64,000 bases of DNA. Origin: Spirochaetota bacterium (GTDB lineage: Bacteria > Spirochaetota > UBA4802 > JAFGJZ01). Where the stretch lies: NCBI GenBank assembly GCA_027858855.1, contig JAQIBV010000056.1, positions 1-64,000 of the forward strand, read 5' to 3'. The notes under the pieces were generated by a model. It was not told the origin of the DNA. It ran no database searches and saw only the letters and a list, made by a program, of their open reading frames with translations. Made by a program: the position numbers and the translations under genes. Positions 1-64,000 of this stretch are shown piece by piece (positions within the stretch are counted from its first letter, which is position 1; each line of letters begins with the position of its first letter).

Positions 1-105
1 TATAATAATAACAGGCCTCATACCTCTATTGGAAATATGACGCCTGTAGAATACAGAACGCTTCTAAAACATAAAGATAAGGTAAAAACAACTTTACAGT
101 TCTAA
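1..105 (+). pseudogene. IS3-family transposase, C-terminal end only (cut by window edge)
   Basis: The frame open from base 1 encodes 34 residues ending at a TAA at 103-105. It contains YNNNRPHTSIGNMTPVEY, the C-terminal end of the integrase core of IS3-family OrfB proteins (consensus like YNxxRPHxSLGxxTPxEF). The rest of the gene, if present, lies to the left of the window. The frame ends 10 bases before an IS110 remnant, so no IS end can be placed. It may be part of an intact element or another fragment. Confidence 0.75.
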
Positions 106-114
106 GGGGTCAGT

Positions 115-360
115 CCACACCCATGAATAAGAAAATTGCATATCCTGGAACGGATGTGCACAAAAATTCATTTAGATAACCCGAAATTCCAAAGAAGATA
201 GCAAATAATCTTACGACCTTATTCAAACATATTCAAATATATTACAACCTTTCTGATAATTATCATTTGAAAACCCTGCTGGTCGTTGCTTCGCACCTGC
301 TCGCAGATGCAGCCTTTGCTATGAAGCAGGTGGCTGCGAGTATACTATCTACCGGAAACT
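115..360 (+). pseudogene. IS110-family transposase remnant, copy 1
   Basis: An ATG at 123 starts MNKKIAYPGTDVHKNSFR and then meets a stop. This is the N-terminus of IS110-family recombinases (consensus MxKIxYxGIDVHKxS, carrying the first Asp of the DEDD site). The continuation gives NLSDNYHLK and, after a frame change near 288-330, CYEAGGCEYTIYRKL, which is the next conserved IS110 block. About 40 bases are inserted between these blocks compared with the family pattern. Only the first fifth of a normal gene remains. A second copy with the same insertion lies at 1668-1901. Confidence 0.7.
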
Positions 361-415
361 GTTTTTGAATATCTGGCTTAGGCGCATAGACGAGCAACAA
401 ATCTTTGATTTGTGA

Positions 416-817
416 CCAGGGCGTTATACACATCGGATTGCGATTAGTAACTATCGAATTATTTGTCTAAAAAATGATCGAGTATATTTTTACTGGAAAG
501 ATTATGCTGACAACAACACACAAAAAATAATGTCTCTTCATGCTCATGAATTTATTCGTCGATTTCTTCTTCATGTGCTTCCCAAGCGATTTGTAAAGAT
601 ACGACATTATGGACTGCTAAGTAATAAAGATCGAAAAGTGCTTCTGCAGGTATGTCAGAAAATTATTAAAGTTTCATACAGTTCCCATACAAAGAATCTT
701 GAATCATGGAAAGAGTTGCTATTGCGAATAACCGGTGTAAACATGGATTGTTGTCCGTTATGTGGATTAATTAAAATTTTCCTAACAATTTCTATAAATT
801 TTTTTTATACTATTTAG
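416..817 (+). pseudogene. IS91-family (Y2/HUH) transposase, C-terminal fragment
   Basis: One reading frame runs PGRYTHRIAISNYR, then VYFYWKDYAD, then EFIRRFLLHVLPKRFVKIRH (about 525-600) and CPLCG near the end. These are the ordered C-terminal blocks of IS91-type transposases (RYTHRxAISN, YFxWKDYAD, EFIRRFxLHVLPxGFxxIRHYG, CPxCG). The N-terminal region with the catalytic tyrosines is absent, so the fragment cannot be active. An ATG at 530 opens a 95-codon frame inside it, but this is residual and not a gene start. It sits directly after IS110 remnant copy 1. Confidence 0.8.
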
Positions 818-990
818 TACTATACATTACATGTCATTCGCATAAGTTGGTTATGTATTAAAAGTGTTCGGGTATACCATTTCCCTGGGATAAAATCTGA
901 ATTGCTCTCCAAGTAAACTGCGAGTCTTATCCTGCTCGGTTATCATAACCATGTTTTGTTAATTCAAAAAAAATATAATGGGAGACTAAA

Positions 991-1461
991 TTGAAAGAAT
1001 GTTATCAGTTGAAGAAGGCCTCGGGAAGAGGTGAAGGTGTCTTTGCAGTTAGAGCTATTGACGCAGGCGAGACTGTAATGGTTGGAGAAATTGAAAAGGA
1101 ACTTGAAGAAAACCATTCTCATGCTTCACAGATAGGAGAAGATAGGTATGTATTTCATGCAGGATTAATCAGCAAGGTTAATCATTCATGTGATCCTAAT
1201 TGTGGAATCAAAGTTAATGAAAGTGGCGCACATGACTTTGTAGCGATGCGTGATATATCTAATGATGAAGAAATTACTTTTGATTATGCTATGAGAAATT
1301 ATGGTATAGACTATTTTCCAAAAGAGTGCGGCTGTGGTTCGGAAATTTGCCGAGGCACAATTACTGGTTGGAAAGATTTATCACAAAAAACAAAAAATAA
1401 TTATGAAGGCTTTGTTGCTGGATATTTACTTGATTTAGATAAATTAGTTTATTCTAAATAA
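991..1461 (+). CDS. SET-domain protein (putative lysine methyltransferase)
   Basis: A 156-residue protein that is little more than a SET domain. Visible motifs are GRGEGVFAVRAIDAGETV (start of the SET fold), VNHSCDPNCGI (SAM-binding NHSC motif), EEITFDYA (catalytic-loop region) and a post-SET cysteine cluster CGCGSEICRG. SET enzymes transfer methyl groups from S-adenosylmethionine to lysines; the bacterial substrate cannot be named. The start is TTG at 991, with GGGAG at 980-984. The gene lies between two directly oriented IS110 remnants and next to an IS91 fragment, which suggests acquired cargo. It has no operon partner. Confidence 0.82.
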   Translation: MKECYQLKKASGRGEGVFAVRAIDAGETVMVGEIEKELEENHSHASQIGEDRYVFHAGLISKVNHSCDPNCGIKVNESGAHDFVAMRDISNDEEITFDYAMRNYGIDYFPKECGCGSEICRGTITGWKDLSQKTKNNYEGFVAGYLLDLDKLVYSK

Positions 1462-1667
1462 ATAGAAATAATTGTTTAAATAAATATTTTTAATCACTAT
1501 GAGTGGTCTCATAATTCTGCTTTTGAAAATTCTGTAATATAATTTTCTTTCTAGATAGTATGGGTGTGACTCTCAATAATCCGTGTGCTAATTCTATTTA
1601 CACAAAAATGTAAAATAGAAACAGGGACACATTACTATGTTAATAATAGTAAAACATACAGAGGAGG

Positions 1668-1901
1668 CCACACCCATGAATAAAAAAATAGCATATCCTG
1701 GAATGGATGTCCACAGAAATTCAATTACATAACTCTAAATTCCAAAGATGATAGCAAATAATCTTACTAACATATTCAAACATATTAAAACCTTTCTGAT
1801 GATTATCATTTGAGACCTGCTGGTCGGTGCTTCGCACCTGCTCGCAGCTGCAGCCTTTGCTATGAAGCAGGTGGCTGCGGGTATACTATCTACCGAAAAC
1901 T
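1668..1901 (+). pseudogene. IS110-family transposase remnant, copy 2
   Basis: An ATG at 1676 behind a good GAGGAGG site encodes MNKKIAYPGMDVHRNSIT and then stops. Downstream sequence matches copy 1 (115-360), including the same approximately 40-base insertion containing a short GGTGC-TTC-GCACC hairpin and the same ending near CTATCTACCG. The two copies diverge on both sides of this block. Sharing both the disabling insertion and the endpoints means that either a decayed element was duplicated or this is a small non-autonomous derivative. Confidence 0.68.
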
Positions 1902-2255
1902 TGCCGTTTTATAGCCCCCTTAACGATTTCGTTTTAGATTTCTAATTTGATGCTACCGGTGAAACTATTGTGTATGAAATAATAGCAATACCTTTTAATT
2001 TGCTTATCTTTAAAGAAATTTCTCAGTAAAGAGTATTGCCGTATTTTCTGCAAGCGGATATAGCCACCCAGGGTTTTCAAAATTGCTACAATCTTTGTAG
2101 CTGCTCGGAAGTGCAACCTAATAAATAATTTATCCTATATGTACAATGTTATAGAAAATTATTTATTAGTTGAAACCCGCCTAGTACTGATATTAATTTA
2201 AATTTACCTTATTGAGTAAGCAGTCACAATATGATGCAATATAGGCAAAATTGTC
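1902..2255. other. Intergenic stretch without a supported gene
   Basis: The region contains a 60-codon minus-strand open frame (1934-2116) with a weak LGGYIRLQK stretch reminiscent of the ends of some IS4-like transposases. The match is too short to call. No RNA gene or clear repeat is visible before the palindromic promoter region. Confidence 0.4.
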
Positions 2256-2288
2256 TTGACACAAATAGTACACGTGTATTATTTGTGT
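2256..2288 (+). promoter_or_regulatory. Putative promoter overlapped by a 30-bp near-perfect palindrome
   Basis: TTGACA lies at 2256-2261 and a -10-like TATTAT at 2277-2282 (15-bp spacer, a little short). Bases 2259-2288 form an inverted repeat centred between 2273 and 2274, with core TACACGTGTA and 14 of 15 base pairs matching (only 2268/2279 differ). The palindrome covers the spacer and the -10. That is the classic geometry of a dimeric repressor operator. The next gene starts at 2330, so the site most likely controls it. Confidence 0.6.
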
Positions 2289-2329
2289 GTTTGTTTTACA
2301 ATTTATTATGACTACTTCAAGGAGCTATT

Positions 2330-3103
2330 ATGAATATTCAATTACCATTTGATCTGTCGTTTCAGTTGCCTTTTGACCTGCCCGAAGGGCCATATCTCTA
2401 TTATGTTTTGGCAATAATCATTATTGCTATTGGAAGTCGCTTTTATTCACGCATAATTAATGCTCGCAGAAATAAAGAAGCGGACGTGTCTTTATCTGAA
2501 AAATTATCAGAAATAGAGAACAATAGAGAAAGTTATGTTCTTGAGTTTGATTATTCTCGTTTGCAGTCTCTTGAGTGGCTACAGCAGAACCCGCGAGAGT
2601 TAACACCAGAAGTTGAGGAAATTTGCAATGAAATACATCCAAAACCATATTCATGGGTTTTTTGGGGCGGCGGTGTTAAGGGCTGGGAAAAAAGAATGGA
2701 ACATGCCCGTTTAAGCTATATTTATGTTTTGCAAGCACACAATGATTGTTATGATCCTGAAAATAGTTATGGTGGTTATGGCGTTGTTATAGCAACCGCA
2801 CATCCAAAATCTTCTGACCCACAATGGATTGGAGAAATGGGCGAGAAAATTTGTTTGAAGATTGAATATGGTAAAGCGCCTGAGGCTTCGGAGTTACTAG
2901 ATAGTGAAAGCTCTTTTAAAAGTATTGACTTGCCAAAAGATATTACTGATGGCATTCCATTCAAACTGTTTACTTTTCGTATAGATGCTGAACTGCTGCC
3001 AGATAACCACATTCAGGAAAAAGTTCTGCCAGCCCTGTATAATGGGAAATATAACAATTATGGATGGCAACTTATACCGGCAAAATTTTACTATCCAGTG
3101 TAA
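2330..3103 (+). CDS. Membrane-anchored protein of unknown function
   Basis: A 257-residue protein I do not recognise. Residues about 21-40 form one hydrophobic segment (YYVLAIIIIAIGS) followed by basic RIINARRNK, suggesting an N-terminal anchor with a cytoplasmic C-terminal domain. The N-terminus repeats the short block QLPFDL twice. The remainder is mixed charged sequence with several WGG/YGGYG turns, and no catalytic motif is visible. The start is supported by AAGGAG six bases upstream. The gene stands alone behind a palindromic promoter and is followed by a hairpin, so it appears to be a single regulated transcription unit in the accessory zone. Confidence 0.7.
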   Translation: MNIQLPFDLSFQLPFDLPEGPYLYYVLAIIIIAIGSRFYSRIINARRNKEADVSLSEKLSEIENNRESYVLEFDYSRLQSLEWLQQNPRELTPEVEEICNEIHPKPYSWVFWGGGVKGWEKRMEHARLSYIYVLQAHNDCYDPENSYGGYGVVIATAHPKSSDPQWIGEMGEKICLKIEYGKAPEASELLDSESSFKSIDLPKDITDGIPFKLFTFRIDAELLPDNHIQEKVLPALYNGKYNNYGWQLIPAKFYYPV

Positions 3104-3129
3104 GGCCTCAAGCTTACTTCGAGGGTATG

Positions 3130-3161
3130 AGAGTTTCGATGTGCTTGCATATCGAAACTCT
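3130..3161 (+). terminator. Hairpin after the unknown membrane protein gene
   Basis: A perfect 10-bp stem pairs GAGTTTCGAT (3131-3140) with ATCGAAACTC (3151-3160), extended by one A-T pair. It begins 27 bases after the stop at 3103. No run of T follows, so termination efficiency is uncertain; it could instead protect an mRNA end. Confidence 0.5.
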
Positions 3162-3362
3162 TGCTGAAGGCAAAAACTGCGATAAAACAAAGACTTCTTT
3201 TCAAACATCTCTGTGTTGAAAAAATGGATAAAACTATAAGAACATCCAATACCAATCTTTATTAAATGGAATCAGCCCATGTTTTATACACTCAGGCTCA
3301 ACACAGGTTTCACTGGCACATAATCTCTTTAGTAACGTCTTAAAAAGAGTCGTTACACCGGG

Positions 3363-5906
3363 TTAATCTGCAGGCGGCAACGCTGTCAGATAGGGATAAC
3401 CGTCGTTAATGTCGGGTGATATTGACCATGTCGCGGAAAAATCCCACGATTCTGTCAAAAAAGTGTTTATATTTTTCATTTCAGCGGTCATTTTTGGAAT
3501 GCTGTCGTAGTTTACGCCTGATTGGTTTGTAGTATTTTTATCATAGAAGCAAGCTGTTACTATTCCTACGCTCCAAAGATCGTATCCAATTAATCCCCCT
3601 ACAAATGATGCGCCGACTGCACCACTTACACCAAAAGTTCCGTTACCACCTGTGGCATAACTATTTTCGATTGAGCGGAGATTATTTCCAACAAGACCGC
3701 CCACATGGTCTGCGCCGTTAACTGTACCCCTGGCATAACAGTTCTTTATGCTGGAAATAGATGTATGACTACCCGCAAGACCTCCCACGTTTACACCTGA
3801 GCCTGTTATGTCTCCCGTTGCATAACAAGAGGAGATATCACCCTTTGCCATATTTCCAACCAGGCCGCCGATAATACGTTCACCGCTTACATCACCTGTG
3901 GCATAACTTAGTGTAATAGATCCCATGCCATTAGAGCCGACCAAGCCGCCCACCGAACTAGCTATTCCGGTAACATCTCCGTTGGCAGAGCTATTAGTAA
4001 TGGCCATATAAGCAATACTAGATGAATTATTATATCCAACCAGACCGCCGACATAGTCTGTGCCGTTAACCTCACCGTATGAGTGTGAATCTGTAATAGA
4101 GCCATTAACTACATTTTGACCGACCAGGCCGCCGACTTGTGTTGTGCCAGATACAGAACCACTTACGGTACAACGGTCTATAGTACCGCTGTTTTTACCA
4201 GCAAGTATGCCGGTGAAACTGCCGGTATTTTTTACCAATTCAGTAACGGTAACATTAATTTCTTTTAAAGTACCAGAAACCTCACTAAAAATGCCGACAT
4301 TGGTGATTCCGCTGATTTTTTTTGCGGTTATTGTGTGTCCATTTCCCATCATCTTACCTGCAAAGGCAGCTGTAATAGGTTCCCAGTCAACGTATCCTTC
4401 GGACGCAAGGTCGATGTCGGCCATTACCTGATAGTTGGCATTACGGTTCCAATCGGGCGGGTAACCCGATTCATTACCACGAACCGCATTCAGGTCATTG
4501 GCAGTATAGATAAGATGCCACTGTACCGGACTGTTACTGACAATAACCGAAAACGAGACAGGTGCAGAGCCGTTGTCAATATCATCATAGGCGGTTATCG
4601 TCATAGTATATTCGCCATATGACAGAGATGAAAAAGTACAATTTGATGATGCGCCCGCTATTCCCGTTACCTGCTGTGATTGACTACCGCAGGTTACTAC
4701 TGCATAATCATAATCAGGTGCCTCAGGATTATTCCATGTTACCATCACTGATCCGTCATCTGTTGCGAGCGAGGTAACCTTTACCTTTCCGGGATCAGTT
4801 GTATCCTCGGTTTCCGAGATGGGATTATTGGGACGATTGTATGGCTCTTCCACTTTTTCAACTTTTACAAAATAGTCGTGGCTCTGACCGGTCTTTGTGG
4901 AAACGGTTATCTTGACTGGTGTTTCAGAGCTAAAATCTACCGGCGTGCTGCCCGATGTAACGGTTTTTCCGTTAAAGGTTACCTTGTCACCCAGCATTGT
5001 ATAATCAGGTATCAGTGAAGATAAATCGGCATCAAGGGGTACCTGTATTGTGATATCACGATCCTGCAAAAAAGCTTCGTATTCTTTAACTGAAGTACCA
5101 AAATTATTTTTATCAGTTGAGAATGAGAGTTTTGTTAATCTGTAGGCAGAGACACTGTAGTCAAGGTATGAGCCGTCAGTTGCTTGCACTCGAAATATTA
5201 CCGCTTCTGAAAAATCGCAAGCTTTTACCGGACTTGTTACAGGGGTCTCTTCTTCGATATCATTTACTGTTTTTACCGTAAATACTTCTGCATTTTCTCC
5301 TTCAGTGTTAACTGTATATGAAGGTGTAAGATCATTAATTGATAAAGAGTGCGATAAATAAAACCACAGACTATTACCGATAATTGCAGTTTCATCAAAG
5401 ATGATGTCCTCTTGTACTTCAATATCTGTGGTATCTGGATCATCAATTTTTTTAAATTTTGGATTATTCTGTTGCGTTAATGCAAAAAGTGTAAAATATG
5501 CGTGTGCCCACTGTATGTTAACTGCATATTCATCTTTGGTACCGTCAAAAGAGTAAAGAGTGTAATCAATTACTCCCGTTTCTCCGTCAGGGTTAACGGT
5601 GATTTCAGGTTCTGTTTTTCCGCTTGTCTGCCGTATTCCGTCAACGAACAATGCGTATCCATTGATTTCAAAAGAGGGGATAAGTGATGCAATATCAGTA
5701 TTTCGAGGAATAGTGATTGCCCGGATATATGGAGTAACCCGTTGATCATTAATATCGAGAGAAAGAGCTGAATTAACATCTTTGGATAGATAGATCCTTT
5801 CGATATTTTTTTCAGACAGCAGAGAGTAATAATCGGTGCGGCTGCATGCACTGCTTGATAATAGTGCAATGGTTATTATAATCAGAAATACAAAAATATT
5901 TTTCAC
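3363..5906 (-). CDS. Large GLUG-repeat surface lipoprotein
   Basis: A protein of about 847 residues. The chosen start is GTG at 5906 because AAGGGGG lies six bases upstream; a TTG at 5912 abuts that site. The N-terminus is a lipoprotein signal ending LLSSSAC, giving a lipidated Cys near residue 21. Then come several DUF5018/cadherin-like beta domains (the pattern IPSFEI...G, IPDYTM...G), one fibronectin III-like domain (VTWNNPEAPDYDYAVV), and a C-terminal half of GLUG repeats, each about 25 residues, recurring as VGGLVGxN and SYATGxVxG. GLUG proteins fold as beta-helices and are typically adhesins or surface proteins. It is probably exported to the cell surface. No neighbour is co-transcribed. 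Confidence 0.85.
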   Translation of the reverse strand: MKNIFVFLIIITIALLSSSACSRTDYYSLLSEKNIERIYLSKDVNSALSLDINDQRVTPYIRAITIPRNTDIASLIPSFEINGYALFVDGIRQTSGKTEPEITVNPDGETGVIDYTLYSFDGTKDEYAVNIQWAHAYFTLFALTQQNNPKFKKIDDPDTTDIEVQEDIIFDETAIIGNSLWFYLSHSLSINDLTPSYTVNTEGENAEVFTVKTVNDIEEETPVTSPVKACDFSEAVIFRVQATDGSYLDYSVSAYRLTKLSFSTDKNNFGTSVKEYEAFLQDRDITIQVPLDADLSSLIPDYTMLGDKVTFNGKTVTSGSTPVDFSSETPVKITVSTKTGQSHDYFVKVEKVEEPYNRPNNPISETEDTTDPGKVKVTSLATDDGSVMVTWNNPEAPDYDYAVVTCGSQSQQVTGIAGASSNCTFSSLSYGEYTMTITAYDDIDNGSAPVSFSVIVSNSPVQWHLIYTANDLNAVRGNESGYPPDWNRNANYQVMADIDLASEGYVDWEPITAAFAGKMMGNGHTITAKKISGITNVGIFSEVSGTLKEINVTVTELVKNTGSFTGILAGKNSGTIDRCTVSGSVSGTTQVGGLVGQNVVNGSITDSHSYGEVNGTDYVGGLVGYNNSSSIAYMAITNSSANGDVTGIASSVGGLVGSNGMGSITLSYATGDVSGERIIGGLVGNMAKGDISSCYATGDITGSGVNVGGLAGSHTSISSIKNCYARGTVNGADHVGGLVGNNLRSIENSYATGGNGTFGVSGAVGASFVGGLIGYDLWSVGIVTACFYDKNTTNQSGVNYDSIPKMTAEMKNINTFLTESWDFSATWSISPDINDGYPYLTALPPAD

Positions 5907-6205
5907 AAGCAACCCCCTTATATCAGGCTATAAGGTGCCAAATAAGTTGTACTAATGTAAATAAGTATGGTAATGATGCAAGTAGTTAAATAGGATTGTT
6001 ACAAATGTATACCTATAAAGTAGCAGAAATCTTTTTGAGAGCAAAAACTTCATTTATGCATTCAAATTTCTAAAAATACGTTCAATATACGACCACTGTC
6101 CCCGTTTTTTACAAAAAATACTGTCTAATGTACTATCCGCATGGTATTTCCAGATAACCAATATCAGCATATATCAGAAGTGAATCGATATCAGAATAGA
6201 GAGAG
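5907..6205. other. Intergenic stretch, no gene seen
   Basis: AT-rich sequence upstream of the minus-strand lipoprotein gene. I see no RNA gene, no convincing promoter and no recognisable transposase fragment. The right part of this gap is occupied by dispersed repeats. Confidence 0.4.
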
Positions 6206-6367
6206 TCAATAAGCAGAAATATTTGCGCTATCCTTAAAGCGAAAGATTTCTGCGTTTTTTCGAGCCCTGCGAGAAAAATTATCAATAAGCAGAAATATTT
6301 GCGCTATCCTTAATACGCACTTAAACGATGTTACCCTCTGGAACATTGTAATTTTTCGAAGTTCCCT
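6206..6367 (-). repeat. Dispersed intergenic repeat with two exact 32-bp copies
   Basis: A 32-base unit beginning TCAATAAGCAGAAATATTTG occurs exactly at 6206-6237 and 6282-6313. Read on the minus strand it gives ATAGCGCAAATATTT followed by GCTTATTGA, which matches repeats at 8062-8120 and 11752-11810. A second shared block, ATTTTTCGAAGTTCCCT at 6351-6367, recurs as a near copy at 11784-11800 and, inverted, at 18661-18680. Open frames across the repeat look spurious. Confidence 0.7.
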
Positions 6368-6396
6368 ATAATAACGGTGCACTAGGTCAAAGGATT

Positions 6397-7434
6397 TCAT
6401 CGGTTCCCCTTTTGAAGTGTATGTAAGCTTACATAACAGGTAAATATGCGGTCGCAACTATCGGTTAAAGGAATTCCTCCTTCAAATGCGACATCCAGGG
6501 TAAAAGAGGCTATGGGGAATGCGGTTCCCAAAGTAAGGAAAAGACTGCGGTTATCCCGTCCCCAGGGATTTTCTTCAGTAAAAAGCCCCAGGCGCAGCGG
6601 AAATTTTGCATGATTGCTTTCTAATCCCCAGTGGATCTGCCAAAGATCATTTACATTGGGATCATAGGCATTCCAGCCAATATAACTTAATTCCACCATA
6701 GTTACTGTTTCTAGAGGTAATTTGAATGAAGCACCATTACGGAGGATTAAGGGTTCTCTTTCATATGTACTGTCTCCAGAGGAATTAAAAACGAGATCAG
6801 TATCAGGCCATTTCATCAGAAATGAGGGCATTACTGATGCTCCCAGCATAATCCTTGAAGAAAGTTTCCATTGCAATCCCATGCTGACGGTTCCTCCCCA
6901 TCCATGATTAATAGCGTCATTCATATCCACCATATGATTGATTTGAGGAAAAAACCCCAGTGAAACCGAGGAACCTAATTTACAGGAAAGTGCTATACCA
7001 TAGGCATTGCAGAAACGGGTTCTTTGTGTTTCAGGCAGCTGTGTTCCCCAGCCCCCGATTAACTGAAAGGCCGGAGCTATAACCCAGTTAGCATAATTAA
7101 AAAACAATGCTCCCTGTATGGGTAAAGGCTGAAGTGTCCAGGGGGAATTTTCTGTAACAGGATTCCAATTACCTGCATCTACCAGATAGTTGGGGCTTTC
7201 AATCATTTTATACAACCAAAGAGAACCACTGAATGACCATCCTTGAGAAGGATCCCATGCAAGTCCTGCAGGATTACTGTAGATTAATCCGCTGTCAAAC
7301 TGAGAAAAGGCAACGGTTGCACCACCTAATGCGCGAGTTCTGGCTGATCCTGCAATCTCATGATAGACAAAGGACCAGAGTGGAGAGCTGCATATAAAAA
7401 TGGTGAATAACAATATTAGCTGTTTTATTTTCAT
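6397..7434 (-). CDS. OmpP1/FadL-like outer-membrane beta-barrel protein
   Basis: 345 residues with a signal peptide (MKIKQLILLFTIFICSSPLWSF). The mature N-terminus contains ARTRALGGATVAFSQFDSGL and YSNPAGLA, the hallmark of OmpP1/FadL and UPF0164/PorV-type barrels (GG-A-A-...-NPAGL). The rest is alternating aromatic and polar beta-strand sequence, ending in a strand that includes the aromatic-rich FTCYVSLHT. The family forms outer-membrane channels for hydrophobic compounds, or spirochaete surface proteins of unknown role. The start has AGGA eight bases upstream. A second member lies at 33626-34948. Transcribed alone. Confidence 0.78.
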   Translation of the reverse strand: MKIKQLILLFTIFICSSPLWSFVYHEIAGSARTRALGGATVAFSQFDSGLIYSNPAGLAWDPSQGWSFSGSLWLYKMIESPNYLVDAGNWNPVTENSPWTLQPLPIQGALFFNYANWVIAPAFQLIGGWGTQLPETQRTRFCNAYGIALSCKLGSSVSLGFFPQINHMVDMNDAINHGWGGTVSMGLQWKLSSRIMLGASVMPSFLMKWPDTDLVFNSSGDSTYEREPLILRNGASFKLPLETVTMVELSYIGWNAYDPNVNDLWQIHWGLESNHAKFPLRLGLFTEENPWGRDNRSLFLTLGTAFPIASFTLDVAFEGGIPLTDSCDRIFTCYVSLHTLQKGNR

Positions 7435-7457
7435 ATAAACATTCCTGATTTATTATA

Positions 7458-7509
7458 GACACAAAATGAAAAAGTTGTCTTATAAGTGTTAATTTTTTTG
7501 TTTTGTGTC
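7458..7509. promoter_or_regulatory. Imperfect inverted repeat upstream of the OmpP1-like gene
   Basis: GACACAAAATGAAAAA (7458-7473) faces TTTTTTGTTTTGTGTC (7494-7509), two 16-base arms with two mismatches and a 20-base loop. A minus-strand TATAAT (7452-7457) abuts it, but would place the transcript start on top of the ribosome site, so that promoter is doubtful. The repeat may be an operator or a transcript structure. Confidence 0.35.
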
Positions 7510-7840
7510 CTAAATAGTTGAAATTGTTAAACCCACAATTTTTTGCCTCACCCCAATGTCTCTTGCTCATAAGTTCTCTTCTCACAAAGCTGTTAATTCT
7601 TTTCTATTTCCCAATTCATGTCTCCCACTTTCCTTAAAATTTCATATTTTATGGAATTACATAGACATGGTCATATATTTTAAGAATCAGCTATTTTTCG
7701 TTTTCATATAAACCTCTCACAGAGCCATTAGCTACGCAAAGATAAATTATATCAATAGAAAGTATTTCCAGGTAATGGTAATCCTATATAAAAAGAGTGT
7801 GATATTCTAAAATAAATAGATGAGTGTTATCAGTTTATGA

Positions 7841-8026
7841 AAGATCATGCTCATGAGGAACGAATGGTTATATGATGTCGGAGATTTAAACCGTACAGAA
7901 GTACAGAACTTTATTTTTGAATATATACAAATATTTTACAACAGATTTAGACCTCATCATTCGTTAGGGCTTAAATCTCATGATGAATATGAAACGGAAG
8001 ACACGTTAACAACGTGTTCATTATAA
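7841..8026 (+). pseudogene. IS3-family transposase fragment (OrfB C-terminus)
   Basis: One frame reads NEWLYDVGDLNRTEVQN and then FEYIQIFYNRFRPHHSLGLK, followed by SHDEYE, and stops at 8024-8026. This is the end of the integrase core of IS3-family transposases (KNEWLYD...F.YIE.FYNRxRxHSxLGxxSPxE). A stop at 7838 and the absence of the DDE residues upstream show it is a fragment. It differs from the IS3 end at 1-105, so at least two IS3 elements have decayed here. Confidence 0.78.
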
Positions 8027-8330
8027 GGGGAACGCATCAAAGGTTGATTTTTCTCGCGAAGCTCGAAAAGAAGCAAATATTTAAGCTTATTGAGAATTTT
8101 TCGCAAATTCCTTGATAAAAAGTTAATTATTCGAGGTTCCTCCTGTATATTAAAACTACAAAAACATCCTTTCCTATACGCTAAATCCATTGCTATACGA
8201 TGATATATTTTGAAATTTTTACTCATGAATGCTCACAGGATTAAAACAGGCGAGAGACCTGGTTCCCAATTTTATCAGTATTTTTTTCACTCGCAGTTTA
8301 ATTTTCAATTATTAACTCCATGGAGGATGT
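8027..8330. repeat. Gap holding a dispersed repeat copy (8062-8120)
   Basis: Bases 8062-8120 contain AAGCAAATATTTAAGCTTAT followed by TGAGAATTTTTCGC, closely matching the repeat at 11752-11810 and the inverted units at 6206-6313. Apart from this, the gap holds only the ribosome site (GGAGG at 8321-8325) for the gene starting at 8331. No promoter is obvious. Confidence 0.55.
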
Positions 8331-10487
8331 ATGAGAATTACCATTGCGTATAATCTTCGTACCGACGATTCCGAGGCCACAGCTGAACTACTCAGCTCCG
8401 ATGACATCGACCGTATATACCGGACCATAAGTAGTCTTCAGCACACTGTTACAATAGTGGAAGTAACAGGGAACCCACACCAGGCAATAGAACAGCTGGT
8501 AGAAAGCGAACCAGATCTTATCTTCAACCTGGCAGAGGGTACCATCGGCAGCTCTCGGGAGGCCTTTTATCCCGGTCTCTATGAGCAGATGGGCATTCCC
8601 TTTACGGGGGGAAACGCCTCCCTCCTACACCTTAACCTGGATAAGCACCTTGCCAAGACAGTACTGGCGGCTCGGGGAATTCGCGTGCCAAAAGGGATCC
8701 TGATTACAGGGAAAAACCGTCAAATAGATGAAGAACTCCGATATCCTCTGATAATTAAACCCAACTCCGAAGGTTCGAGCAAGGGAATTACCCAAAAATC
8801 AGTTGTCGAATCTAAAAAAGAGGCCGAACTGCGTATAAATGAAATGCTTAGTCAGTATCCGGAAGGGCTTGTGGTAGAAGAGTTCATTACCGGTCGGGAA
8901 CTGAGTGTTCCCTTCATTGAGGGATACCCGGGAAAGATCCTTGATATTGTAGAACACACCTTTGACCTTGAAAAGATTAACGGTAAATTCAATATATATG
9001 ATTACGACATGAAACAGGGTGGCGAGGCTGCCCAGGCAGTTCAAATTATCTGCCCGGCTCGGATCGATAGTCACGAAGAGAAGGTCGTTCTGAAGATGGC
9101 GCAGCAGGTCTTCGACATTATGACCTGCCCCGATTTAGGGCGTGTCGATATCAGGCTTCATACAGATGGCACCCCCTATTTTATCGAACTGAACCCTCTG
9201 CCCAGCCTTCATCCCAACGCATCTCTTATGACTGCCGCCAAAGAACGGGGGCTGGAATTCCGCGATGTATTGCGACTGATAATCCGTTCCGCTGCCCGGC
9301 GCTACGGGCTTGCTATTAGACAGGCACGCAAAAACCTGAAAAACCAAGACCCTTCAACAACTCCCCGCTCTTCGGTCAGGGATGTTGGGATACAAGTCGG
9401 CCACATGAGACCGGGGCTTGTTAATGCCATTACAGATGTTAAAGGAGTACGGGTAGGCCACTTTACCAGAATTGAGGACAATGTACCGATTCCGGGACAC
9501 TCTGAGACCAGCTGCATACGTACCGGGGTAACCGCAATTATGCCCGCCGGGCAAACCTACGCGAACCGTATAGCCGCGGGAGGCTTTGTTCTTAATGGCG
9601 TCGGAGAGATGTCCGGACTGACTCAGGTTTTAGAGACCGGGTGGCTGGAAACACCGATTGTGCTAACAAATTCCCACTCCGTCGGCAGGGTTCACGCTGG
9701 GGTAATTCAGCATATGAGTCGCAAGTATCCCGCTATGGGCACCGAAACCGACGTTATACTTCCAGTAGTCGGCGAAGCAGACGACTCATTTCTTAATGAT
9801 GTAAGAATCGGCACCTGCAGAACCCAGGACACTATAAAGGCCATGGAAGGAGCCTCCTCCGGGCCAGTTCCCCAGGGCTCAATCGGAGCCGGAGTTGGCA
9901 TGACCAGCTTTGATTTCGCAGGAGGCATCGGAACCTCCTCCCGGATCTTCGACCTGCCAGAGGGCAGCGGTTTTACCATCGGGGTACTGGTGCTTTCAAA
10001 CTTCGGCAAAATGCGCAATCTGACTATTGACGGGGATGTGGTCGGTCGTCAGCTGGACACAGAGTTTGAATACGAGAGCCGCAGGGATCACTCTGAGGGA
10101 TCGATCATAGTTGTTGTCGCAACCGACATCCCTCTAATAAGCAGTCAACTGAACCGTATTGCCAAGCGCGCAGCCCTTGGGCTGGGAAGAACCGGCTCCT
10201 TTGCCGCCTCTACCAGCGGCGAGATTATTATCGCCTTCAGCACCGGAAATCGCAAACCACGCATAGCTCGTTCAGAGAGCAGCTTTATCAATCTTAAGTG
10301 CATCTCTGACAATCATATCAACATTGCCTATGAAGCGGTAATTGAAGCCACGGAAGAGGCAGTACTGAACGCTATTTTTTGCTCTGGAGGTATGAACGGC
10401 AGGCAGCAGCGCTGGTGTCCGGCTGTTCCCCAAGACAGAGTAATTGAAATACTGAACAAAGGAAGAAAAATCCATGAAAGTCATTGA
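8331..10487 (+). CDS. ATP-grasp ligase fused to P1/DmpA-type aminopeptidase
   Basis: A 718-residue two-domain protein. Residues 1 to about 330 are a D-Ala-D-Ala-ligase-like ATP-grasp module: GSSKGI in the ATP loop, VVEEFITGRELSVPFIEG, and the Mg-binding FIELNPLPSLHPN. Residues about 345-718 are a complete peptidase family S58 (P1, DmpA/BapA) module: VGHFTRIED, NSHSVGRVHAGV, GAGVGMTSFDFAGGIGTSSR, and EGSIIVVVATDIPL with the expected Ntn nucleophile Ser591 after the self-cleavage Gly. ATP-grasp enzymes make peptide or amide bonds; S58 enzymes remove N-terminal (including beta-) amino acids. The start has GGAGGATGT upstream. Its end overlaps an acetylpolyamine amidohydrolase. If the S58 part self-cleaves, two polypeptides result. 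The substrate is unknown. Confidence 0.88.
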   Translation: MRITIAYNLRTDDSEATAELLSSDDIDRIYRTISSLQHTVTIVEVTGNPHQAIEQLVESEPDLIFNLAEGTIGSSREAFYPGLYEQMGIPFTGGNASLLHLNLDKHLAKTVLAARGIRVPKGILITGKNRQIDEELRYPLIIKPNSEGSSKGITQKSVVESKKEAELRINEMLSQYPEGLVVEEFITGRELSVPFIEGYPGKILDIVEHTFDLEKINGKFNIYDYDMKQGGEAAQAVQIICPARIDSHEEKVVLKMAQQVFDIMTCPDLGRVDIRLHTDGTPYFIELNPLPSLHPNASLMTAAKERGLEFRDVLRLIIRSAARRYGLAIRQARKNLKNQDPSTTPRSSVRDVGIQVGHMRPGLVNAITDVKGVRVGHFTRIEDNVPIPGHSETSCIRTGVTAIMPAGQTYANRIAAGGFVLNGVGEMSGLTQVLETGWLETPIVLTNSHSVGRVHAGVIQHMSRKYPAMGTETDVILPVVGEADDSFLNDVRIGTCRTQDTIKAMEGASSGPVPQGSIGAGVGMTSFDFAGGIGTSSRIFDLPEGSGFTIGVLVLSNFGKMRNLTIDGDVVGRQLDTEFEYESRRDHSEGSIIVVVATDIPLISSQLNRIAKRAALGLGRTGSFAASTSGEIIIAFSTGNRKPRIARSESSFINLKCISDNHINIAYEAVIEATEEAVLNAIFCSGGMNGRQQRWCPAVPQDRVIEILNKGRKIHESH

Positions 10488-11484
10488 AAAATATAACGAC
10501 AGCCTCCATAACCCCTACTGGAAATACCAGCTTGGACCGGATTCCTACGAGGTTAAAGACACCCCCAAACGGGTCGAGACTATAAAAAAGGCTCTGCGCG
10601 AAGCGGGAGACTTTGAGTTTATAACCGCCAAGCACTATCCTGAGAGACTAATCTCCCGTATTCATCCCTATCACGATTATATTCGAAACACCTCCGAGTC
10701 TCTTACTAACGACGAAGAGGAGTTTTATCCCGACCTGTTTCCGGGAGAAGGAGCCAGGCTTAAAAAAAAAGTTAATGAGCCGCTATGGGGAGGAATCTGG
10801 TGTACCGACGCTGTAACTCCTATCAAAAAACGCACTTATGAAGTTGCCCGCGCTTCAGCCGAGACTGCCCTTACAGGTGCGGAAATAATACGTGAAGGCT
10901 CAGAGAAATATGTATATGCCCTATGCCGCCCTTCGGGACACCATGCAGGACCGCGAGTGTTTGGCGGCTACTGCTATTTTAACAATGCCGCAATTGCAGC
11001 AGAGTTTCTGCTACCATCCGGTACAGTAGCCATAGTAGACATCGATTATCACCACGGCAACGGAACCCAGGAGTTTTTTGATGAGATAAAATCCGTATTT
11101 ACCTCATCTATCCACTGTGATCCCTCATCAGAATATCCCTACTTTTGGGGTTACTCTGAAGAGACCGGCAAAGGACAGGCCATGGGCACAAATCACAACG
11201 AACCGCTTCCAAAAAGCGCCGGAAAGGAGGAGTACCTGGCAGCCCTGAATCGTATCCTGGTCAAGATACGCAAATTCAACCCTGCATATCTTATTATATC
11301 CGCAGGATTCGACACCCACCGCGATGATCCGGTAGGCGGCCTCACTCTGGATGTTGAAGACTATACTGAAATCGGCGCAACCTTCGCGGCCATGAACCTT
11401 CCGACACTGATTTGCCAGGAAGGAGGTTACAATACGGCCACACTGGGTGAATGTGTAACGAATTTTCTTAGAGGATTTTGTTAA
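10474..11484 (+). CDS. Acetylpolyamine amidohydrolase (histone deacetylase family)
   Basis: 336 residues, the usual length for bacterial acetylpolyamine amidohydrolases. The catalytic set is complete: His156-His157 in SGHHAG, zinc ligands Asp191 and His193 in DIDYHHGNGT, Asp280 in AGFDTHRDDP, and the transition-state Tyr319 in QEGGYN. The segment CDPSSEYPYFWGYSEETG is typical of the polyamine-specific branch, not of acetoin-utilisation AcuC proteins. The predicted reaction is zinc-dependent hydrolysis of an N-acetyl polyamine or similar acyl-amine. The gene overlaps the upstream ligase-peptidase gene by 14 bases and has AGGAAG as ribosome site, so the two are almost certainly co-expressed. 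Confidence 0.9.
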   Translation: MKVIEKYNDSLHNPYWKYQLGPDSYEVKDTPKRVETIKKALREAGDFEFITAKHYPERLISRIHPYHDYIRNTSESLTNDEEEFYPDLFPGEGARLKKKVNEPLWGGIWCTDAVTPIKKRTYEVARASAETALTGAEIIREGSEKYVYALCRPSGHHAGPRVFGGYCYFNNAAIAAEFLLPSGTVAIVDIDYHHGNGTQEFFDEIKSVFTSSIHCDPSSEYPYFWGYSEETGKGQAMGTNHNEPLPKSAGKEEYLAALNRILVKIRKFNPAYLIISAGFDTHRDDPVGGLTLDVEDYTEIGATFAAMNLPTLICQEGGYNTATLGECVTNFLRGFC

Positions 11485-11973
11485 AAAAATTAAACCAGAA
11501 AACGCACCCGATACCTACCTGAAGAAAAACACCCAAAGGGGGCAACAGTATTGCTATAATTATTCTTGCTAAATCCATATGTTAAGTCCTTCTATATTAT
11601 TTTAATAAGATTACCCTATTCAGAAACAGAATAGTTCTTATTTGAATTTATTTTATTTTAAATATTAAATTTTGTTAATCAACATGTATATTAAGGAGAC
11701 TTCTAAAATTACTTAAGAATTTTGAAAAATTTTCTAAATTTCGGAGTGTAACGTAGATAGCGTAAATATTTAAGCTTTTGACAATTTTTCGAAGTTTCCT
11801 TATAATTCCCTTATAATTCCCTTATAATACTTGAATTTTTGTTTAGACATCATAAACGATTAATGCCTACATATAATATTGAGGGTTTATTTAAAAAGTC
11901 ATAAAATCACAAGCAAATTGAATAAGTATAAGCTCTACTAGTAGTATCCCCATTGGGCTTGGAGGAAGTAAAA
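11485..11973. other. AT-rich gap with dispersed repeat and 11-bp tandem repeat
   Basis: A marked AT-rich trough separates the GC-richer ligase/deacetylase pair from the ATPase gene. 11752-11810 is a copy of the dispersed repeat (ATAGCGTAAATATTTAAGCTT...ATTTTTCGAAGTTTCC). It runs into three tandem 11-mers, CCTTATAATTC at 11798-11808 and 11809-11819 and a variant at 11820-11830. No gene or clear promoter is seen. Confidence 0.55.
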
Positions 11974-14688
11974 ATGTCAGATGAAATTGCATACTACTCA
12001 AATACAGCAGAAGAGTTAGAAAAAGAATTATCTACCGATTTGAAAGAGGGACTCTCACATAAAACTGCTACTGACCGTTTAAAAGAGTATGGGCCCAATA
12101 AAATAGAACAAAAAAGCACTATCTCTCCATGGAAAATATTCTTTCGCCAGTTTCAAAACATCATTGTACTCCTGCTCATCCTGGCTTCCGTGCTCTCTTT
12201 TTCAATTGGCGATATAATTGAAGGTGTTGCTGTTGTCATTGTTATTCTTTTGAACGCACTTTTCGGTTTTATTACTGAATACAGGGCAGAAAAATCTGTC
12301 GAAGCCTTACAGAAGATGATAACTCCTACTGCAAAAGTGCATCGGGGGGGCGAGCTTTCACAGATTGAAGCAATAAATCTTGTTCCAGGGGATATAATCA
12401 TTCTCGAGGAAGGGGACAGAATATCTGCCGACGGCCGTCTTTTTGAAGCAGACAACCTTGCGGCGGACGAAGCTATGCTCACGGGGGAATCGGAACCGGT
12501 AAATAAACATACCAGAGCCATAACCCTGGACAAAAAAATCGGAATAGCAGACCGAAAAAACATGGTATTCATGGGAACAGCCATAACACGAGGAAACGGA
12601 AAAGCTGTAGTTACTGATACGGGACAAAAAACACAGATGGGGCATATATCTACAATGCTCCAGGAAACTGAAGATGAATCTACTCCTTTGGAAGAACGTC
12701 TTCAGAAGATGGGACATTTTCTTATTATCCTTACCTTCATTGTAACCGCTATTATAGCAATTACAGGAATTATTTCAGGAATACCAATTATCGAAATGCT
12801 CAAAACAGCAATCGCCTTGGCAATTGCCGCTGTTCCAGAAGGACTTCCAGCAGTTGCAACAATTACCCTTGCAATTGGAATGAAACGGATGGCCAGGAAA
12901 AACGCCTTAGTTAAAAGCCTTCCCGCAGTTGAGACTCTCGGTTCAACAACTGTAATCTGTACCGATAAGACAGGAACATTAACCGAAAACCAGATGACCG
13001 TTCAGGAAATATTTATTCCCGAAAGAGAGATTTCAATAACAGGAACCGGCTACGCACCGGAAGGCACCTTCCAGGAGGAGGGAGCTGAAATCTCTTTATC
13101 TCAGGATGACGAGCTTTCACTGTTTCTCAAAGCTGGCTCCTTATGCTCTAACGCTGTTATCACTCATGATGCCGAAAAAGGTTGGGGTATTATCGGTGAC
13201 CCAACTGATGGAGCATTGGTTACCGCAGCAAAAAAAGCAGGTTTGAACAAGGAAGAAATGGAGAAGTCAGGTTACGAGCGCCTTGACGAATTTCCTTTTG
13301 ACTCTGAAACAAGGTTCATGGCTGTTATGAATAATGTAGCAAACTCATATGTGGCAATTTTTCTTAAAGGTGCCCCAGATGTTGTTATAGACATGTGCGA
13401 AAAAGTCTCTATAAACGGTTCAGAAACTGACCTTACTCAGGAGCTGAAAAAAAAGTATCTCCAGAAGAACAGCCAACTGGCACAAAAAGGTCTCAGAGTT
13501 TTGGCGATTGCCTATAAAAAGGGTGTGAGCAGAGAGGCCGAAATTGATAAAGAGATAGAGCAGGACCTGGTCTTTCTCGGCTTTGCAGGCATACTCGACC
13601 CACCACGACCGGATGTGGCCCAGGCAATAGAAGAAGCACAGTCAGCGGGTATCCGGACAATCATGATAACAGGAGACCAGCGTGACACTGCAATGGCAAT
13701 AGCCAGGCGTATCGGCATGCGGGGCGCGCAAGAAGAGGCAATTACAGGAGCCGAGTTAGACGAGTTTAGCATTGAAGAGCTGGCTGAACGCCTTCGACAC
13801 AATCCTATCTTTGCAAGAGTCTCTCCCAAGAACAAGCTGGATATTATAGATGCCCTGAATAAAAACAATGAAATTACTGCAATGACAGGAGATGGAGTAA
13901 ACGACGCTCCCGCGCTGAAAAAAGCTGATATCGGTATATCTATGGGGCAACGAGGGACAACAGTAGCAAAAGAAGCATCTGACATGATCCTTTTGGATGA
14001 CCGCTTTCCTACCATTGTTGAAGCTGTTCGACAGGGAAGAGTAATTTTTGATAATATCCAGAAATTTATCCACTACCTGTTTTCATGTAACTTAAGTGAG
14101 ATTTTTCTTATCTTTATTTCAATACTACTCGGAATTCCAACTCCTCTTATCGCATTGCAGATTCTGTGGCTGAACCTTGTGACAGATATTTTTCCTGCCC
14201 TGGCTATGGCATGGGAAACGCCCGAAGCAGAAATAATGACCAATCCCCCCCGGGATCCTGGCAAACCGATCATCACAAACCAACAAAAAATAAGAATCGC
14301 TTTTCAAGGTGCTGTTCTCACAGTGGGGCCGCTTTCCGTCTATCTTTTTACACTCAATAACGGGTTTAGCCTTCTTGAAAGTAGAACAGTCGGATTCATG
14401 ACTCTCGCCCTTGTTCAGCTTTTCCATGTTTTTAATGTAAGACGACAAAACGGACTCGGATTTGATATTACCGTCTTTCAAAACCATTATCTTTGGGGTG
14501 CAATTGCATTAACGATTACACTACAATTACTTGCTGTCTATTTACCATTTATGCAAGAGATCCTTCAAACAACAGCAATTTCACCAGGAATGTGGTTTAT
14601 TGTGCTAAGCGGTGCTTTAGGACCGATATTAGTAATCCAATTAATAGCAGTAATTAGAAAATTAATTGGAAAGTCGTACCAGGATTAA
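11974..14688 (+). CDS. P2A-type cation (probably Ca2+) transporting ATPase
   Basis: 904 residues from the ATG at 11974, chosen because GGAGG lies eight bases upstream; a TTG at 11953 precedes that site. Domains in order: cation-ATPase N-terminal domain, first membrane pair, actuator with LTGESEPV, membrane segment with the calcium-binding AAVPEGLPA, phosphorylation site DKTGTLT (Asp331), nucleotide-binding domain, MITGDQ, hinge TGDGVNDAPALKKADIGI, and a C-terminal membrane domain with NLVTD. The PEGLP and NLVTD motifs point to the SERCA/PMR1-like P2A group, which exports Ca2+ (or Mn2+) from the cytoplasm. Monocistronic. Confidence 0.93.
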   Translation: MSDEIAYYSNTAEELEKELSTDLKEGLSHKTATDRLKEYGPNKIEQKSTISPWKIFFRQFQNIIVLLLILASVLSFSIGDIIEGVAVVIVILLNALFGFITEYRAEKSVEALQKMITPTAKVHRGGELSQIEAINLVPGDIIILEEGDRISADGRLFEADNLAADEAMLTGESEPVNKHTRAITLDKKIGIADRKNMVFMGTAITRGNGKAVVTDTGQKTQMGHISTMLQETEDESTPLEERLQKMGHFLIILTFIVTAIIAITGIISGIPIIEMLKTAIALAIAAVPEGLPAVATITLAIGMKRMARKNALVKSLPAVETLGSTTVICTDKTGTLTENQMTVQEIFIPEREISITGTGYAPEGTFQEEGAEISLSQDDELSLFLKAGSLCSNAVITHDAEKGWGIIGDPTDGALVTAAKKAGLNKEEMEKSGYERLDEFPFDSETRFMAVMNNVANSYVAIFLKGAPDVVIDMCEKVSINGSETDLTQELKKKYLQKNSQLAQKGLRVLAIAYKKGVSREAEIDKEIEQDLVFLGFAGILDPPRPDVAQAIEEAQSAGIRTIMITGDQRDTAMAIARRIGMRGAQEEAITGAELDEFSIEELAERLRHNPIFARVSPKNKLDIIDALNKNNEITAMTGDGVNDAPALKKADIGISMGQRGTTVAKEASDMILLDDRFPTIVEAVRQGRVIFDNIQKFIHYLFSCNLSEIFLIFISILLGIPTPLIALQILWLNLVTDIFPALAMAWETPEAEIMTNPPRDPGKPIITNQQKIRIAFQGAVLTVGPLSVYLFTLNNGFSLLESRTVGFMTLALVQLFHVFNVRRQNGLGFDITVFQNHYLWGAIALTITLQLLAVYLPFMQEILQTTAISPGMWFIVLSGALGPILVIQLIAVIRKLIGKSYQD

Positions 14689-14937
14689 AAGTCGTACCAG
14701 AAACAGGCTTTAATTATAGCTGAGAACCTGGCCGAATTGTTGCCATCACCCTGCGAACAACCTGTGTGATAACGGTAGATGGCCGAATATTGTCTGTACC
14801 AAATTCTGAAATAGTTAACACAACAGTCATTTCCTACACAAACTTTCCTCACCTCAGACTCGATGTGTCATTCACTGTTGCAGTCACATAATACTCTTAA
14901 ATCTGGTGTTGATGGGAAAGAGTCGATTCTTTAAGCT
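14689..14937. other. Convergent gap between ATPase and aldo/keto reductase genes
   Basis: The sequence AAAGTCGTACCAG occurs twice around the ATPase stop (14670-14700). No strong terminator hairpin, RNA or gene is visible. Confidence 0.3.
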
Positions 14938-15906
14938 TTATGCTGGCCAGATTTTCCGCCCCTCTCCGGGTTTAACTATACTGTTAATGGTATCCATCTC
15001 TTCTTTAGTTAACAACCCTTCCTCTCCAGCGTTGAAGTTGGATTCCAGCTGAGAAATTCTCTTTGCTCCAGGAATAACGACTGAAACATCCGGATTACTT
15101 AATATAAATCTTATGGCAAATCGAGCAAGATCTGTATCTCCGAATTTTTCTTTAATATCATCTACAGCATCCAGATCTTTCATGAACTGCTTATTCTGAT
15201 CAGGATCTTTTAACCAGTTGTTTCGAAAATCTGATTCCTCAAAGCTTGCATCTTTCGAAAATTTCCCGGTCAGAATACCCATAGCAAGTCCGCCTCTAAT
15301 TATGGTGCCAACTCTCTTTTCTTTGCAGAATGGCAAAATATCCTTTTCTGCTGTTCTATTGAGAATGCTATAGTCTATCTGCAGAATATCCTGATTCCCA
15401 TAGGCGTTAAACTCTTTCAGATATGAGTAATCACTAGTACTTACTCCGTAGCCTCTTAACTTTCCCTGCTCCTTGAGCTTTTCGCATCCGTCTATAAAAT
15501 TCTCCATTGTAGGGTCTCTGAAATTAACATGCCACTGAAGAAAATCGATATAATCTGTATTCAGTCTCTTTAAATTTGATTCTGCACCCTCAATTAGCTT
15601 TTGAGATGATGTATATGAGGATTTCCCATTATCTCCATCAAAATCCCTCCAACCAAGTTTTGTAGCCAATACGAACCTGTCTCTTCTGCCTTGCATTGCT
15701 TTTCCAAGAAGCTTTTCACTATGCCCGTCACCGTATACATCTGCAGTATCAAAAAAATCTATACCAAGATCCAGCGCCCTATCAATAGTATCCAGAGACT
15801 CATTGTCATTTGTTGTTCCCCATGTTCCACCACCAATCGCCCAAAGGCCTATACCGATTGGATAAACTTTTACTCCAGATTTTCCCAATTCTCTTTTTTC
15901 GAGCAT
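14938..15906 (-). CDS. Aldo/keto reductase
   Basis: 322 residues from the ATG at 15906, chosen because AAAGGAG sits eight bases upstream; an earlier start at 15927 lies before that site. The family tetrad is visible: Asp and Tyr in DFFDTADVYGDGHSE, Lys in LATKLGW and His in LQWHVNF. The C-terminal NADPH-binding pattern VVIPGAKRISQLESN is present. Such enzymes reduce aldehydes and ketones with NAD(P)H; the substrate cannot be inferred. It is similar in architecture to the YhdN/Tas-like general stress AKRs. A 15-bp palindrome (15936-15950) lies upstream. No operon partner. Confidence 0.9.
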   Translation of the reverse strand: MLEKRELGKSGVKVYPIGIGLWAIGGGTWGTTNDNESLDTIDRALDLGIDFFDTADVYGDGHSEKLLGKAMQGRRDRFVLATKLGWRDFDGDNGKSSYTSSQKLIEGAESNLKRLNTDYIDFLQWHVNFRDPTMENFIDGCEKLKEQGKLRGYGVSTSDYSYLKEFNAYGNQDILQIDYSILNRTAEKDILPFCKEKRVGTIIRGGLAMGILTGKFSKDASFEESDFRNNWLKDPDQNKQFMKDLDAVDDIKEKFGDTDLARFAIRFILSNPDVSVVIPGAKRISQLESNFNAGEEGLLTKEEMDTINSIVKPGEGRKIWPA

Positions 15907-15935
15907 AATTAAAACTCCTTTAATCAAACATTATG

Positions 15936-15950
15936 ATTCTTATCAAGAAT
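15936..15950 (-). promoter_or_regulatory. Short palindrome upstream of aldo/keto reductase
   Basis: ATTCTT-ATC-AAGAAT is a perfect 6-3-6 inverted repeat 30 bases upstream of the chosen start codon. It is a plausible operator by position, but the arms are short and AT-rich, so chance is possible. Confidence 0.3.
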
Positions 15951-16043
15951 ATAGTAGCTTTCAGATATATTTCAAATATGAAGCCTTAGTTTTCATCAAA
16001 TACTTCATGGAAATCGCGCTGCATGGATAAAATGATTTTTTGT

Positions 16044-17366
16044 TCATATCTGCACTCTTTCCTTATACAAATTATCTCTAAAGCGAATAATAATGGTTGT
16101 TCCATTTTTTTTGTCAAAGACGATTGATCCTCCAAGCTGCTGTTCAACAAGTGCAATTGCAAGAGTGCTGACAACCGGATCAGCAGAAGAATAAATTCCA
16201 TTGTCTGAAATTCGAATTTCTATTTCATTAGATTCAATTATGCTAGATGCAATATTAAGCTCACCCCTCTCATTTTCAGGATTATCGTCTACAACAATAT
16301 GATTAAGCAAATCAGTTAACAGTTCGTTAACAACTATACCGATAGGAATTGCAGAATCAAGAAGAATCAGTACCGGCTGCAGATCAAATGAAATCGACAA
16401 ATCATTTGTTTGCAAGGGATGATGATCTAAAGCAAGTTTTGTCAGGGACTTAAGATACTCCTCCAGGTTAATTCTGGAAAGGTGCCCAGCACGATAGAGT
16501 TCCTTGTGGGCAAGAGACATAGATTTTATCTGCTTATTAACGTCTTCAACGAAATCTTTCAGAGACAAATCGGGATGGTCAGTTAAACGGCAAGTCAGTA
16601 ATGACTGTATTACCTGCATATTGTTAAAGGTACGATGATAGAGTTCACTGATAAGAGTCTCTTTTTCATCCAATTGAAGGGCAAGATTTTCCTGCATTTT
16701 ATTGATTGCATCAGTGATCTCATCGAGCTCATCAGATCCCCGAAAAGCGGATTCTGGACGGGGCAATTTAAGTTTATGCCGGTTAATATTCGCAGTGTCT
16801 ATATTAAGAACAAACCCGCTTATTATTCTCAGATGACGAAAGATCATTCTTTGTGCAATAAAAAGTACAACTACAGCAAAACCAAAAATTTCCAAAAGGT
16901 TAGCTACAAAGATAACACGAACCTGTTCTGCCAACTGTTGACGTGCCTGATTCATGCTGGTAGTAACATGCAAGGCTCCAATTGCTCGATGTTCTCCGTA
17001 ATAGTCGTATATCAGCGAATATTCATGAGGATCATTGTTTCCATCTCTTATAGTTCCAAGTGAAAGAATAGTTTTATCTTCATCTGACCGATATTCTACA
17101 ATTTCAACAGAATCCACATAGGGGAGCAGAAGAATACCATCAGCCAACAATCTGAGCTGATTATCATCAAAATAGAAGAGTGCAGCAGAAATTGAAGGCA
17201 GATAACTCTCACTAACCACCCTGAGAACCTTATCCCTCTCCCGGACTCCCTGATTATATTGAGTCAAAGCTTGATGTAAAAGAGCGCCTATTGTAAAAAT
17301 TACACTAACAATAACTATAGCCAGCAGATGCCTTAAAGCAAGACTTTTAATTTTTCTGTGTATCAT
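16044..17366 (-). CDS. Membrane sensor histidine kinase, HisKA_2 type, with atypical ATPase domain
   Basis: 440 residues. Two membrane segments (about 14-34 and 152-172) bracket a periplasmic sensor region. A HAMP-like linker follows (SDELDEITDAINKMQENL), then a HisKA_2 phosphoacceptor box, ELYHRTFNNMQVIQSLL, with His244. The ATPase domain has an N-box NELLTDLLNH (347-356, second Asn replaced by Asp) and DNG (388-390). The glycine-rich G2 region is replaced by VSTLAIALVEQQLGG, so ATP binding may be impaired. Its start overlaps the stop of the periplasmic binding-protein gene (ATGA), implying a coupled extracellular-sensing pair. No response regulator is adjacent. Confidence 0.85.
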   Translation of the reverse strand: MIHRKIKSLALRHLLAIVIVSVIFTIGALLHQALTQYNQGVRERDKVLRVVSESYLPSISAALFYFDDNQLRLLADGILLLPYVDSVEIVEYRSDEDKTILSLGTIRDGNNDPHEYSLIYDYYGEHRAIGALHVTTSMNQARQQLAEQVRVIFVANLLEIFGFAVVVLFIAQRMIFRHLRIISGFVLNIDTANINRHKLKLPRPESAFRGSDELDEITDAINKMQENLALQLDEKETLISELYHRTFNNMQVIQSLLTCRLTDHPDLSLKDFVEDVNKQIKSMSLAHKELYRAGHLSRINLEEYLKSLTKLALDHHPLQTNDLSISFDLQPVLILLDSAIPIGIVVNELLTDLLNHIVVDDNPENERGELNIASSIIESNEIEIRISDNGIYSSADPVVSTLAIALVEQQLGGSIVFDKKNGTTIIIRFRDNLYKERVQI

Positions 17367-18520
17367 TTGAAGGGCTTACTTTTATAATTATATATGGCAT
17401 CTTTGCCCATGTGAAATCTGCTGTAATCACGAAAATTGATTTTTCTGTACCTGTCTCGGCGTAGAATAAACTTTTCTGCTGAAGATTTTAGGGCCAAATC
17501 CGGAGAAAAGATGAACACTGTACCAGTCTTATCAGAAAAATCTATACCCCTCAGGTAGTCGTAAAGGCAGATAAGAATACGAGCCCAGATAAGGGGAGTA
17601 CTGCCAACCGAGGCTGTTAGATCTCCTTCTTGAACGGCCTGTACCCCCACAAGAGACAAATCAAGCCCACCAGTAAAGACCGTTCGGCCAGGCTCCATAC
17701 CCAGAGAATTAAGAGCTTCAACAGCCCCAAGGGCAAGCTGATCGCTTGCTGCCCAGACCACACTAACCTCGGGATAACGTTTCAAAAGACGAATAGTCAG
17801 ATTCCGTCCCTCCTCTGGGGTCCATCGTGTTGGTACTGTCTGCATTAGTCGCACTCTGGGATTTTCATCAACAGCCCGCTTCAGTCCCTGTTCTCTTAAA
17901 AATGATCCATGCCATGTAGGGTCTCCACTAAGGCCAACCACATGTACCGTCCCATCACTGGCAATACGGTTTTGCCGAAAGGCAGCTTCAATTAATTCAC
18001 GAGCAAGTATATACCCTTTCTGCTCCTCATCTTCATGGAAATATCCTATCCATTTACTGTATTTGTTGCGTGGCGTATCACCCAACTCTTTCAGCTCGGC
18101 CGGGAAAAGAGGACCATTCAAAAAATACGGAATTCTTAATTTTTCAGCAATTTCCATTAATGGTTTTGCCTGACCAAATGATACAGAGAAGATAGCCGCA
18201 TCAGGAACCGGCTTTTTCTGTAAAAGGTGTACCCCTTTTTCCGGCTTCTCGAATCTGTCCCTGACATCAAACTCATGAAAAGATAGTTCAATATTAAGAT
18301 CTTCTGCAACAGCACTCATAACCCTATGCACCTCAGGCCAGTATGTGTTTCCTTCAGTTGTAGGGGTGAATACCGCCACTCGATATAATGGCGATTCTGT
18401 TTTTTTTGGAAGATAAGCGAGTTCAGACTGAATGCCTGATAAAAAAAAAGTAAGAGTCAGAAAAACAGATATTCTAAATTTATAATGCTTTATAACAGTC
18501 AAAATTTTAGTAAAAACCAT
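17363..18520 (-). CDS. Periplasmic type I binding protein (LuxP/RbsB-like)
   Basis: 385 residues with an N-terminal hydrophobic signal or anchor (about residues 17-33). The rest follows the type I periplasmic binding fold: VAVFTPTTEGNTYWPEVHRVM, PDAAIFSVSFGQAK, YFLNGPLFPAEL, VVGLSGDPTWHGSFLREQGLKRAV, VVWAASDQLALGAVEALNSLG and FTGGLDLS. The family binds sugars or autoinducer-like ligands. No ABC permease or ATPase lies nearby. Instead a histidine kinase gene overlaps its stop codon, so its likely job is to present ligand to that kinase, as LuxP does with LuxQ. The ligand is unknown. Confidence 0.85.
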   Translation of the reverse strand: MVFTKILTVIKHYKFRISVFLTLTFFLSGIQSELAYLPKKTESPLYRVAVFTPTTEGNTYWPEVHRVMSAVAEDLNIELSFHEFDVRDRFEKPEKGVHLLQKKPVPDAAIFSVSFGQAKPLMEIAEKLRIPYFLNGPLFPAELKELGDTPRNKYSKWIGYFHEDEEQKGYILARELIEAAFRQNRIASDGTVHVVGLSGDPTWHGSFLREQGLKRAVDENPRVRLMQTVPTRWTPEEGRNLTIRLLKRYPEVSVVWAASDQLALGAVEALNSLGMEPGRTVFTGGLDLSLVGVQAVQEGDLTASVGSTPLIWARILICLYDYLRGIDFSDKTGTVFIFSPDLALKSSAEKFILRRDRYRKINFRDYSRFHMGKDAIYNYKSKPFK

Positions 18521-18552
18521 TCAACAACCTTCGACTAATTTAATAAAACAGC

Positions 18553-18594
18553 ACGTATAATAACGACCTTATATTAAGGTATACGTATAATGAC
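18553..18594 (-). promoter_or_regulatory. Paired direct repeats upstream of binding protein-kinase operon
   Basis: ACGTATAATAAC (18553-18564) and ACGTATAATGAC (18583-18594) are 11-of-12 direct repeats exactly 30 bp apart, about three helical turns. The second is embedded in the palindrome TATACGTATA (18580-18589). They lie 33-74 bases before the binding-protein start. The arrangement suggests cooperative regulator sites, but no regulator is identified. Confidence 0.35.
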
Positions 18595-18660
18595 TAAAGT
18601 TCTATAAATTGTTTAAGTTCTTTTCATAAAAACTGAAATTTGACATTTATGGGGAATTTT

Positions 18661-18680
18661 AATAAGGGAACTTCGAAAAA
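18661..18680 (-). repeat. Partial copy of the dispersed TTCGAA repeat
   Basis: On the minus strand this reads TTTTTCGAAGTTCCCTTATT, matching the block at 6351-6367 and 11784-11801. It lies in the gap between the binding-protein operon and the tRNA gene. Confidence 0.5.
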
Positions 18681-18787
18681 TCAGGAATTTTAAAAGGCTA
18701 TGACGTTTTAGCCCCGTTCTCGAAGAAATTTTTCATGTACAGAATAAAAATAATCATTTCTGCAAGCCCTCAACATGAGGACCGATG

Positions 18788-18861
18788 TGCTCCCGAGAGG
18801 ATTCGAACCTCCGGCACATAGTTTAGGAAACTACTGCTCTATCCACCTGAGCTACGGGAGC
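18788..18861 (-). tRNA. tRNA-Arg (anticodon CCT)
   Basis: The minus strand folds into a canonical cloverleaf of 74 nt. The acceptor GCTCCCG pairs with CGGGAGC, the D-arm contains TAGCTCAGGTGGATAGAGCA, the anticodon loop TTCCTAA gives CCT (reads AGG), and the T-arm is GGAGGTTCGAATCCTC. The discriminator is A, and CCA is not encoded, since the bases after it are CAT. It stands alone, 22 bases downstream of the cNMP-binding regulator stop (18883) on the same strand. Confidence 0.96.
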
Positions 18862-18882
18862 ATATTAATACAAAAGAGGGCT

Positions 18883-19527
18883 TTACGTAAACATCTGTTT
18901 GCGACGGGAATTAACTTGCCGCTGAAAATCGAGGATATTTTTCACGATAATCTTTTCCGGATACAATTCAATCTTTCCAAGATTCATCATATGTGTCAAC
19001 GCATTTTGGGTCTCTTCAATTGACATTCCCGACCAGCTGGATATATCTTTTGGCGTTACACTTAAAACAACCTGACTGTGCATATCAACATTAACATTCT
19101 GTTCAGCAAGCATACACAGCACATCCATAACTTTAAGAGGGGGTTCGTTAAGAAGAAGAATCATAAGACGGCGTTTTGCATCATATATTCTTTTAGAGAA
19201 AATTACCAGCAACTTATACGCAAGCTGAGGGTTTCCTTTAAGAAGTGCATCAAAATTATCACGATGAAACTTCAGTAATTTTGTCGGTCCTGCAGCAATG
19301 ACGGTTGCAGAACGTGGTTCAGCTTCAAGAATCGCCTGTTCGCCGAATACGTCGCCCGCATACATTACATCCATGATCTTTTCACGATTATTAATCAGCT
19401 TAACAATCTTTACACTGCCCGAATGTATAAGATAAAATTCATGACCCGGTTCATATTCACAGAATATTATTTCACCCGGAGCGTATTCAACGCCAAATCG
19501 TTCCAGAAAATGATCATCAAGTAGCAT
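18883..19527 (-). CDS. Crp/Fnr-family cyclic-nucleotide-binding transcription regulator
   Basis: 214 residues. Residues about 10-125 are a cNMP-binding domain: FYLIHSGSVKIVK, then the phosphate-binding cassette GDVFGEQAILEAEPRSATVIA (Gly-Glu and Arg-Ser-Ala in the expected positions for cAMP contact). Residues about 130-205 include a winged-helix domain with VTPKDISSWSGMSIEETQNAL and a wing GKIELYPEKIIV. The protein should bind DNA in response to cAMP or a related nucleotide. It is followed downstream by the tRNA and preceded by another cNMP protein gene on the same strand, 67 bases away, possibly one transcript. Confidence 0.88.
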   Translation of the reverse strand: MLLDDHFLERFGVEYAPGEIIFCEYEPGHEFYLIHSGSVKIVKLINNREKIMDVMYAGDVFGEQAILEAEPRSATVIAAGPTKLLKFHRDNFDALLKGNPQLAYKLLVIFSKRIYDAKRRLMILLLNEPPLKVMDVLCMLAEQNVNVDMHSQVVLSVTPKDISSWSGMSIEETQNALTHMMNLGKIELYPEKIIVKNILDFQRQVNSRRKQMFT

Positions 19528-19594
19528 TATTCTCTCCTGCTCGCACTTTGACTTAAGGGCATTTCGGGAAAACCCGTTATAAGAAACAAATGTC

Positions 19595-20863
19595 CTAAAA
19601 CTTATTTTCTTTCAAAAGCGCAAGCGCCTGCTGATTAAAATTATCACGCGGAGGCATAGCGGCAACCTTTTTAAAATAGGGTATCGCCTTATCCTTGCTT
19701 CCCGCCTTCAAATAGACATTACCAGCTTCAAAAAGCGCCTCTTTTACGAAAGCAGAACGTGGGTTATTCTTTAAAAACAGCGAAAGCTCACTCAGCGCCT
19801 CCTGTAGTTTTCCCTGATCAAGTTTACAGCGACCAATCTCTATATAGGCTTTGTGCAACAGATCCGGATTATTCAGGGACTGATCCGACCTGATCTCTTC
19901 AAGGATTTCAATGGCGTGGTTACAATCACCGCTCTCCCGGAAAGACACCGCCTCACTAAACCTATCTTCAGGTGACTCATTCAAAGGTTCACCAAGACCA
20001 AAATCATCAAGCAGCTCATCATCGGGGCTGTTCGAAACAAAGGAGTCCATCTCTGATCCGAAATCGCTTAAACCAGCCGCTTCAGAAGCTTCAAAATCAT
20101 CTATGTCACCTGATTCAGCAGTGCCAAAATCATCCATGTCGCCTGAATCATCACTGTCTGAAAAATCATCCGATCCAAAATCATTTCCCAAACTGTCACT
20201 ATCGCTATCACTGTCAGAAGAAGACGAAAACATATCTTCATCTGCATCGGGTAACGCATCCGGTCTGCTTACTGGTGTATCCGAAACCGGCACTACTGGT
20301 GCCGAGTAATTACCCGATTCAATATTTTGTATCATCTTCATAGCACTAGAAGCAAATTTTCCGTCAGGATAGTATTCCATATATTTCTTATATGCATAGA
20401 GAGCCTGCTGCGGGCGACCGTTGGCGGCATAATGGTCGGCTATTTTGTACAGTTCGTTCGCCGGATCAACCGAATTGGTCTCGCCCATAACCTCTCGCAC
20501 AGCTCGGCCAATACGACGCAACTGGTTCGAAAAGACACGAAGCATCTTTTTTACAACCATAATATTTGATAAGACAATTCTTTCGAAATCGGCAGGAGTA
20601 AGAATAAGTATTACAGTTTCTCCGATAGTTTGAGCATTCTCTTCACGCGGGTATTTGCCCAGAGCCGACTTAACACCAAAGAATTCACCAGGCCTCACCT
20701 CTTCCTTGATCTCTTCACCGGTTTCCGGACGCAGATAGGTCAAAAGAACCTTTCCTTTCTTCAATATATAAATGCTTTCGCTTTTATCACCTTCAAAATA
20801 TACAATCGCCTGTGACTTGTATGTTCGAGTGCGTATACCACTACCGGTTATTACATCAGACAT
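19595..20863 (-). CDS. cNMP-binding protein with acidic linker and C-terminal TPR repeats
   Basis: 422 residues in three parts. Residues 1-140 form a cNMP-binding domain (IYILKKGKVLLTY, GEFFGVKSALGKYPREENAQTI); the usual Arg-Ser-Ala of the cassette is replaced by Glu-Asn-Ala, so ligand choice is uncertain. Residues about 145-185 hold a TPR-like helix pair. Residues about 205-295 are a low-complexity Asp/Ser-rich linker (SDSDSDSDSL). The last 125 residues contain tetratricopeptide repeats (AVSFRESGDCNHAIEILEEI, GKLQEALSELSLFLKNNP, GSKDKAIPYFKKV). No DNA-binding domain is present, so it probably acts as a cNMP-responsive scaffold. This domain pairing is known in spirochaetes. Confidence 0.85.
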   Translation of the reverse strand: MSDVITGSGIRTRTYKSQAIVYFEGDKSESIYILKKGKVLLTYLRPETGEEIKEEVRPGEFFGVKSALGKYPREENAQTIGETVILILTPADFERIVLSNIMVVKKMLRVFSNQLRRIGRAVREVMGETNSVDPANELYKIADHYAANGRPQQALYAYKKYMEYYPDGKFASSAMKMIQNIESGNYSAPVVPVSDTPVSRPDALPDADEDMFSSSSDSDSDSDSLGNDFGSDDFSDSDDSGDMDDFGTAESGDIDDFEASEAAGLSDFGSEMDSFVSNSPDDELLDDFGLGEPLNESPEDRFSEAVSFRESGDCNHAIEILEEIRSDQSLNNPDLLHKAYIEIGRCKLDQGKLQEALSELSLFLKNNPRSAFVKEALFEAGNVYLKAGSKDKAIPYFKKVAAMPPRDNFNQQALALLKENKF

Positions 20864-21016
20864 TATAACCCCAAAAACCGCTCCTATACAAATAAGCGGA
20901 AATATTATTAAAAGAACTCTGAATTTTCACTTCTTTTAAAAAAAGAGACGCATACATACCCGATATCGTCATTTTTTAGTCAAATCTTAACAGACCTTTT
21001 TCCCTTAACAAGAAAC

Positions 21017-22252
21017 CTACTGCTGTTCCGATAAATCCTGTACCGGCAAAAACGGGAACTTCTTTTTAAAACCGACTACTCTATTAACTCTATCAAGCAA
21101 ACCGGTCAGGTTTCCTATAACCAGCTTCTCGACACCCTCAACAACAATCTTCTCGACTTCTACCTCTAATTCCTGGAAAATTTCCTCAAATTCGGCATCT
21201 CCATAAACAGGCATCCCTTCAATTACCACCAGCCGTACATCTGCAAGTGTTGCATTCACAATTGAATCATAGGGGTCACCACCCTCATGCCGAAACACGA
21301 CCACATCAGCCAACATCCCCTCTTCCAGGCGGCCTGAATCCAGAAAAAAGGCACGTCCAGGATTAGCCGTTACCATCTTTACAATCTGCTTTGAAGGCAA
21401 TTTTTCATTATACAGCTCTTTGTACAACTGCTGGTCATAATTCATCTCGTATAATATATTCAATCCGCCCGACATAGGTGAATCTGTTCCGATACAGACA
21501 TTCACTCCGGCTGCAAGCATCTCCCGCACATTTGCAGTACGCCCGAACATAAACATATTCGAATCGGCACACCAGACAACTGAAGCACCCTCGCGGGCAA
21601 TCTCGGCAATATCATCCTCCGAAAAGGCAATGCCATGGACAAGCACTGAATTAGGGCCAAGCCCCTTTTTCTGCTTCAGAGTATTCAGGTCTACACGGGT
21701 TTCATCATCAAAGCCTTCAGCAATGTGAGTGATAAAGGGTAATGAATTTGCAGCGGCATTAGCATACTCTTCGGCGACATCACCACCCCAGTTTAAGGCA
21801 AACGACGTTATAGAGTGCGAAAGGGTAAATTCAGAGATAAGTTTCAAAGGAAGAATATCAAGATAAGGCTCCTGAACGAAATGGGGAATATGATCCTGAA
21901 CTGATGTAACCCCGGAAAGAAGATTTCGATAAGCACCAATAAGATAGAGATCGCGGTTTACTATCTGCTGGCGCTCCTCATACACCGGATCACTCTTTAA
22001 ATCGTTATCCCAGGGTAACCAATTCTGATACGGCCCTTTACCTACCTTTGGATAATAGGAGCCCATTAAGTGATCGTGTGAATTGATAAGTCCGGGAGAA
22101 ATTACACCGTTTTTTATTGATAAGACAACACGACAGTTTATTTCTCCTGCAGTAACAGCATCAATGCTACCGTTACTCATCACAATTTTTCCTTCTGCGA
22201 TAGTTTTATCAGGAGATATAAGTACATCTGACTCAATGGCCCATTTTTTCAT
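21017..22252 (-). CDS. Amidohydrolase (cytosine deaminase/SsnA-like superfamily)
   Basis: 411 residues from the ATG at 22252, which has GAGG eight bases upstream; a TTG at 22264 overlaps that site. Metal-dependent hydrolase motifs in order are INSHDHL, ITHIAEG, VLVHG and CIGTDSPMSGG, followed by the C-terminal beta-sandwich DSGRLEEGMLADVVVF. The first motif is HDH, where HxH is expected, so metal binding is conserved. Superfamily members deaminate or dechlorinate purine-, pyrimidine- and triazine-like rings; the substrate is not predictable. It is followed on the same strand by no close partner; the flippase-like gene is upstream by 119 bases. Confidence 0.82.
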   Translation of the reverse strand: MKKWAIESDVLISPDKTIAEGKIVMSNGSIDAVTAGEINCRVVLSIKNGVISPGLINSHDHLMGSYYPKVGKGPYQNWLPWDNDLKSDPVYEERQQIVNRDLYLIGAYRNLLSGVTSVQDHIPHFVQEPYLDILPLKLISEFTLSHSITSFALNWGGDVAEEYANAAANSLPFITHIAEGFDDETRVDLNTLKQKKGLGPNSVLVHGIAFSEDDIAEIAREGASVVWCADSNMFMFGRTANVREMLAAGVNVCIGTDSPMSGGLNILYEMNYDQQLYKELYNEKLPSKQIVKMVTANPGRAFFLDSGRLEEGMLADVVVFRHEGGDPYDSIVNATLADVRLVVIEGMPVYGDAEFEEIFQELEVEVEKIVVEGVEKLVIGNLTGLLDRVNRVVGFKKKFPFLPVQDLSEQQ

Positions 22253-22370
22253 TTTTTTCCTCAAACAGATCTATCGGCATGTACGATAGAGGATAGTAAC
22301 TTCCGGGCTAAGCACGGAACCCTTCGGAAAATACACCGCTTAACCAATCCAGTCAAGTAAAATTAGTCGC

Positions 22371-23393
22371 TCATTCTGATGATTCCGAATGAGCATATTT
22401 ACGAACAACGACCGAAACAAGGGCAACAGACGCAGATGAGATAAAAATCACCAGATGAGAGGTGATGGCAGTAGCAAGAGCCAGCTCCTTAGAAAGGCCG
22501 GCCATCATGAATCCACCGGTCCAACCCGCCTCATGGCTGCCAAAACCACCAATTCCATTAACAGGTAGCACATTGGTTAAAACAGCTCCTGTCGAACCGG
22601 CAATTGATTGGATATACGATATTTCTATTCCAAACGCCACGATTGACACGTAAAACAACGAATAGAGGGCCCCCCAGATCAGAATCGATATTGCGACAAG
22701 CCTTAGAAAAAGAGCGCCGTCAACAGAAGCTGATGTGAACCCCTCATAGACTGAATCGAAATAATGCCCCACTTTGCGAATCAGCACACTGCTTTCTGAA
22801 GATGGCCGAAAAACCCAGTGGAATAATTTTCGCGCAATACGGGCACAAAACGGAAGCATAAACAATATAAAAACAGAAAAGAAGACCGCCGCAATGGCGA
22901 AAAGAGCCAATGATAAAGTCACCCGCCCCCAGAAAAAGAGAATAAACGACACCAGGAAATAGACAGCTACAACAACAAGATCAATAATTCGAACAACCAG
23001 CAATGAATAGAGCCCCTGCGCTTTGCTAACATTTGCATAACGATTCAGATAATATATAAGGGTCAACTCACCGGTTCGCGCCGGTAAAATCTGGTTAAAA
23101 AAGTTGTGAAAGCCTGTAATTATAAAATAGTTCACAGCTCGAGTAGTAGAATCACGTAAAATAATCCGCAGGCGTACTGCCTTCAGCAGATTAGAGCAGA
23201 CATACAAAAGCAGCGCAAGCAGAAGCAGATGATACTTGACTGAAACGAAGAGCTTTTTAAGTAAATTAAAATCAGTTTCCCTGAAAAGAAAGTATAGCAC
23301 CAAAACGGACAGGCAGACCAAAACCAGAGAACGAAGACTGAAAATTCTTCTCTTCCGTTCAGACAGCAACTCCTCTCGTGTTTCAATATCCAA
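22371..23393 (-). CDS. Flippase-like integral membrane protein (UPF0104 / LPG synthase TM family)
   Basis: About 340 residues with eight or more hydrophobic helices. The start chosen is TTG at 23393 because GGAGG (23400-23404) sits six bases upstream; the earlier ATG at 23432 has no ribosome site. Family features: RIILRDS, NFFNQILPARTGELTLIYYLNRY, and near the C-terminus GSTGAVLTNVLPVNGIGGFGSHEAGW, matching the PxxxGGxGxxE pattern of UPF0104/AglD-type proteins. These relate to the membrane part of MprF and are proposed lipid flippases. The soluble synthase domain of MprF is absent. The substrate lipid is unknown. Confidence 0.8.
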   Translation of the reverse strand: MDIETREELLSERKRRIFSLRSLVLVCLSVLVLYFLFRETDFNLLKKLFVSVKYHLLLLALLLYVCSNLLKAVRLRIILRDSTTRAVNYFIITGFHNFFNQILPARTGELTLIYYLNRYANVSKAQGLYSLLVVRIIDLVVVAVYFLVSFILFFWGRVTLSLALFAIAAVFFSVFILFMLPFCARIARKLFHWVFRPSSESSVLIRKVGHYFDSVYEGFTSASVDGALFLRLVAISILIWGALYSLFYVSIVAFGIEISYIQSIAGSTGAVLTNVLPVNGIGGFGSHEAGWTGGFMMAGLSKELALATAITSHLVIFISSASVALVSVVVRKYAHSESSE

Positions 23394-23730
23394 GCTCACC
23401 CTCCATGAGTAAAATAACAGAAAATACAGCAAAACAATTTTTTAAAGTGCCGGACACTCAAAACAGAATGTATGCTTCCAAATCCATACCTAAAAATGAA
23501 GAACTTCTCTTAGCAAGCTATTTTTACAATGACTGTTGAAGAAAACCTATTTTGAATAGGCTACTTTAGCCGTACATTTCGTATACACCTTAATGACTGG
23601 GAAATACATTATCCATTCAAGATGTTCAGCAGGAAAAAAAACTTTCGTTATTGACAATCAACTGACAATTATTCAGATTTATGGCACTCATGAACTTAGC
23701 AAATTACCAACTTTCAATCAGGAGTCAGAT
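23394..23730. other. Divergent intergenic region
   Basis: Gap between the flippase-like gene (minus) and the zinc-ribbon gene (plus). It includes a short hairpin CCTATT-TTG-AATAGG at 23546-23560. An open frame begins at 23593, but the only good ribosome site (AGGAG at 23720-23724) serves the ATG at 23731. No clear promoter is seen. Confidence 0.35.
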
Positions 23731-24033
23731 ATGGAACAGATTCGCGTATGGAAAGAGATCGACATCAAGGAAATAGACGGGCATCTGCTTATTTGTGATG
23801 ATCTGAGTGCCCATTGCGGAGCATGTCGAAAAATGCCAATACCGCTTGAGGCAAGTCGGTGTCCTGAATGCGGAACGGAATTCAACTATATCACAACTCG
23901 TGAAAACCATACTACACCTACAGGACAGCGGATTCTCTCCAAGATGCTGCAATCCGGGAACAAAAGCATTATTGAATACTCAGACTACAAACACGCATCA
24001 GACAAAAAAAAGGCTCAGAATCTTTTTAAATAG
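23731..24033 (+). CDS. Small zinc-ribbon protein
   Basis: 101 residues from the ATG at 23731, selected for its AGGAG six bases upstream (the frame is open from 23593). It contains two cysteine pairs, CGAC and CPEC, spaced 16 residues apart (CGACRKMPIPLEASRCPECG), a typical rubredoxin-like zinc ribbon near residues 30-50. The C-terminus is lysine-rich and has no further motif. Function unknown; such ribbons often mediate nucleic-acid or protein contacts. It is followed after 12 bases by the lipoprotein gene at 24046, so it likely belongs to that operon. Confidence 0.68.
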   Translation: MEQIRVWKEIDIKEIDGHLLICDDLSAHCGACRKMPIPLEASRCPECGTEFNYITTRENHTTPTGQRILSKMLQSGNKSIIEYSDYKHASDKKKAQNLFK

Positions 24034-24045
24034 AGAGTTATCATT

Positions 24046-25485
24046 ATGAAAACGGCAATTGTACCCTCACTGCTGATTGTTCTTCTAACATTTACCTGTT
24101 GTTCACCACCGCTATCAAGCGATCAGACAGACGGCACAATAACGAAATCACTTATTGTCGACTCGCTAGCGCCTAAAAAGGAGCTTCGAACCGGGGTTAA
24201 TTCGTTCGACCAGAACATTCATCTCATCTTCGCAAACGGAGGAGCCACCACTGCAACCGACTCCTTCTTTGACAAAAAAGGTATTTCAGTACGCCTTACT
24301 GAAGAGGAGAATACTCAAACACTCTTTAATCAGCTTCTTGCTGATGATATAGACATAGCAATCATGCCGCTTAACGAATATATGTACGAGCGCGCCCAAA
24401 AGAACAATGATTCAACTACAATCTTTTTAATTACTGGGCATTCAACTGGTCACCATTCAGTTCATATTCATCCTCAGTATAATCCACCGGAAAAGCTGAA
24501 AGGTAAAAAGATTGCCCTTGTTGCAAATTCTTCAGAACAGGCTCTTCTTGACCTGTACTTAAAAAGCAACCTGATTGCACCGGACAGCATCGAAAGAATT
24601 TTCACAAATTCTTCAAAAGAGGCCTCAGAACTTTTCAACGCAAATGAGGTAGAGGCGGCAGCCCTTTCTACAGCCGGAACACCGGCCGAAACTGCCGTTA
24701 TAACAACACGTGACGCATCGCTGCTGGTACCATACATTGCCGTTGCCTCAAATAAATTATTACTTTCGCAAACCGAACTTTTGACAATGTTCGCCGAGGG
24801 TATGCTGGAAGCAAATAGTGCCCTTTTTTCACACTCCAGGCCGTCATCTCTTATAACCACTGACATGTTACCATCACATGTAAACCAGGCAAGATTATTA
24901 CAAACAATTACACCTGCATCTTTCAAAGACAACCTGAACTTTTTTTCGATAAGCAACAACGGTGACCCTGATATTAATACATTGTTGAATATTTCACAGT
25001 TACTTCCACCCCGGTTTTATGAACAGACAACCAAAACGCTCTTTTCACTCTATACTCCACTCATTGCCGAGCTGATCGACCTGCCGTCTCATATAAAAAA
25101 CCGAACCACGTCTCAATATTATCCGGCTCGATCGCCTCAACTGCCACTCATTCCAATTCCTCTACCCTTTGAAGACGACGGATGGGAGATAACGTCTTTC
25201 CACGAAAGGAAATTTACCAAAATTAAAGAGATAGCATCACTCTTCCCCTCATCAGTGATTCGTCTCTCATACATTCCGAATCACAGTGCAAGTTCACGCT
25301 ATACAGCAGAACAGAGAATTTCAGTTTGCAGCCGTAGACTGTACCAGGTTTTACGTGACCGATCTAACCTTCGAATTGAGACAAACTACTCATCTATTTC
25401 ATCGGTAAACTCATCAAATTACCAGGGACCCTACGCCGAAAAGTCTTCGGTTATAATCGAAATTATGGCTGTTCAAAATGACTAA
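24046..25485 (+). CDS. Lipoprotein with type 2 binding-protein-like domain
   Basis: 479 residues with a lipoprotein signal ending LLTFTCC (lipidated Cys near residue 19). Residues about 60-290 resemble NMT1/SsuA-type substrate-binding proteins: LFNQLLADDIDIAIMPLNE, ITGHSTGHHSVHIHPQY, LKGKKIALVANSSEQALLDLYLKSNL and a second-lobe segment ANEVEAAALSTAGTP. The C-terminal about 90 residues (VIRLSYIPNHSASSRYTAEQ, RISVCSRRLYQVL, IIEIMAV) have the rhythm of an OmpA-like peptidoglycan-associated domain, though this is weak. It overlaps the prepilin peptidase gene by 8 bases. No ABC permease is adjacent. A role in pilus or envelope assembly is possible but unproven. Confidence 0.6.
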   Translation: MKTAIVPSLLIVLLTFTCCSPPLSSDQTDGTITKSLIVDSLAPKKELRTGVNSFDQNIHLIFANGGATTATDSFFDKKGISVRLTEEENTQTLFNQLLADDIDIAIMPLNEYMYERAQKNNDSTTIFLITGHSTGHHSVHIHPQYNPPEKLKGKKIALVANSSEQALLDLYLKSNLIAPDSIERIFTNSSKEASELFNANEVEAAALSTAGTPAETAVITTRDASLLVPYIAVASNKLLLSQTELLTMFAEGMLEANSALFSHSRPSSLITTDMLPSHVNQARLLQTITPASFKDNLNFFSISNNGDPDINTLLNISQLLPPRFYEQTTKTLFSLYTPLIAELIDLPSHIKNRTTSQYYPARSPQLPLIPIPLPFEDDGWEITSFHERKFTKIKEIASLFPSSVIRLSYIPNHSASSRYTAEQRISVCSRRLYQVLRDRSNLRIETNYSSISSVNSSNYQGPYAEKSSVIIEIMAVQND

Positions 25486-26248
25486 CCCGCAGATCATTTA
25501 TGTGATTATTATCGGTCTGGTTTCAGCAAGTTTTATGCTGGCCCTGGCCGACCGGCACATAAGCGGCCGGTATAAAGGTAACCTACGGGGGTTTCTGTGT
25601 GACCGCTCAAGATGTGATAGTTGTGAGAGGGTAATACCTTTTTACTACAATATACCAATCATAGGATATATAATCTCGGCAGGGCACTGCCCGCAATGTA
25701 AAGCACGCATTCCATTACGCTATCCTGTCTCCGAAATTTTAGGAGCTCTGCTGGCCCTCTTTTGTCTAAGGGAATTTGGTTTTAACAGCCAGTCCCTGAC
25801 ACTGTTTATTACATTTGCAGCCTCAGGTGCTATTGTTTACAGCGACATCAGGGTAATGACTATACCTGATTCACTGTTATGTGTTATTCTGTCTGCTGCT
25901 ATCTTCAACATTGCTACCGCTGGGTTCTCAACAGACGCAATATATGGCATGCTGAGCGCAGGGGGAGCCTTTGCACTGTTTCTGCTTGTCTTTCCCGGAT
26001 CATTCGGAGGAGGCGATCTGAAACTGGCCGCATTACTGGGCTATTTTACGGGATTCCAGTTCGTCATTGTAATGCTCGAAACTGCACTACTGACCGGAAC
26101 TGTTGCGGGTGTGACATACTCACTAATAAGCAGAAAAGGGCTGCGAATCAAAATACCATTCGCCCCCTTTATTGTAGCTGGTTACTGGACCGCACAACTG
26201 TACGGCACAGAAATCATAATGATTTATCACAGAGCATTTTTACCATAA
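25478..26248 (+). CDS. pilD: Prepilin peptidase / N-methyltransferase (type IV leader peptidase)
   Basis: 256 residues, bitopic N-terminal cytoplasmic domain followed by about seven membrane helices. The N-terminal domain has the zinc-type cysteines CDSC and CPQC and the family run IPIIGYIISAGHC...PLRYPVSEILGA. The aspartic-protease Asp pair is visible as YSDIRVMTIPDSL and FGGGDLKLAALLG (GGGD). The enzyme cleaves type IV prepilin or pseudopilin leaders and methylates the new N-terminus, at the inner membrane. It overlaps the preceding lipoprotein gene by 8 bases. No pilin genes are in the window. Confidence 0.93.
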   Translation: MTNPQIIYVIIIGLVSASFMLALADRHISGRYKGNLRGFLCDRSRCDSCERVIPFYYNIPIIGYIISAGHCPQCKARIPLRYPVSEILGALLALFCLREFGFNSQSLTLFITFAASGAIVYSDIRVMTIPDSLLCVILSAAIFNIATAGFSTDAIYGMLSAGGAFALFLLVFPGSFGGGDLKLAALLGYFTGFQFVIVMLETALLTGTVAGVTYSLISRKGLRIKIPFAPFIVAGYWTAQLYGTEIIMIYHRAFLP

Positions 26249-26269
26249 AAAAAGCAAGATTCGCACCTG

Positions 26270-27295
26270 CTAAATTACCTTAAAAGTGTCGAATACCTGT
26301 TTCCATTCGGTAAAAAGCCCCTTTTCTGTTACAAAACGGGAAATATCGGAATACGGAGTCAAATCGCTCAGAAAGTTATTAATTGTTATACCTTCAGGAG
26401 CAACAACACCATTATTAACAATAGCAACTTCATTTATTGATGCGCGATTATCCTGGTCATCCAGAGAGCAGTCACGCCTATCAATCAGAAATCCCGGAGC
26501 AACAAGATCGACTGGCACATGCAACTCCCGCGCCGAAGCTGCAATCATTACGCTACCGCAATGAGCCCTGAAATTATCATTCTCACACATGGCATCTGCC
26601 ACCAGAATAACCCGAGACACCAATTTCTTCTGCATAAGATAATAGGCCTGAATATCGGGTATAACAACAGTATCTAATCCATTCTTTTTTAAATCATACG
26701 CCATTATCCGCGATCCGGAAAAATCGGGCCGAGTTTCACAACAGTACACTCGTACTTTCTTACCCTTCTTCGAGGCTTCCCTCAAGGCTGCTGTTATTAA
26801 ACCACCACCTGGAGCGGCAAGCGAAGAGCCGGCTGCTGAAAATATCATTACCGATTCATCCGGCTCAAATGTCGAAGCAAGATTCGCGCTGATTGCCTCA
26901 CAACTCTTCTGCAGTTCTGATAAAACTGCACTCGATTCATCTTTGAATTTTTTCGCAATGTCCTGAACAGAACCACCTTCTGCGAGTATCGTCCGCAGGC
27001 GAGCAAGGATAGATCGTGTCAAGGGATTCATAGCAGTAATCTTATCGAAGTAATCGACAACAAAATCAAGATGCTCTTTAAACTGCTCAGGTTTGAAATC
27101 AAGCGACTGTTCTGCAGTCAGGGCGCTTGACATAACCACAGCAAGAGCACGTGATACGGTTCCGGGAATTAACTTAGCCTCAACTGCAGCTCCTACTTCC
27201 CGAAAATTCTTGTAATTATGATAATAACTCTTATCAGGCAAAAGCTGTGCATTTAACACAGTTATTGCATCACCATTCCATTTTATTGCTTCCAT
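26270..27295 (-). CDS. eIF2B/MtnA-superfamily protein, divergent
   Basis: 341 residues related to methylthioribose-1-phosphate isomerase and eIF2B alpha subunits. The C-terminal half holds VRVYCCETRPDFSGSRIMAYDL, AYYLMQKKLVSRVILVADAM, and SVMIAASARELHVPVDLVAP, aligning with the ETRP, GADRI and PFYVAAP blocks. The region expected to hold MtnA's catalytic Cys reads MIFSAAGSSLAAPGG, with no cysteine; the catalytic Asp equivalent (VADAM) is kept. It is therefore probably not a standard MtnA and may be a sugar-phosphate-binding relative. The first codons overlap the end of the receiver-ATPase gene by 26 bases, so they are translationally linked. Confidence 0.72.
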   Translation of the reverse strand: MEAIKWNGDAITVLNAQLLPDKSYYHNYKNFREVGAAVEAKLIPGTVSRALAVVMSSALTAEQSLDFKPEQFKEHLDFVVDYFDKITAMNPLTRSILARLRTILAEGGSVQDIAKKFKDESSAVLSELQKSCEAISANLASTFEPDESVMIFSAAGSSLAAPGGGLITAALREASKKGKKVRVYCCETRPDFSGSRIMAYDLKKNGLDTVVIPDIQAYYLMQKKLVSRVILVADAMCENDNFRAHCGSVMIAASARELHVPVDLVAPGFLIDRRDCSLDDQDNRASINEVAIVNNGVVAPEGITINNFLSDLTPYSDISRFVTEKGLFTEWKQVFDTFKVI

Positions 27296-28220
27296 CTGTA
27301 TCCACTCTATATTTTTTAAGTCTCAGATAGTTACCCGGCGAACGCCACTCGACCTCATCCATATGGATTTTGATTATCAGAATACCGCGACCGCTTTTTT
27401 TAAAAAAGTTCTCCGGATCTTTAGGATCGGGTAGTGAACTGAAATTAAAACCGGGTCCATCATCAATTATTACATATTCTACGAACTCATTTGTCAATTC
27501 ATATTGAACTTTAACACGTCTTTCTTTATACGGAGAGATATCCATACGCCGTTCGACCTCTTCATTGAACTCACGTACACCCCCGTCGTTCTCCCTCAGG
27601 TCGGATGAAACCTCAAGATTTCCATGGTAAATGGCATTTGACATTGCCTCACGCAGCGCCAGCAGAATATTTTCAGTATCAGACTTATTACAGAGGCCTA
27701 TACCGGATAAATTCTTCGTCAACTCGAAAGCCAGCAAATTGGCAAGTTCTGGATCATTAGGTATTAAAAACTCCCGTTTTTCATAGACAGAAAATCGACC
27801 CAGGTTTACATATTTACGCTCTTCCTCGCGTACCTTAAGCACATGTCGTATTATAGACGCAACCTGGTTTGCATCCACAGGTTTTTTGATAAAATCACAG
27901 GCTCCATAGCGAAGAGCCTTAACTGCATCCTCAACATTTCCGTGTCCTGTTAAAAGCACAGGCACCGGAGAATCGAGCGAACTGATATGTCTCAGCAGTT
28001 CGATACCATCCATTTTACGGAGCTTTATATCGGTTATTAGAAAATCTACCGGTTCGACCGCATTTTTAAGTAAATAGAGTGCATCCTCGCCCTTATCAAG
28101 AGAGATGACCTTATAGCCAAATTTAGCGAGCTTTTTTCGTAGCGTATACCGGACGATCTCTTCATCATCAACAATTACAATTGTATGATTTTTACCGACA
28201 CCAGCAGACTCGTTATTCAT
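27270..28220 (-). CDS. Response regulator with RsbW-like ATPase domain
   Basis: 316 residues from the ATG at 28220; the frame also has an ATG at 28229. Residues 12-130 are a complete receiver domain: acidic pair VDDEE, phosphoacceptor Asp64 in LITDIKLRKMDG, and the conserved Lys in IKKPVD. Residues about 170-305 are a HATPase_c_2 (anti-sigma/RsbW-type) domain with EAMSNAIYHGN (N-box), VIIDDGPGFNF (G1) and SGRGILII (G2). There is no phosphoacceptor His domain. Such proteins gate sigma factor or phosphatase partner-switching by phosphorylation. The start codon lies inside the last codons of ribBA, and its end overlaps the eIF2B-like gene. Confidence 0.87.
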   Translation of the reverse strand: MNNESAGVGKNHTIVIVDDEEIVRYTLRKKLAKFGYKVISLDKGEDALYLLKNAVEPVDFLITDIKLRKMDGIELLRHISSLDSPVPVLLTGHGNVEDAVKALRYGACDFIKKPVDANQVASIIRHVLKVREEERKYVNLGRFSVYEKREFLIPNDPELANLLAFELTKNLSGIGLCNKSDTENILLALREAMSNAIYHGNLEVSSDLRENDGGVREFNEEVERRMDISPYKERRVKVQYELTNEFVEYVIIDDGPGFNFSSLPDPKDPENFFKKSGRGILIIKIHMDEVEWRSPGNYLRLKKYRVDTDGSNKMEW

Positions 28221-29439
28221 TGTTATCATCCATAAGTTTTTTTGATTCCAGAATATGCTCCATCTTATCTTTTTTGGTTTTCAGGTACTGCCAGTTATCA
28301 CTACCCGGTTCAATTTCAATCGAAACCCTCTCGGTAATTTTCAAACCATACCCCTCAAGACCAATTATTTTTTTAGGATTATTGCTCAACAACCGTATTG
28401 TAGAGATACCAAGATCGGCAAGAATCTGGGCACCAATTCCATAGTCTCGTAAATCAGGCGGAAATCCCAGTTTTACGTTCGCTTCGACGGTATCAAAGCC
28501 GTGCTCCTGAAGGTGATAGGCTTTAAGCTTGTTCTCGATACCTATTCCACGCCCTTCCTGGCGCATATACAGAATTACACCACGCCCCTCCTTCTCAACA
28601 AGTTCCATTGCACGATGCAACTGAGACCCGCAATCACACCTGCGTGACGCGAAGACATCACCCGTAAGGCACTCTGAATGAACCCGTACAAGAATATTGT
28701 CCACTTCCTGAACATCTCCCTTTACTAATGCCAAATGGATATGCGGCTCTACACTTGAGCCATAGGCGTGAATTATAAAATCTCCATAATCAGTTGGTAG
28801 CGTAGCTTCCGAAATATGACGCACCAGCTTTTCATATTTCCGACGATACTTAATAAGCTCAACAATACTTATAAGTTTCATATCGTATTTTTCAGCAAGT
28901 AATGCAATGTCATCACGACGTGCCATCGTGCCATCATCTTTTAATATTTCACAAATCACGGCTGCCGGCTTGCAACCAGCCAGTCGTGCAAGATCGACAC
29001 TCGCTTCAGTATGACCACTTCTATGAAGAACGCCGCCATCTGCCGCTACAAGAGGAAAAACATGCCCCGGTTGATTAAAATCATCAATAGTAGCACCCTC
29101 TTTTATAAGCGCCTTTACGGTTGCACTCCTGTCAGCTGCCGAAATGCCTGTCGTTGTTGATAGTTTCGCATCAACCGATATTGTATAGGCAGTTTTAAAT
29201 TTATCACTATTCTCGGGGCACATCATTTTAAGCCCTACAGATTGTGTTATTGAAGAATCGAGAGGCGTACAGACAAGACCACGACCATTTGTAATCATGA
29301 AATTTATTGCTTCTGGAGTACAATAGTCGGCGGCGATGACAAAGTCTCCCTCATTCTCACGCTCCTCATCATCGACAACAATTACGATCTTTCCCTGCTT
29401 AATATCTTCTATGGCTTCCTGAACAGTATTAAATTTCAT
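28213..29439 (-). CDS. ribBA: RibBA: dihydroxybutanone-phosphate synthase / GTP cyclohydrolase II
   Basis: 408 residues, the normal size for the fused riboflavin enzyme. The N-terminal RibB half has DDEERENEGDFVIAAD and RSGHTEASVDLARLAG. The C-terminal RibA half has the zinc site ECLTGDVFASRRCDCG, RQEGRGIGIENKLKAYHLQ, and LLSNNPKKI. It converts ribulose-5-phosphate and GTP to the two riboflavin precursors in the cytoplasm. AAGGA precedes the ATG at 29439. No FMN riboswitch pattern is visible upstream. It is first in an overlapping trio with a receiver-ATPase and an eIF2B-like protein; no other rib genes are nearby. Confidence 0.96.
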   Translation of the reverse strand: MKFNTVQEAIEDIKQGKIVIVVDDEERENEGDFVIAADYCTPEAINFMITNGRGLVCTPLDSSITQSVGLKMMCPENSDKFKTAYTISVDAKLSTTTGISAADRSATVKALIKEGATIDDFNQPGHVFPLVAADGGVLHRSGHTEASVDLARLAGCKPAAVICEILKDDGTMARRDDIALLAEKYDMKLISIVELIKYRRKYEKLVRHISEATLPTDYGDFIIHAYGSSVEPHIHLALVKGDVQEVDNILVRVHSECLTGDVFASRRCDCGSQLHRAMELVEKEGRGVILYMRQEGRGIGIENKLKAYHLQEHGFDTVEANVKLGFPPDLRDYGIGAQILADLGISTIRLLSNNPKKIIGLEGYGLKITERVSIEIEPGSDNWQYLKTKKDKMEHILESKKLMDDNNE

Positions 29440-29864
29440 TATTTTCCTTCCTGCTTAAGACTAATTATCACATTCTTTAAAAAACCCGCCCAAATCGCTC
29501 AATTAACTAAACCGGACAGACGGTATTTATCATGCTCAAAAAATATATATTCACGATTTAATCTGACAGTGATAAGTCAAGCTTTTACTTTTCAAACTCT
29601 AATGCAAAACTACAGAGTTCAAAAAAACGCTAATGCCGAAACGCAAGCTGTTGCCATGTTGAAGATGCCTGCAACCTTTAAACCTATATAAAGAATTTGG
29701 CAATCAAACATTTCCAAAAATGAAACTTTCCCGAGTTCCATCATGTTTTTACAACTATAACAAAAAAGTGATTTACAAATCATTTTAATTTTGCTATTTT
29801 ATAGTTGTGGATTTTTAATGCCTGCTCTTAATTCTAAACAACAACGCACAAGAGAGAAACTTTG
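29440..29864. other. Divergent intergenic region between ribBA and the cyclase operon
   Basis: 425 AT-rich bases. I looked for an FMN riboswitch before ribBA and saw none of its conserved purine-rich segments. No RNA gene or strong promoter is recognised. The plus-strand gene has a modest AGAGAG ribosome site at 29851-29856. Confidence 0.4.
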
Positions 29865-32108
29865 ATGAAAAAAACTGATTCAGCAATCTTTTCAAAGAAA
29901 AAAGCTCTTATCGGAATTGCGTCTATCCTGACAATACTCTTTTCTCTCTTATATGCATCGCTTGGCACCTATTTTTACAACAAAACCTACGACTTCATGG
30001 TAAAAACCGTAGGCGGAAAAATTCACACCCCTCATGAAGATGTTGTTCTTTTATTAATTGATCAGACATCAATAATCTGGGGCGAAGAACTGCAACTGGG
30101 GCGCTGGCCCTGGCCTCGCAATATTTATAGTGACATAATCACCTACATCAACGAAGTCAACCCTCCCAAAGCGATATTCTTTGATATAATGCTTTCAGCA
30201 CGGGACACTTCAGACATGTCCAATGATACACTCCTTGCCGAAACCATTGCCTGGAACCAGAATGTCTTTCACAATGTATTTTTCAGTGATAATGACGAAC
30301 TTCAGTCTGGAATGAAAATGCCTGAAGATGTTGCACAACACTACTCGATAGAGATAAAAAACGCCACCGCTGAACTTTTTAGTGGGGATAATTACAACGA
30401 AGTTGAATTACCGCTGCCCTGCCTACGAGCCGATGTAGACTGCAATACAAGGCAGTCAGACGAAATTAAAGAGAAACCAACAGCCATGGGTATATCCATT
30501 GTTACAACTGTTTTCCCCGACCCGGATGGTATATATCGAAGATCAAAACCTGTTTCAAAATATGGAGACAAATACTATCCTTCAATGGCACTCTCCGCTA
30601 TTCTTGCTTATCAGAACCTTCCCAACCAGATTCAATACACAGATAACAATACACTGATTGTCGGTGACTATAACATACCTTTAGGCTCTGAAGGAAATTA
30701 TCTGATAAACTACCATGCGGATGAACGTATACAAAACTACTCCATGAGCTGGTTACTCGACTCGGCAATAGATTATTACGGCGGGAGTACAAATGAGATA
30801 AAACTGCCGCCGGGTTCATTCAAAGATAAAATTGTTATCATAGGGGTTTCAGCTCCCGCAGGGCAGGATCTTAAAAACACCCCTGTATCTCAAAACACAC
30901 CTGGGCCTGAAATACAGGCGAATATGATCTCTAACATTCTGCAGGGCAACCATATTATACGAAGCTCAGGCGCAAATGCCTTCATAACCTCTCTGATATT
31001 AATGTTAATCACCGTATTCATCGTTGTCTATTCATCCAACCCCTTGGTTAAAATTGCATCAAATATTGTGATTTATTCGGTGTACGGGCTTGTCACCGCA
31101 CTTATCTTCCACAAAACCAACTACCTAATGCATACTTTTTTCGGACTGACAACAGGAATCATCGCGACAACAGGGTCGTATATGTTTCTTAGTGTAACCG
31201 AAGGTGCCGAACGCCGACGCTACAGTAAAATTCTAAGCAGCATGATCGACCCTACAATCGTTAATGAAGCACTCAACGACCTCGAAGCCCTTAAAAAAGG
31301 GGGAGAAAAACGTATTACTGCCTTCTTCTCAGATGTTGCCTCTTTCTCTACAATAAGCGAAAAACTTACCAGTGGCGAACTGGCAGCACTGTTAAACGAG
31401 TACCTTTCTGCAATGACAGGAATTCTCAAGAACAACCACGGAACCCTTGATAAGTATATTGGTGATGCCATAGTCGGCATTTTCGGTGCGCCAGTTACTT
31501 ATAAAGAAACTGCAATCAATGCATGCAGAGCCTCAATACAGATGCATCAGGAGCTAAAGCTGTTACACGAAAAATGGATACGCGACCACTCCTACTGTGA
31601 AGAGGCGCGGTCTATGCAGTTTCGTATCGGCCTGAACACCGGCATTGCAAAGGTTGGTTTCATGGGAACAAACGAACTTGCATCATACACTATGATGGGC
31701 GACACCGTTAACCTTGCAGCCCGACTCGAAAGTGCTGGAAAAGACTATGGCGTAAATACACTGATCAGCCAATACACCTACAAAGAGGTCAAAAAGGAGA
31801 TGGTCACTCGTCTTCTGGACAAAGTACGTGTTAAGGGAAAGGAAAAACCGGTTTCAATTTATGAACTTATTGGAGAACAGGGGGCGGTTCCCCAGGAGAC
31901 CCTCGACTTTGTTGCCTTATATGAAGAAGGGTTTAACCTGTACCAGAATCGACAATGGCTTAGAGCGGCAAAGACCTTTACACGGGCAAAAAAAATGACC
32001 AACAATACCGACAAAGCCTGTGCGCTGCTGATTGCCCGCTGTTCATACTACCATAAACGAACTCCACCGCCTGCATGGGACGGAGTATTTACACGAACAC
32101 ACAAATAG
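29865..32108 (+). CDS. CHASE2-domain class III adenylate/guanylate cyclase
   Basis: 747 residues from the ATG at 29865; a TTG at 29862 precedes it directly. One membrane helix near the N-terminus is followed by a large extracytoplasmic CHASE2 domain (VVLLLIDQTS...RWPWPRNIYSDIITYI...PKAIFFDIML, then FKDKIVIIGVSAPAGQD), three more membrane helices (about 365-445), and a cytoplasmic cyclase domain. Catalytic features are FSDVASFS and the second metal Asp in DKYIGDAIVGIFGAP, with Lys as in adenylate cyclases, and MMGDTVNLAARLESAG for the transition-state Asn-Arg. A C-terminal segment (LYEEGFNLYQNRQWLRAAKTF) is TPR-like. It should make cAMP in response to an external cue. First gene of a four-gene run. 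Confidence 0.92.
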   Translation: MKKTDSAIFSKKKALIGIASILTILFSLLYASLGTYFYNKTYDFMVKTVGGKIHTPHEDVVLLLIDQTSIIWGEELQLGRWPWPRNIYSDIITYINEVNPPKAIFFDIMLSARDTSDMSNDTLLAETIAWNQNVFHNVFFSDNDELQSGMKMPEDVAQHYSIEIKNATAELFSGDNYNEVELPLPCLRADVDCNTRQSDEIKEKPTAMGISIVTTVFPDPDGIYRRSKPVSKYGDKYYPSMALSAILAYQNLPNQIQYTDNNTLIVGDYNIPLGSEGNYLINYHADERIQNYSMSWLLDSAIDYYGGSTNEIKLPPGSFKDKIVIIGVSAPAGQDLKNTPVSQNTPGPEIQANMISNILQGNHIIRSSGANAFITSLILMLITVFIVVYSSNPLVKIASNIVIYSVYGLVTALIFHKTNYLMHTFFGLTTGIIATTGSYMFLSVTEGAERRRYSKILSSMIDPTIVNEALNDLEALKKGGEKRITAFFSDVASFSTISEKLTSGELAALLNEYLSAMTGILKNNHGTLDKYIGDAIVGIFGAPVTYKETAINACRASIQMHQELKLLHEKWIRDHSYCEEARSMQFRIGLNTGIAKVGFMGTNELASYTMMGDTVNLAARLESAGKDYGVNTLISQYTYKEVKKEMVTRLLDKVRVKGKEKPVSIYELIGEQGAVPQETLDFVALYEEGFNLYQNRQWLRAAKTFTRAKKMTNNTDKACALLIARCSYYHKRTPPPAWDGVFTRTHK

Positions 32109-32117
32109 GAGGTTTTT

Positions 32118-32612
32118 ATGAAAACCAAACTTATTCTAACACTAATGATTCTGACTACTCTGCCACTTTTTGCAGAATCCGCCTACATTTCATCTCTCAG
32201 GGGTACTCTCTATTCTAATCCAAGCCTGGGTTCTAAAAAAATCACAACCGTAAAACGGGGTACAGAGATTCAGATTTCGAAAAAAGAGGGAGCCTGGCTT
32301 TATGTGTCACACAACTCTCTTAAAGGTTGGATTCCAAAATCCAATACGGTTAAAACCATGCCAAAGGGCAAGGTTTCAATCCTGGGTAATGCCAGCCGTA
32401 CATCACGGATGAAGGCGCGAGAACGAGCCTCCTCTGATGTTACAGCAGCTTCAGCTCGCGGCTTCATGCAGTCTGAAACTGTAGCAGGCAGAAACCGACC
32501 AAACAGCGAATCGCTCAAGTTTGACCCAAGAGATATTGAAAAAATGGAAAACCTTGTTATTCCTGAAGAGGAGCTTCTTTCATTTCTTGAAGCAGGTGGA
32601 CTGGGCAGATAG
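32118..32612 (+). CDS. Secreted SH3-domain protein
   Basis: 164 residues with a cleavable signal peptide (MKTKLILTLMILTTLPLFAES). Residues about 22-80 are a bacterial SH3 domain: LRGTLYSNPSLGSKKITTVKRG, then GAWLYVSHNSLKGWIPKS. The remaining half is charged and low in hydrophobics. Bacterial SH3b domains commonly bind peptidoglycan or act as envelope adaptors. A strong AGGAGG site lies six bases before the ATG, and only nine bases separate it from the cyclase stop, so it is in the cyclase operon. The partner is unknown. Confidence 0.82.
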   Translation: MKTKLILTLMILTTLPLFAESAYISSLRGTLYSNPSLGSKKITTVKRGTEIQISKKEGAWLYVSHNSLKGWIPKSNTVKTMPKGKVSILGNASRTSRMKARERASSDVTAASARGFMQSETVAGRNRPNSESLKFDPRDIEKMENLVIPEEELLSFLEAGGLGR

Positions 32613-32661
32613 CCACTAAGTTCGCTTCATACAACTGACTCTGCGTTTTCTTCTATTATAA

Positions 32662-32698
32662 TTTTAGCATCCTTACGGGAAGCCAGTAGATGCTAAAA
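32662..32698 (+). terminator. Hairpin between SH3 and M48 peptidase genes
   Basis: A perfect 10-bp stem pairs TTTTAGCATC (32662-32671) with GATGCTAAAA (32689-32698), loop 17. A short T run (32708-32713) follows ten bases later. It could partially terminate the cyclase transcript; the next gene starts 106 bases downstream. Confidence 0.45.
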
Positions 32699-32803
32699 GC
32701 TCTTGACTTTTTTATCCAAACCCGTATTTAGAAAGAAAATAATCAGTGTTAAAGAGCCCATTACGGTTGCCAATAAACTTATGATTATTTTAAGGAAAAA
32801 ATC

Positions 32804-33613
32804 ATGCGAAAATATATAATTTCAGTAATACTCCTGACCCTTCTTTTCTCATGTTCGGGGGGCGAAAACGTCAGAAAAAGTGAAGCTAAACAAAAAGAGC
32901 AGGTCATGCAAGAGTTACTGTATGGGCGCCTGCTTTCCAGGAAGATCCTTTCACGATATAAAGTATACGATAATCAGGAAGCAACTATTTACGTAACAAA
33001 GGTTGGCCGAAGCGTAGCGCTTTTTGCTGGGCGCAGCGAATTGACATACTACTTTTCTATTCTGGATAGTGACTCAATTAATGCCTTTGCCGCACCGGGA
33101 GGCTACATCTTTATCACTCTTGGATCACTGAAATCCATGAAAAACGAGGCCGAACTGGCAGCCATCCTGTCTCACGAGATCGGTCATGTGAACAATCGAC
33201 ACATTATGAGACAGATACCACCGCCAAGAAACCAGAATTTCGCAGATACTATCGCTGCCGTGCTAGTCGCACAAGGAACCGTTGTCTCCTCTGCAATGAA
33301 TGAAACGGTTAATAGAGCATCAAAGCTTCTTTTCGAAGATGGTTATAAAATTGAAGATGAATATGAAGCTGATCGTTCAGCCGTAACCTATCTGATTCAG
33401 ACCGGGTATGAGCATACAGCCCTAACCGAATTCATGAAAAGAATCGATATCATCAAATCGGAAAATAGCTCAATTGAAGTGTATCACACCCACCCACCGA
33501 CGAATGACAGAGTTTCTAAGATTAACGAGTACATAATCGCACAGAACGCCACTTCAATAAATGGAAAACTGGTCGAGAAGCGATTTCAGAATTTTATCAG
33601 AACGATAAACTAA
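32804..33613 (+). CDS. M48-family zinc metallopeptidase lipoprotein
   Basis: 269 residues with a lipoprotein signal ending LLTLLFSC (Cys near residue 17). The zinc motif HEIGH occurs in AAILSHEIGHVNNRHIM, and the third ligand Glu in EYEADRSAVTYL. The segment NAFAAPGGYIFITLGSL is the usual M48 lead-in. Members such as BepA and LoiP act on outer-membrane proteins in the periplasm. It is followed after 12 bases by an OmpP1-like outer-membrane protein gene, so a quality-control role for that barrel is a reasonable inference. AAGGA supports the start. Confidence 0.92.
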   Translation: MRKYIISVILLTLLFSCSGGENVRKSEAKQKEQVMQELLYGRLLSRKILSRYKVYDNQEATIYVTKVGRSVALFAGRSELTYYFSILDSDSINAFAAPGGYIFITLGSLKSMKNEAELAAILSHEIGHVNNRHIMRQIPPPRNQNFADTIAAVLVAQGTVVSSAMNETVNRASKLLFEDGYKIEDEYEADRSAVTYLIQTGYEHTALTEFMKRIDIIKSENSSIEVYHTHPPTNDRVSKINEYIIAQNATSINGKLVEKRFQNFIRTIN

Positions 33614-33625
33614 CAGAGGCTAAAT

Positions 33626-34948
33626 ATGAAAAAAATACGCATCTTTACACTTGTTATTACCTTTTTATGCTTCGGTAGCCATCTTTTTGCAGACGGACTC
33701 TCGACCTCGGACTTTAACCATATAAACGACCTGATCGGTGGAAGAGCAATTGGACTGGGAGGAGCCTACTGCGCAATATCTGACGACCCAGCCGGCGCCT
33801 ACTACAATCCGGCTGGACTGGTATATGCCATTAATAATCAAATATCTCTTTCTGTAAACAGCTACAAAAGCCGACAATCCGAATTTAAGAAAGTTATTGG
33901 AGACAATGACTACTCTCAGGAAGTCTCTTCTTTTTATCCCAGTTTTTTCGGAGTTGCTCAAAGCTTCGGCTCAGTCAAGATAGGTTTTACCTTTGTTAAT
34001 ATCAATAATGAAATCCTGGATCAGGACTCCCATTTCAATGACCTGACCTACACCATCAACGAAACAAAGGCCCCTGCAACATTCACCATGAATTATAACA
34101 TTACAGAAAACACTCTTCTTGGCGGTCCATCTGTTGCCTTCTTCGCAATGGACAATTTATCATTCGGACTAACACTCTATGCAATGAAACGATCAAAGCA
34201 GGAAATAGCTTTCCAGATGGTCACCTTCGAGTATAATGGAGCCCAATACTATTCAATAACCAACACCTACATTACCGAAGATATTTATGCCCTTAAACCG
34301 GTTTTAGGAACCCAGTACATGCCCAATAAATTCTTCGCGCTTGGTTTAAGTGTTATGCCGGGCTTTGTATTAAGCCACAAAAAAGATGTTCAGGTTTTTG
34401 ACAAGAGTGTAGATGCTGGCATCGATATGAACGAAACGGATGGTGAAGGAAATCCCCTTGCAAATTTGAACAAAGCAAGTAAAGACTACAGCGACTCTTC
34501 CCTACCCACGCAAATCCGTCTGGGAGTCGCCTACTATCCATCAAACCGTTTCTTACTGACTGCTGACCTGATTGCTCATGTTGGTTCTAAAAATCTGCAG
34601 AACGATATGGAAAGCACTCTTAATATTGCAATCGGTGCCGAGTACTACCTAACCGACTCCTTCCCTTTCAGATTTGGTATCTTCACAAACTTTGCAAATA
34701 CACCGGAAATTGACGACTCGAAAACAGGACAAGAAGCTCACGTAAATCTTCTGGGATTCTCATCGAGTATAAGCTGGCAAACAAGAAACTCATCAATAAC
34801 ACTGGCCGGCTTTTATCAGACTTCTGACCTTTTCGGATGGTCACCACTAGGAGATGGCGAAGCTCAGGTCTACTCTGGTCAGGCCTCTGTTCAAGAGATG
34901 CAGATGTCCCTCTACTCTATTTCCTTAACCGGTTCCGCAAAATATTAA
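33626..34948 (+). CDS. OmpP1/FadL/UPF0164-type outer-membrane protein
   Basis: 440 residues with a signal peptide (MKKIRIFTLVITFLCFGSHLFA). The mature start has GGRAIGLGGAYCAISDDPAG and YYNPAGL, the OmpP1/UPF0164 signature. The rest is alternating beta-strand sequence with repeated LPTQIRLGVAYYPS-like strands and a last strand MSLYSISLTGSAKY. It probably forms an outer-membrane barrel for hydrophobic solutes. It is last in the cyclase-SH3-M48 run and is followed by a strong hairpin. It is longer than, and only distantly similar to, the protein at 6397-7434. Confidence 0.85.
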   Translation: MKKIRIFTLVITFLCFGSHLFADGLSTSDFNHINDLIGGRAIGLGGAYCAISDDPAGAYYNPAGLVYAINNQISLSVNSYKSRQSEFKKVIGDNDYSQEVSSFYPSFFGVAQSFGSVKIGFTFVNINNEILDQDSHFNDLTYTINETKAPATFTMNYNITENTLLGGPSVAFFAMDNLSFGLTLYAMKRSKQEIAFQMVTFEYNGAQYYSITNTYITEDIYALKPVLGTQYMPNKFFALGLSVMPGFVLSHKKDVQVFDKSVDAGIDMNETDGEGNPLANLNKASKDYSDSSLPTQIRLGVAYYPSNRFLLTADLIAHVGSKNLQNDMESTLNIAIGAEYYLTDSFPFRFGIFTNFANTPEIDDSKTGQEAHVNLLGFSSSISWQTRNSSITLAGFYQTSDLFGWSPLGDGEAQVYSGQASVQEMQMSLYSISLTGSAKY

Positions 34949-34954
34949 TTATCT

Positions 34955-34996
34955 AATCATGCAGATGACTATTTAATGATCATCTGCATGATTTTA
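34955..34996 (+). terminator. Strong rho-independent-type terminator
   Basis: A perfect 14-bp stem pairs AATCATGCAGATGA (34955-34968) with TCATCTGCATGATT (34980-34993), loop 11, beginning seven bases after the stop of the OmpP1-like gene. A short TT tract follows the stem. It closes the cyclase operon. Confidence 0.8.
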
Positions 34997-35199
34997 ACTC
35001 TTTAAAAATATGCAAATTCCAGTTAACAATGCAGATTTTCACAATACTTTCACCAAAGCAAAACCTCTTTTTTTTTCAGCATTTCTATTCGAATTATTTT
35101 CAAATTGATTGTTAATTGTTGACCGTCCAGCCGTTTTTTTCTGTACGAAATATATTTAACCCCTAATATTGGATAAATTTTATCTTCTAGGAGAAAGCC

Positions 35200-35400
35200 A
35201 TGTCCGGATTCGGAGATCTGAGTGTAACACTTGCCATTTTGTTCACACTGCTATCGCTATTACTATGTGTCATTTATGGTGTTGTAAAATGGAATCAAGG
35301 TGGAGAAATCACACCCGATGAAGCAGATAAGGAAAAACATTGGGACGAAGAAGAGGACCATATTAACACCGAACTGGATGTGAAAGGCGGTAACGAATGA
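35200..35400 (+). CDS. Small single-pass accessory protein of the symporter
   Basis: 66 residues. A hydrophobic helix spans about residues 8-28 (VTLAILFTLLSLLLCVIYGVV), followed by a highly acidic tail (EADKEKHWDEEEDHINTEL). It starts behind TAGGAG and overlaps the SSS symporter gene by four bases (ATGA). Small one-helix proteins encoded directly before an SLC5-type symporter gene are a known arrangement, and they are presumed to be accessory subunits. No enzymatic function is expected. Confidence 0.75.
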   Translation: MSGFGDLSVTLAILFTLLSLLLCVIYGVVKWNQGGEITPDEADKEKHWDEEEDHINTELDVKGGNE

Positions 35401-37001
35401 ACTACACTGTTTTATCAATCATAATACTATTATATCTTTCAGTAATGGCCTATTTAGGATACCGGGGCTACAGCAGTAACAAGTCATCATCCGACTACAT
35501 GCTCGCTGGAAGAAACACACACCCCTTTATTATGGCAATGTCGTATGGTGCCACGTTCATTTCAACATCGGCAATTGTCGGCTTTGGTGGAGTGGCATCG
35601 CTGTATGGCATGAGCCTGATGTGGCTCTGTTTTGCGAATATATTCATTGGAATATTCATAGCCTTTGTAGTTTACGGCAAACGCACACGGCGAATGGGTC
35701 TTAACCTGGACGCACATACCTTTCCCGAATTAATGGGACGTCGCTTTGATTCACGCTTTATTCAGGTTTTTGCAGGACTGATGATATTTCTATTTATGCC
35801 ACTATACGCAGCGGCGGTTCTTATAGGGGCTGCACGAATTATCGAAAGTTTTCTTGGAGTACCCTACGAGTTGTCGGTACTGGTCTTCTCTGTTCTAGTT
35901 GGAGCCTACGTTATCCTGGGCGGACTTCGCAGTGTTATGTACTCAGATGCCGTTCAGGGAACTTTAATCTTTGCAGGAATGCTGACACTGCTGATCTTCA
36001 GCTATGTGCAGCTAGGTGGAGTTTTTACTGCTCACTCGTCACTAACAGCCATGGCCGACGCTATTCCTGATAACATACGGAACCTTGGTGTGACAAGCTG
36101 GACTTCAGGGCCGGTGACCAATTCACCACTATGGTGGGTCATATTCTCATCTTTAGTACTTGGTGTGGGAATCGGAGTTCTTTCACAGCCGCAACTTGTT
36201 GTGCGTTTTATGACCGTAAAGTCTGACAAAGAACTGAACCGGGCTGTTGCCATTGGAGCCGTTTTTATTTTTGTGACAGTGGGAACAACCTATCTGATAG
36301 GACCACTTTCGAATGTAGTATTTTTTGAAAAATACGGACAAATTGCTTTTGAAATAGCCGGCAAAAACCTTGACCGGGTCATTCCAGTTTTTATTGGAGA
36401 GACAATGCCTGTCTGGTTTGTGTATCTTTTTATGATGGTAATTCTTTCAGCAGCCATGTCGACATTGAGTTCTCAGTATCATGCCATTGGAACATCCATC
36501 AGCAGAGATATTCTTGAATATGGCCTATTTAAGAAGAGAGGCCTGCGTGAAAATACTGTTGTCCTTATGACTCGGCTCGGCATACTGATTTCTCTCATAA
36601 TTACAATCATACTATCTCTTGAGCTGGGCGCCGGAATAATTGCCCGTGCAACGGCTATTTTCTTTGGACTCATGGCCTCATGTTTCCTTTCTCCCTACAC
36701 CCTGCTCCTTTTCTGGAAAAAAATTACAGTGAAAGGTGCAATAAGCGGAATATTGGGAGGTTTTTTTGTTTCGTTATTCGCCTTTCTGTTTTTGCATGGC
36801 AAAGAGGCCGCTATTTTCGGTCTGAGCAAAGCACTATTTGGAACTGAAACCCTTCTACCCGGAATCTGGGCAGTAGTCGATCCAATAGTTTTTGCCCTTC
36901 CGGTTTCGGCCCTGCTCACATTTGCAGTGAGCCTTGTGACACGTGTTGAAAACCACCCAACCGTAACGAAAGCATTTAAAGGAATAACAGAGGAGAACTA
37001 A
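35397..37001 (+). CDS. Sodium:solute symporter (SSS/SLC5 family)
   Basis: 534 residues with about 13 membrane helices. Family features are SSDYMLAGRNTHPFIMAMSYGATFISTSAIVGFGG, the QP-containing segment SQPQLVVRFMTVKS, and ILSAAMSTLSSQYHAIGTSISRDI, which carries the usual Na2-site serines. SSS proteins couple Na+ entry to uptake of organic acids, amino acids or sugars. It sits in a five-gene run with iorA, iorB and an acyl-CoA ligase, which points to an aromatic or branched organic acid as substrate (inference). It overlaps the small accessory gene and is followed after two bases by iorA. Confidence 0.92.
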   Translation: MNYTVLSIIILLYLSVMAYLGYRGYSSNKSSSDYMLAGRNTHPFIMAMSYGATFISTSAIVGFGGVASLYGMSLMWLCFANIFIGIFIAFVVYGKRTRRMGLNLDAHTFPELMGRRFDSRFIQVFAGLMIFLFMPLYAAAVLIGAARIIESFLGVPYELSVLVFSVLVGAYVILGGLRSVMYSDAVQGTLIFAGMLTLLIFSYVQLGGVFTAHSSLTAMADAIPDNIRNLGVTSWTSGPVTNSPLWWVIFSSLVLGVGIGVLSQPQLVVRFMTVKSDKELNRAVAIGAVFIFVTVGTTYLIGPLSNVVFFEKYGQIAFEIAGKNLDRVIPVFIGETMPVWFVYLFMMVILSAAMSTLSSQYHAIGTSISRDILEYGLFKKRGLRENTVVLMTRLGILISLIITIILSLELGAGIIARATAIFFGLMASCFLSPYTLLLFWKKITVKGAISGILGGFFVSLFAFLFLHGKEAAIFGLSKALFGTETLLPGIWAVVDPIVFALPVSALLTFAVSLVTRVENHPTVTKAFKGITEEN

Positions 37002-37003
37002 CA

Positions 37004-38608
37004 ATGGAAACCTACGCACTACTGGGTGACGAGGCGATTGCACTCGGCGCAGTTGACGCGGGAATCTCGGCAGCATACGGCTATCCGGGCACCCCGTCTA
37101 CAGAAATAATGGAGTACCTGCAGCACATCAACAAAGAGACAGGGAAACCCCTAGCTCGCTGGAGCGCCAACGAGAAGACTGCTTACGAAGAGGCTCTTGG
37201 CACCTCTTTCTATGGAAAACGCGTTCTGGTTACAATGAAACATGTTGGACTTAATGTTGCTGCCGATGCATTCATGAACTCGGCGCTTCTTGATATACGT
37301 GGCGGACTGGTTCTGGCAATTGCTGATGACCCTGGCATGCACTCTTCACAGAACGAACAGGATAGCCGCTACTACGCAGATTTTGCCCACATCCCCTGCT
37401 TTGAACCTTTTAACCAGCAAGAAGCCTACGATGTAATGTCCGAGGCCTTCGAACTCTCGGAAAAATTACATGTACCTGTAATGATTCGCCTTGTAACACG
37501 CCTGTCTCACTCACGGGCTGCGATAAAGACTTCACCTCGAAAGCCAGAAAACCCCGGAATAAAGGCTCCCGATGTTAAACAGTGGATGTTGCTTCCGGCA
37601 CTTGCAAGGAAACAGTGGCATCAGCTATTAGGCAAAGATGTTCAAATGAAGCAGTTCTCTGAAACGAGCTCTTGGAATAGTTTGGAGCTTAACAGCAAAT
37701 CGGTGGGTGTCATAACATCGGGTCTTGGAAAGAACTATTTTTTAGAAAACTCTTCGGAATATACTGAAAACTACAGCCACCTGCACATCGGATGCTACCC
37801 CCTTCCGACCGACAGGATCAACAAGCTGGCATCACACTGTGAAACCCTGATTGTCGTAGAAGAGGGAGAACCCCTGATAGAAAAACAACTTCGTGGAATA
37901 CTTCCACAATCAACAAATATTAAGGGTAAACTTTCGGGTGATATTCCGCGTGAAGGCGAACTGACCCCCGACACCATTAGATCCGTATTTGGACTATCTC
38001 CGAAAGAGCAGATTACCTTCGACAGCTCGGAACTTCCTGGACGGCCACCACAATTATGCAAGGGCTGTCCTCACGACGACACCTACAAATTTATAAAAGA
38101 GGTCGTTTCAGAGCTTTCTGAAAGCGCAGTAATGTCGGATATCGGCTGCTATGCCCTTGGAGCACTACCTCCGCTTCAGGTACCCGAAACTATTGTCTGT
38201 ATGGGGGCATCCATCACAATGGCGAAGGGAGCTGCAGAAGCTGGCATGGATAATGTTATGGCCGTTCTTGGAGACAGTACTTTTTTCCATTCAGGACTAA
38301 CCGGCCTGGTAGACTGTGTAGCCGACAACGCATCCGTTACAATTCTTGTGCTGGATAACTCAACTGTTGGAATGACAGGTGGCCAGGAGACTATACTACC
38401 ATCGGACAGAATTAAACAGATCGCACTGGGTATTGGTGTACACCCAGATCATATCCATGTAATAGATGCACACAAAAAAGATCATGAGCAGAATGTACAG
38501 CTTTTAAAAGATGAACTTGCCTACAAAGGTGTATCACTTATTATTCCGGTACGAGAATGTATTGAATACTTCCGCAAGAAAAAACGTACTGAAAAAAAGG
38601 AGAACTAA
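37004..38608 (+). CDS. iorA: Indolepyruvate:ferredoxin oxidoreductase alpha subunit, lacking ferredoxin domain
   Basis: 534 residues. The N-terminal pyrimidine-binding half has GDEAIALGAVDAGISAAYGYPGTPSTE, and the C-terminal TPP-binding half has KGCPHDDTYK, DIGCYALGALPPL, and VLGDSTFFHSGLTGLVD with LDNSTVGMTGGQE. The enzyme oxidatively decarboxylates aryl pyruvates to aryl-acetyl-CoA with ferredoxin as acceptor. Usual IorA proteins end in a two-cluster 4Fe-4S domain of about 60 residues. Here the protein stops after CIEYFRKKKRTEKKEN, so that domain is missing and electrons must leave by another route. GAGGAGA precedes the ATG. Part of the symporter-ior-ligase operon. Confidence 0.88.
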   Translation: METYALLGDEAIALGAVDAGISAAYGYPGTPSTEIMEYLQHINKETGKPLARWSANEKTAYEEALGTSFYGKRVLVTMKHVGLNVAADAFMNSALLDIRGGLVLAIADDPGMHSSQNEQDSRYYADFAHIPCFEPFNQQEAYDVMSEAFELSEKLHVPVMIRLVTRLSHSRAAIKTSPRKPENPGIKAPDVKQWMLLPALARKQWHQLLGKDVQMKQFSETSSWNSLELNSKSVGVITSGLGKNYFLENSSEYTENYSHLHIGCYPLPTDRINKLASHCETLIVVEEGEPLIEKQLRGILPQSTNIKGKLSGDIPREGELTPDTIRSVFGLSPKEQITFDSSELPGRPPQLCKGCPHDDTYKFIKEVVSELSESAVMSDIGCYALGALPPLQVPETIVCMGASITMAKGAAEAGMDNVMAVLGDSTFFHSGLTGLVDCVADNASVTILVLDNSTVGMTGGQETILPSDRIKQIALGIGVHPDHIHVIDAHKKDHEQNVQLLKDELAYKGVSLIIPVRECIEYFRKKKRTEKKEN

Positions 38609-38609
38609 G

Positions 38610-39176
38610 ATGAAATACGATATAATTCTTTGCGGTGTCGGTGGGCAAGGTGTTCTCTCCGTTGCTGCCGCTATTGCAACTGCAGCGGGAATAGAAGATC
38701 TGCATGTGCGCCAATCAGAAGTTCATGGCATGGCACAACGAGGCGGTGCCGTTTTATCACATCTGCGAATCTCGGACAGTGAAATATACAGCGACCTCGT
38801 CCCCCAAGGCAGCGCTGACATGGTGCTAAGCATGGAACCACTTGAATCTCTCCGCTATATTTCGTTTCTGAAGCCAGAGGGAGTCTTAATCAGCGCCCAG
38901 GAACCTTTTATTAATATCAGCAACTATCCTGAACTCTCGTCTATACACGACCAGATATCTAAAATTGACAATTCTGTTCTTGTGAATACAGAGAAAATTG
39001 CAAAAGCGGCTCAAAATCCAAGAGCTGCTAACATGGCAATAGTAGGTGCCGCTGGTAAATATCTTCCTGTAAAAATGGAATCACTGCACAAGGCTGTTAG
39101 TATTCTTTTTAAGAACAAGGGGGAGGACATAGTTAAGAAAAATCTATCAGCAATAGACTTAGGCGGAGCAATATGA
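38610..39176 (+). CDS. iorB: Indolepyruvate:ferredoxin oxidoreductase beta subunit
   Basis: 188 residues from the ATG at 38610 behind AAGGAG; the longer frame from 38511 overlaps iorA and lacks support. It starts with the family signature ILCGVGGQGVLSVAAAIATAA and contains RQSEVHGMAQRGGAVLSHLR and GSADMVLSMEPLESLRY, as in the gamma-type domain of 2-oxoacid:ferredoxin oxidoreductases. It binds CoA or completes the heterodimer with IorA. Its stop overlaps the ligase start (ATGA). Confidence 0.93.
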   Translation: MKYDIILCGVGGQGVLSVAAAIATAAGIEDLHVRQSEVHGMAQRGGAVLSHLRISDSEIYSDLVPQGSADMVLSMEPLESLRYISFLKPEGVLISAQEPFINISNYPELSSIHDQISKIDNSVLVNTEKIAKAAQNPRAANMAIVGAAGKYLPVKMESLHKAVSILFKNKGEDIVKKNLSAIDLGGAI

Positions 39177-40474
39177 TTTCATGCTATAGTGACTCAGAAA
39201 TACAGATGTTTGACCATGAAACTCTTCGCGCGTTACAACTGATACGTTTTAAGAAAATAGTTTCACAGGCATTAAAAACTGAATTTTACCGAACAAAACT
39301 GGGTAGTGTCGGAATTAAACACTCCTCCGACATTACCAGCATTAACGACATACAGAAAATTCCGTTTACAACAAAAGAAGATCTTCGCGACACCTATCCC
39401 TACGGTCTTCTTGCCGCCGACAAAGACGATGTTGTTAGAATGCATGCATCAAGCGGAACCACCGGTAAGCCCACCGTTATTTACCAGACACAAAGCGACC
39501 TGGACAACTGGACAAATCTGACTGTCCGGTCGCTCATAGCTACGGGCTGTTCGCACAAAGATGTCTTTCAGAACATGATGACCTACGGTCTTTTTACCGG
39601 GGGAATCGGTCTGCATTATGGAGCCGAAAAACTGGGAATGTTTGTTATTCCGGCTTCCAGTGGAAACACCAAACGACAGTTTATGCTGATGAAAGATTTT
39701 CAAACTACGGTTGTTCACGCAACCCCCAGCTATATGCTGCACCTCTTTTCAGAAATAGAGCCACTAGGTTTTGATCTTAAAGACTTCAAGATAAAAAAAG
39801 CAATGATTGGTGCCGAACCTCATTCAGAGGAGATTCGCCGAAAAATTGAGGAGTGCTTCGGCATTGATGCTTATAACTCATACGGATTATCTGAAATGAA
39901 TGGCCCCAGTGTTGCCTTTGAATGTGAACATAAAAATGGTATGCACCTTTGGGAAGATTCATATATTTTGGAAATTGTAGATAAGAATAATCTGACACCA
40001 CTTGAAGATGGAAATCTGGGTGAACTGGTCTTGACCAATCTTATCAGAGAGTCTACACCGATTATCCGTTACCGAACGCGCGATTTAACAAAAGTTATAC
40101 CTGGTGACTGCCCCTGTGGACGAACAGCTCGACGCATCGACCGGATCTTCGGGCGCACTGACGACATGCTTATAATTAACGGTGTAAACGTCTTTCCTTC
40201 TCAAATTGAAGAGGTCATAATGAAAATGCCTTCTATCGGAAACAACTACCGTATTGTAATACGAAAGAAAGGGATTCTGGATCAACTAATTATCGAAACA
40301 GAGGTAAACAGCGAAATCATTATCGATGACACACGAAAACTGTATGCCCTTCGTGACCGCATTAAGGAAGAGCTGCGTGCATCAATCACAATTTCACCTC
40401 AAATCGAATTTCACGAACCCGGCCGGCTTCCTGTTCAACAGGGAAAAGCTATTCGCGTAGTAGATGAACGGTAA
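39173..40474 (+). CDS. Phenylacetate-CoA ligase family enzyme (AMP-forming)
   Basis: 433 residues, the usual PaaK size. Motifs are the AMP-binding loop SSGTTGKPTVIYQT, AKKAMIGAEPHSEEIRRKIEE-like region (IKKAMIGAEPHSEE), YGLSEMNGPSVAFEC, IRYRTRDLTKV, and the C-terminal domain FGRTDDMLIINGVNVFPSQIEE. PaaK enzymes convert arylacetates to their CoA thioesters with ATP. Next to iorAB the enzyme could run with aryl-acetyl-CoA in either direction: activating imported arylacetates, or conserving energy as arylacetate plus ATP. It overlaps iorB by four bases, the last gene of the operon. Confidence 0.92.
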   Translation: MISCYSDSEIQMFDHETLRALQLIRFKKIVSQALKTEFYRTKLGSVGIKHSSDITSINDIQKIPFTTKEDLRDTYPYGLLAADKDDVVRMHASSGTTGKPTVIYQTQSDLDNWTNLTVRSLIATGCSHKDVFQNMMTYGLFTGGIGLHYGAEKLGMFVIPASSGNTKRQFMLMKDFQTTVVHATPSYMLHLFSEIEPLGFDLKDFKIKKAMIGAEPHSEEIRRKIEECFGIDAYNSYGLSEMNGPSVAFECEHKNGMHLWEDSYILEIVDKNNLTPLEDGNLGELVLTNLIRESTPIIRYRTRDLTKVIPGDCPCGRTARRIDRIFGRTDDMLIINGVNVFPSQIEEVIMKMPSIGNNYRIVIRKKGILDQLIIETEVNSEIIIDDTRKLYALRDRIKEELRASITISPQIEFHEPGRLPVQQGKAIRVVDER

Positions 40475-40566
40475 GCCGAACAAGGTCATTATACCCGGTA
40501 ACAGACAATGTAATGATTAGTATAACTAACATCTAAACAAAGAACTTGTTTATAACCCAGGTACAG

Positions 40567-41784
40567 ATGATACATAAAAACATGGACGCCTTTATTATTA
40601 CACCTCAACTGATTTTATATTTTTTTCCAGTTTACGGTTTCTTTGGGTGGATAGGAGAGGTAATATACCGCTCGGTAACAAGGCGCCACTTGACCAACCC
40701 GGGGCTATTGACCGGCCCGGTGTTGCCACTCTATGGAACAGCAACAATAGTTATAATCTATATTTCTTCACTATTTCCTGTAAACAATCCAGTATTTGAT
40801 TTTATATTTTTCGCCATATTCTGCTCAATTATAGAATACCTGGCGGCCACTTTAGCAGAGAATTATTTCAAAGTACGACTGTGGGAATACGACGACTATA
40901 AGTTCAACCTGAAGGGAAGAATTTGCCTGCGATTTGCATTCTACTGGGGGCTCTATGCCCTGCTTTTCCTCTACATCATTCACCCCTTTACATATAAGCT
41001 GTTCAAAACAATAAAAAACAGTGTTCCCCATGACAAAGCAAGCTCTATTACTTTCATACTGATTGCAATTAATTCTATTATTATTATTGATTTCATGATT
41101 TCAGCAAAAACCATGAAAAGGTTTGTCATTACACTCAACAAATTCATTGAAGACTACGTCTCGCTTGAAAATGAGCAGATACAACAATACTTTTACAAAA
41201 TGCGTAAACCTTTAAGGTCTTTCAAGGCAATCAGGAAATATGCAGATTATGAGATCAGAAAACGACTGAATAAAAACTTCACTGAGCAACTGAATGGAAT
41301 AAAAAAATTAATGAATGGAAAACTTTTTTCTCTAAAAGCTAGCGAAAAAGAGTTTAAGGAAATATCTGAAGAAATTATAAGTAATCTGGAATATATGAAA
41401 CTCGCAGACTTTCTTCATCATGACGCATCTATACTCGACCACTCACTCAAGGTCGCATATGCCTCTTACAAAATTTCTAAATTTATGGGGCTGGACTACA
41501 TATCAACCACTAGAGGGGCGCTTCTTCATGACTTTTTTCTTTATGATTGGCGCTCTTTAGAAGGCAGGCCATACAAAGGACGATGGCATGGATTCAAACA
41601 TCCAAAAGTAGCACTTGCCAATGCAGAAAAGCAATTCAAACTGAATAAAATTGAAAAAGATATAATCCTAAAACATATGTGGCCTCTGACAATCTTCCTG
41701 CCAAAATATCGGGAATCAATTTTAGTCTCAGCTGTTGATAAGTATATATCTTCTATCGAAACAGTCAAAGCAATGAAAAAATAG
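40567..41784 (+). CDS. CmpB-like membrane domain fused to HD hydrolase domain
   Basis: About 405 residues. The start is uncertain; the ATG at 40567 has a weak CAGG upstream. Residues about 15-145 hold four membrane helices of the putative ABC-transporter type IV family (PF06541-like): FPVYGFFGWIGEVIYRS, GLLTGPVLPLYG, LWEYDDYKFNLKGRICLR. A basic linker follows. Residues about 270-405 are an HD domain: FLHHDASILDHSLKVAY, GALLHDFFLYDW, GFKHPKVALANA, KDIILKHMWPL. HD enzymes hydrolyse phospho-ester bonds, often in signalling nucleotides. The combination is found in some anaerobes, but the role is unknown. Downstream lie two hairpins. Confidence 0.78.
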   Translation: MIHKNMDAFIITPQLILYFFPVYGFFGWIGEVIYRSVTRRHLTNPGLLTGPVLPLYGTATIVIIYISSLFPVNNPVFDFIFFAIFCSIIEYLAATLAENYFKVRLWEYDDYKFNLKGRICLRFAFYWGLYALLFLYIIHPFTYKLFKTIKNSVPHDKASSITFILIAINSIIIIDFMISAKTMKRFVITLNKFIEDYVSLENEQIQQYFYKMRKPLRSFKAIRKYADYEIRKRLNKNFTEQLNGIKKLMNGKLFSLKASEKEFKEISEEIISNLEYMKLADFLHHDASILDHSLKVAYASYKISKFMGLDYISTTRGALLHDFFLYDWRSLEGRPYKGRWHGFKHPKVALANAEKQFKLNKIEKDIILKHMWPLTIFLPKYRESILVSAVDKYISSIETVKAMKK

Positions 41785-41785
41785 C

Positions 41786-41839
41786 AGTCGAGTTGTCTAT
41801 GCAGGCAACCCGACTTGAAACAAGCTCTAAAGCTTGTTT
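41786..41839. terminator. Pair of hairpins between convergent genes
   Basis: First stem: AGTCGAGTTG (41786-41795) with CAACCCGACT (41806-41815), one mismatch. Second stem: AAACAAGCT (41818-41826) with AGCTTGTTT (41831-41839), perfect, loop CTAA. The second overlaps the stop codon of the minus-strand lipoprotein gene. Together they probably end both convergent transcripts. Confidence 0.7.
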
Positions 41840-42273
41840 ATTGAGGCTTTCACCAGCTCGATCTTAATATAAGAATCATCAAGAAGCTGAAAAAATTTAG
41901 AAAAATCACCCTTTGCAGAAATCTCTGAAGAGTCCGTTTGGAGTGATGCAATCAGTTTAATATTATTGCTGTATAAATAGAGATCAACAGGCCCCTTATC
42001 TGTTTCAACGCGGACAACAACAGCAAACTTGTAATCTACATTCATCGACTCAATAATATTAACAACCTTTGCCCTAGGAACGACAACAATCTTCTTATCC
42101 AACTCTTTTTTCATTAACTGCCGCTGAGCCGGATTTGACATTTTATCCATACGATTCTTGTAGATTATAGCCTGATCTACAGTTATCTCGCTCTTAAAAA
42201 AACCCTGCACAGTAGCACAACCTGAAATAGAAAAAAGCAGAACCGCACAAACAATCATATAACTTCTTCTCAT
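41827..42273 (-). CDS. Small lipoprotein of unknown function
   Basis: 148 residues. The signal peptide ends LLFSISGC, giving a lipidated Cys near residue 19. The mature part is mixed alpha/beta (VVVRVETDKGPVDLYLYSNNIKLIASL) without a motif I recognise. AGAGG lies six bases before the ATG. It stands alone on the minus strand downstream of the molybdoenzyme operon by direction, separated by 93 bases from the ferredoxin gene stop, so read-through co-expression is not implied: it precedes nothing else on that strand. Probably anchored in the periplasm. Confidence 0.7.
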   Translation of the reverse strand: MRRSYMIVCAVLLFSISGCATVQGFFKSEITVDQAIIYKNRMDKMSNPAQRQLMKKELDKKIVVVPRAKVVNIIESMNVDYKFAVVVRVETDKGPVDLYLYSNNIKLIASLQTDSSEISAKGDFSKFFQLLDDSYIKIELVKASINKL

Positions 42274-42366
42274 AACAACCTCTTAATTTATAGTATTAAT
42301 AAACTCATATATAGACTATAATGCCTAATAGTGAAAATCCAATTTTCAATCGCCCTTACCTGTAAG

Positions 42367-43149
42367 TTAACTTATTTTTTTGCCGGTAACAACAAAATGA
42401 AGCAAACGGTATAACTTTCCCGAAAAGCCATAAGCCGCTGATCCGGTACGGGTAAAGATCGATACAGTTGAAAATAGTCCATTAACCGTGCGAATTAAAG
42501 AATTATCAAATGATATTTTTTGCTTATCACTCGATACCGTATGTATTTTTAAAACATTCTCACCCCGATGTTCTGTTAAACCGGTCAAATGGGCTTCAGG
42601 ATATCTCTTTTTAAGATCAGCTACTCTTTTTAAGGCTTTCTGTATCAGTTTCATACGATAATCGTATTGCAAGGCTCCTGTTGGACAGTTTGTAACACAG
42701 GCAGGTGTCGAGGAATAATTTACAGAGCAACCATCACATTTATATGCGATACCCTTCTGTAAAAACCCACGGGAATCTGCGCGATGGACTTTAACTGCGC
42801 CATAAGGGCACGCCATTGTGCAGGCTCCACATCCGATACATGTATCATAATCGGTAACAACCCAGCCCGACTGATACGAAATAGCCTTAACCGGACAGCT
42901 TTTCACACAGTAGGCATCGCTACAGTGGTGACACAGTTCAGGGCTTATGCTCCAGCTTTCAGAATCTGAAGAAGAACGTACAACAAGCCAGTTCTGTGGA
43001 CGAAAATCTTCAACTGTAGATCGATCTCCATCAGTTTTATTCGCCCCACCACTAAGCGGCAGTGAATTCCAGGACTTACAGCTGAAATAACAGCTATTAC
43101 ATCCACAACACCTGGACGAATCAATCAGAATCGATTTTTCACCTGCCAC
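42367..43149 (-). CDS. 4Fe-4S electron-transfer subunit of molybdopterin oxidoreductase (DmsB/HybA-like)
   Basis: 260 residues from GTG at 43149, chosen because GGAGG (43156-43160) is six bases upstream; an in-frame ATG at 43179 lacks one. Four cysteine clusters are visible: CCGCNSCYFSC, CHHCSDAYCVKSCP, CIGCGACTMACPYGAV, and CDGCSVNYSSTPACVTNCP, enough for four [4Fe-4S] clusters. The family passes electrons between the molybdopterin subunit and the membrane. Its start overlaps the stop of the catalytic subunit gene by 11 bases. No membrane-anchor subunit gene follows in the window. Confidence 0.92.
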   Translation of the reverse strand: MAGEKSILIDSSRCCGCNSCYFSCKSWNSLPLSGGANKTDGDRSTVEDFRPQNWLVVRSSSDSESWSISPELCHHCSDAYCVKSCPVKAISYQSGWVVTDYDTCIGCGACTMACPYGAVKVHRADSRGFLQKGIAYKCDGCSVNYSSTPACVTNCPTGALQYDYRMKLIQKALKRVADLKKRYPEAHLTGLTEHRGENVLKIHTVSSDKQKISFDNSLIRTVNGLFSTVSIFTRTGSAAYGFSGKLYRLLHFVVTGKKIS

Positions 43150-45910
43150 GGCTCGCCTCCTTCTGAACTGAAACAACAACAGGGAACTTGGAGCGACCCT
43201 GCTTTATATCCTGACTGTATAAAAGCTCGCGTGAAGCTGACCCTGCAATTTTTACATACCTTTTATCGGCAATGCGATCTGTCACATATAACGGCAATCG
43301 AGTGAAGCCTTCAGCAGTTTTAACCGAAACATAATCCCCGTTCACAAAACCACCATCACGAGCAGCATCTTTGTGCATTAACAAAAAATCTTCGGGAAAA
43401 TACTCACGGTAATATTTATACTTCTGCGCCATATCAGCCTCACCATAATCAGATCCGAAAAGCAAATATGATGATTCCTGAATTTCCGGCAAAACAGTTA
43501 ACGAACCTAATGGAATCGGACCACTTTTCATTTTGCGGGCAAAAAGATAGGCAACCCCATCTTTATTAAAATAAAAAGGGCGACGACGGGCACGCTGACC
43601 TGTAATTGCAGCATTATCCTCGACAGCAACACTCTTCGCATGCCGAGGTTCCCCGTCTTTAAAAATAACGCCTGCATTGTTAAACAGAACCTGAGCTCCG
43701 GCAGGCCAACACCTATCTGTGTTGCGCAGGAGTGACTGCTGTGGTGCGGAATCCCTTTTTAGCAATGATTTCGAACCTATTAAATCGGCGTATAACCAGT
43801 TACCGCAGAAATAGGGCGGCTGGTGGAAATTTTCTTTTTTATTCTCACTATCTTCAGCAACTGTTTCTACTGTCTGTTCTCTGGAATATCCGGCCATCTC
43901 TTTCGCTACCGATTTGACTGATGAATAATTCCAAGCACACCTTACAATTGGTTCCGAGAACACGCCTCCCTTTAGTTTTTGAAGGGCAATCATTTTTTTC
44001 GCCACCCCCTGCAAAGCCAGGGCTATTCCCGGCAGACTCTTTTGACGCAACGAAAGACCTTTCTTTGCTATAAAACGTCTCTCTGAAGACACAAAATGCA
44101 GTGAAGCAGAAGGGAAAGCGGGAAGAGGAACAATTATTACAGTGGTATCTTTCGAGAATGAAGTTCCTCCAATATAACGACTGAAATCGCCTGGAAAAGT
44201 TTCAAACATTATTATCCACGATAATTTCTTTAACGCACTCTTTAATCTTTCACGTGGAACAGGCATATTAAACAGATCGGCTTCAAAGAGCGTGAGTCCC
44301 TTTATAGTACCGGCATCTATATCGTTAAGAAGCTGTGACCAATTATAACCCGAACTGGTTCTGGGGAGCATATCAAAAACAGCCTTTGCATCTTCATCAG
44401 GAAACCAGCAGTGCATTAGAGATTCGAAATAGCCCTTAAATCCGGTCCAGAAATGGCTAACGCTGAAGTCATTACTTTTATGGCTGTTATTCCTGATATA
44501 TAAATCATAGTCGTTTTCCATTTTTTCGCTATCAGGCAGGGGAAGGTATCCGGGAAAACAATTCCACCCCCCTATCTGGTCACTGATACCCTGTTGGTTT
44601 GCACTGTTATTAATACCATACAGCCCTCCTCCGGCTATTCCAATGTTACCACACAGTAGCTGCATAACAGATACAGCCCTTACCCCTTGCGCGCCAGCAG
44701 ATTCAGTCAACCCACCACCAAATAGAAAAGAACAGCTCTTAGCCGGACGCGAAGAGGCCGCAAGTTCTCCGGCAACATGCAGAAAAAGATCAGAACTGAT
44801 ACCTGTACGATTCATAACCCGATCAGGAGTATATTGTGAGTAATTGTTTTTTAGGATTTGAAATACACAATTACTACGTTTCAAATTATAATCAGTTTTG
44901 GGGTTACCCCGTTCATCTATAATATATGACCATGTCAGTGTATCATACTCTTTACCCTCTCCGCTAAAACCACTGAAGTTCCCATTACTATCAACTCGAA
45001 ACGACTCATTTACAAGGAAAGGAGCATCGGTATTATCCCGCAGATACTCTTTGTCTATGCTGTCATTGTGCAGCAGATAACGAATGAGCCCACATAGCAG
45101 AACAAGGTCGGTACCGGGACGAATAGCCAGGTGAATATCTGCTATTTTTGCTGTTTCACTCAAAACCGGGTCAATAACAACCAGCAGGGCGCCCCGTTTT
45201 CGAGCCTCGGTTATTGCGACAAGCTGCATGGGGCTTGTGCGAACCGGGTTTGATCCGATTACAACTATCAAATCACTGTTCTTAATATCATAATGGGGAT
45301 TAGTCTGTGCCGCTATTCCATAGGTTGCCCTCAACGCAGTAGCTGCCGCCTCATGCTTGATGAGAGCCTCTGTTCCTACTCGGGTTAAGCCTGCAACACG
45401 GCTGAACTTATTAATAACATATGCATCTTCACATGAAACAGAGTCTCCGACAACAACGGCAATTGATTCGCAATTATTTGCTTTTAAACCAGAACGGTCT
45501 ATTGCGAAAGATTCTTCTCGAGTAGCATGTATCAGTTCGGCACATTCTCCCAAAAGTGTGCTGTAACTTCTATTTTCAAAACCATTTGAATCGGCATATC
45601 TGATTACGCCAAGTTCCCGCAACGATTTCTGATTTGCCAGAAATGGAATCATATGAGCCTTCGGGCAAAGCCTGCCACCACTTTCAAATGAGCTCTTTTC
45701 AGCTTCTACAGCTGTGATAACAGAATCCCGGTAATGTATAATAAGGGCACAATTAAGACCGCAAAAGGGGCAAAAGCCACGCTGCGAACTGCTTTTTCGT
45801 TTAAAAAAGGGAATGCAGCTAACATAGTCGAAGATGGCAAGACCGCCGGTGGCAGCTACTCCGCATATTGCAGTGGCTATTTTTAGAAAATTCCTACGGG
45901 TAACCTGCAT
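43139..45910 (-). CDS. Tat-exported molybdopterin oxidoreductase with Lys at the metal-ligand position
   Basis: 923 residues from the ATG at 45910 (GGAGG upstream). A Tat signal, TRRNFLKIATA, is followed by the [4Fe-4S] set Cys47, Cys50, Cys54 and Cys82. Sequence blocks follow formate dehydrogenases: AVVVGDSVSCEDAYVINKF, SDLIVVIGSNPVRTSPMQL, VVIDPVLSETAKIADIHLAI. Where FDH has Sec/Cys-His-Gly-Pro, this protein reads EALIKHEAAATAL, placing Lys185 at the Mo/W-ligand position while His186 is kept. The C-terminal MopB domain is present (VNGDYVSVKTAEG). It is therefore FDH-like but unlikely to be a standard formate dehydrogenase; reaction unknown. Paired with a four-cluster subunit. Confidence 0.88.
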   Translation of the reverse strand: MQVTRRNFLKIATAICGVAATGGLAIFDYVSCIPFFKRKSSSQRGFCPFCGLNCALIIHYRDSVITAVEAEKSSFESGGRLCPKAHMIPFLANQKSLRELGVIRYADSNGFENRSYSTLLGECAELIHATREESFAIDRSGLKANNCESIAVVVGDSVSCEDAYVINKFSRVAGLTRVGTEALIKHEAAATALRATYGIAAQTNPHYDIKNSDLIVVIGSNPVRTSPMQLVAITEARKRGALLVVIDPVLSETAKIADIHLAIRPGTDLVLLCGLIRYLLHNDSIDKEYLRDNTDAPFLVNESFRVDSNGNFSGFSGEGKEYDTLTWSYIIDERGNPKTDYNLKRSNCVFQILKNNYSQYTPDRVMNRTGISSDLFLHVAGELAASSRPAKSCSFLFGGGLTESAGAQGVRAVSVMQLLCGNIGIAGGGLYGINNSANQQGISDQIGGWNCFPGYLPLPDSEKMENDYDLYIRNNSHKSNDFSVSHFWTGFKGYFESLMHCWFPDEDAKAVFDMLPRTSSGYNWSQLLNDIDAGTIKGLTLFEADLFNMPVPRERLKSALKKLSWIIMFETFPGDFSRYIGGTSFSKDTTVIIVPLPAFPSASLHFVSSERRFIAKKGLSLRQKSLPGIALALQGVAKKMIALQKLKGGVFSEPIVRCAWNYSSVKSVAKEMAGYSREQTVETVAEDSENKKENFHQPPYFCGNWLYADLIGSKSLLKRDSAPQQSLLRNTDRCWPAGAQVLFNNAGVIFKDGEPRHAKSVAVEDNAAITGQRARRRPFYFNKDGVAYLFARKMKSGPIPLGSLTVLPEIQESSYLLFGSDYGEADMAQKYKYYREYFPEDFLLMHKDAARDGGFVNGDYVSVKTAEGFTRLPLYVTDRIADKRYVKIAGSASRELLYSQDIKQGRSKFPVVVSVQKEASRGR

Positions 45911-46170
45911 CTTTCCTCCGGTAACAGGGGTACAGTGTATGCATAAAGAAAACTGCGTCAACCCACTTTAGGCTCCGCAAAATTCATTTCAACATAAATT
46001 TCACTTAGACATTTCAGAAAAAAATCGATTGAGAGTCTATAACCGTCTCAATCATCAATTTCTTGTTTTTAAAAGTTTGCTGGTATAAAACTATGACGAC
46101 CCTATAATTTAAGGTCGTGCTTAAGACGAGGAGTCGCCGGCTAAAATAGCCGGCCATGATTGCAGGGCAT
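45911..46170 (-). other. Gap with two hairpins downstream of the 55-residue gene
   Basis: GCCGGCTA (46136-46143) pairs perfectly with TAGCCGGC (46147-46154) around AAA, and ACGACC (46096-46101) pairs with GGTCGT (46113-46118). Both lie just after the minus-strand stop at 46171, as expected for a transcript end, although neither has a T run. The rest holds only the ribosome site for the molybdoenzyme gene. Confidence 0.5.
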
Positions 46171-46338
46171 TCACTTTGTGAGGTAGTGAGACAGGTCTGT
46201 AGCAATTCGCGAAATCGCGAAATCGATGTAACTCTCATCAGAAATGAGCTGTTTGTACTTATCAACACGTGCTGCACCGTGTTCTACACCTAAACCTGAC
46301 TCAATCTCACGTCCCTCCTTGAGCATGAGATTTTCCAT
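46171..46338 (-). CDS. 55-residue protein of unknown function
   Basis: The ATG at 46338 has AAAGGAG at good spacing; longer in-frame starts (46440) lie in the leader and lack a site. The protein (MENLMLKEGREIESGLGVEH..., ending YIDFAISRIATDLSHYLTK) is charged and helical with no membrane segment. The C-terminal rhythm K..LI.D.SYIDF.I..IA..L loosely recalls the sigma-28-binding end of FlgM, but this is a weak guess. It has its own promoter, an ordered leader and downstream hairpins, so it is a real expressed gene in my view. Confidence 0.55.
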   Translation of the reverse strand: MENLMLKEGREIESGLGVEHGAARVDKYKQLISDESYIDFAISRIATDLSHYLTK

Positions 46339-46380
46339 GACGAAACTCCTTTTTCGGCATCCTGTTCCTCCTTGAACAGG
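46307..46380 (-). other. Nested leader mini-ORF (17 codons) behind a Shine-Dalgarno hairpin
   Basis: On the minus strand, CCTGTTC and GAACAGG form a perfect 7-bp stem (46361-46380) whose six-base loop displays AAGGAG. Directly after it, an ATG at 46360 opens a 17-codon frame (MPKKEFRHGKSHAQGGT) ending at 46307. It overlaps the first 11 codons of the 55-residue gene in another frame. The layout resembles translational control, but no expression evidence exists. Confidence 0.4.
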
Positions 46381-46467
46381 GAGATCATACCTAATAAAAA
46401 GTTCGGGCAAAATGCCAAATTTAATTAACATTTCTTTCATTTGTAATGAAAAAAATGCACTTATTTA

Positions 46468-46495
46468 ATGATATAGTAAATATTGGGAAAGTCAA
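46468..46495 (-). promoter_or_regulatory. Sigma-70-type promoter for the 55-residue gene
   Basis: On the minus strand, TTGACT (46490-46495) and TATCAT (46468-46473) are separated by 16 bp. The predicted start lies about 120 bases before the 55-residue gene, leaving a long leader that contains the hairpin and mini-ORF. Confidence 0.55.
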
Positions 46496-46551
46496 CTATA
46501 TATGTCTCATTAGATGGGTAATATACCTACTAAACAGGGGTTTGACACCTT

Positions 46552-46905
46552 TCAGCGCATAATATCCTTGTGCCAGCTCAATTCACCACAATCAATCGCT
46601 ATCAGATCAAAACGGCACTCAATTTCGTTATTTGGAGGGTACACAAAGGCAAGATATGATTCGGCACATTTACGTATCCGTTTCAGCTTGGTCGGTCGTA
46701 TTGAATAGAGAGCGCCACCCATACTATCGCTGTATCGGGACCGTACCTCAACAAACAGAAGCAGTTTATCTTTCTGGGCGATGATATCAATTTCTGCATA
46801 ACGACCAAAACGGTAATTTCTAGTTATTATTGAAAAACCCTGCTCTTTTAAAAAAAGCTCGGCGCGATCTTCCCCTTGGTCGCCTTTTCCATGACGATCA
46901 TCCAT
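46552..46905 (-). CDS. yraN: YraN-family (UPF0102) nuclease-like protein
   Basis: 117 residues, the usual size. The nuclease-like fold is marked by GEDRAELFLKEQGFSIITRNYRFGRYAEIDIIAQ and then LLFVEVRSRYSDSMGG, matching the family E-x-D-x-V-x-K pattern with Arg in place of the usual Lys (EVRSR; EVK/R is common in this family). The fold resembles Holliday-junction resolvases, but no activity is established. Its ATG overlaps the stop of the HD-GYP gene. Last gene of the rpsP operon. Confidence 0.92.
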   Translation of the reverse strand: MDDRHGKGDQGEDRAELFLKEQGFSIITRNYRFGRYAEIDIIAQKDKLLLFVEVRSRYSDSMGGALYSIRPTKLKRIRKCAESYLAFVYPPNNEIECRFDLIAIDCGELSWHKDIMR

Positions 46906-48068
46906 TAAAAGAGCTCTGAAAGGTTTATACCAGCCTTATACTCATCAATCGTCTGTGTAATAAAAAGATCGAATTCCTCAACCAGATTAACTATTTCAAC
47001 ACCTTTAACCCGCTGACCACTTTCATCCCGTACCATCTTTACAATGGGGCGCAAGGGATTATTCTTAATGGTTCCGATAACAACGCCAATCTTCTTGTTA
47101 TTCAGCTCTACCAACGAACCAATCGGGTACACTGAAAGAATAGAGATAAACACACGTAAAATGACCGGATCAAACTTTCGGGCACCAGTTGCCACAAGCT
47201 GCTTCATAGCTGTATAGTAGAAGTGACGTGGGCGATAGCTCTTCTTCTCGACCATAGCCTCATAGTTATCAGCAACCGAAGCTATACGCGCAGCCTCCAT
47301 AATCTCGATGCCCTTAATATGCTTAGGATAACCGGCACCATTAAACTGTTCATGATGTTGAAGCGAAATTTGTGCTATATCTTCAGACATATTTCCAAGA
47401 TTTTTTAATACCTGATAACCATAAATCGGATGACTCTTAATCTGCTGAAGTTCACGTTCGTTCAGATCACCCTCTTTATTCAGAATGTAGGCCGGAATCT
47501 GTACCATACCGGCATTTATGAGCAAAACACCGAGCCCCAGATCTTTAACTTTTGAACGGGAATACTCCAGAGCAAGACCAATTACCATTGCATAAATAGC
47601 TGCATTAACACTATGCACAGCCATTGTATCCTTCTCATTCTCACGACGCTGCACAAAGAGAAAGACATTCCGGTTCTGTCGAATCAGTGAATAAATATCT
47701 TCAACACACTTAGTCAGATCCTGAATATGGAAGATACGGTCATTCCGAATGGCGGTATGAATCTTAGCCACCTCTTTCACACTTCTTTCATGAACCTCAA
47801 GCAATTGGTCTTTTAATGAAATAAGAACATTATAACTATCAAGAACCTTATTGAACTGTTCAGATATGGTGACATTATTGCCGCTTGCAGCACCCGATAG
47901 CAGCTGGCCTTCAGTTGTGACTTCACTGATACCCCATTTCATTAACCGCTTTATATCCGATTCCTGTATAGGTACATTGGCATTGGCAAGCACATTGCTA
48001 TTGTCAATCAGCACCTCTTTTGTAAACCGCATACCGGGTTTCAGCTCTTCTACAAGAATCCTTTTCAT
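46905..48068 (-). CDS. HD-GYP-like protein lacking the HD dyad
   Basis: About 387 residues from the ATG at 48068. The N-terminus (ILVEELKPGMRFTKEVL) is the usual DUF3391-like lead. The catalytic region reads VHSVNAAIYAM, then VLLINAGMVQIPAYIL where HD-GYP enzymes have LLHDIGKxxIPxxIL. The metal-binding His-Asp is therefore Ile-Asn. Downstream, LQHHEQFNGAGYP keeps the GYP motif. The protein is thus probably unable to hydrolyse cyclic di-GMP and may be a binding or scaffold protein. The C-terminus (VIGTIKNNPLRPIVKMV) is also family-like. Located in the ribosomal/flagellar-type operon between the FlhB-like gene and yraN. Confidence 0.85.
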   Translation of the reverse strand: MKRILVEELKPGMRFTKEVLIDNSNVLANANVPIQESDIKRLMKWGISEVTTEGQLLSGAASGNNVTISEQFNKVLDSYNVLISLKDQLLEVHERSVKEVAKIHTAIRNDRIFHIQDLTKCVEDIYSLIRQNRNVFLFVQRRENEKDTMAVHSVNAAIYAMVIGLALEYSRSKVKDLGLGVLLINAGMVQIPAYILNKEGDLNERELQQIKSHPIYGYQVLKNLGNMSEDIAQISLQHHEQFNGAGYPKHIKGIEIMEAARIASVADNYEAMVEKKSYRPRHFYYTAMKQLVATGARKFDPVILRVFISILSVYPIGSLVELNNKKIGVVIGTIKNNPLRPIVKMVRDESGQRVKGVEIVNLVEEFDLFITQTIDEYKAGINLSELF

Positions 48069-48075
48069 TCCAGAC

Positions 48076-48333
48076 TTATTCCACACCTTTTATTCTATAG
48101 CAGTAGGCAATTACTTCGGCAACCGCCCTATAAAGATCAGGAGATATCTCCTCTCCCTCAGGTAATGCATACAACGCTTCAACCAAATCACGATCCTGAT
48201 ATTGAACAATATTGTTTTTTTTTGCAATGCTCATGATGATATCAGCCAGTTCACTTTTCCCTTTTAGCATAACACGGGGCGCATGATCCGTGACCTCATT
48301 ATATTGAAGGGCAACAGCCTTTTTATCTTTCAC
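48076..48333 (-). CDS. FlhB C-terminal domain-like protein (FlhX type)
   Basis: 85 residues corresponding to the cytoplasmic C-terminal part of FlhB/EscU export-switch proteins: VALQYNEVTDHAPRVMLKGK, ADIIMSIAKKNNIVQYQDRDLVEALYALPEGEEISPDLYRAVAEVIAYCY. The membrane part and the NPTH autocleavage site are absent (family: NPTH; here there is no such motif). Such stand-alone paralogues exist in flagellated bacteria and can partly replace the FlhB tail. The start is GTG just after the upstream stop. Supports a flagellated organism. Confidence 0.88.
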   Translation of the reverse strand: MKDKKAVALQYNEVTDHAPRVMLKGKSELADIIMSIAKKNNIVQYQDRDLVEALYALPEGEEISPDLYRAVAEVIAYCYRIKGVE

Positions 48334-48335
48334 AC

Positions 48336-49301
48336 CTAGGCCTTTAAGTCTACTAATGGTTTCTGCTGTATCTGTTTTATTTCAGCATTAAGCTCTGCCA
48401 CTGCGTTCTCGAGAAGATGGGTCAAAACAATAACCTTTTTTTTACCTATCCCTGTAATTATGTCAAGGTTTTCAGGTTGCGATAAAAACTTTTTTCTAAA
48501 ATCTTCTTTTTCAAAAAAAATTGAAAGTGTAATTTGATCCTCTCCTTCCCGTGCAACCAGTTGTATGAGACCGGTTTTATCAAATTCAAAACTAACACAG
48601 ACCGATTGTTCTTCTAACAAAACACTAAACCAGCGGTATGCTCTGTCAATATTTAAAAGAATTTCAAATGATGATTCATCAAAAAGATAATCTAAAACCA
48701 TTTGTATATCTTCATGATTACAGTCTTCAAGCTTTTGGAAAAAATTCTGTTTATCGGCCTCTAACTTTTCATCATCTGCCATAAAAATATCAATGAGACC
48801 TGACATAGAGCCCGGAAGCTTCGACAACATCAGCTTTGAAAACGCAGAAACCTCTTTGTCAGAAAAACCCGAGGCCGACAGGCGTGAAAAAAGTTTTTTA
48901 TGGTCTTTCATCCGCTTTTTTAATCGGTATTCACGGTAGAGGCGGTTGAAGGTAAGTATGTCAGGGATATACTGTCGTAAAGTTCTTAAAAAAAAGGTAT
49001 CAGAGTTTGTTTCAGAAAAAAGCGAAAAGTGTTTTATTACAGAGGCGGATGTTTCTGTTTCATGCCGGAACACCAGTTTTCCGTTGCTGTTTCCGGTTAT
49101 AGTCAGCATTAATTTGCTGTTACGAGGAACGCCCTCTTCAAAATGGGCAGTAACCCTATTCCCAAGAAGATCAAGAACAGCACGGGTTGCATCAATTTTT
49201 TCAAGCACAGCGACACGAACTGTATCACCGGGTTTCAGCGAGCCGATGGCACGGTTTCGTGACAAAGGTCCGGTAATCTGAATGGAGTTATTTACCTTCA
49301 C
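48336..49301 (-). CDS. Conserved hypothetical protein of the rpsP operon
   Basis: 321 residues, GTG start overlapping the rnhB stop (GTGA). The N-terminal region (IGSLKPGDTVRVAVLEKIDATRAVLDLLGNRVTAHFEEGV) looks like a small beta-barrel, as found in flagellar hook-length-type proteins with a GDxVxAxVL motif. The rest is helical. The C-terminal region (LSIFFEKEDFRKKFLSQPEN) resembles the tail of FliK-like or Flg-type proteins only loosely. It sits directly before the FlhB-like gene, which makes a flagellar export link plausible. I do not assign a function. Confidence 0.65.
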   Translation of the reverse strand: MKVNNSIQITGPLSRNRAIGSLKPGDTVRVAVLEKIDATRAVLDLLGNRVTAHFEEGVPRNSKLMLTITGNSNGKLVFRHETETSASVIKHFSLFSETNSDTFFLRTLRQYIPDILTFNRLYREYRLKKRMKDHKKLFSRLSASGFSDKEVSAFSKLMLSKLPGSMSGLIDIFMADDEKLEADKQNFFQKLEDCNHEDIQMVLDYLFDESSFEILLNIDRAYRWFSVLLEEQSVCVSFEFDKTGLIQLVAREGEDQITLSIFFEKEDFRKKFLSQPENLDIITGIGKKKVIVLTHLLENAVAELNAEIKQIQQKPLVDLKA

Positions 49302-49924
49302 AGCATGGACCTAACCGGCTCGTAACTTTTGCGGTGAATAATCGTTGGGCCATGTTTTTTTATGGCCTCGCAATGCAATCGAGTGCCATAGCCAACGTTT
49401 TTTTCAAAATCGTAGAGAGGGAACGAAGACGCAATTTCACACATATACTCATCTCTCTTCACCTTGGCTACAATCGAGGCGGCAGCAACACTCAACGATA
49501 ATGAATCCCCCCTTTTTAATGACTTTAAAGGATGTTTGGATTCAAAGCGAAAGTTTCCATCAAGCAGCGCAGTTTGCAAAGAGAATGGTACACGGTCCAG
49601 AAGCCGGTTAACAGCGAGACGTGTAGCTTCGTTAACGTTACAGGCATCGACTTCTTCAGGAAGTGACACCTCATAATCGCAGAAAAGAGCCTGTTTCTGT
49701 ATAATTGAAAGAAACCTGCAGCGCTTGAGTCTGCTCAATTTTTTCGAATCATTAATTATTGCAATTTCTGGAGGAGGATCAGAATAGAACGAGAGCGGAA
49801 ACACAACACAACCTACATAAAGAGGTCCGGCCAGGGCACCCCGGCCAGCTTCATCTATGCCCGCAACAAGCCCTCTGTTTGAATAATGCAGTTCATATTC
49901 GAATGAAGGGAATGAAGCAGGCAT
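49298..49924 (-). CDS. rnhB: Ribonuclease HII
   Basis: 208 residues. The signature GIDEAGRGALAGPLYVGCVVF carries the first Asp-Glu of the metal site; NDSKKLSRLKR and ALLDGN supply further motifs, and SIVAKVKRDEYM the last Asp. The enzyme removes ribonucleotides from RNA-DNA hybrids in the cytoplasm. Located immediately downstream of rplS, as in many bacteria, and overlapping the next gene. Confidence 0.97.
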   Translation of the reverse strand: MPASFPSFEYELHYSNRGLVAGIDEAGRGALAGPLYVGCVVFPLSFYSDPPPEIAIINDSKKLSRLKRCRFLSIIQKQALFCDYEVSLPEEVDACNVNEATRLAVNRLLDRVPFSLQTALLDGNFRFESKHPLKSLKRGDSLSLSVAAASIVAKVKRDEYMCEIASSFPLYDFEKNVGYGTRLHCEAIKKHGPTIIHRKSYEPVRSML

Positions 49925-49935
49925 AATAAACGCCG

Positions 49936-50295
49936 CTACTTTTTAGAGATATGTCTTCTCTCTTTTAACTTCGCAGACTTACCTTTACGTTCACGAAGAA
50001 AATAGAGTTTAGATCTTCTGATTTTTGATTTTCGTACAACTTCTACCTTCGCAATACGTGGTGACTGCAACGGGAAAACCCGCTCAACACCGACATCAAA
50101 CGAAACACGTCGTACAGTAAAAGTCTTTCCGGCGCATTTATTATTAATGGCGATAACTGCTCCTTCATAAATCTGAATACGTTCGCGTGTTCCCTCAATA
50201 ATTTTATAATGTACACGGACAGTGTCCCCGACTTCGAAATCAAGTTCACGTTTGACTTCAGAAAGCTCAAGTCCCAGTTCTTCTACAACATTCAT
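49936..50295 (-). CDS. rplS: Ribosomal protein L19
   Basis: 119 residues. Family pattern: [54 protein letters not shown], and [26 protein letters not shown]. It sits at the 30S-50S interface. AGAGGTGAT precedes the ATG. Follows trmD, the canonical order. Confidence 0.98.
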
Positions 50296-50300
50296 CTATA

Positions 50301-50999
50301 TCACCTCTGTTTCTCTTTAATTATCTGATATCTATTATAAAGATCAGGACGAACACGCCTGGTCTTTTCCAATCTATTTTGCAAACGCCACTCCGCAATT
50401 TTTGCATGATTACCGCTTAACAGAACTGGCGGCACTTGCAAACCTCTGTACTCATCCGGCCGGGTATAATGCGGATACTCGAGCAATGATTCTTCAAAAG
50501 TCTCTTCAACCAAAGACTCCGGATTAGACATAAACCCCGGCAAATAACGAACCAGAGTATCCGTAATTATCAAAGCGGCAAACTCTCCGCCTGAAAGCAC
50601 ATAATCCCCGATTGAAACCTCATGATCGACATAGGTGTCAACAACTCGCTGATCAACACCTTCATAGTGACCACAAATAATTGTAATGTCTTCAAGGTCG
50701 GAAAACTCTTTAACCCGCTGCTGCGTTAAAGGAACTCCCGAAGGAGATGTCAGCATGACGGTTCCACGGTTTTCCAAGGCATCCAATGCGCGAAAAAGCG
50801 GTTCTGGTTTCAAAACCATCCCGCTGCCACCGCCATATGGATAATCATCACAACGGTTAAAATTATCTTCTGAATAGGTACGGATATCAACAATGTTAAA
50901 CCGTACACTGCCCTTTTCTATGAACTTTCCCATTAGCCCGGTTGTAAACGGACCTGTAAAAAATTCAGGGAAAAGGGTCAGAATATTCAAAGATCTCAA
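50301..50999 (-). CDS. trmD: tRNA (guanine-N1)-methyltransferase
   Basis: 232 residues starting at TTG; the start fits the family N-terminus (NILTLFPEFF) and overlaps the rimM stop. The deep-trefoil-knot SAM site is visible in ICGHYEGVDQRV and SIGDYVLSGGE. It methylates G37 of tRNAs that read CNN codons. Catalytic-loop Asp is in YTRPDEYRG. Confidence 0.97.
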   Translation of the reverse strand: MRSLNILTLFPEFFTGPFTTGLMGKFIEKGSVRFNIVDIRTYSEDNFNRCDDYPYGGGSGMVLKPEPLFRALDALENRGTVMLTSPSGVPLTQQRVKEFSDLEDITIICGHYEGVDQRVVDTYVDHEVSIGDYVLSGGEFAALIITDTLVRYLPGFMSNPESLVEETFEESLLEYPHYTRPDEYRGLQVPPVLLSGNHAKIAEWRLQNRLEKTRRVRPDLYNRYQIIKEKQR

Positions 51000-51523
51000 C
51001 TTTCCAACAACCCATCAACAGGATATATTGTTACTCTTCGACTTGCTATTTCAGCTGTATCGACCATTTCATCTACGAAGGGAATCATATACTCTCGCCC
51101 CTCATTTGCAACAACCAGAATCTCTCCACCACCGGCCTCAATAACCTCTGCTACTGACCCGAAAGCTGTTTTATTATATAATACATCGCATCCAATCAAA
51201 TCACAGTAGAGAAACGAGTCCGGTGCCAAGTTTTTTGCCACAGAACGTATACCACTTTCGGGAATGACCAGGTTATACCCACACAATGCCGTTGCTTCTG
51301 CACGACTGTTAACACCTTCAAAAAAGACCGTACCGTGTTTACCAGACGGGATCGACGAAAACGACACAACAGTAACAGCACGATAAAAGCCATTAATATC
51401 AACAAAAAACTGCCGCCCCTTTTCGATACGCTCTGGGAAATCCGTAACAAGATGCAACTTTAAGCCGCCATCAAGCCCGAAAGCTGAAGATATTTTTGCT
51501 ATTGTAAAATAATCATTGCTCAA
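50996..51523 (-). CDS. rimM: Ribosome maturation factor RimM
   Basis: 175 residues. The N-terminal RimM barrel has AKISSAFGLDGGLKLHLVTDFPER, and the PRC-barrel C-terminal half has LIGCDVLYN, GEILVVANEGREYMIPFVDEMV. It assists assembly of the 30S head around S19. Its ATG overlaps the KH-gene stop (ATGA) and its end overlaps trmD. Confidence 0.95.
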   Translation of the reverse strand: MSNDYFTIAKISSAFGLDGGLKLHLVTDFPERIEKGRQFFVDINGFYRAVTVVSFSSIPSGKHGTVFFEGVNSRAEATALCGYNLVIPESGIRSVAKNLAPDSFLYCDLIGCDVLYNKTAFGSVAEVIEAGGGEILVVANEGREYMIPFVDEMVDTAEIASRRVTIYPVDGLLES

Positions 51524-51756
51524 TCAAGTATTTCCAAAACAACCCGTTTTCCGGATTTGGCAGAAGCTGCATTCAAAACAGTACGGATCGCACGAGCAAT
51601 CCGACCATGTTTACCGATAACCTTACCAATATCATCGGCTGCGACACTTAACTCAAGAATAGTGGATTTCTCGCCCTCAATCTGGTTTATCTCAACATCA
51701 TCAGGGCTGTCCACAAGCGATTTGATCAAAAAATCAACGAGCTCTTTATAATCCAT
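51520..51756 (-). CDS. KH-domain RNA-binding protein (KhpA-like)
   Basis: 78 residues. The single KH domain has DDIGKVIGKHGRIARAIRTVLNAAS with the GxxG loop GKHG. This small protein is encoded after rpsP in many bacteria and binds RNA, often as a KhpA-KhpB pair. AAGGAGGTG precedes the ATG. Confidence 0.95.
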   Translation of the reverse strand: MDYKELVDFLIKSLVDSPDDVEINQIEGEKSTILELSVAADDIGKVIGKHGRIARAIRTVLNAASAKSGKRVVLEILD

Positions 51757-51767
51757 CTATCACCTCC

Positions 51768-52034
51768 TTAACTGGAAGCTGACAAGAATTTCTTCCAAAG
51801 GCCCTGTTTCTTTAAAAGATTAAGGATTGTATCGGTAGGCTGCGCACCGCAGTTTAACCACTTCATCACCTTCTCTTCATCTACATTAAACTGCTCTCCG
51901 CTTACCAACACAGGCTGATACTGACCAAGGTTGTCAAGAACCGCACCATCACGACGCTTTCGATGATCAATAGCAACTACACGGTAAAAGGGTCTTTTTT
52001 TTGTCCCAACACGCTGTAATCGTATCTTTACCAA
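51768..52034 (-). CDS. rpsP: Ribosomal protein S16
   Basis: About 88 residues from TTG at 52034, giving the family start (M)VKIRLQRVGTKKRPFYRVVAIDHRKRRDG. GGAGG lies seven bases upstream; the longer frame to 52049 includes that site and is rejected. First gene of the operon, behind a strong promoter. Confidence 0.96.
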   Translation of the reverse strand: MVKIRLQRVGTKKRPFYRVVAIDHRKRRDGAVLDNLGQYQPVLVSGEQFNVDEEKVMKWLNCGAQPTDTILNLLKKQGLWKKFLSASS

Positions 52035-52065
52035 TTGAATTTCCTCCAAGTATAGTTAGAGGACG

Positions 52066-52093
52066 ATTATTGAGAATCGCCCTTTTTTGTCAA
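52066..52093 (-). promoter_or_regulatory. Sigma-70-type promoter of the rpsP operon
   Basis: On the minus strand, TTGACA (52088-52093) and AATAAT (52066-52071) are 16 bp apart. The predicted start is about 25 bases before the rpsP TTG. This is the only strong promoter seen for the ten-gene run down to yraN. Confidence 0.75.
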
Positions 52094-52230
52094 GATTAAT
52101 ATCTGCAAGTAATTTTCATTACTCCTCAGATAAGGCTTCTTACCAGTAATAATGATAATGCTAATGCTAATGAGATTGATACTTTAAAACCCAGCATTTA
52201 AGGGAGTTGTCAGCTGAACTCCTTCCCTTT

Positions 52231-53238
52231 TTAAAAGGTATCGACATCAAGCGACAGAACCTTCTCTTTCTGCTTGTTTTTAATTATCTCTATACGAGCA
52301 TTCCCTGTTCTGTGAAAAACAAAAACAACAGTCTCACCAGGTTTACACATTTTCGAAAACCGAACTCGACGCTGCTCTTCATCATCAATCCATACCTCAT
52401 AAAATGACTCTTCACTGTCTTTTGGCACAACAAAGGAGACCTTTTCATATGACTGATAATAACGGTTTTCACGTTCGTAATAGGCTACCGTCAAAAGGAG
52501 TTCTGCACCATCCTCTACAACTGTACCCGGCTTGATTGTCTGCTCCAGAATCTTTCCTGAATCTTCAGGTGAATCGGCCGGAACAATCTTCTGTCGAACC
52601 GAAAGCCCCAAAGACAACACGAGGTCAAAACCAAGATCTATATGCTGCCCAACAAGGTCAGGCATCGCCGAATCGCGCCCCAGAACACCCATCGAAACAA
52701 GCAGGTTCACCTTTGAATGAGGTGCAACCTTTTCTCCTGCACGGGGACTCTGCTCTATTACAATGCCATCCTCATGATCGGCTGACGGAATATAAGAGAC
52801 AACCCCAATCCCCAAAGAGACCTTTTTTTCGCCAATATGGAGTGTTGACAGCTTGTTTTTTGCTATCACCAGAGGACTACCGTCCACCTTAGGAACATCA
52901 ACCTTAAAGTTACTGCGACTCACAACAAGCCGAACACGACTATCTTTCGGAATAATTTTACCCGACGGAGGGTGCTGTCTTAATATTAGACCGCTGGCGA
53001 CATCCGAGGCATCATGAAACGAAATCACTGGCCTGAGTTCACGATTAACCAGTGTATTGTAAACGGATTTAAAATCCTTTCCGGTTACATCGGGCATCCT
53101 GACCTTGCCGGCAGGCTGATTCAACTTCACAAGCATAAAAGTCGAAACCAGCATAAAAAAGGTTACATAAACCACCATAAGCACAAAAAACTTTCTATTA
53201 CGCACAAAAAAACCGGGCTTTTTCTGACTATCTTCCAT
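52231..53238 (-). CDS. Membrane-anchored PASTA-domain protein
   Basis: About 335 residues from the ATG at 53238, which has GAGG six bases upstream. One membrane helix (about 19-38, FVLMVVYVTFFMLVSTFMLV) is followed by three extracytoplasmic PASTA domains (MPDVTGKDFKSVYNTLVNRELRPV..., VPKVDGSPLVIAKNKLSTLHI..., MPDLVGQHIDLGFDLVLSLGL...), and a C-terminal beta region. PASTA domains bind peptidoglycan precursors or penicillins. No Ser/Thr-kinase domain is fused, unlike the PASTA kinases of Gram-positives. It lies upstream of the rpsP operon, and a possible RNA structure precedes it. Confidence 0.9.
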   Translation of the reverse strand: MEDSQKKPGFFVRNRKFFVLMVVYVTFFMLVSTFMLVKLNQPAGKVRMPDVTGKDFKSVYNTLVNRELRPVISFHDASDVASGLILRQHPPSGKIIPKDSRVRLVVSRSNFKVDVPKVDGSPLVIAKNKLSTLHIGEKKVSLGIGVVSYIPSADHEDGIVIEQSPRAGEKVAPHSKVNLLVSMGVLGRDSAMPDLVGQHIDLGFDLVLSLGLSVRQKIVPADSPEDSGKILEQTIKPGTVVEDGAELLLTVAYYERENRYYQSYEKVSFVVPKDSEESFYEVWIDDEEQRRVRFSKMCKPGETVVFVFHRTGNARIEIIKNKQKEKVLSLDVDTF

Positions 53239-53721
53239 CAATTTCCTCAACATTTAACAGGGCATTTTCCGAAAAACTAACTTTAAAGACGCTTTTTATT
53301 GCAATCGCCCGCCGTATGGCGACTTTGGCAACAAGAGTCGTGCTAAAAACATAGGTTTCAGAAGCTCCATACATATAATAGCAGCACATAGAACGCCCCC
53401 CGCAAATAGGGGCGAAGACTGTTTGATTAAACAGAGTGTCGCAACAATTCGATTGTATATCAACAACGCCCCTATTTACAGTCAAGTATTAATTAGACAT
53501 TTTCTTCCAGCGCCGGCGTGAGCCCAACTTCAAGACTGAAGACTCATTACAAGATCGAACTGCGCCCCTTTTTATTAGCTGAAAAAAGTTTAATTGTCAA
53601 TTAAAATGCCCAGTTGCTGATAAAGCTACTTTTTCAACCGGTTTCAAGAATTATTCTTTACAATATCATGCAAAATTCTACATTTTTTTAAAGCATTCAA
53701 AAGATTTTAAATGGAGGAGCA
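53239..53721. other. Divergent gap with competing inverted repeats (53394-53477)
   Basis: AAATAGGGGCG-type arms 53404-53414 and 53467-53477 are an exact 11-bp inverted repeat. The GGGGCG part of the left arm (53409-53414) can instead pair with CGCCCC at 53394-53399, giving a shorter alternative hairpin. A further small stem, CTGTTT/AAACAG, lies between the long arms. This looks like a structured leader or small RNA, strand undecided. An open frame across it (minus, 53228-53485) has no ribosome site and is not called. Confidence 0.45.
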
Positions 53722-54930
53722 ATGAACAACAGGGATCTTTTAAAAAGCATACCTGTTTTTTCCGGTATTAATGATGACGATGCAGATGAGATCCTTCCGC
53801 TTACGCACCAGCTTTATTTCAAAAAGGGGTCAGTTATCATTACTGAAGGCTCCGAAGGCAGTTCGATGTACATCCTCATCGATGGCAAGGTTAAGGTTAC
53901 TAAAGCTGAAAACCTTGAATCCGAAGTATTTATCGCGACTCTTGAAGCCGGCTCTTTTTTTGGAGAGCTCTCTCTTTTAGATGACATGCCCCGCTCTGCC
54001 AATGTAATCGCAGACGAAGACTGCTCTATGCTGCACCTGAAAAAAAGAGATTTTGACAACCTGTTAAACAGCAATCTGCGAATTTCCAACACATTTTACA
54101 AAAATTGCCTTACTGAAACATTTTCGCGTTTTCGACGTGCAAATCAAAACTTTACTTTTTCACAGCACATCCTGAGGGAAAAATCGGAAACCCTCGACGA
54201 ACTGAATCGCGATCTTTCACTTGCAAAAGAGGTTCAGAACTACTTTATCAATACGGGCTCACATAATCACGACAATACCGATATTCGCTATTCATACATC
54301 TATAGCCCCTGTCAGGAAATTGGCGGAGATTTTCTTAATGTTGTTCCAATCGAGAACAATTATATTAATATTATAATTGCCGATGTAGTTGGTCACGGAA
54401 TTACTGCAGCAATGGCAACTGGTGTTCTGAAAAGTGCCTTCTCTCTTTTTTCTGAGAGCTACGCTAACGAACCAGCCAAGCTGATGAAAAGCATCAACAA
54501 CCACTATTTTAAAATCATGTCCAGGTTTTACGCTACCTGCTATTACGGAAACCTCGACATCACAAATATGAACATCTCCTTTGCCAAGGGCGGGCATCAT
54601 CACCCACTTTTCTGGAAAGAGAGTGCCGGAGATTTTATCGAAATTGAGGCATCGGGTATTGGAATCGGCATTATGGAGACCGCTCAGTATAAAGACGTCA
54701 CCTATCCCGTCGAAAGCGGTGACAAAATTCTTTTCTATACAGACGGAATACTCGAGCAGCATAATCAAGAGCGCCAAATGTTCAGCGAAGAAAGACTTCG
54801 TAATACAATGCGTCACGCAATTCTGGAAGATGTTCCTGAAAAGCTGCAATATCTTCAAAAAGAGTTCAATACATTCTGCAACGGTTCAGCTATTGAAGAC
54901 GACATCACTCTTCTGTTGCTTGAAATATAG
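53722..54930 (+). CDS. cNMP-binding domain fused to PP2C (RsbU/SpoIIE) phosphatase
   Basis: 402 residues. Residues 1-125 are a cNMP-binding domain: SIPVFSGINDDDADEI, MYILIDGKVKV, and the cassette GSFFGELSLLDDMPRSANVIA, which keeps Gly-Glu and Arg-Ser-Ala. A coiled linker (EKSETLDELNRDLSLAKEVQNYF) leads to a PP2C/SpoIIE phosphatase domain with EIGGDFLNVV, IIADVVGHGITAAMATGVL, FAKGGHHHPLFW, and ILFYTDGILEQHN. Metal-binding Asp residues are in place. It should dephosphorylate an anti-sigma-antagonist-type Ser/Thr protein when cAMP binds. GGAGG precedes the ATG. It is the third cNMP-binding protein in the window. Confidence 0.92.
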   Translation: MNNRDLLKSIPVFSGINDDDADEILPLTHQLYFKKGSVIITEGSEGSSMYILIDGKVKVTKAENLESEVFIATLEAGSFFGELSLLDDMPRSANVIADEDCSMLHLKKRDFDNLLNSNLRISNTFYKNCLTETFSRFRRANQNFTFSQHILREKSETLDELNRDLSLAKEVQNYFINTGSHNHDNTDIRYSYIYSPCQEIGGDFLNVVPIENNYINIIIADVVGHGITAAMATGVLKSAFSLFSESYANEPAKLMKSINNHYFKIMSRFYATCYYGNLDITNMNISFAKGGHHHPLFWKESAGDFIEIEASGIGIGIMETAQYKDVTYPVESGDKILFYTDGILEQHNQERQMFSEERLRNTMRHAILEDVPEKLQYLQKEFNTFCNGSAIEDDITLLLLEI

Positions 54931-54950
54931 ACACTCTTTCCTCTAATTTG

Positions 54951-54979
54951 TTGACAGAGCATCACACATTTACTATATT
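54951..54979 (+). promoter_or_regulatory. Sigma-70-type promoter for cheD
   Basis: TTGACA (54951-54956) and TATATT (54974-54979) with a 17-bp spacer. The predicted start is about 40 bases before the cheD ATG. It begins 20 bases after the phosphatase stop. Confidence 0.75.
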
Positions 54980-55025
54980 CGTATTAAATAAAAATACCGC
55001 ATATTCCGCTTAAAGAGATATAACT

Positions 55026-55508
55026 ATGAGCATTGAACTTGTAAACGTTGGAGTCGCACAATTAAAAATTGCATCTTCCCCCGTTATCCTGAGAACCATT
55101 CTGGGCAGCTGCGTAGGTATATGCATCTACGACCGCAACAAAAAGATTGGCGGCTTGGCTCATATTCTCCTCTCTAAATCGACAAACCCGTCACAACCTG
55201 AAAAATTTGCAGACACCGCAATCCCGGCCCTTATTGATCAGCTTTTAAAACAGGGATGCAGGCGTGAATTTATGTCTGCAAAAATTGCCGGTGGAGCATC
55301 TATGTTCAAGTTTACCTCGCAAACACCGCTAGGACTTATCGGAGAGCATAATGTAGCAATGACAAAAAAGGTTCTAGAAGAGAAAAAAATACCCCTACTG
55401 AGTGAAGATACCGGAGGCTCTTCCGGACGTGTAATTGACTTTTATCTGGAAGATGGCCGGCTTAAGGTGAAAGCGGGGGGGCATGAAGAGTACTATTATA
55501 AGGTTTGA
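55026..55508 (+). CDS. cheD: CheD chemoreceptor glutamine deamidase
   Basis: 160 residues. The catalytic Cys29 is in LGSCVGICIYD and His46 in GGLAHILLS, as in the family. KIAGGASMF and EDTGGSSGR are also conserved CheD blocks. The enzyme deamidates Gln residues on methyl-accepting chemotaxis proteins and modulates CheC. AAAGAG precedes the ATG. It lies upstream of an HDOD gene, 48 bases apart. Confidence 0.96.
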   Translation: MSIELVNVGVAQLKIASSPVILRTILGSCVGICIYDRNKKIGGLAHILLSKSTNPSQPEKFADTAIPALIDQLLKQGCRREFMSAKIAGGASMFKFTSQTPLGLIGEHNVAMTKKVLEEKKIPLLSEDTGGSSGRVIDFYLEDGRLKVKAGGHEEYYYKV

Positions 55509-55555
55509 AGAAAAAGTAATTATCAGAGGTTACTGAAAGTTTAGCGGAGAAAGTG

Positions 55556-56416
55556 ATGCACGAACATATTAAAGAAAGAATAAAAACTGTAATTACCAAT
55601 TTGACCGCGCTTCCCTCTATGCCGGAAGTAGTCACGCGTATTATTAATATGGTTAATGATCCAAATGTCGATTTTAAAGTAGTAGCTCATGAAATTTCTC
55701 AGGATCAGGCAATTACAACCAATATTCTCAAACTCGCTAACTCTGCCTATTTCAGCAAAGGCAAAGAGATCTCTTCCATTGACAAAGCTCTGGTTACACT
55801 GGGCATGAAAGAGGTAAAGGACATTGTTGTTGTCGCGGCTACGAAACAGATCCTAGACAAACCGATTATTGGTTATGACCTTCCGAAAGGCGAACTGTGG
55901 AAGCATAACGTGGCTGTTGCAATGCTCGCAAAAAGAATAGCCCTGGACAAAAAGAAAAGAAACCTTGCCGACCTGGTTTTTACCGGAGGGATTATTCACG
56001 ATGTCGGGAAAACGGTGCTTGCCCTGTATGTAGCCAGCACATTTAAAGACATCATTCAGTCAACGATTGAGAATCAGATTACCTTTGCTCAGGCCGAGCA
56101 ACAGATAATGGGTTTCGACCACCAGGAAATTGGTCAGATAATACTGAAAAAATGGAAGTTTCCTGAAGTTTTACAAAACATCGTCCGCTACCACCATGAT
56201 ACAGACAATGCGCCCGAAGCCGACATTGAGGCTGTATCAATTGTTCACATCGCAAACACAATCTGCCAGATGGCCGGAATTGGCATCGGAGGAGACGGTC
56301 TCTATTATGAACTTTCCGGCAAGGCGATCGAAACTGCGGGCTTAGACGATACAGAGCTTCAGTACTATTACAGCCTTACCCCAGAATTATTAAAACAGGC
56401 TCGGCAGATAATGTAA
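55556..56416 (+). CDS. HDOD-domain signalling protein
   Basis: 286 residues from the ATG at 55556 (GGAGAAAGTG upstream; a GTG at 55553 is the alternative). HDOD features: LPSMPEVVTRIINMVNDPNVDFKVVAHEISQDQAITTNILKLANSAYFS, SIDKALVTLGMKEVKDIV, and an HD-like segment with VFTGGIIHDVGKTVLALY, then RYHHDTDNAPEADIEAVSIVHIANTIC. HDOD proteins act in signalling and are not general hydrolases; this one keeps an HD dyad (IHDVGK). Function unknown. Same transcript as cheD probably. Confidence 0.9.
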   Translation: MHEHIKERIKTVITNLTALPSMPEVVTRIINMVNDPNVDFKVVAHEISQDQAITTNILKLANSAYFSKGKEISSIDKALVTLGMKEVKDIVVVAATKQILDKPIIGYDLPKGELWKHNVAVAMLAKRIALDKKKRNLADLVFTGGIIHDVGKTVLALYVASTFKDIIQSTIENQITFAQAEQQIMGFDHQEIGQIILKKWKFPEVLQNIVRYHHDTDNAPEADIEAVSIVHIANTICQMAGIGIGGDGLYYELSGKAIETAGLDDTELQYYYSLTPELLKQARQIM

Positions 56417-56436
56417 CCTGCCGAAACCCTAAAATG

Positions 56437-57615
56437 CTACTCTATTTCAGAAACTGCCTTCTTAATTATTGGAAGAGCCGCTTCGATTATCTTTTCATCA
56501 ATACAGTATGCCATGCGAACATAACCCGGACCACCAAATCCACTTCCAGGTACAACCAATACACCGTATTTTTTCAGGTGGTTAACAAAGTCTACATCAT
56601 TCTCGAAGGGGCTCTTAACAAAAAGATAAAAGGCGCCCTCTGGTTTAGCAAATTCAAGACCCGCCTCTTTCAAGCCATTCACAAACAATTTTCGCCGCTT
56701 GTCATATATCGAGACATCAACCTTTTCATCTGCCAACTCTCCAACAACACGCTGAATGAAAGCAGGAGCATTTACAAAACCCAAAATTCTGTTACAGAGA
56801 ATCAGCGCGTTCATTACCAATCCACAATCATCCATACCCGGATTCTGTGCAATATAACCAATACGCTCTCCCGGAAGTGATAGTGTTTTTGAAAAAGAGG
56901 TTACCACAAAGGACTCGCTATAAAGCGACAGAACAGGTGGCACAACGATACCGTCATATACAATCTCCCGATAGGGTTCGTCCGCTACAAGATATATGTG
57001 ACGCCCCTCCTCCTTATGACGCTTAAGCAGAGAAGCCAGTTTTTCAAGCGATTCAGCACTGTACACACGGCCGGTCGGATTATGTGGAGAATTGATAAGT
57101 ACAATACGAGTCTTGTCGGTTATCGCCCTATCAATGGCATCAATATCGATAGAAAAATCAGTTTTAGATTCAACCGGAACAAGCCTGGCTTTATGATTAG
57201 AGGCATAAGCGCCATATTCGGCAAAATAGGGTTTTGGTACTACAATCTCTTCATCAGGATTAAGAAGCGCGCGAAAAAGTACATTTAACCCTCCGGCAGC
57301 TCCTACCGTCATTACAACATTATTCGCACCAACATCACACGCATGATCAGAAGAGGCTTTTTTAGCCATAACCTCCCGCACATTCTCATAGCCAGCGTTC
57401 GGCATGTAACCATGAACATTTTTCGAACGATCGGTCGCAACCGAGCCTGCAATGCTGTAATATTTCTCGGGGGGGGCTACATCAGGGTTACCGATTGTAA
57501 AATCGAAAACCTTATCTGCACCAAGAGTTTTCTTCAACTCTATTCCCTCTTCAAACATCTTTCTTATCCATGAAGAGCCGGCTATCGAAGCCTTGATTTG
57601 ATCTGCTACAGGCAT
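56437..57615 (-). CDS. Class I/II pyridoxal-phosphate aminotransferase
   Basis: 392 residues of the AspC-like fold. The PLP-binding lysine is Lys243 in TSFSKTLSLPGERIGY; NSPHNPTGRVY carries the cofactor-contacting Asn, VADEPYREIVY the Asp, and the C-terminal region has VRMAYCIDE with the carboxylate-binding Arg. AAGAGG precedes the ATG. The substrate is not predictable from sequence alone; aspartate, alanine and aromatic acids are possible. A link to the aryl-pyruvate operon (35.2-40.5 kb) is only conjecture, since it lies 16 kb away. Confidence 0.9.
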   Translation of the reverse strand: MPVADQIKASIAGSSWIRKMFEEGIELKKTLGADKVFDFTIGNPDVAPPEKYYSIAGSVATDRSKNVHGYMPNAGYENVREVMAKKASSDHACDVGANNVVMTVGAAGGLNVLFRALLNPDEEIVVPKPYFAEYGAYASNHKARLVPVESKTDFSIDIDAIDRAITDKTRIVLINSPHNPTGRVYSAESLEKLASLLKRHKEEGRHIYLVADEPYREIVYDGIVVPPVLSLYSESFVVTSFSKTLSLPGERIGYIAQNPGMDDCGLVMNALILCNRILGFVNAPAFIQRVVGELADEKVDVSIYDKRRKLFVNGLKEAGLEFAKPEGAFYLFVKSPFENDVDFVNHLKKYGVLVVPGSGFGGPGYVRMAYCIDEKIIEAALPIIKKAVSEIE

Positions 57616-57833
57616 ATTATTTCCTCTTGAAATTGGTTTTTAAGAGTTCCATTTACGCACATTACCCCATTTTTTTCAACTAACAATCAGTTACATTGAA
57701 CAATAGGTGTTTTCAAAGTACCGGTTTTTTAGCAGATAATTAGCCCGCTTAATCAGATCCGAACAGGGATTGTCCTGGCAAAATTCTGAAAGTTAACTAA
57801 TATGGGAAAAGTTCATTTACAGAAACAACCTAT

Positions 57834-58508
57834 CTACTCGGGTCGGGTTTTAATTTCAACTTCGCGCATAGGGTGATCATTGGGCAACTCTCCTAAATCC
57901 CTTTTTATTAATTGTACAGTATTGTCGTCATAGGGGTAAAAGAGAATTGTATTGGAAAGCACCATAAATCGTTTGTTACCCGACTTTTTATTCAGAATGA
58001 AACCGCGGCCATCGCCGGCTTTTGGTAACAACATGGCCAGATGCTTTCCTGCATGCGCATCAACCTTTCCGGAAACATAGCGGTCTAGTTTGCCGGAAAG
58101 AACTCCCGGATACGCTATAACTCCGGCAGTAACACTAAAGGCTGCATCTTTCGCGGATCGTTCAGTTAACAGAAAAAACCCCCTAGAACCCTCTTCGGCG
58201 CCTTTGACAGGAAACTCGAGAGCGGCAATATGGTATTCACCCGGCTTAAGTGAAAAATAGTAGAATTTGTCTCCACGCTGATAATCGCTGGGAATTAAAG
58301 ATGCGGGATCATCAACACGATAGATATACAGTTGATTGAGCGCATGGAAATTAACCGTTCGCTTGAGCGGAAGGGAAATGCGCAGACAAACCGCACCCAT
58401 TTGTTCCACCTTCACCTCATCAACAGGAGGAGTGATTGGTGGAGCAGTTACCACCTGACGCGCACAACCAATAAGCAGAAGAATGCTGACTATTATAATT
58501 CTTTTCAC
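57834..58508 (-). CDS. Lipoprotein of unknown function
   Basis: 224 residues with a short lipoprotein signal ending LLLIGC (Cys near residue 14). The mature region shows no motif I recognise; beta-rich blocks include YYFSLKPGEYHIAALEFPV, close to a carboxypeptidase-regulatory-like or DUF2846-like beta fold. The GTG start follows directly on the patatin gene's stop, so the two are on one transcript. Confidence 0.7.
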   Translation of the reverse strand: MKRIIIVSILLLIGCARQVVTAPPITPPVDEVKVEQMGAVCLRISLPLKRTVNFHALNQLYIYRVDDPASLIPSDYQRGDKFYYFSLKPGEYHIAALEFPVKGAEEGSRGFFLLTERSAKDAAFSVTAGVIAYPGVLSGKLDRYVSGKVDAHAGKHLAMLLPKAGDGRGFILNKKSGNKRFMVLSNTILFYPYDDNTVQLIKRDLGELPNDHPMREVEIKTRPE

Positions 58509-59486
58509 TTATCGCACGATCTTCCTTAATAGTTTTTTGCGGTTTTTTTCGACAGCAGCCTGACCTATTTGAAGAACCTCACTGCCACTATCAAAATCTA
58601 GACCGCTTATTTCACGCACTTCTGGCTCAATAAGAACCGTTGGCTTATTATAACGCAACAGCGCGTAAGTATTCATATATTCCATTACCTCCATCGACTG
58701 CATAAAGACATCAATAATCGAAGGCAATTCCCGACCCTTATGAGTATCCTCTTCAACATCCTCTAAGGATAGAGCCGATGTAATAAACTTGAACCAGCCT
58801 GAAGCATTAATTTTTATGTGTGAGGCAATACGATTGCCCATTGTTCTGCGTTTGCGTTTAAAAGCCAAATTCTTAAGCTTTTTTAATTTTTTGGCACCTT
58901 TCAGCTTTTCAGCACTTGGGTGCAGATTTACTGCAACAATTTTAGTAGCACCCATCTGACGGACAATATCTACCGGAATAGGATTGGCAACTCCGCCATC
59001 AATAAGAATGCGCCCCTGATATTCATGCGGAACAAAGATACCCGGAATAGAAATGCTACCCCTGACGGCCTGCAACAGATTTCCAGTACGCATAACTACT
59101 GGATTGCCGGTAAAATAATCTGTTGAAATAATTGCCAGCTTTCCCGGTAAATCCTCTATGTCCGCTTCAGGATCAATAAAGCGCTCTAAAAATTTCATTA
59201 TTCTTTTTCCCGAGATTATTCCACTCCTAGGGAAAACCGGGTCAACCAGGTGAACGATGTCTTTCCAGGTAAAAGAACCAAACTCATTCTTAAACTGTGT
59301 TAAAGTGCCGGAATAATAGACAGCCCCAATCAGAGCCCCAATACTGGAACCGGCAATGCAGTCGATTTCGACATCGTGCTCATCAAGAAATTCCAAAACA
59401 TTAATATGCGCGAGCCCCTTTGCGCCTCCGCTTGATAGTGCTACACCAACTTTTTTTTTCTTAAAATTTGAAAATAATCCAAACAT
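58509..59486 (-). CDS. Patatin-like phospholipase (RssA-type)
   Basis: 325 residues. The oxyanion loop SSGGAKGLAH, the nucleophile elbow GSSIG with Ser48, and the Asp163 dyad in LIDGGVANP are all present, so the enzyme should be active. RssA-type enzymes are serine esterases acting on phospholipids or acyl esters. No signal peptide is visible, so it is probably cytoplasmic. GAGAGGA precedes the ATG. Flanked by a lipoprotein and a lipase gene on the same strand with gaps of under ten bases. Confidence 0.93.
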   Translation of the reverse strand: MFGLFSNFKKKKVGVALSSGGAKGLAHINVLEFLDEHDVEIDCIAGSSIGALIGAVYYSGTLTQFKNEFGSFTWKDIVHLVDPVFPRSGIISGKRIMKFLERFIDPEADIEDLPGKLAIISTDYFTGNPVVMRTGNLLQAVRGSISIPGIFVPHEYQGRILIDGGVANPIPVDIVRQMGATKIVAVNLHPSAEKLKGAKKLKKLKNLAFKRKRRTMGNRIASHIKINASGWFKFITSALSLEDVEEDTHKGRELPSIIDVFMQSMEVMEYMNTYALLRYNKPTVLIEPEVREISGLDFDSGSEVLQIGQAAVEKNRKKLLRKIVR

Positions 59487-59495
59487 CTTTTCCTC

Positions 59496-60398
59496 TCAAA
59501 AACCCCTGTTTTTCAGATCTTCAACTACTGATACATAAAAGGTATGCAACTGCGGAATCTGTCTACCGGAGAATTGATACAAGCCTACAATGTCAGCGTG
59601 ATTGAGCTCTGAATAAGAACCAACAGTAACAATGCCCTTATAATCTCCCCACTGTGCCGACCTCTCACTTACCAGCCCATCGTTAGGGCCATCCAGTTCA
59701 TAATGAAGTTTATAAATCTTTTGCCATACAATAGCTGGATAATTTTCGGTTATTACAGATGTATAACTCTGATAATAGACCTGCGGCATGTCGGGTACCT
59801 CTTTATTGAAATCGGCCATATGCGTGGTTGTGAGTGCACGCCCCGCCGCTTCTGGGTCAGGCGACATGTCTCCAAAAAGAATACCCACAGTAGCGACTAT
59901 TGTCACGATTAATTTCCCATTTATTTCATTCATGTCAATTTGATTGTAAATATAGTCGGCAATAACAGACCCGCGATGAGGCGTAGAAATTGTTGTGAGC
60001 GAAGCAACAAAAGGAGCCATTTCTAAACGGGAGATCATGTAACGGGATTCTATCCCCCCCTTTGAGTGGGCGATAATATTTACCTTCTTTGCACCGGTCA
60101 GGTTGCAGATTTCAAGAATACGATCCTTTAGCAGTGCTGCATTGTCCTCATGATCGCCCCAGGCTGGGTGACGGGACAGGAATACCTGTGCTCCCCGTTG
60201 CTGAAGATGAGATGGGATTTGCCCCCAATAGGAAATTAGCGGCAATGCATCGGGAACGGCAATTCCATGAACCAGAATGACAGGATACTTAACAGCACAA
60301 GTCATAATAGACTCTTGTCGCAAGTCTCTCTTACAGGAAAGAAGCAAAAGCGAAAATCCTAAAACAGAAGCATACATTAGGTAACGGAGGAATATCAT
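59496..60398 (-). CDS. Lipoprotein triacylglycerol lipase (alpha/beta hydrolase)
   Basis: 300 residues with a lipoprotein signal ending LLLLSC (Cys22). Alpha/beta-hydrolase features are YPVILVHGIAVPD and NIIAHSKGGIESRYM, with Ser112 as nucleophile (AHSKGG, near the usual GHSxGG), and DGLVSERSAQW and NHADIVG supplying Asp and His. It resembles family I.1/I.2 lipases that hydrolyse long-chain triacylglycerols. No dedicated foldase gene is adjacent. Envelope-anchored lipase is inferred. Transcribed with the patatin and HD genes. Confidence 0.88.
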   Translation of the reverse strand: MIFLRYLMYASVLGFSLLLLSCKRDLRQESIMTCAVKYPVILVHGIAVPDALPLISYWGQIPSHLQQRGAQVFLSRHPAWGDHEDNAALLKDRILEICNLTGAKKVNIIAHSKGGIESRYMISRLEMAPFVASLTTISTPHRGSVIADYIYNQIDMNEINGKLIVTIVATVGILFGDMSPDPEAAGRALTTTHMADFNKEVPDMPQVYYQSYTSVITENYPAIVWQKIYKLHYELDGPNDGLVSERSAQWGDYKGIVTVGSYSELNHADIVGLYQFSGRQIPQLHTFYVSVVEDLKNRGF

Positions 60399-60400
60399 TA

Positions 60401-62218
60401 TTACAATTCTTGATTAAATTCAGTTAAGAGTAATTCTTCATTATAACTACGAAACACTTCAAAAAGATCATCCCGCTCATAACCGAATTTTACAAATGTT
60501 TTTTTCATATCGGGAATTGTTTTAATATCAGAAGATTTAAGAAGATCAATTAACCGCTGTTTAGTCGTTTCTGAAACTGTCCTTTTTGTAACAGAGTCTA
60601 CAAAATAGTCGATCAGTTTTTTCTGTTTTATAGAAGAAGGGTAACTCTGGTAAAAATTGAAAAGCATGTCGAACACTTTTACCTCGTCCACAGTGAAATC
60701 CTTAATATCCCTGGATACGAGGTTCGCATGTTTCAGCGCACCGTAAAACTCATCGACAAGCTCTGCATGTTTTATTGTGTAGTATTTTACCCACTCTTCA
60801 TTGATAGAAATTAGAAAATCTTCCTGCTGATTTTCAGCATACTTTCTAAACAAAGAACTTTTTTCAATAGCAAACTGGTTAAACTCATACTCCTGCCCCG
60901 GGGCGATGCGAAACAGCGAATCGATCTTTTTTATTACTTGCAGAGTCAGATGAGGATCATTTGATTCACAGAACACATTTTCTTCAGCCGGAATCTCGTG
61001 TCGAGTTATATACTTAATAAACTCTTCAGTAAGAAGCGGAAAAAAACGGCCATTGCGTGTTTCAAGATAAAGAAAGTAGAGAATAAACGATCGATTGAAT
61101 GGTCGTTTACGATAATCACGTTTTTTATCAAGAAGAGCATCATAGAAATCACACAGAGAAAGAGCATTTGTCACAACATCCAGATAAGACTTATCATTCA
61201 GTTTTTCTGAAAATGGCCTGTCGATTATTTTCGAGAACAGCTGCAAATCCTCAATATTATGATACGATTTGTTAACAGCATCATGGTGTCGGAAAACAAT
61301 ATAGAGCAGATCTTTGTTCAAAGAATGTATGAAGGGTTTTCGATAAAGACTTTCAAAAAAACTTTCAAGATCATTATATGCAGTTTTATCACTATCGATC
61401 ACTTTAAATATCCACTGCTTGGTCATTTCGGAAAGATTCTTATCGTTATATCCGGAAACCGTTTCGATAGGACCTTCACCGGCAAAAAACTCTATATCCT
61501 GACCACCAAGGAGAGCAGTTACCGAATGCCAGGGGTGCCGCTTGATCTGCTGATATTCAAGTTCGGTTAAGCGCCCCTCTTTGTAAAGAATACCCTGCAT
61601 CACAAGAAGCTTTCCAATGTCATGTACAAGGGATGCCATTAAACAGTTCTTCAATGTCCACGAGGTCAGTTTTATAACATCTGTTTCCATGAGGGATAAA
61701 AGAAACTTTCCATAAATCTGCGTTGTACGGATTGCATGCTCGAATGTACGCTGATGCAGATCACGGTGTGTACACATCTGCATGCCGAAAAGGGCATCAA
61801 AAAACTGCATTCCAATTTCAAAATTGTTTTTTGAACCCAGAGCCTTTTTTGTCGCCTTTATCAGATCATCGGCCTTGAAGGGTTGCAATAAAACAGTCTC
61901 TATTTTCAGTGTCAATTGAACCATTGTCCCAACCGGACTATCTGAAAGAATTATTAGCGCGGCGTCGGTATTGAAACGTCGAAATTGGCTCAATAAATCA
62001 TAGTCATCCTCTTTAGTAATTTCAAAGATTATGATATCGTATCGGCCTTCAACCAGTGTTTCAACACTCTTTTCCCCTGGAGACACGCAATCTATACGCA
62101 TAAAACCTGAGTTACGCAAAAGTAGTTCTATCTGTACAGCAGAGCCGAAGGAGGAAAAAACACAAAAATGTGATTCGTAGAAAGAGTCGAGTTCAGAATA
62201 ATTCATATTATGCATCAT
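60401..62218 (-). CDS. Pseudo-receiver with HD hydrolase-like domain
   Basis: 605 residues. Residues about 10-130 have receiver-like order (YDIIIFEITKEDDYDLLSQF, VLLQPFKADDLIKATKKAL), but the phosphoacceptor Asp is replaced by Glu (IIFEI), so it probably is not phosphorylated. Residues about 150-400 contain an HD domain with SLVHDIGKLLVMQGILYKEGRLTELEYQQIKRHPWHS, resembling HD-GYP proteins, yet no GYP is visible; VFRHHDAVNKSYHN takes its place. The rest is helical. A role in second-messenger signalling is possible. First gene of the lipase-patatin group. Confidence 0.75.
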   Translation of the reverse strand: MMHNMNYSELDSFYESHFCVFSSFGSAVQIELLLRNSGFMRIDCVSPGEKSVETLVEGRYDIIIFEITKEDDYDLLSQFRRFNTDAALIILSDSPVGTMVQLTLKIETVLLQPFKADDLIKATKKALGSKNNFEIGMQFFDALFGMQMCTHRDLHQRTFEHAIRTTQIYGKFLLSLMETDVIKLTSWTLKNCLMASLVHDIGKLLVMQGILYKEGRLTELEYQQIKRHPWHSVTALLGGQDIEFFAGEGPIETVSGYNDKNLSEMTKQWIFKVIDSDKTAYNDLESFFESLYRKPFIHSLNKDLLYIVFRHHDAVNKSYHNIEDLQLFSKIIDRPFSEKLNDKSYLDVVTNALSLCDFYDALLDKKRDYRKRPFNRSFILYFLYLETRNGRFFPLLTEEFIKYITRHEIPAEENVFCESNDPHLTLQVIKKIDSLFRIAPGQEYEFNQFAIEKSSLFRKYAENQQEDFLISINEEWVKYYTIKHAELVDEFYGALKHANLVSRDIKDFTVDEVKVFDMLFNFYQSYPSSIKQKKLIDYFVDSVTKRTVSETTKQRLIDLLKSSDIKTIPDMKKTFVKFGYERDDLFEVFRSYNEELLLTEFNQEL

Positions 62219-62359
62219 TAAATACCTTTATGATAAGTTGCAACTACAATTTAATTTAATCTAATTTGCCAACAGAAATAACCGCGCCCAACAAAAACTC
62301 TTATAATAATCGAAGTCACTCCTTATCACTATTCTTGCGTTGAGCACCTCATGAATTAT

Positions 62360-62725
62360 CTACTTTCCCTCTAGCAAGGTATGAATTAAGTTGACCATCT
62401 CTTTAAAATTAACCGGTTTTAACAGAAAACCACTGCATCTGCAGTTTTTAATTCGTTCAACCATTGCAGGGTCTGAGTGGGCAGTTGTAACTATTATAGG
62501 AATATCATACTTCTCCATTATCAGATCAGTTGCCTCTATTCCATCCAGGTCACCCTGAAGAGTGACATCCATTATTATCAGATCAGGATTATCATCCTCT
62601 ACTCGATCCAGTGCGCCCTCGCCACTAAGTACAGGAGTAGTCACTATAAAACCGGAACTTTCAAGCATCTGCTGGATGGCCATTGTCAGGATTACCTCAT
62701 CCTCTACAATCATAATACGCTTCAT
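62360..62725 (-). CDS. Single-domain response regulator
   Basis: 121 residues, receiver domain only. Acidic pair VEDE, phosphoacceptor Asp53 in IIMDVTLQGDLDGIE, Thr in IVTTAH and Lys103 in LLKPVN are all present. It resembles the receivers used with HisKA_2 kinases, which are often orphan. No output domain. No adjacent kinase; the HisKA_2 kinase at 16.0-17.4 kb is a possible but unproven partner. Confidence 0.9.
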   Translation of the reverse strand: MKRIMIVEDEVILTMAIQQMLESSGFIVTTPVLSGEGALDRVEDDNPDLIIMDVTLQGDLDGIEATDLIMEKYDIPIIVTTAHSDPAMVERIKNCRCSGFLLKPVNFKEMVNLIHTLLEGK

Positions 62726-62801
62726 CGCAAGCTCCTCAATACAGCCCTATTCTGTATAGTTAGAAAGTAATAATATAAATAATTCAGTACACAACAGATC
62801 A

Positions 62802-63725
62802 TTACAGCTCTTCGTGGGTAATGTATTCATAGGCGGCCATGGCAGCTGTAGCGCCATCAGAGGTAGCTGTTACTATCTGCTTACGGGATTGAGCCCTTAT
62901 ATCCCCGGCAGCATAAATCCCCGGAATGGAGGTTGCCATATTGATGTCGGTAACCGCCTCTTTCCACTCATTTTTTACCGAATCAGGTAGCATTTCTGTG
63001 ATGGGTAGGTAACCGACAAAGATAAATACTCCATCCAGCTCGAGATCTCTCTCTTTACCATCTATTGTATCTGCAAGTTTTACATTTGTTACCTTTTTGT
63101 CTCCCTTGATCTCTTTTACTATCGAGTTAAGAACAGGCTCAATCTTTGGGTGTTCCTTCACACGGTCGACCAGAATCTGACTGGCACGAAATTTGTCCCG
63201 GCGATGAATAATATGTACCTTGGAGGCAAAGCGGCTGAGAAAAAGAGCCTCATCAAGAGCCGTGTTACCGCCCCCTACTACCGCGGTAACCTTATCACGA
63301 AAAAAGGCTGCATCACAGGTAGCACAGTAAGAGACGCCTCTGCCAACATGTTCGGACTCTCCGGGAACTCCCAAATGTTTATAGCGGGATCCTGTTGCTA
63401 CAATAACAGCCCGAGCCTCGTATGTTTCACCCGAACTGTCCGTACAGACTATTTTATCGGACGCATCATCACGTTTGACAGAAACAATGTCGGCAGTGGC
63501 GATTTCGGCACCTAAACGACGAACCTGTTTATCCATGGCTGTTACCAAATCGACACCGGAAATCGGATTCTCGAAACCTGGGTAGTTCTCGACATCCGCC
63601 GTATTTAGAACCTGCCCTCCCGGCATAAACTTTTCAATAACCTGAGTGTCAAGCCCCGAACGAACTGCATAGATAGCAGCACTCATTCCGGCCGGGCCGG
63701 CTCCAACAATTATAAGATCTTTCAT
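62802..63725 (-). CDS. trxB: Thioredoxin reductase
   Basis: 307 residues from the ATG at 63725, which has GGAG nine bases upstream; the ATG at 63740 overlaps that site. The FAD motif GAGPAGMSAAIYA, the redox disulfide Cys134-Ala-Thr-Cys137, the NADPH motif GGGNTALDEA, and the C-terminal FAD motif GIYAAGDIRAQ are intact. It reduces thioredoxin with NADPH in the cytoplasm. Confidence 0.97.
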   Translation of the reverse strand: MKDLIIVGAGPAGMSAAIYAVRSGLDTQVIEKFMPGGQVLNTADVENYPGFENPISGVDLVTAMDKQVRRLGAEIATADIVSVKRDDASDKIVCTDSSGETYEARAVIVATGSRYKHLGVPGESEHVGRGVSYCATCDAAFFRDKVTAVVGGGNTALDEALFLSRFASKVHIIHRRDKFRASQILVDRVKEHPKIEPVLNSIVKEIKGDKKVTNVKLADTIDGKERDLELDGVFIFVGYLPITEMLPDSVKNEWKEAVTDINMATSIPGIYAAGDIRAQSRKQIVTATSDGATAAMAAYEYITHEEL

Positions 63726-64000
63726 AGATTGTATCTCCATAATTAGTAATCATGACGTTTTAGTAAAATATATATAAAATTGAAAAATGTCTGATTTAAT
63801 CTAGATTTTCCAAACAAGCTTATACTGTTATAGTGATAATAGTCGTGAATACAGGCAACCTTTTTTTACGGATAAGCAGGCCATTAAAAAAACGTTTGCC
63901 CTGATAGCGCCCGCTTGTACCATTAGCCAACTAATCTGCACCCACCAAAATGAGGGCAGACATATAATTAAAACAGGCAAACGAGCAGAGAATATAAGGA
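63726..64000. other. Terminal gap, probable promoter region of the next gene
   Basis: No gene is seen. The last bases (TATAAGGA at 63993-64000) look like a ribosome site, so a plus-strand gene may begin just beyond the window. Confidence 0.3.

What the first reader, a model, noticed from the sequence alone, without database searches (positions are those of the whole stretch)
43139..45910. Formate-dehydrogenase-like molybdoenzyme with Lys where Cys/Sec binds the metal
The segment EALIKHEAAATAL aligns with the FDH block ARVU/CHGPSVAGL; the metal ligand becomes Lys185 while the next His is kept. The codon is AAG and the sequence around it is unambiguous, so it is not a missed Sec codon. An FDH lacking a thiolate or selenolate ligand should have altered chemistry.
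Basis: partly seen in the sequence, partly recalled or inferred. Interest (0 to 1): 0.6.

Follow-up and report, generated by a model that had tools for sequence, protein, structure and literature searches.

The report
Metal-free formate dehydrogenase relic, wiring intact
This spirochaete gene looks like a formate-oxidising enzyme, but it has lost its metal-binding site and its genome shows no means of making the metal cofactor, while every residue that holds the iron-sulphur electron wire is kept; it is probably a former enzyme now used as an electron-carrying or structural part.

Summary
In detail: window 43139-45910 (-) encodes a full-length FDH-N/W-FDH alpha-subunit homologue, and Lys185 (AAG) aligns without a gap to Sec192 of D. 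vulgaris FdhA. The second catalytic residue, Arg441, is Asn. The implied reading, an FDH with altered Mo/W chemistry, is not supported. The site is Arg in a same-genus relative and Ser in two same-family relatives. MoaA, MoaC and MoeA are undetected in all four genomes of the family; in the order, 28 of 30 genomes at least 90% complete have MoaC, and the two without are from this family. The dinucleotide-binding domain is decayed. All 4 Fe-S cysteines of this subunit and all 16 of the co-encoded FdhB-like subunit are kept although half or more of the other otherwise invariant residues changed; dN/dS is low. Best explanation: a cofactor-free, non-catalytic FDH module kept for its five-cluster wire or scaffold, comparable to QrcB, ActB, NuoG and Dehalococcoides OmeA. 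The locus sits in the place of the Sec-FDH operon of related families. Ligand-less versions occur in three species lineages of the order, suggesting repeated loss in place, although the gene tree favours one origin. New variant of a known kind.

The parts
43139..45910 (-). FdnG/FdhA-like MopB protein, 923 aa (P0001), metal-ligand residue lost
45818..45910 (-). N-terminal twin-arginine-type signal (MQVTRRNFLK + hydrophobic stretch)
   Evidence: sequence; NCBIfam TIGR01409 above its cut-off; R5 kept in all 9 ligand-less proteins
45665..45772 (-). FS0 [4Fe-4S] motif C47-x2-C50-x3-C54 ... C82
   Evidence: Pfam Molybdop_Fe4S4; the four Cys invariant in all ligand-less and canonical proteins
45356..45358 (-). 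Lys185 codon AAG at the position of the Sec/Cys metal ligand
44609..44611 (-). Asn434 at the position of the catalytic Arg (Arg441 in D. vulgaris FdhA)
43265..43429 (-). remnant of the C-terminal dinucleotide-binding domain (Molydop_binding, 20.2 bits, below cut-off 26.8)
42367..43149 (-). FdhB-like subunit with four [4Fe-4S] clusters, GTG start overlapping the end of the alpha gene
   Evidence: 16/16 cluster Cys kept
41827..42273 (-). small conserved lipoprotein-like protein, also downstream of Sec-FDH in related families
46552..46905 (-). YraN-like protein, syntenic marker upstream
46905..48086 (-). HD-GYP-like protein, syntenic marker upstream

Best explanation
The gene pair encodes a cofactor-free derivative of a periplasmic FdhAB/FdnGH formate dehydrogenase. 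The alpha subunit keeps the MopB fold and its N-terminal [4Fe-4S] cluster motif but has lost the Mo/W ligand, the catalytic Arg and much of the dinucleotide-binding domain, and the organism appears unable to make molybdopterin. The partner keeps all ligands for four [4Fe-4S] clusters. The pair therefore most likely works as a five-cluster electron-transfer module or scaffold between other redox proteins, with no formate chemistry of its own. Shown: loss of catalytic residues, absence of detectable Moco genes, preservation of 20/20 cluster cysteines, low dN/dS. Inferred: that the clusters are built and carry electrons, the cellular location, and the existence of an unknown donor and acceptor.
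For: Ligand site K/R/S/S in the four family members, against strictly U or C in all canonical FDHs of the order that cover the site. MoaA, MoaC and MoeA absent in 4/4 family genomes, with 11 of 14 control genomes positive for each; MoaC in 37/46 genomes of the order, and the only two of 30 genomes at least 90% complete without it are G000 and G087; MoeA in 32/46. Only one PF00384 protein in the genome. Of 193 columns invariant in 32 canonical FDHs, G000 and G146 keep 47-48% and G087/G219 29-30%, against 95-99% for canonical members left out one at a time, yet C47, C50, C54 and C82 are all kept. FdhB partner: 16/16 Cys kept, other invariant columns 39-49% kept in the family. Molydop_binding score 66.7 in a canonical FDH, 20-23 in G000/G146, none in G087/G219. 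dN/dS 0.11 (alpha) and 0.09 (beta) for G087/G219, so not a pseudogene. Predicted fold closest to W-FDH (TM 0.83). Precedents QrcB, ActB, NuoG/Nqo3, FhcB (PMC6303296, PMC13059093, PMC10100899) and the Ser-for-Sec/Cys FDH-like protein of Dehalococcoides (PMC5736913).
Against: The three relatives are metagenome assemblies and the window's genome is a draft in 63 contigs, so absence of genes is an inference from 66-97% complete genomes. TatC was not found in G000, G146 or G219 although TatA is present, so export of a folded Fe-S protein is uncertain. No membrane anchor or redox partner was identified next to the pair. Five other ligand-less members (G154, G020, G170, G082, G127) live in genomes with MoaC, four of them also with MoeA, so the loss of the ligand did not everywhere coincide with loss of the cofactor pathway.
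Confidence: 0.72

Rival explanations
1. A true molybdo- or tungsto-enzyme whose cofactor is held without a protein ligand, as in AioA/IdrA, with Lys or Arg near the metal giving new chemistry.
For: Ligand-free Mo sites exist: AioA and IdrA have no amino-acid ligand (PMC10100899). The fold and His186 are kept. The ligand-less relatives in f3 and f5 live in genomes with MoaC and mostly MoeA and keep a domain IV scoring above cut-off.
Against: No MoaA, MoaC or MoeA in any of the four genomes of this family. The position is K, R or S even within the family. Catalytic Arg lost and domain IV decayed.
Confidence: 0.07
2. A purely structural subunit or one decaying towards loss, with no electron transfer; the clusters are kept only because they hold the fold together.
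For: Fast evolution, large loss of otherwise invariant residues, and no identified redox partner or membrane subunit. QrcB, the closest functional analogue, is reported to carry no redox cofactor (PMC13059093).
Against: All 20 cluster cysteines kept in both subunits while half or more of the other invariant columns change; dN/dS about 0.1; operon and lipoprotein neighbour kept across two genera.
Confidence: 0.18
3. An artefact: sequencing error, missed Sec codon or contaminating contig.
For: The genome is a draft in 63 contigs.
Against: AAG codon in an intact 923-codon frame; the same-genus genome has the orthologue in the same gene order with Arg; conserved neighbours; two further genomes of the family with Ser.
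Confidence: 0.01

Closest known systems
Periplasmic FdhAB / FdnGH formate dehydrogenase (D. vulgaris W-FDH, E. coli FDH-N)
   Same: Full-length homology, TAT-type signal, FS0 cluster motif, four-cluster beta subunit, same genomic place as the Sec-FDH of related families
   Different: No Sec/Cys ligand, no catalytic Arg, decayed domain IV, no Moco biosynthesis detected in the genome
QrcB (of the QrcABCD complex of sulfate reducers) and ActB of alternative complex III
   Same: MopB-fold subunits reported to lack the Mo/W cofactor, paired or fused with an Fe-S subunit (PMC6303296, PMC13059093)
   Different: Other branches of the superfamily; complexes with NrfD/QrcD-type membrane proteins and cytochromes, not seen beside this gene. 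NCBIfam QrcB scores 45.7 against a cut-off of 440
Dehalococcoides FDH-like protein OmeA (DET0187)
   Same: FDH-N-like protein with Ser for Sec/Cys, no FDH activity, proposed electron-transfer part of a hydrogenase-dehalogenase complex (PMC5736913, PMC10772276)
   Different: Chloroflexi; acts with OmeB and the Hup/Rdh proteins; in PMC10772276 still modelled with bis-MGD. Here the Moco pathway is undetected and the partner is an FdhB-like protein in the same operon
NuoG/Nqo3 of complex I
   Same: MopB-fold subunit without Mo/W-bisPGD (PMC10100899)
   Different: Cytoplasmic, different architecture; weak NuoG match only (31 bits)

Membership tests
Formate dehydrogenase alpha subunit (FDH-N / W-FDH) | Homology over the full length and MopB fold | tested here: met
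Formate dehydrogenase alpha subunit (FDH-N / W-FDH) | Sec or Cys metal ligand | tested here: not met
   Lys185
Formate dehydrogenase alpha subunit (FDH-N / W-FDH) | Catalytic His and Arg of the active site | tested here: not met
   His kept (H186), Arg replaced by Asn434
Formate dehydrogenase alpha subunit (FDH-N / W-FDH) | Mo/W-bisPGD cofactor available in the organism | tested here: not met
   No MoaA, MoaC, MoeA in 4 family genomes
Formate dehydrogenase alpha subunit (FDH-N / W-FDH) | NCBIfam equivalog cut-off TIGR01553 | tested here: not met
   452.6 bits against 814.2
Formate dehydrogenase alpha subunit (FDH-N / W-FDH) | N-terminal [4Fe-4S] cluster ligands | tested here: met
   C47, C50, C54, C82
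QrcB / cofactor-less MopB of Qrc | NCBIfam QrcB cut-off | tested here: not met
   45.7 bits against 440
QrcB / cofactor-less MopB of Qrc | Operon with NrfD-type membrane subunit and multihaem cytochrome | tested here: not met
   Neighbours show neither beside the gene; elsewhere in the genome not tested
OmeA of Dehalococcoides | Association with OmeB, Hup hydrogenase and reductive dehalogenase | tested here: inconclusive
   None of them beside the gene; rest of genome not searched
Cofactor-less MopB proteins in general | No bound Mo/W-pterin in the protein | not testable with these tools
   Inferred; needs metal analysis

The most novel reading that the evidence does not exclude
Within one order of Spirochaetota the Sec-FDH operon was converted in place, at least three separate times, into a ligand-less electron-transfer module; in one family this went on to loss of the whole Moco pathway, leaving an FDH-shaped Fe-S relay as the only MopB protein of the cell.
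Probability: 0.4. Interest if true: 0.68.

Novelty: new variant of a known kind. Interest (0 to 1): 0.5.

Why it matters
It is a natural experiment: an FDH heterodimer that keeps every electron-wire ligand after both the active site and the cofactor pathway are gone argues that the Fe-S relay or scaffold of FDH has a role apart from formate chemistry. It gives graded intermediates (ligand lost with cofactor pathway kept; then pathway lost and pocket eroded) for how cofactor-free MopB subunits such as QrcB, ActB and NuoG could arise. It also warns that annotation as formate dehydrogenase in these genomes would be wrong.

Tried and rejected
Alternative register with Cys, Ser or Asp as ligand: none, alignment is ungapped. 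Missed Sec codon: AAG. Lys-sharing clade: not found; K, R, S, S in the family and S, S, D, P, R or G in the five others. Pseudogene: low dN/dS; the G000/G146 value of 0.15 rests on saturated dS and is weak. One origin or several: the FDH gene tree puts all nine ligand-less proteins in one clade (SH-aLRT 96) and AU tests reject the two placements expected from synteny (p 0.016 and 0.0055), but these are the longest branches in the tree; the RpoB+RpoC species tree needs three changes, with G154/G020 nested among canonical f3 genomes, and gene order matches canonical loci. Left open. The AI-2E neighbour tree did not resolve it. A first FdhB count failed through one truncated sequence and was redone. 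L042 from the genome scan proved to carry Cys at the site, with a nitrite-reductase-like gene beside it. The structure model is of middling quality (pLDDT 64.5) and its alignment held canonical FDHs, so it supports the fold only.

Full report
Observation. The ORF at 43139-45910 (-) encodes 923 aa with a twin-arginine-type N-terminus, the FS0 Fe-S motif and a full-length match to FDH-N/W-FDH alpha subunits. K185 stands exactly under Sec192 of D. vulgaris FdhA and His is kept next to it; the codon is AAG. Arg441 is replaced by Asn434.

The site is not a Lys site. Orthologues in the same genus (G146, 57% identical) and family (G087, G219) have Arg, Ser and Ser there. Named records on contigs of the same length as those three are Spirochaetes/Spirochaetota MAGs JAFGRW010000066.1, JAKPJF010000073.1 and JAKJGA010000035.1. 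All canonical FDHs of the order that cover the site have U or C with an invariant His and an invariant Arg.

No cofactor. MoeA, MoaC and MoaA (C-terminal domain) are undetected in all four genomes of the family, each search ringing in 11 of 14 controls. In the order MoaC is in 37 of 46 genomes; of 30 genomes at least 90% complete only G000 and G087 lack it. MoeA is in 32 of 46, with a few canonical-FDH genomes also lacking a hit, so MoeA alone would be weak. The protein is the only PF00384 match of its genome.

What is kept and what is lost. Of 193 columns invariant in 32 canonical FDHs, G000/G146 keep 47-48% and G087/G219 29-30%; canonical members left out one at a time keep 95-99%. The four FS0 cysteines are kept in all nine ligand-less proteins. 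In the co-encoded FdhB-like protein all 16 cysteines are kept while only 39-49% of the other 61 invariant columns are (family members). Domain IV falls from 66.7 bits in a canonical FDH to 33-42 in ligand-less proteins of genomes that have MoaC, 20-23 in this genus and none in the sister genus. dN/dS for G087/G219 is 0.11 (alpha) and 0.09 (beta), against 0.017 for the neighbouring HD-GYP gene: constrained, though less than its neighbour. The predicted fold is nearest W-FDH (TM 0.83; pLDDT 64.5).

Wider setting. Five more ligand-less FDH homologues with FdhB partners occur in the order: G154 and G020 (f3), G170, G082 and G127 (f5). MoaC is found in all five genomes and MoeA in four. The loci of this family match the order HD-GYP, YraN, (AI-2E), FDH, FdhB, lipoprotein of the Sec-FDH loci in f4, and partly f7; G154/G020 match the canonical G139 locus. 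The RpoB+RpoC tree spreads the ligand-less genomes over three lineages, but the FDH tree makes the proteins one clade. Long branches make the gene tree doubtful; synteny makes repeated conversion in place attractive. I leave the number of origins open.

Mechanism. The most economical reading is a non-catalytic FDH module: electron wire FS0 to FS4 or scaffold kept, active site discarded. Donor, acceptor and location are not known. TatA is present in all four genomes but TatC was found only in G087, so export in this genus needs checking. Known parallels are QrcB, ActB, Nqo3 and FhcB (PMC6303296, PMC13059093, PMC10100899) and the Ser-substituted FDH-like protein of Dehalococcoides (PMC5736913). 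I found no paper among those searched that describes the spirochaete case; that is a limited search of open-access text.

Verdict. Real, mis-read as altered chemistry, better read as a cofactor-free former FDH. New variant of a known kind.

Noticed in passing
G000, G146, G219 genomes: TatA is present but TatC is not detected in the window's genus, although the FDH-like protein keeps its twin-arginine signal; G087 of the sister genus has TatC.
   Followed up: partly
window 46170-46400 (-): Small ORF between YraN and the FDH-like gene, present also in G146, resembling a FlgM-type protein by eye; not searched against families.
   Followed up: no
window 40546-41784 (+): Fusion of a CmpB-like membrane domain (PF06541) with a C-terminal HD-like domain (below cut-off).
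   Followed up: no
L043, L044, L045, L046, L047: Five further ligand-less FDH alpha homologues in Spirochaetota of other families, in genomes that have MoaC; these could be ligand-free molybdoenzymes and deserve their own study.
   Followed up: partly
window 37004-40474 (+): Indolepyruvate ferredoxin oxidoreductase-like genes and a phenylacetate-CoA-ligase-like gene lie beyond the lipoprotein on the other strand; same neighbours in G146. Names by eye except the AMP-binding domains.
   Followed up: no
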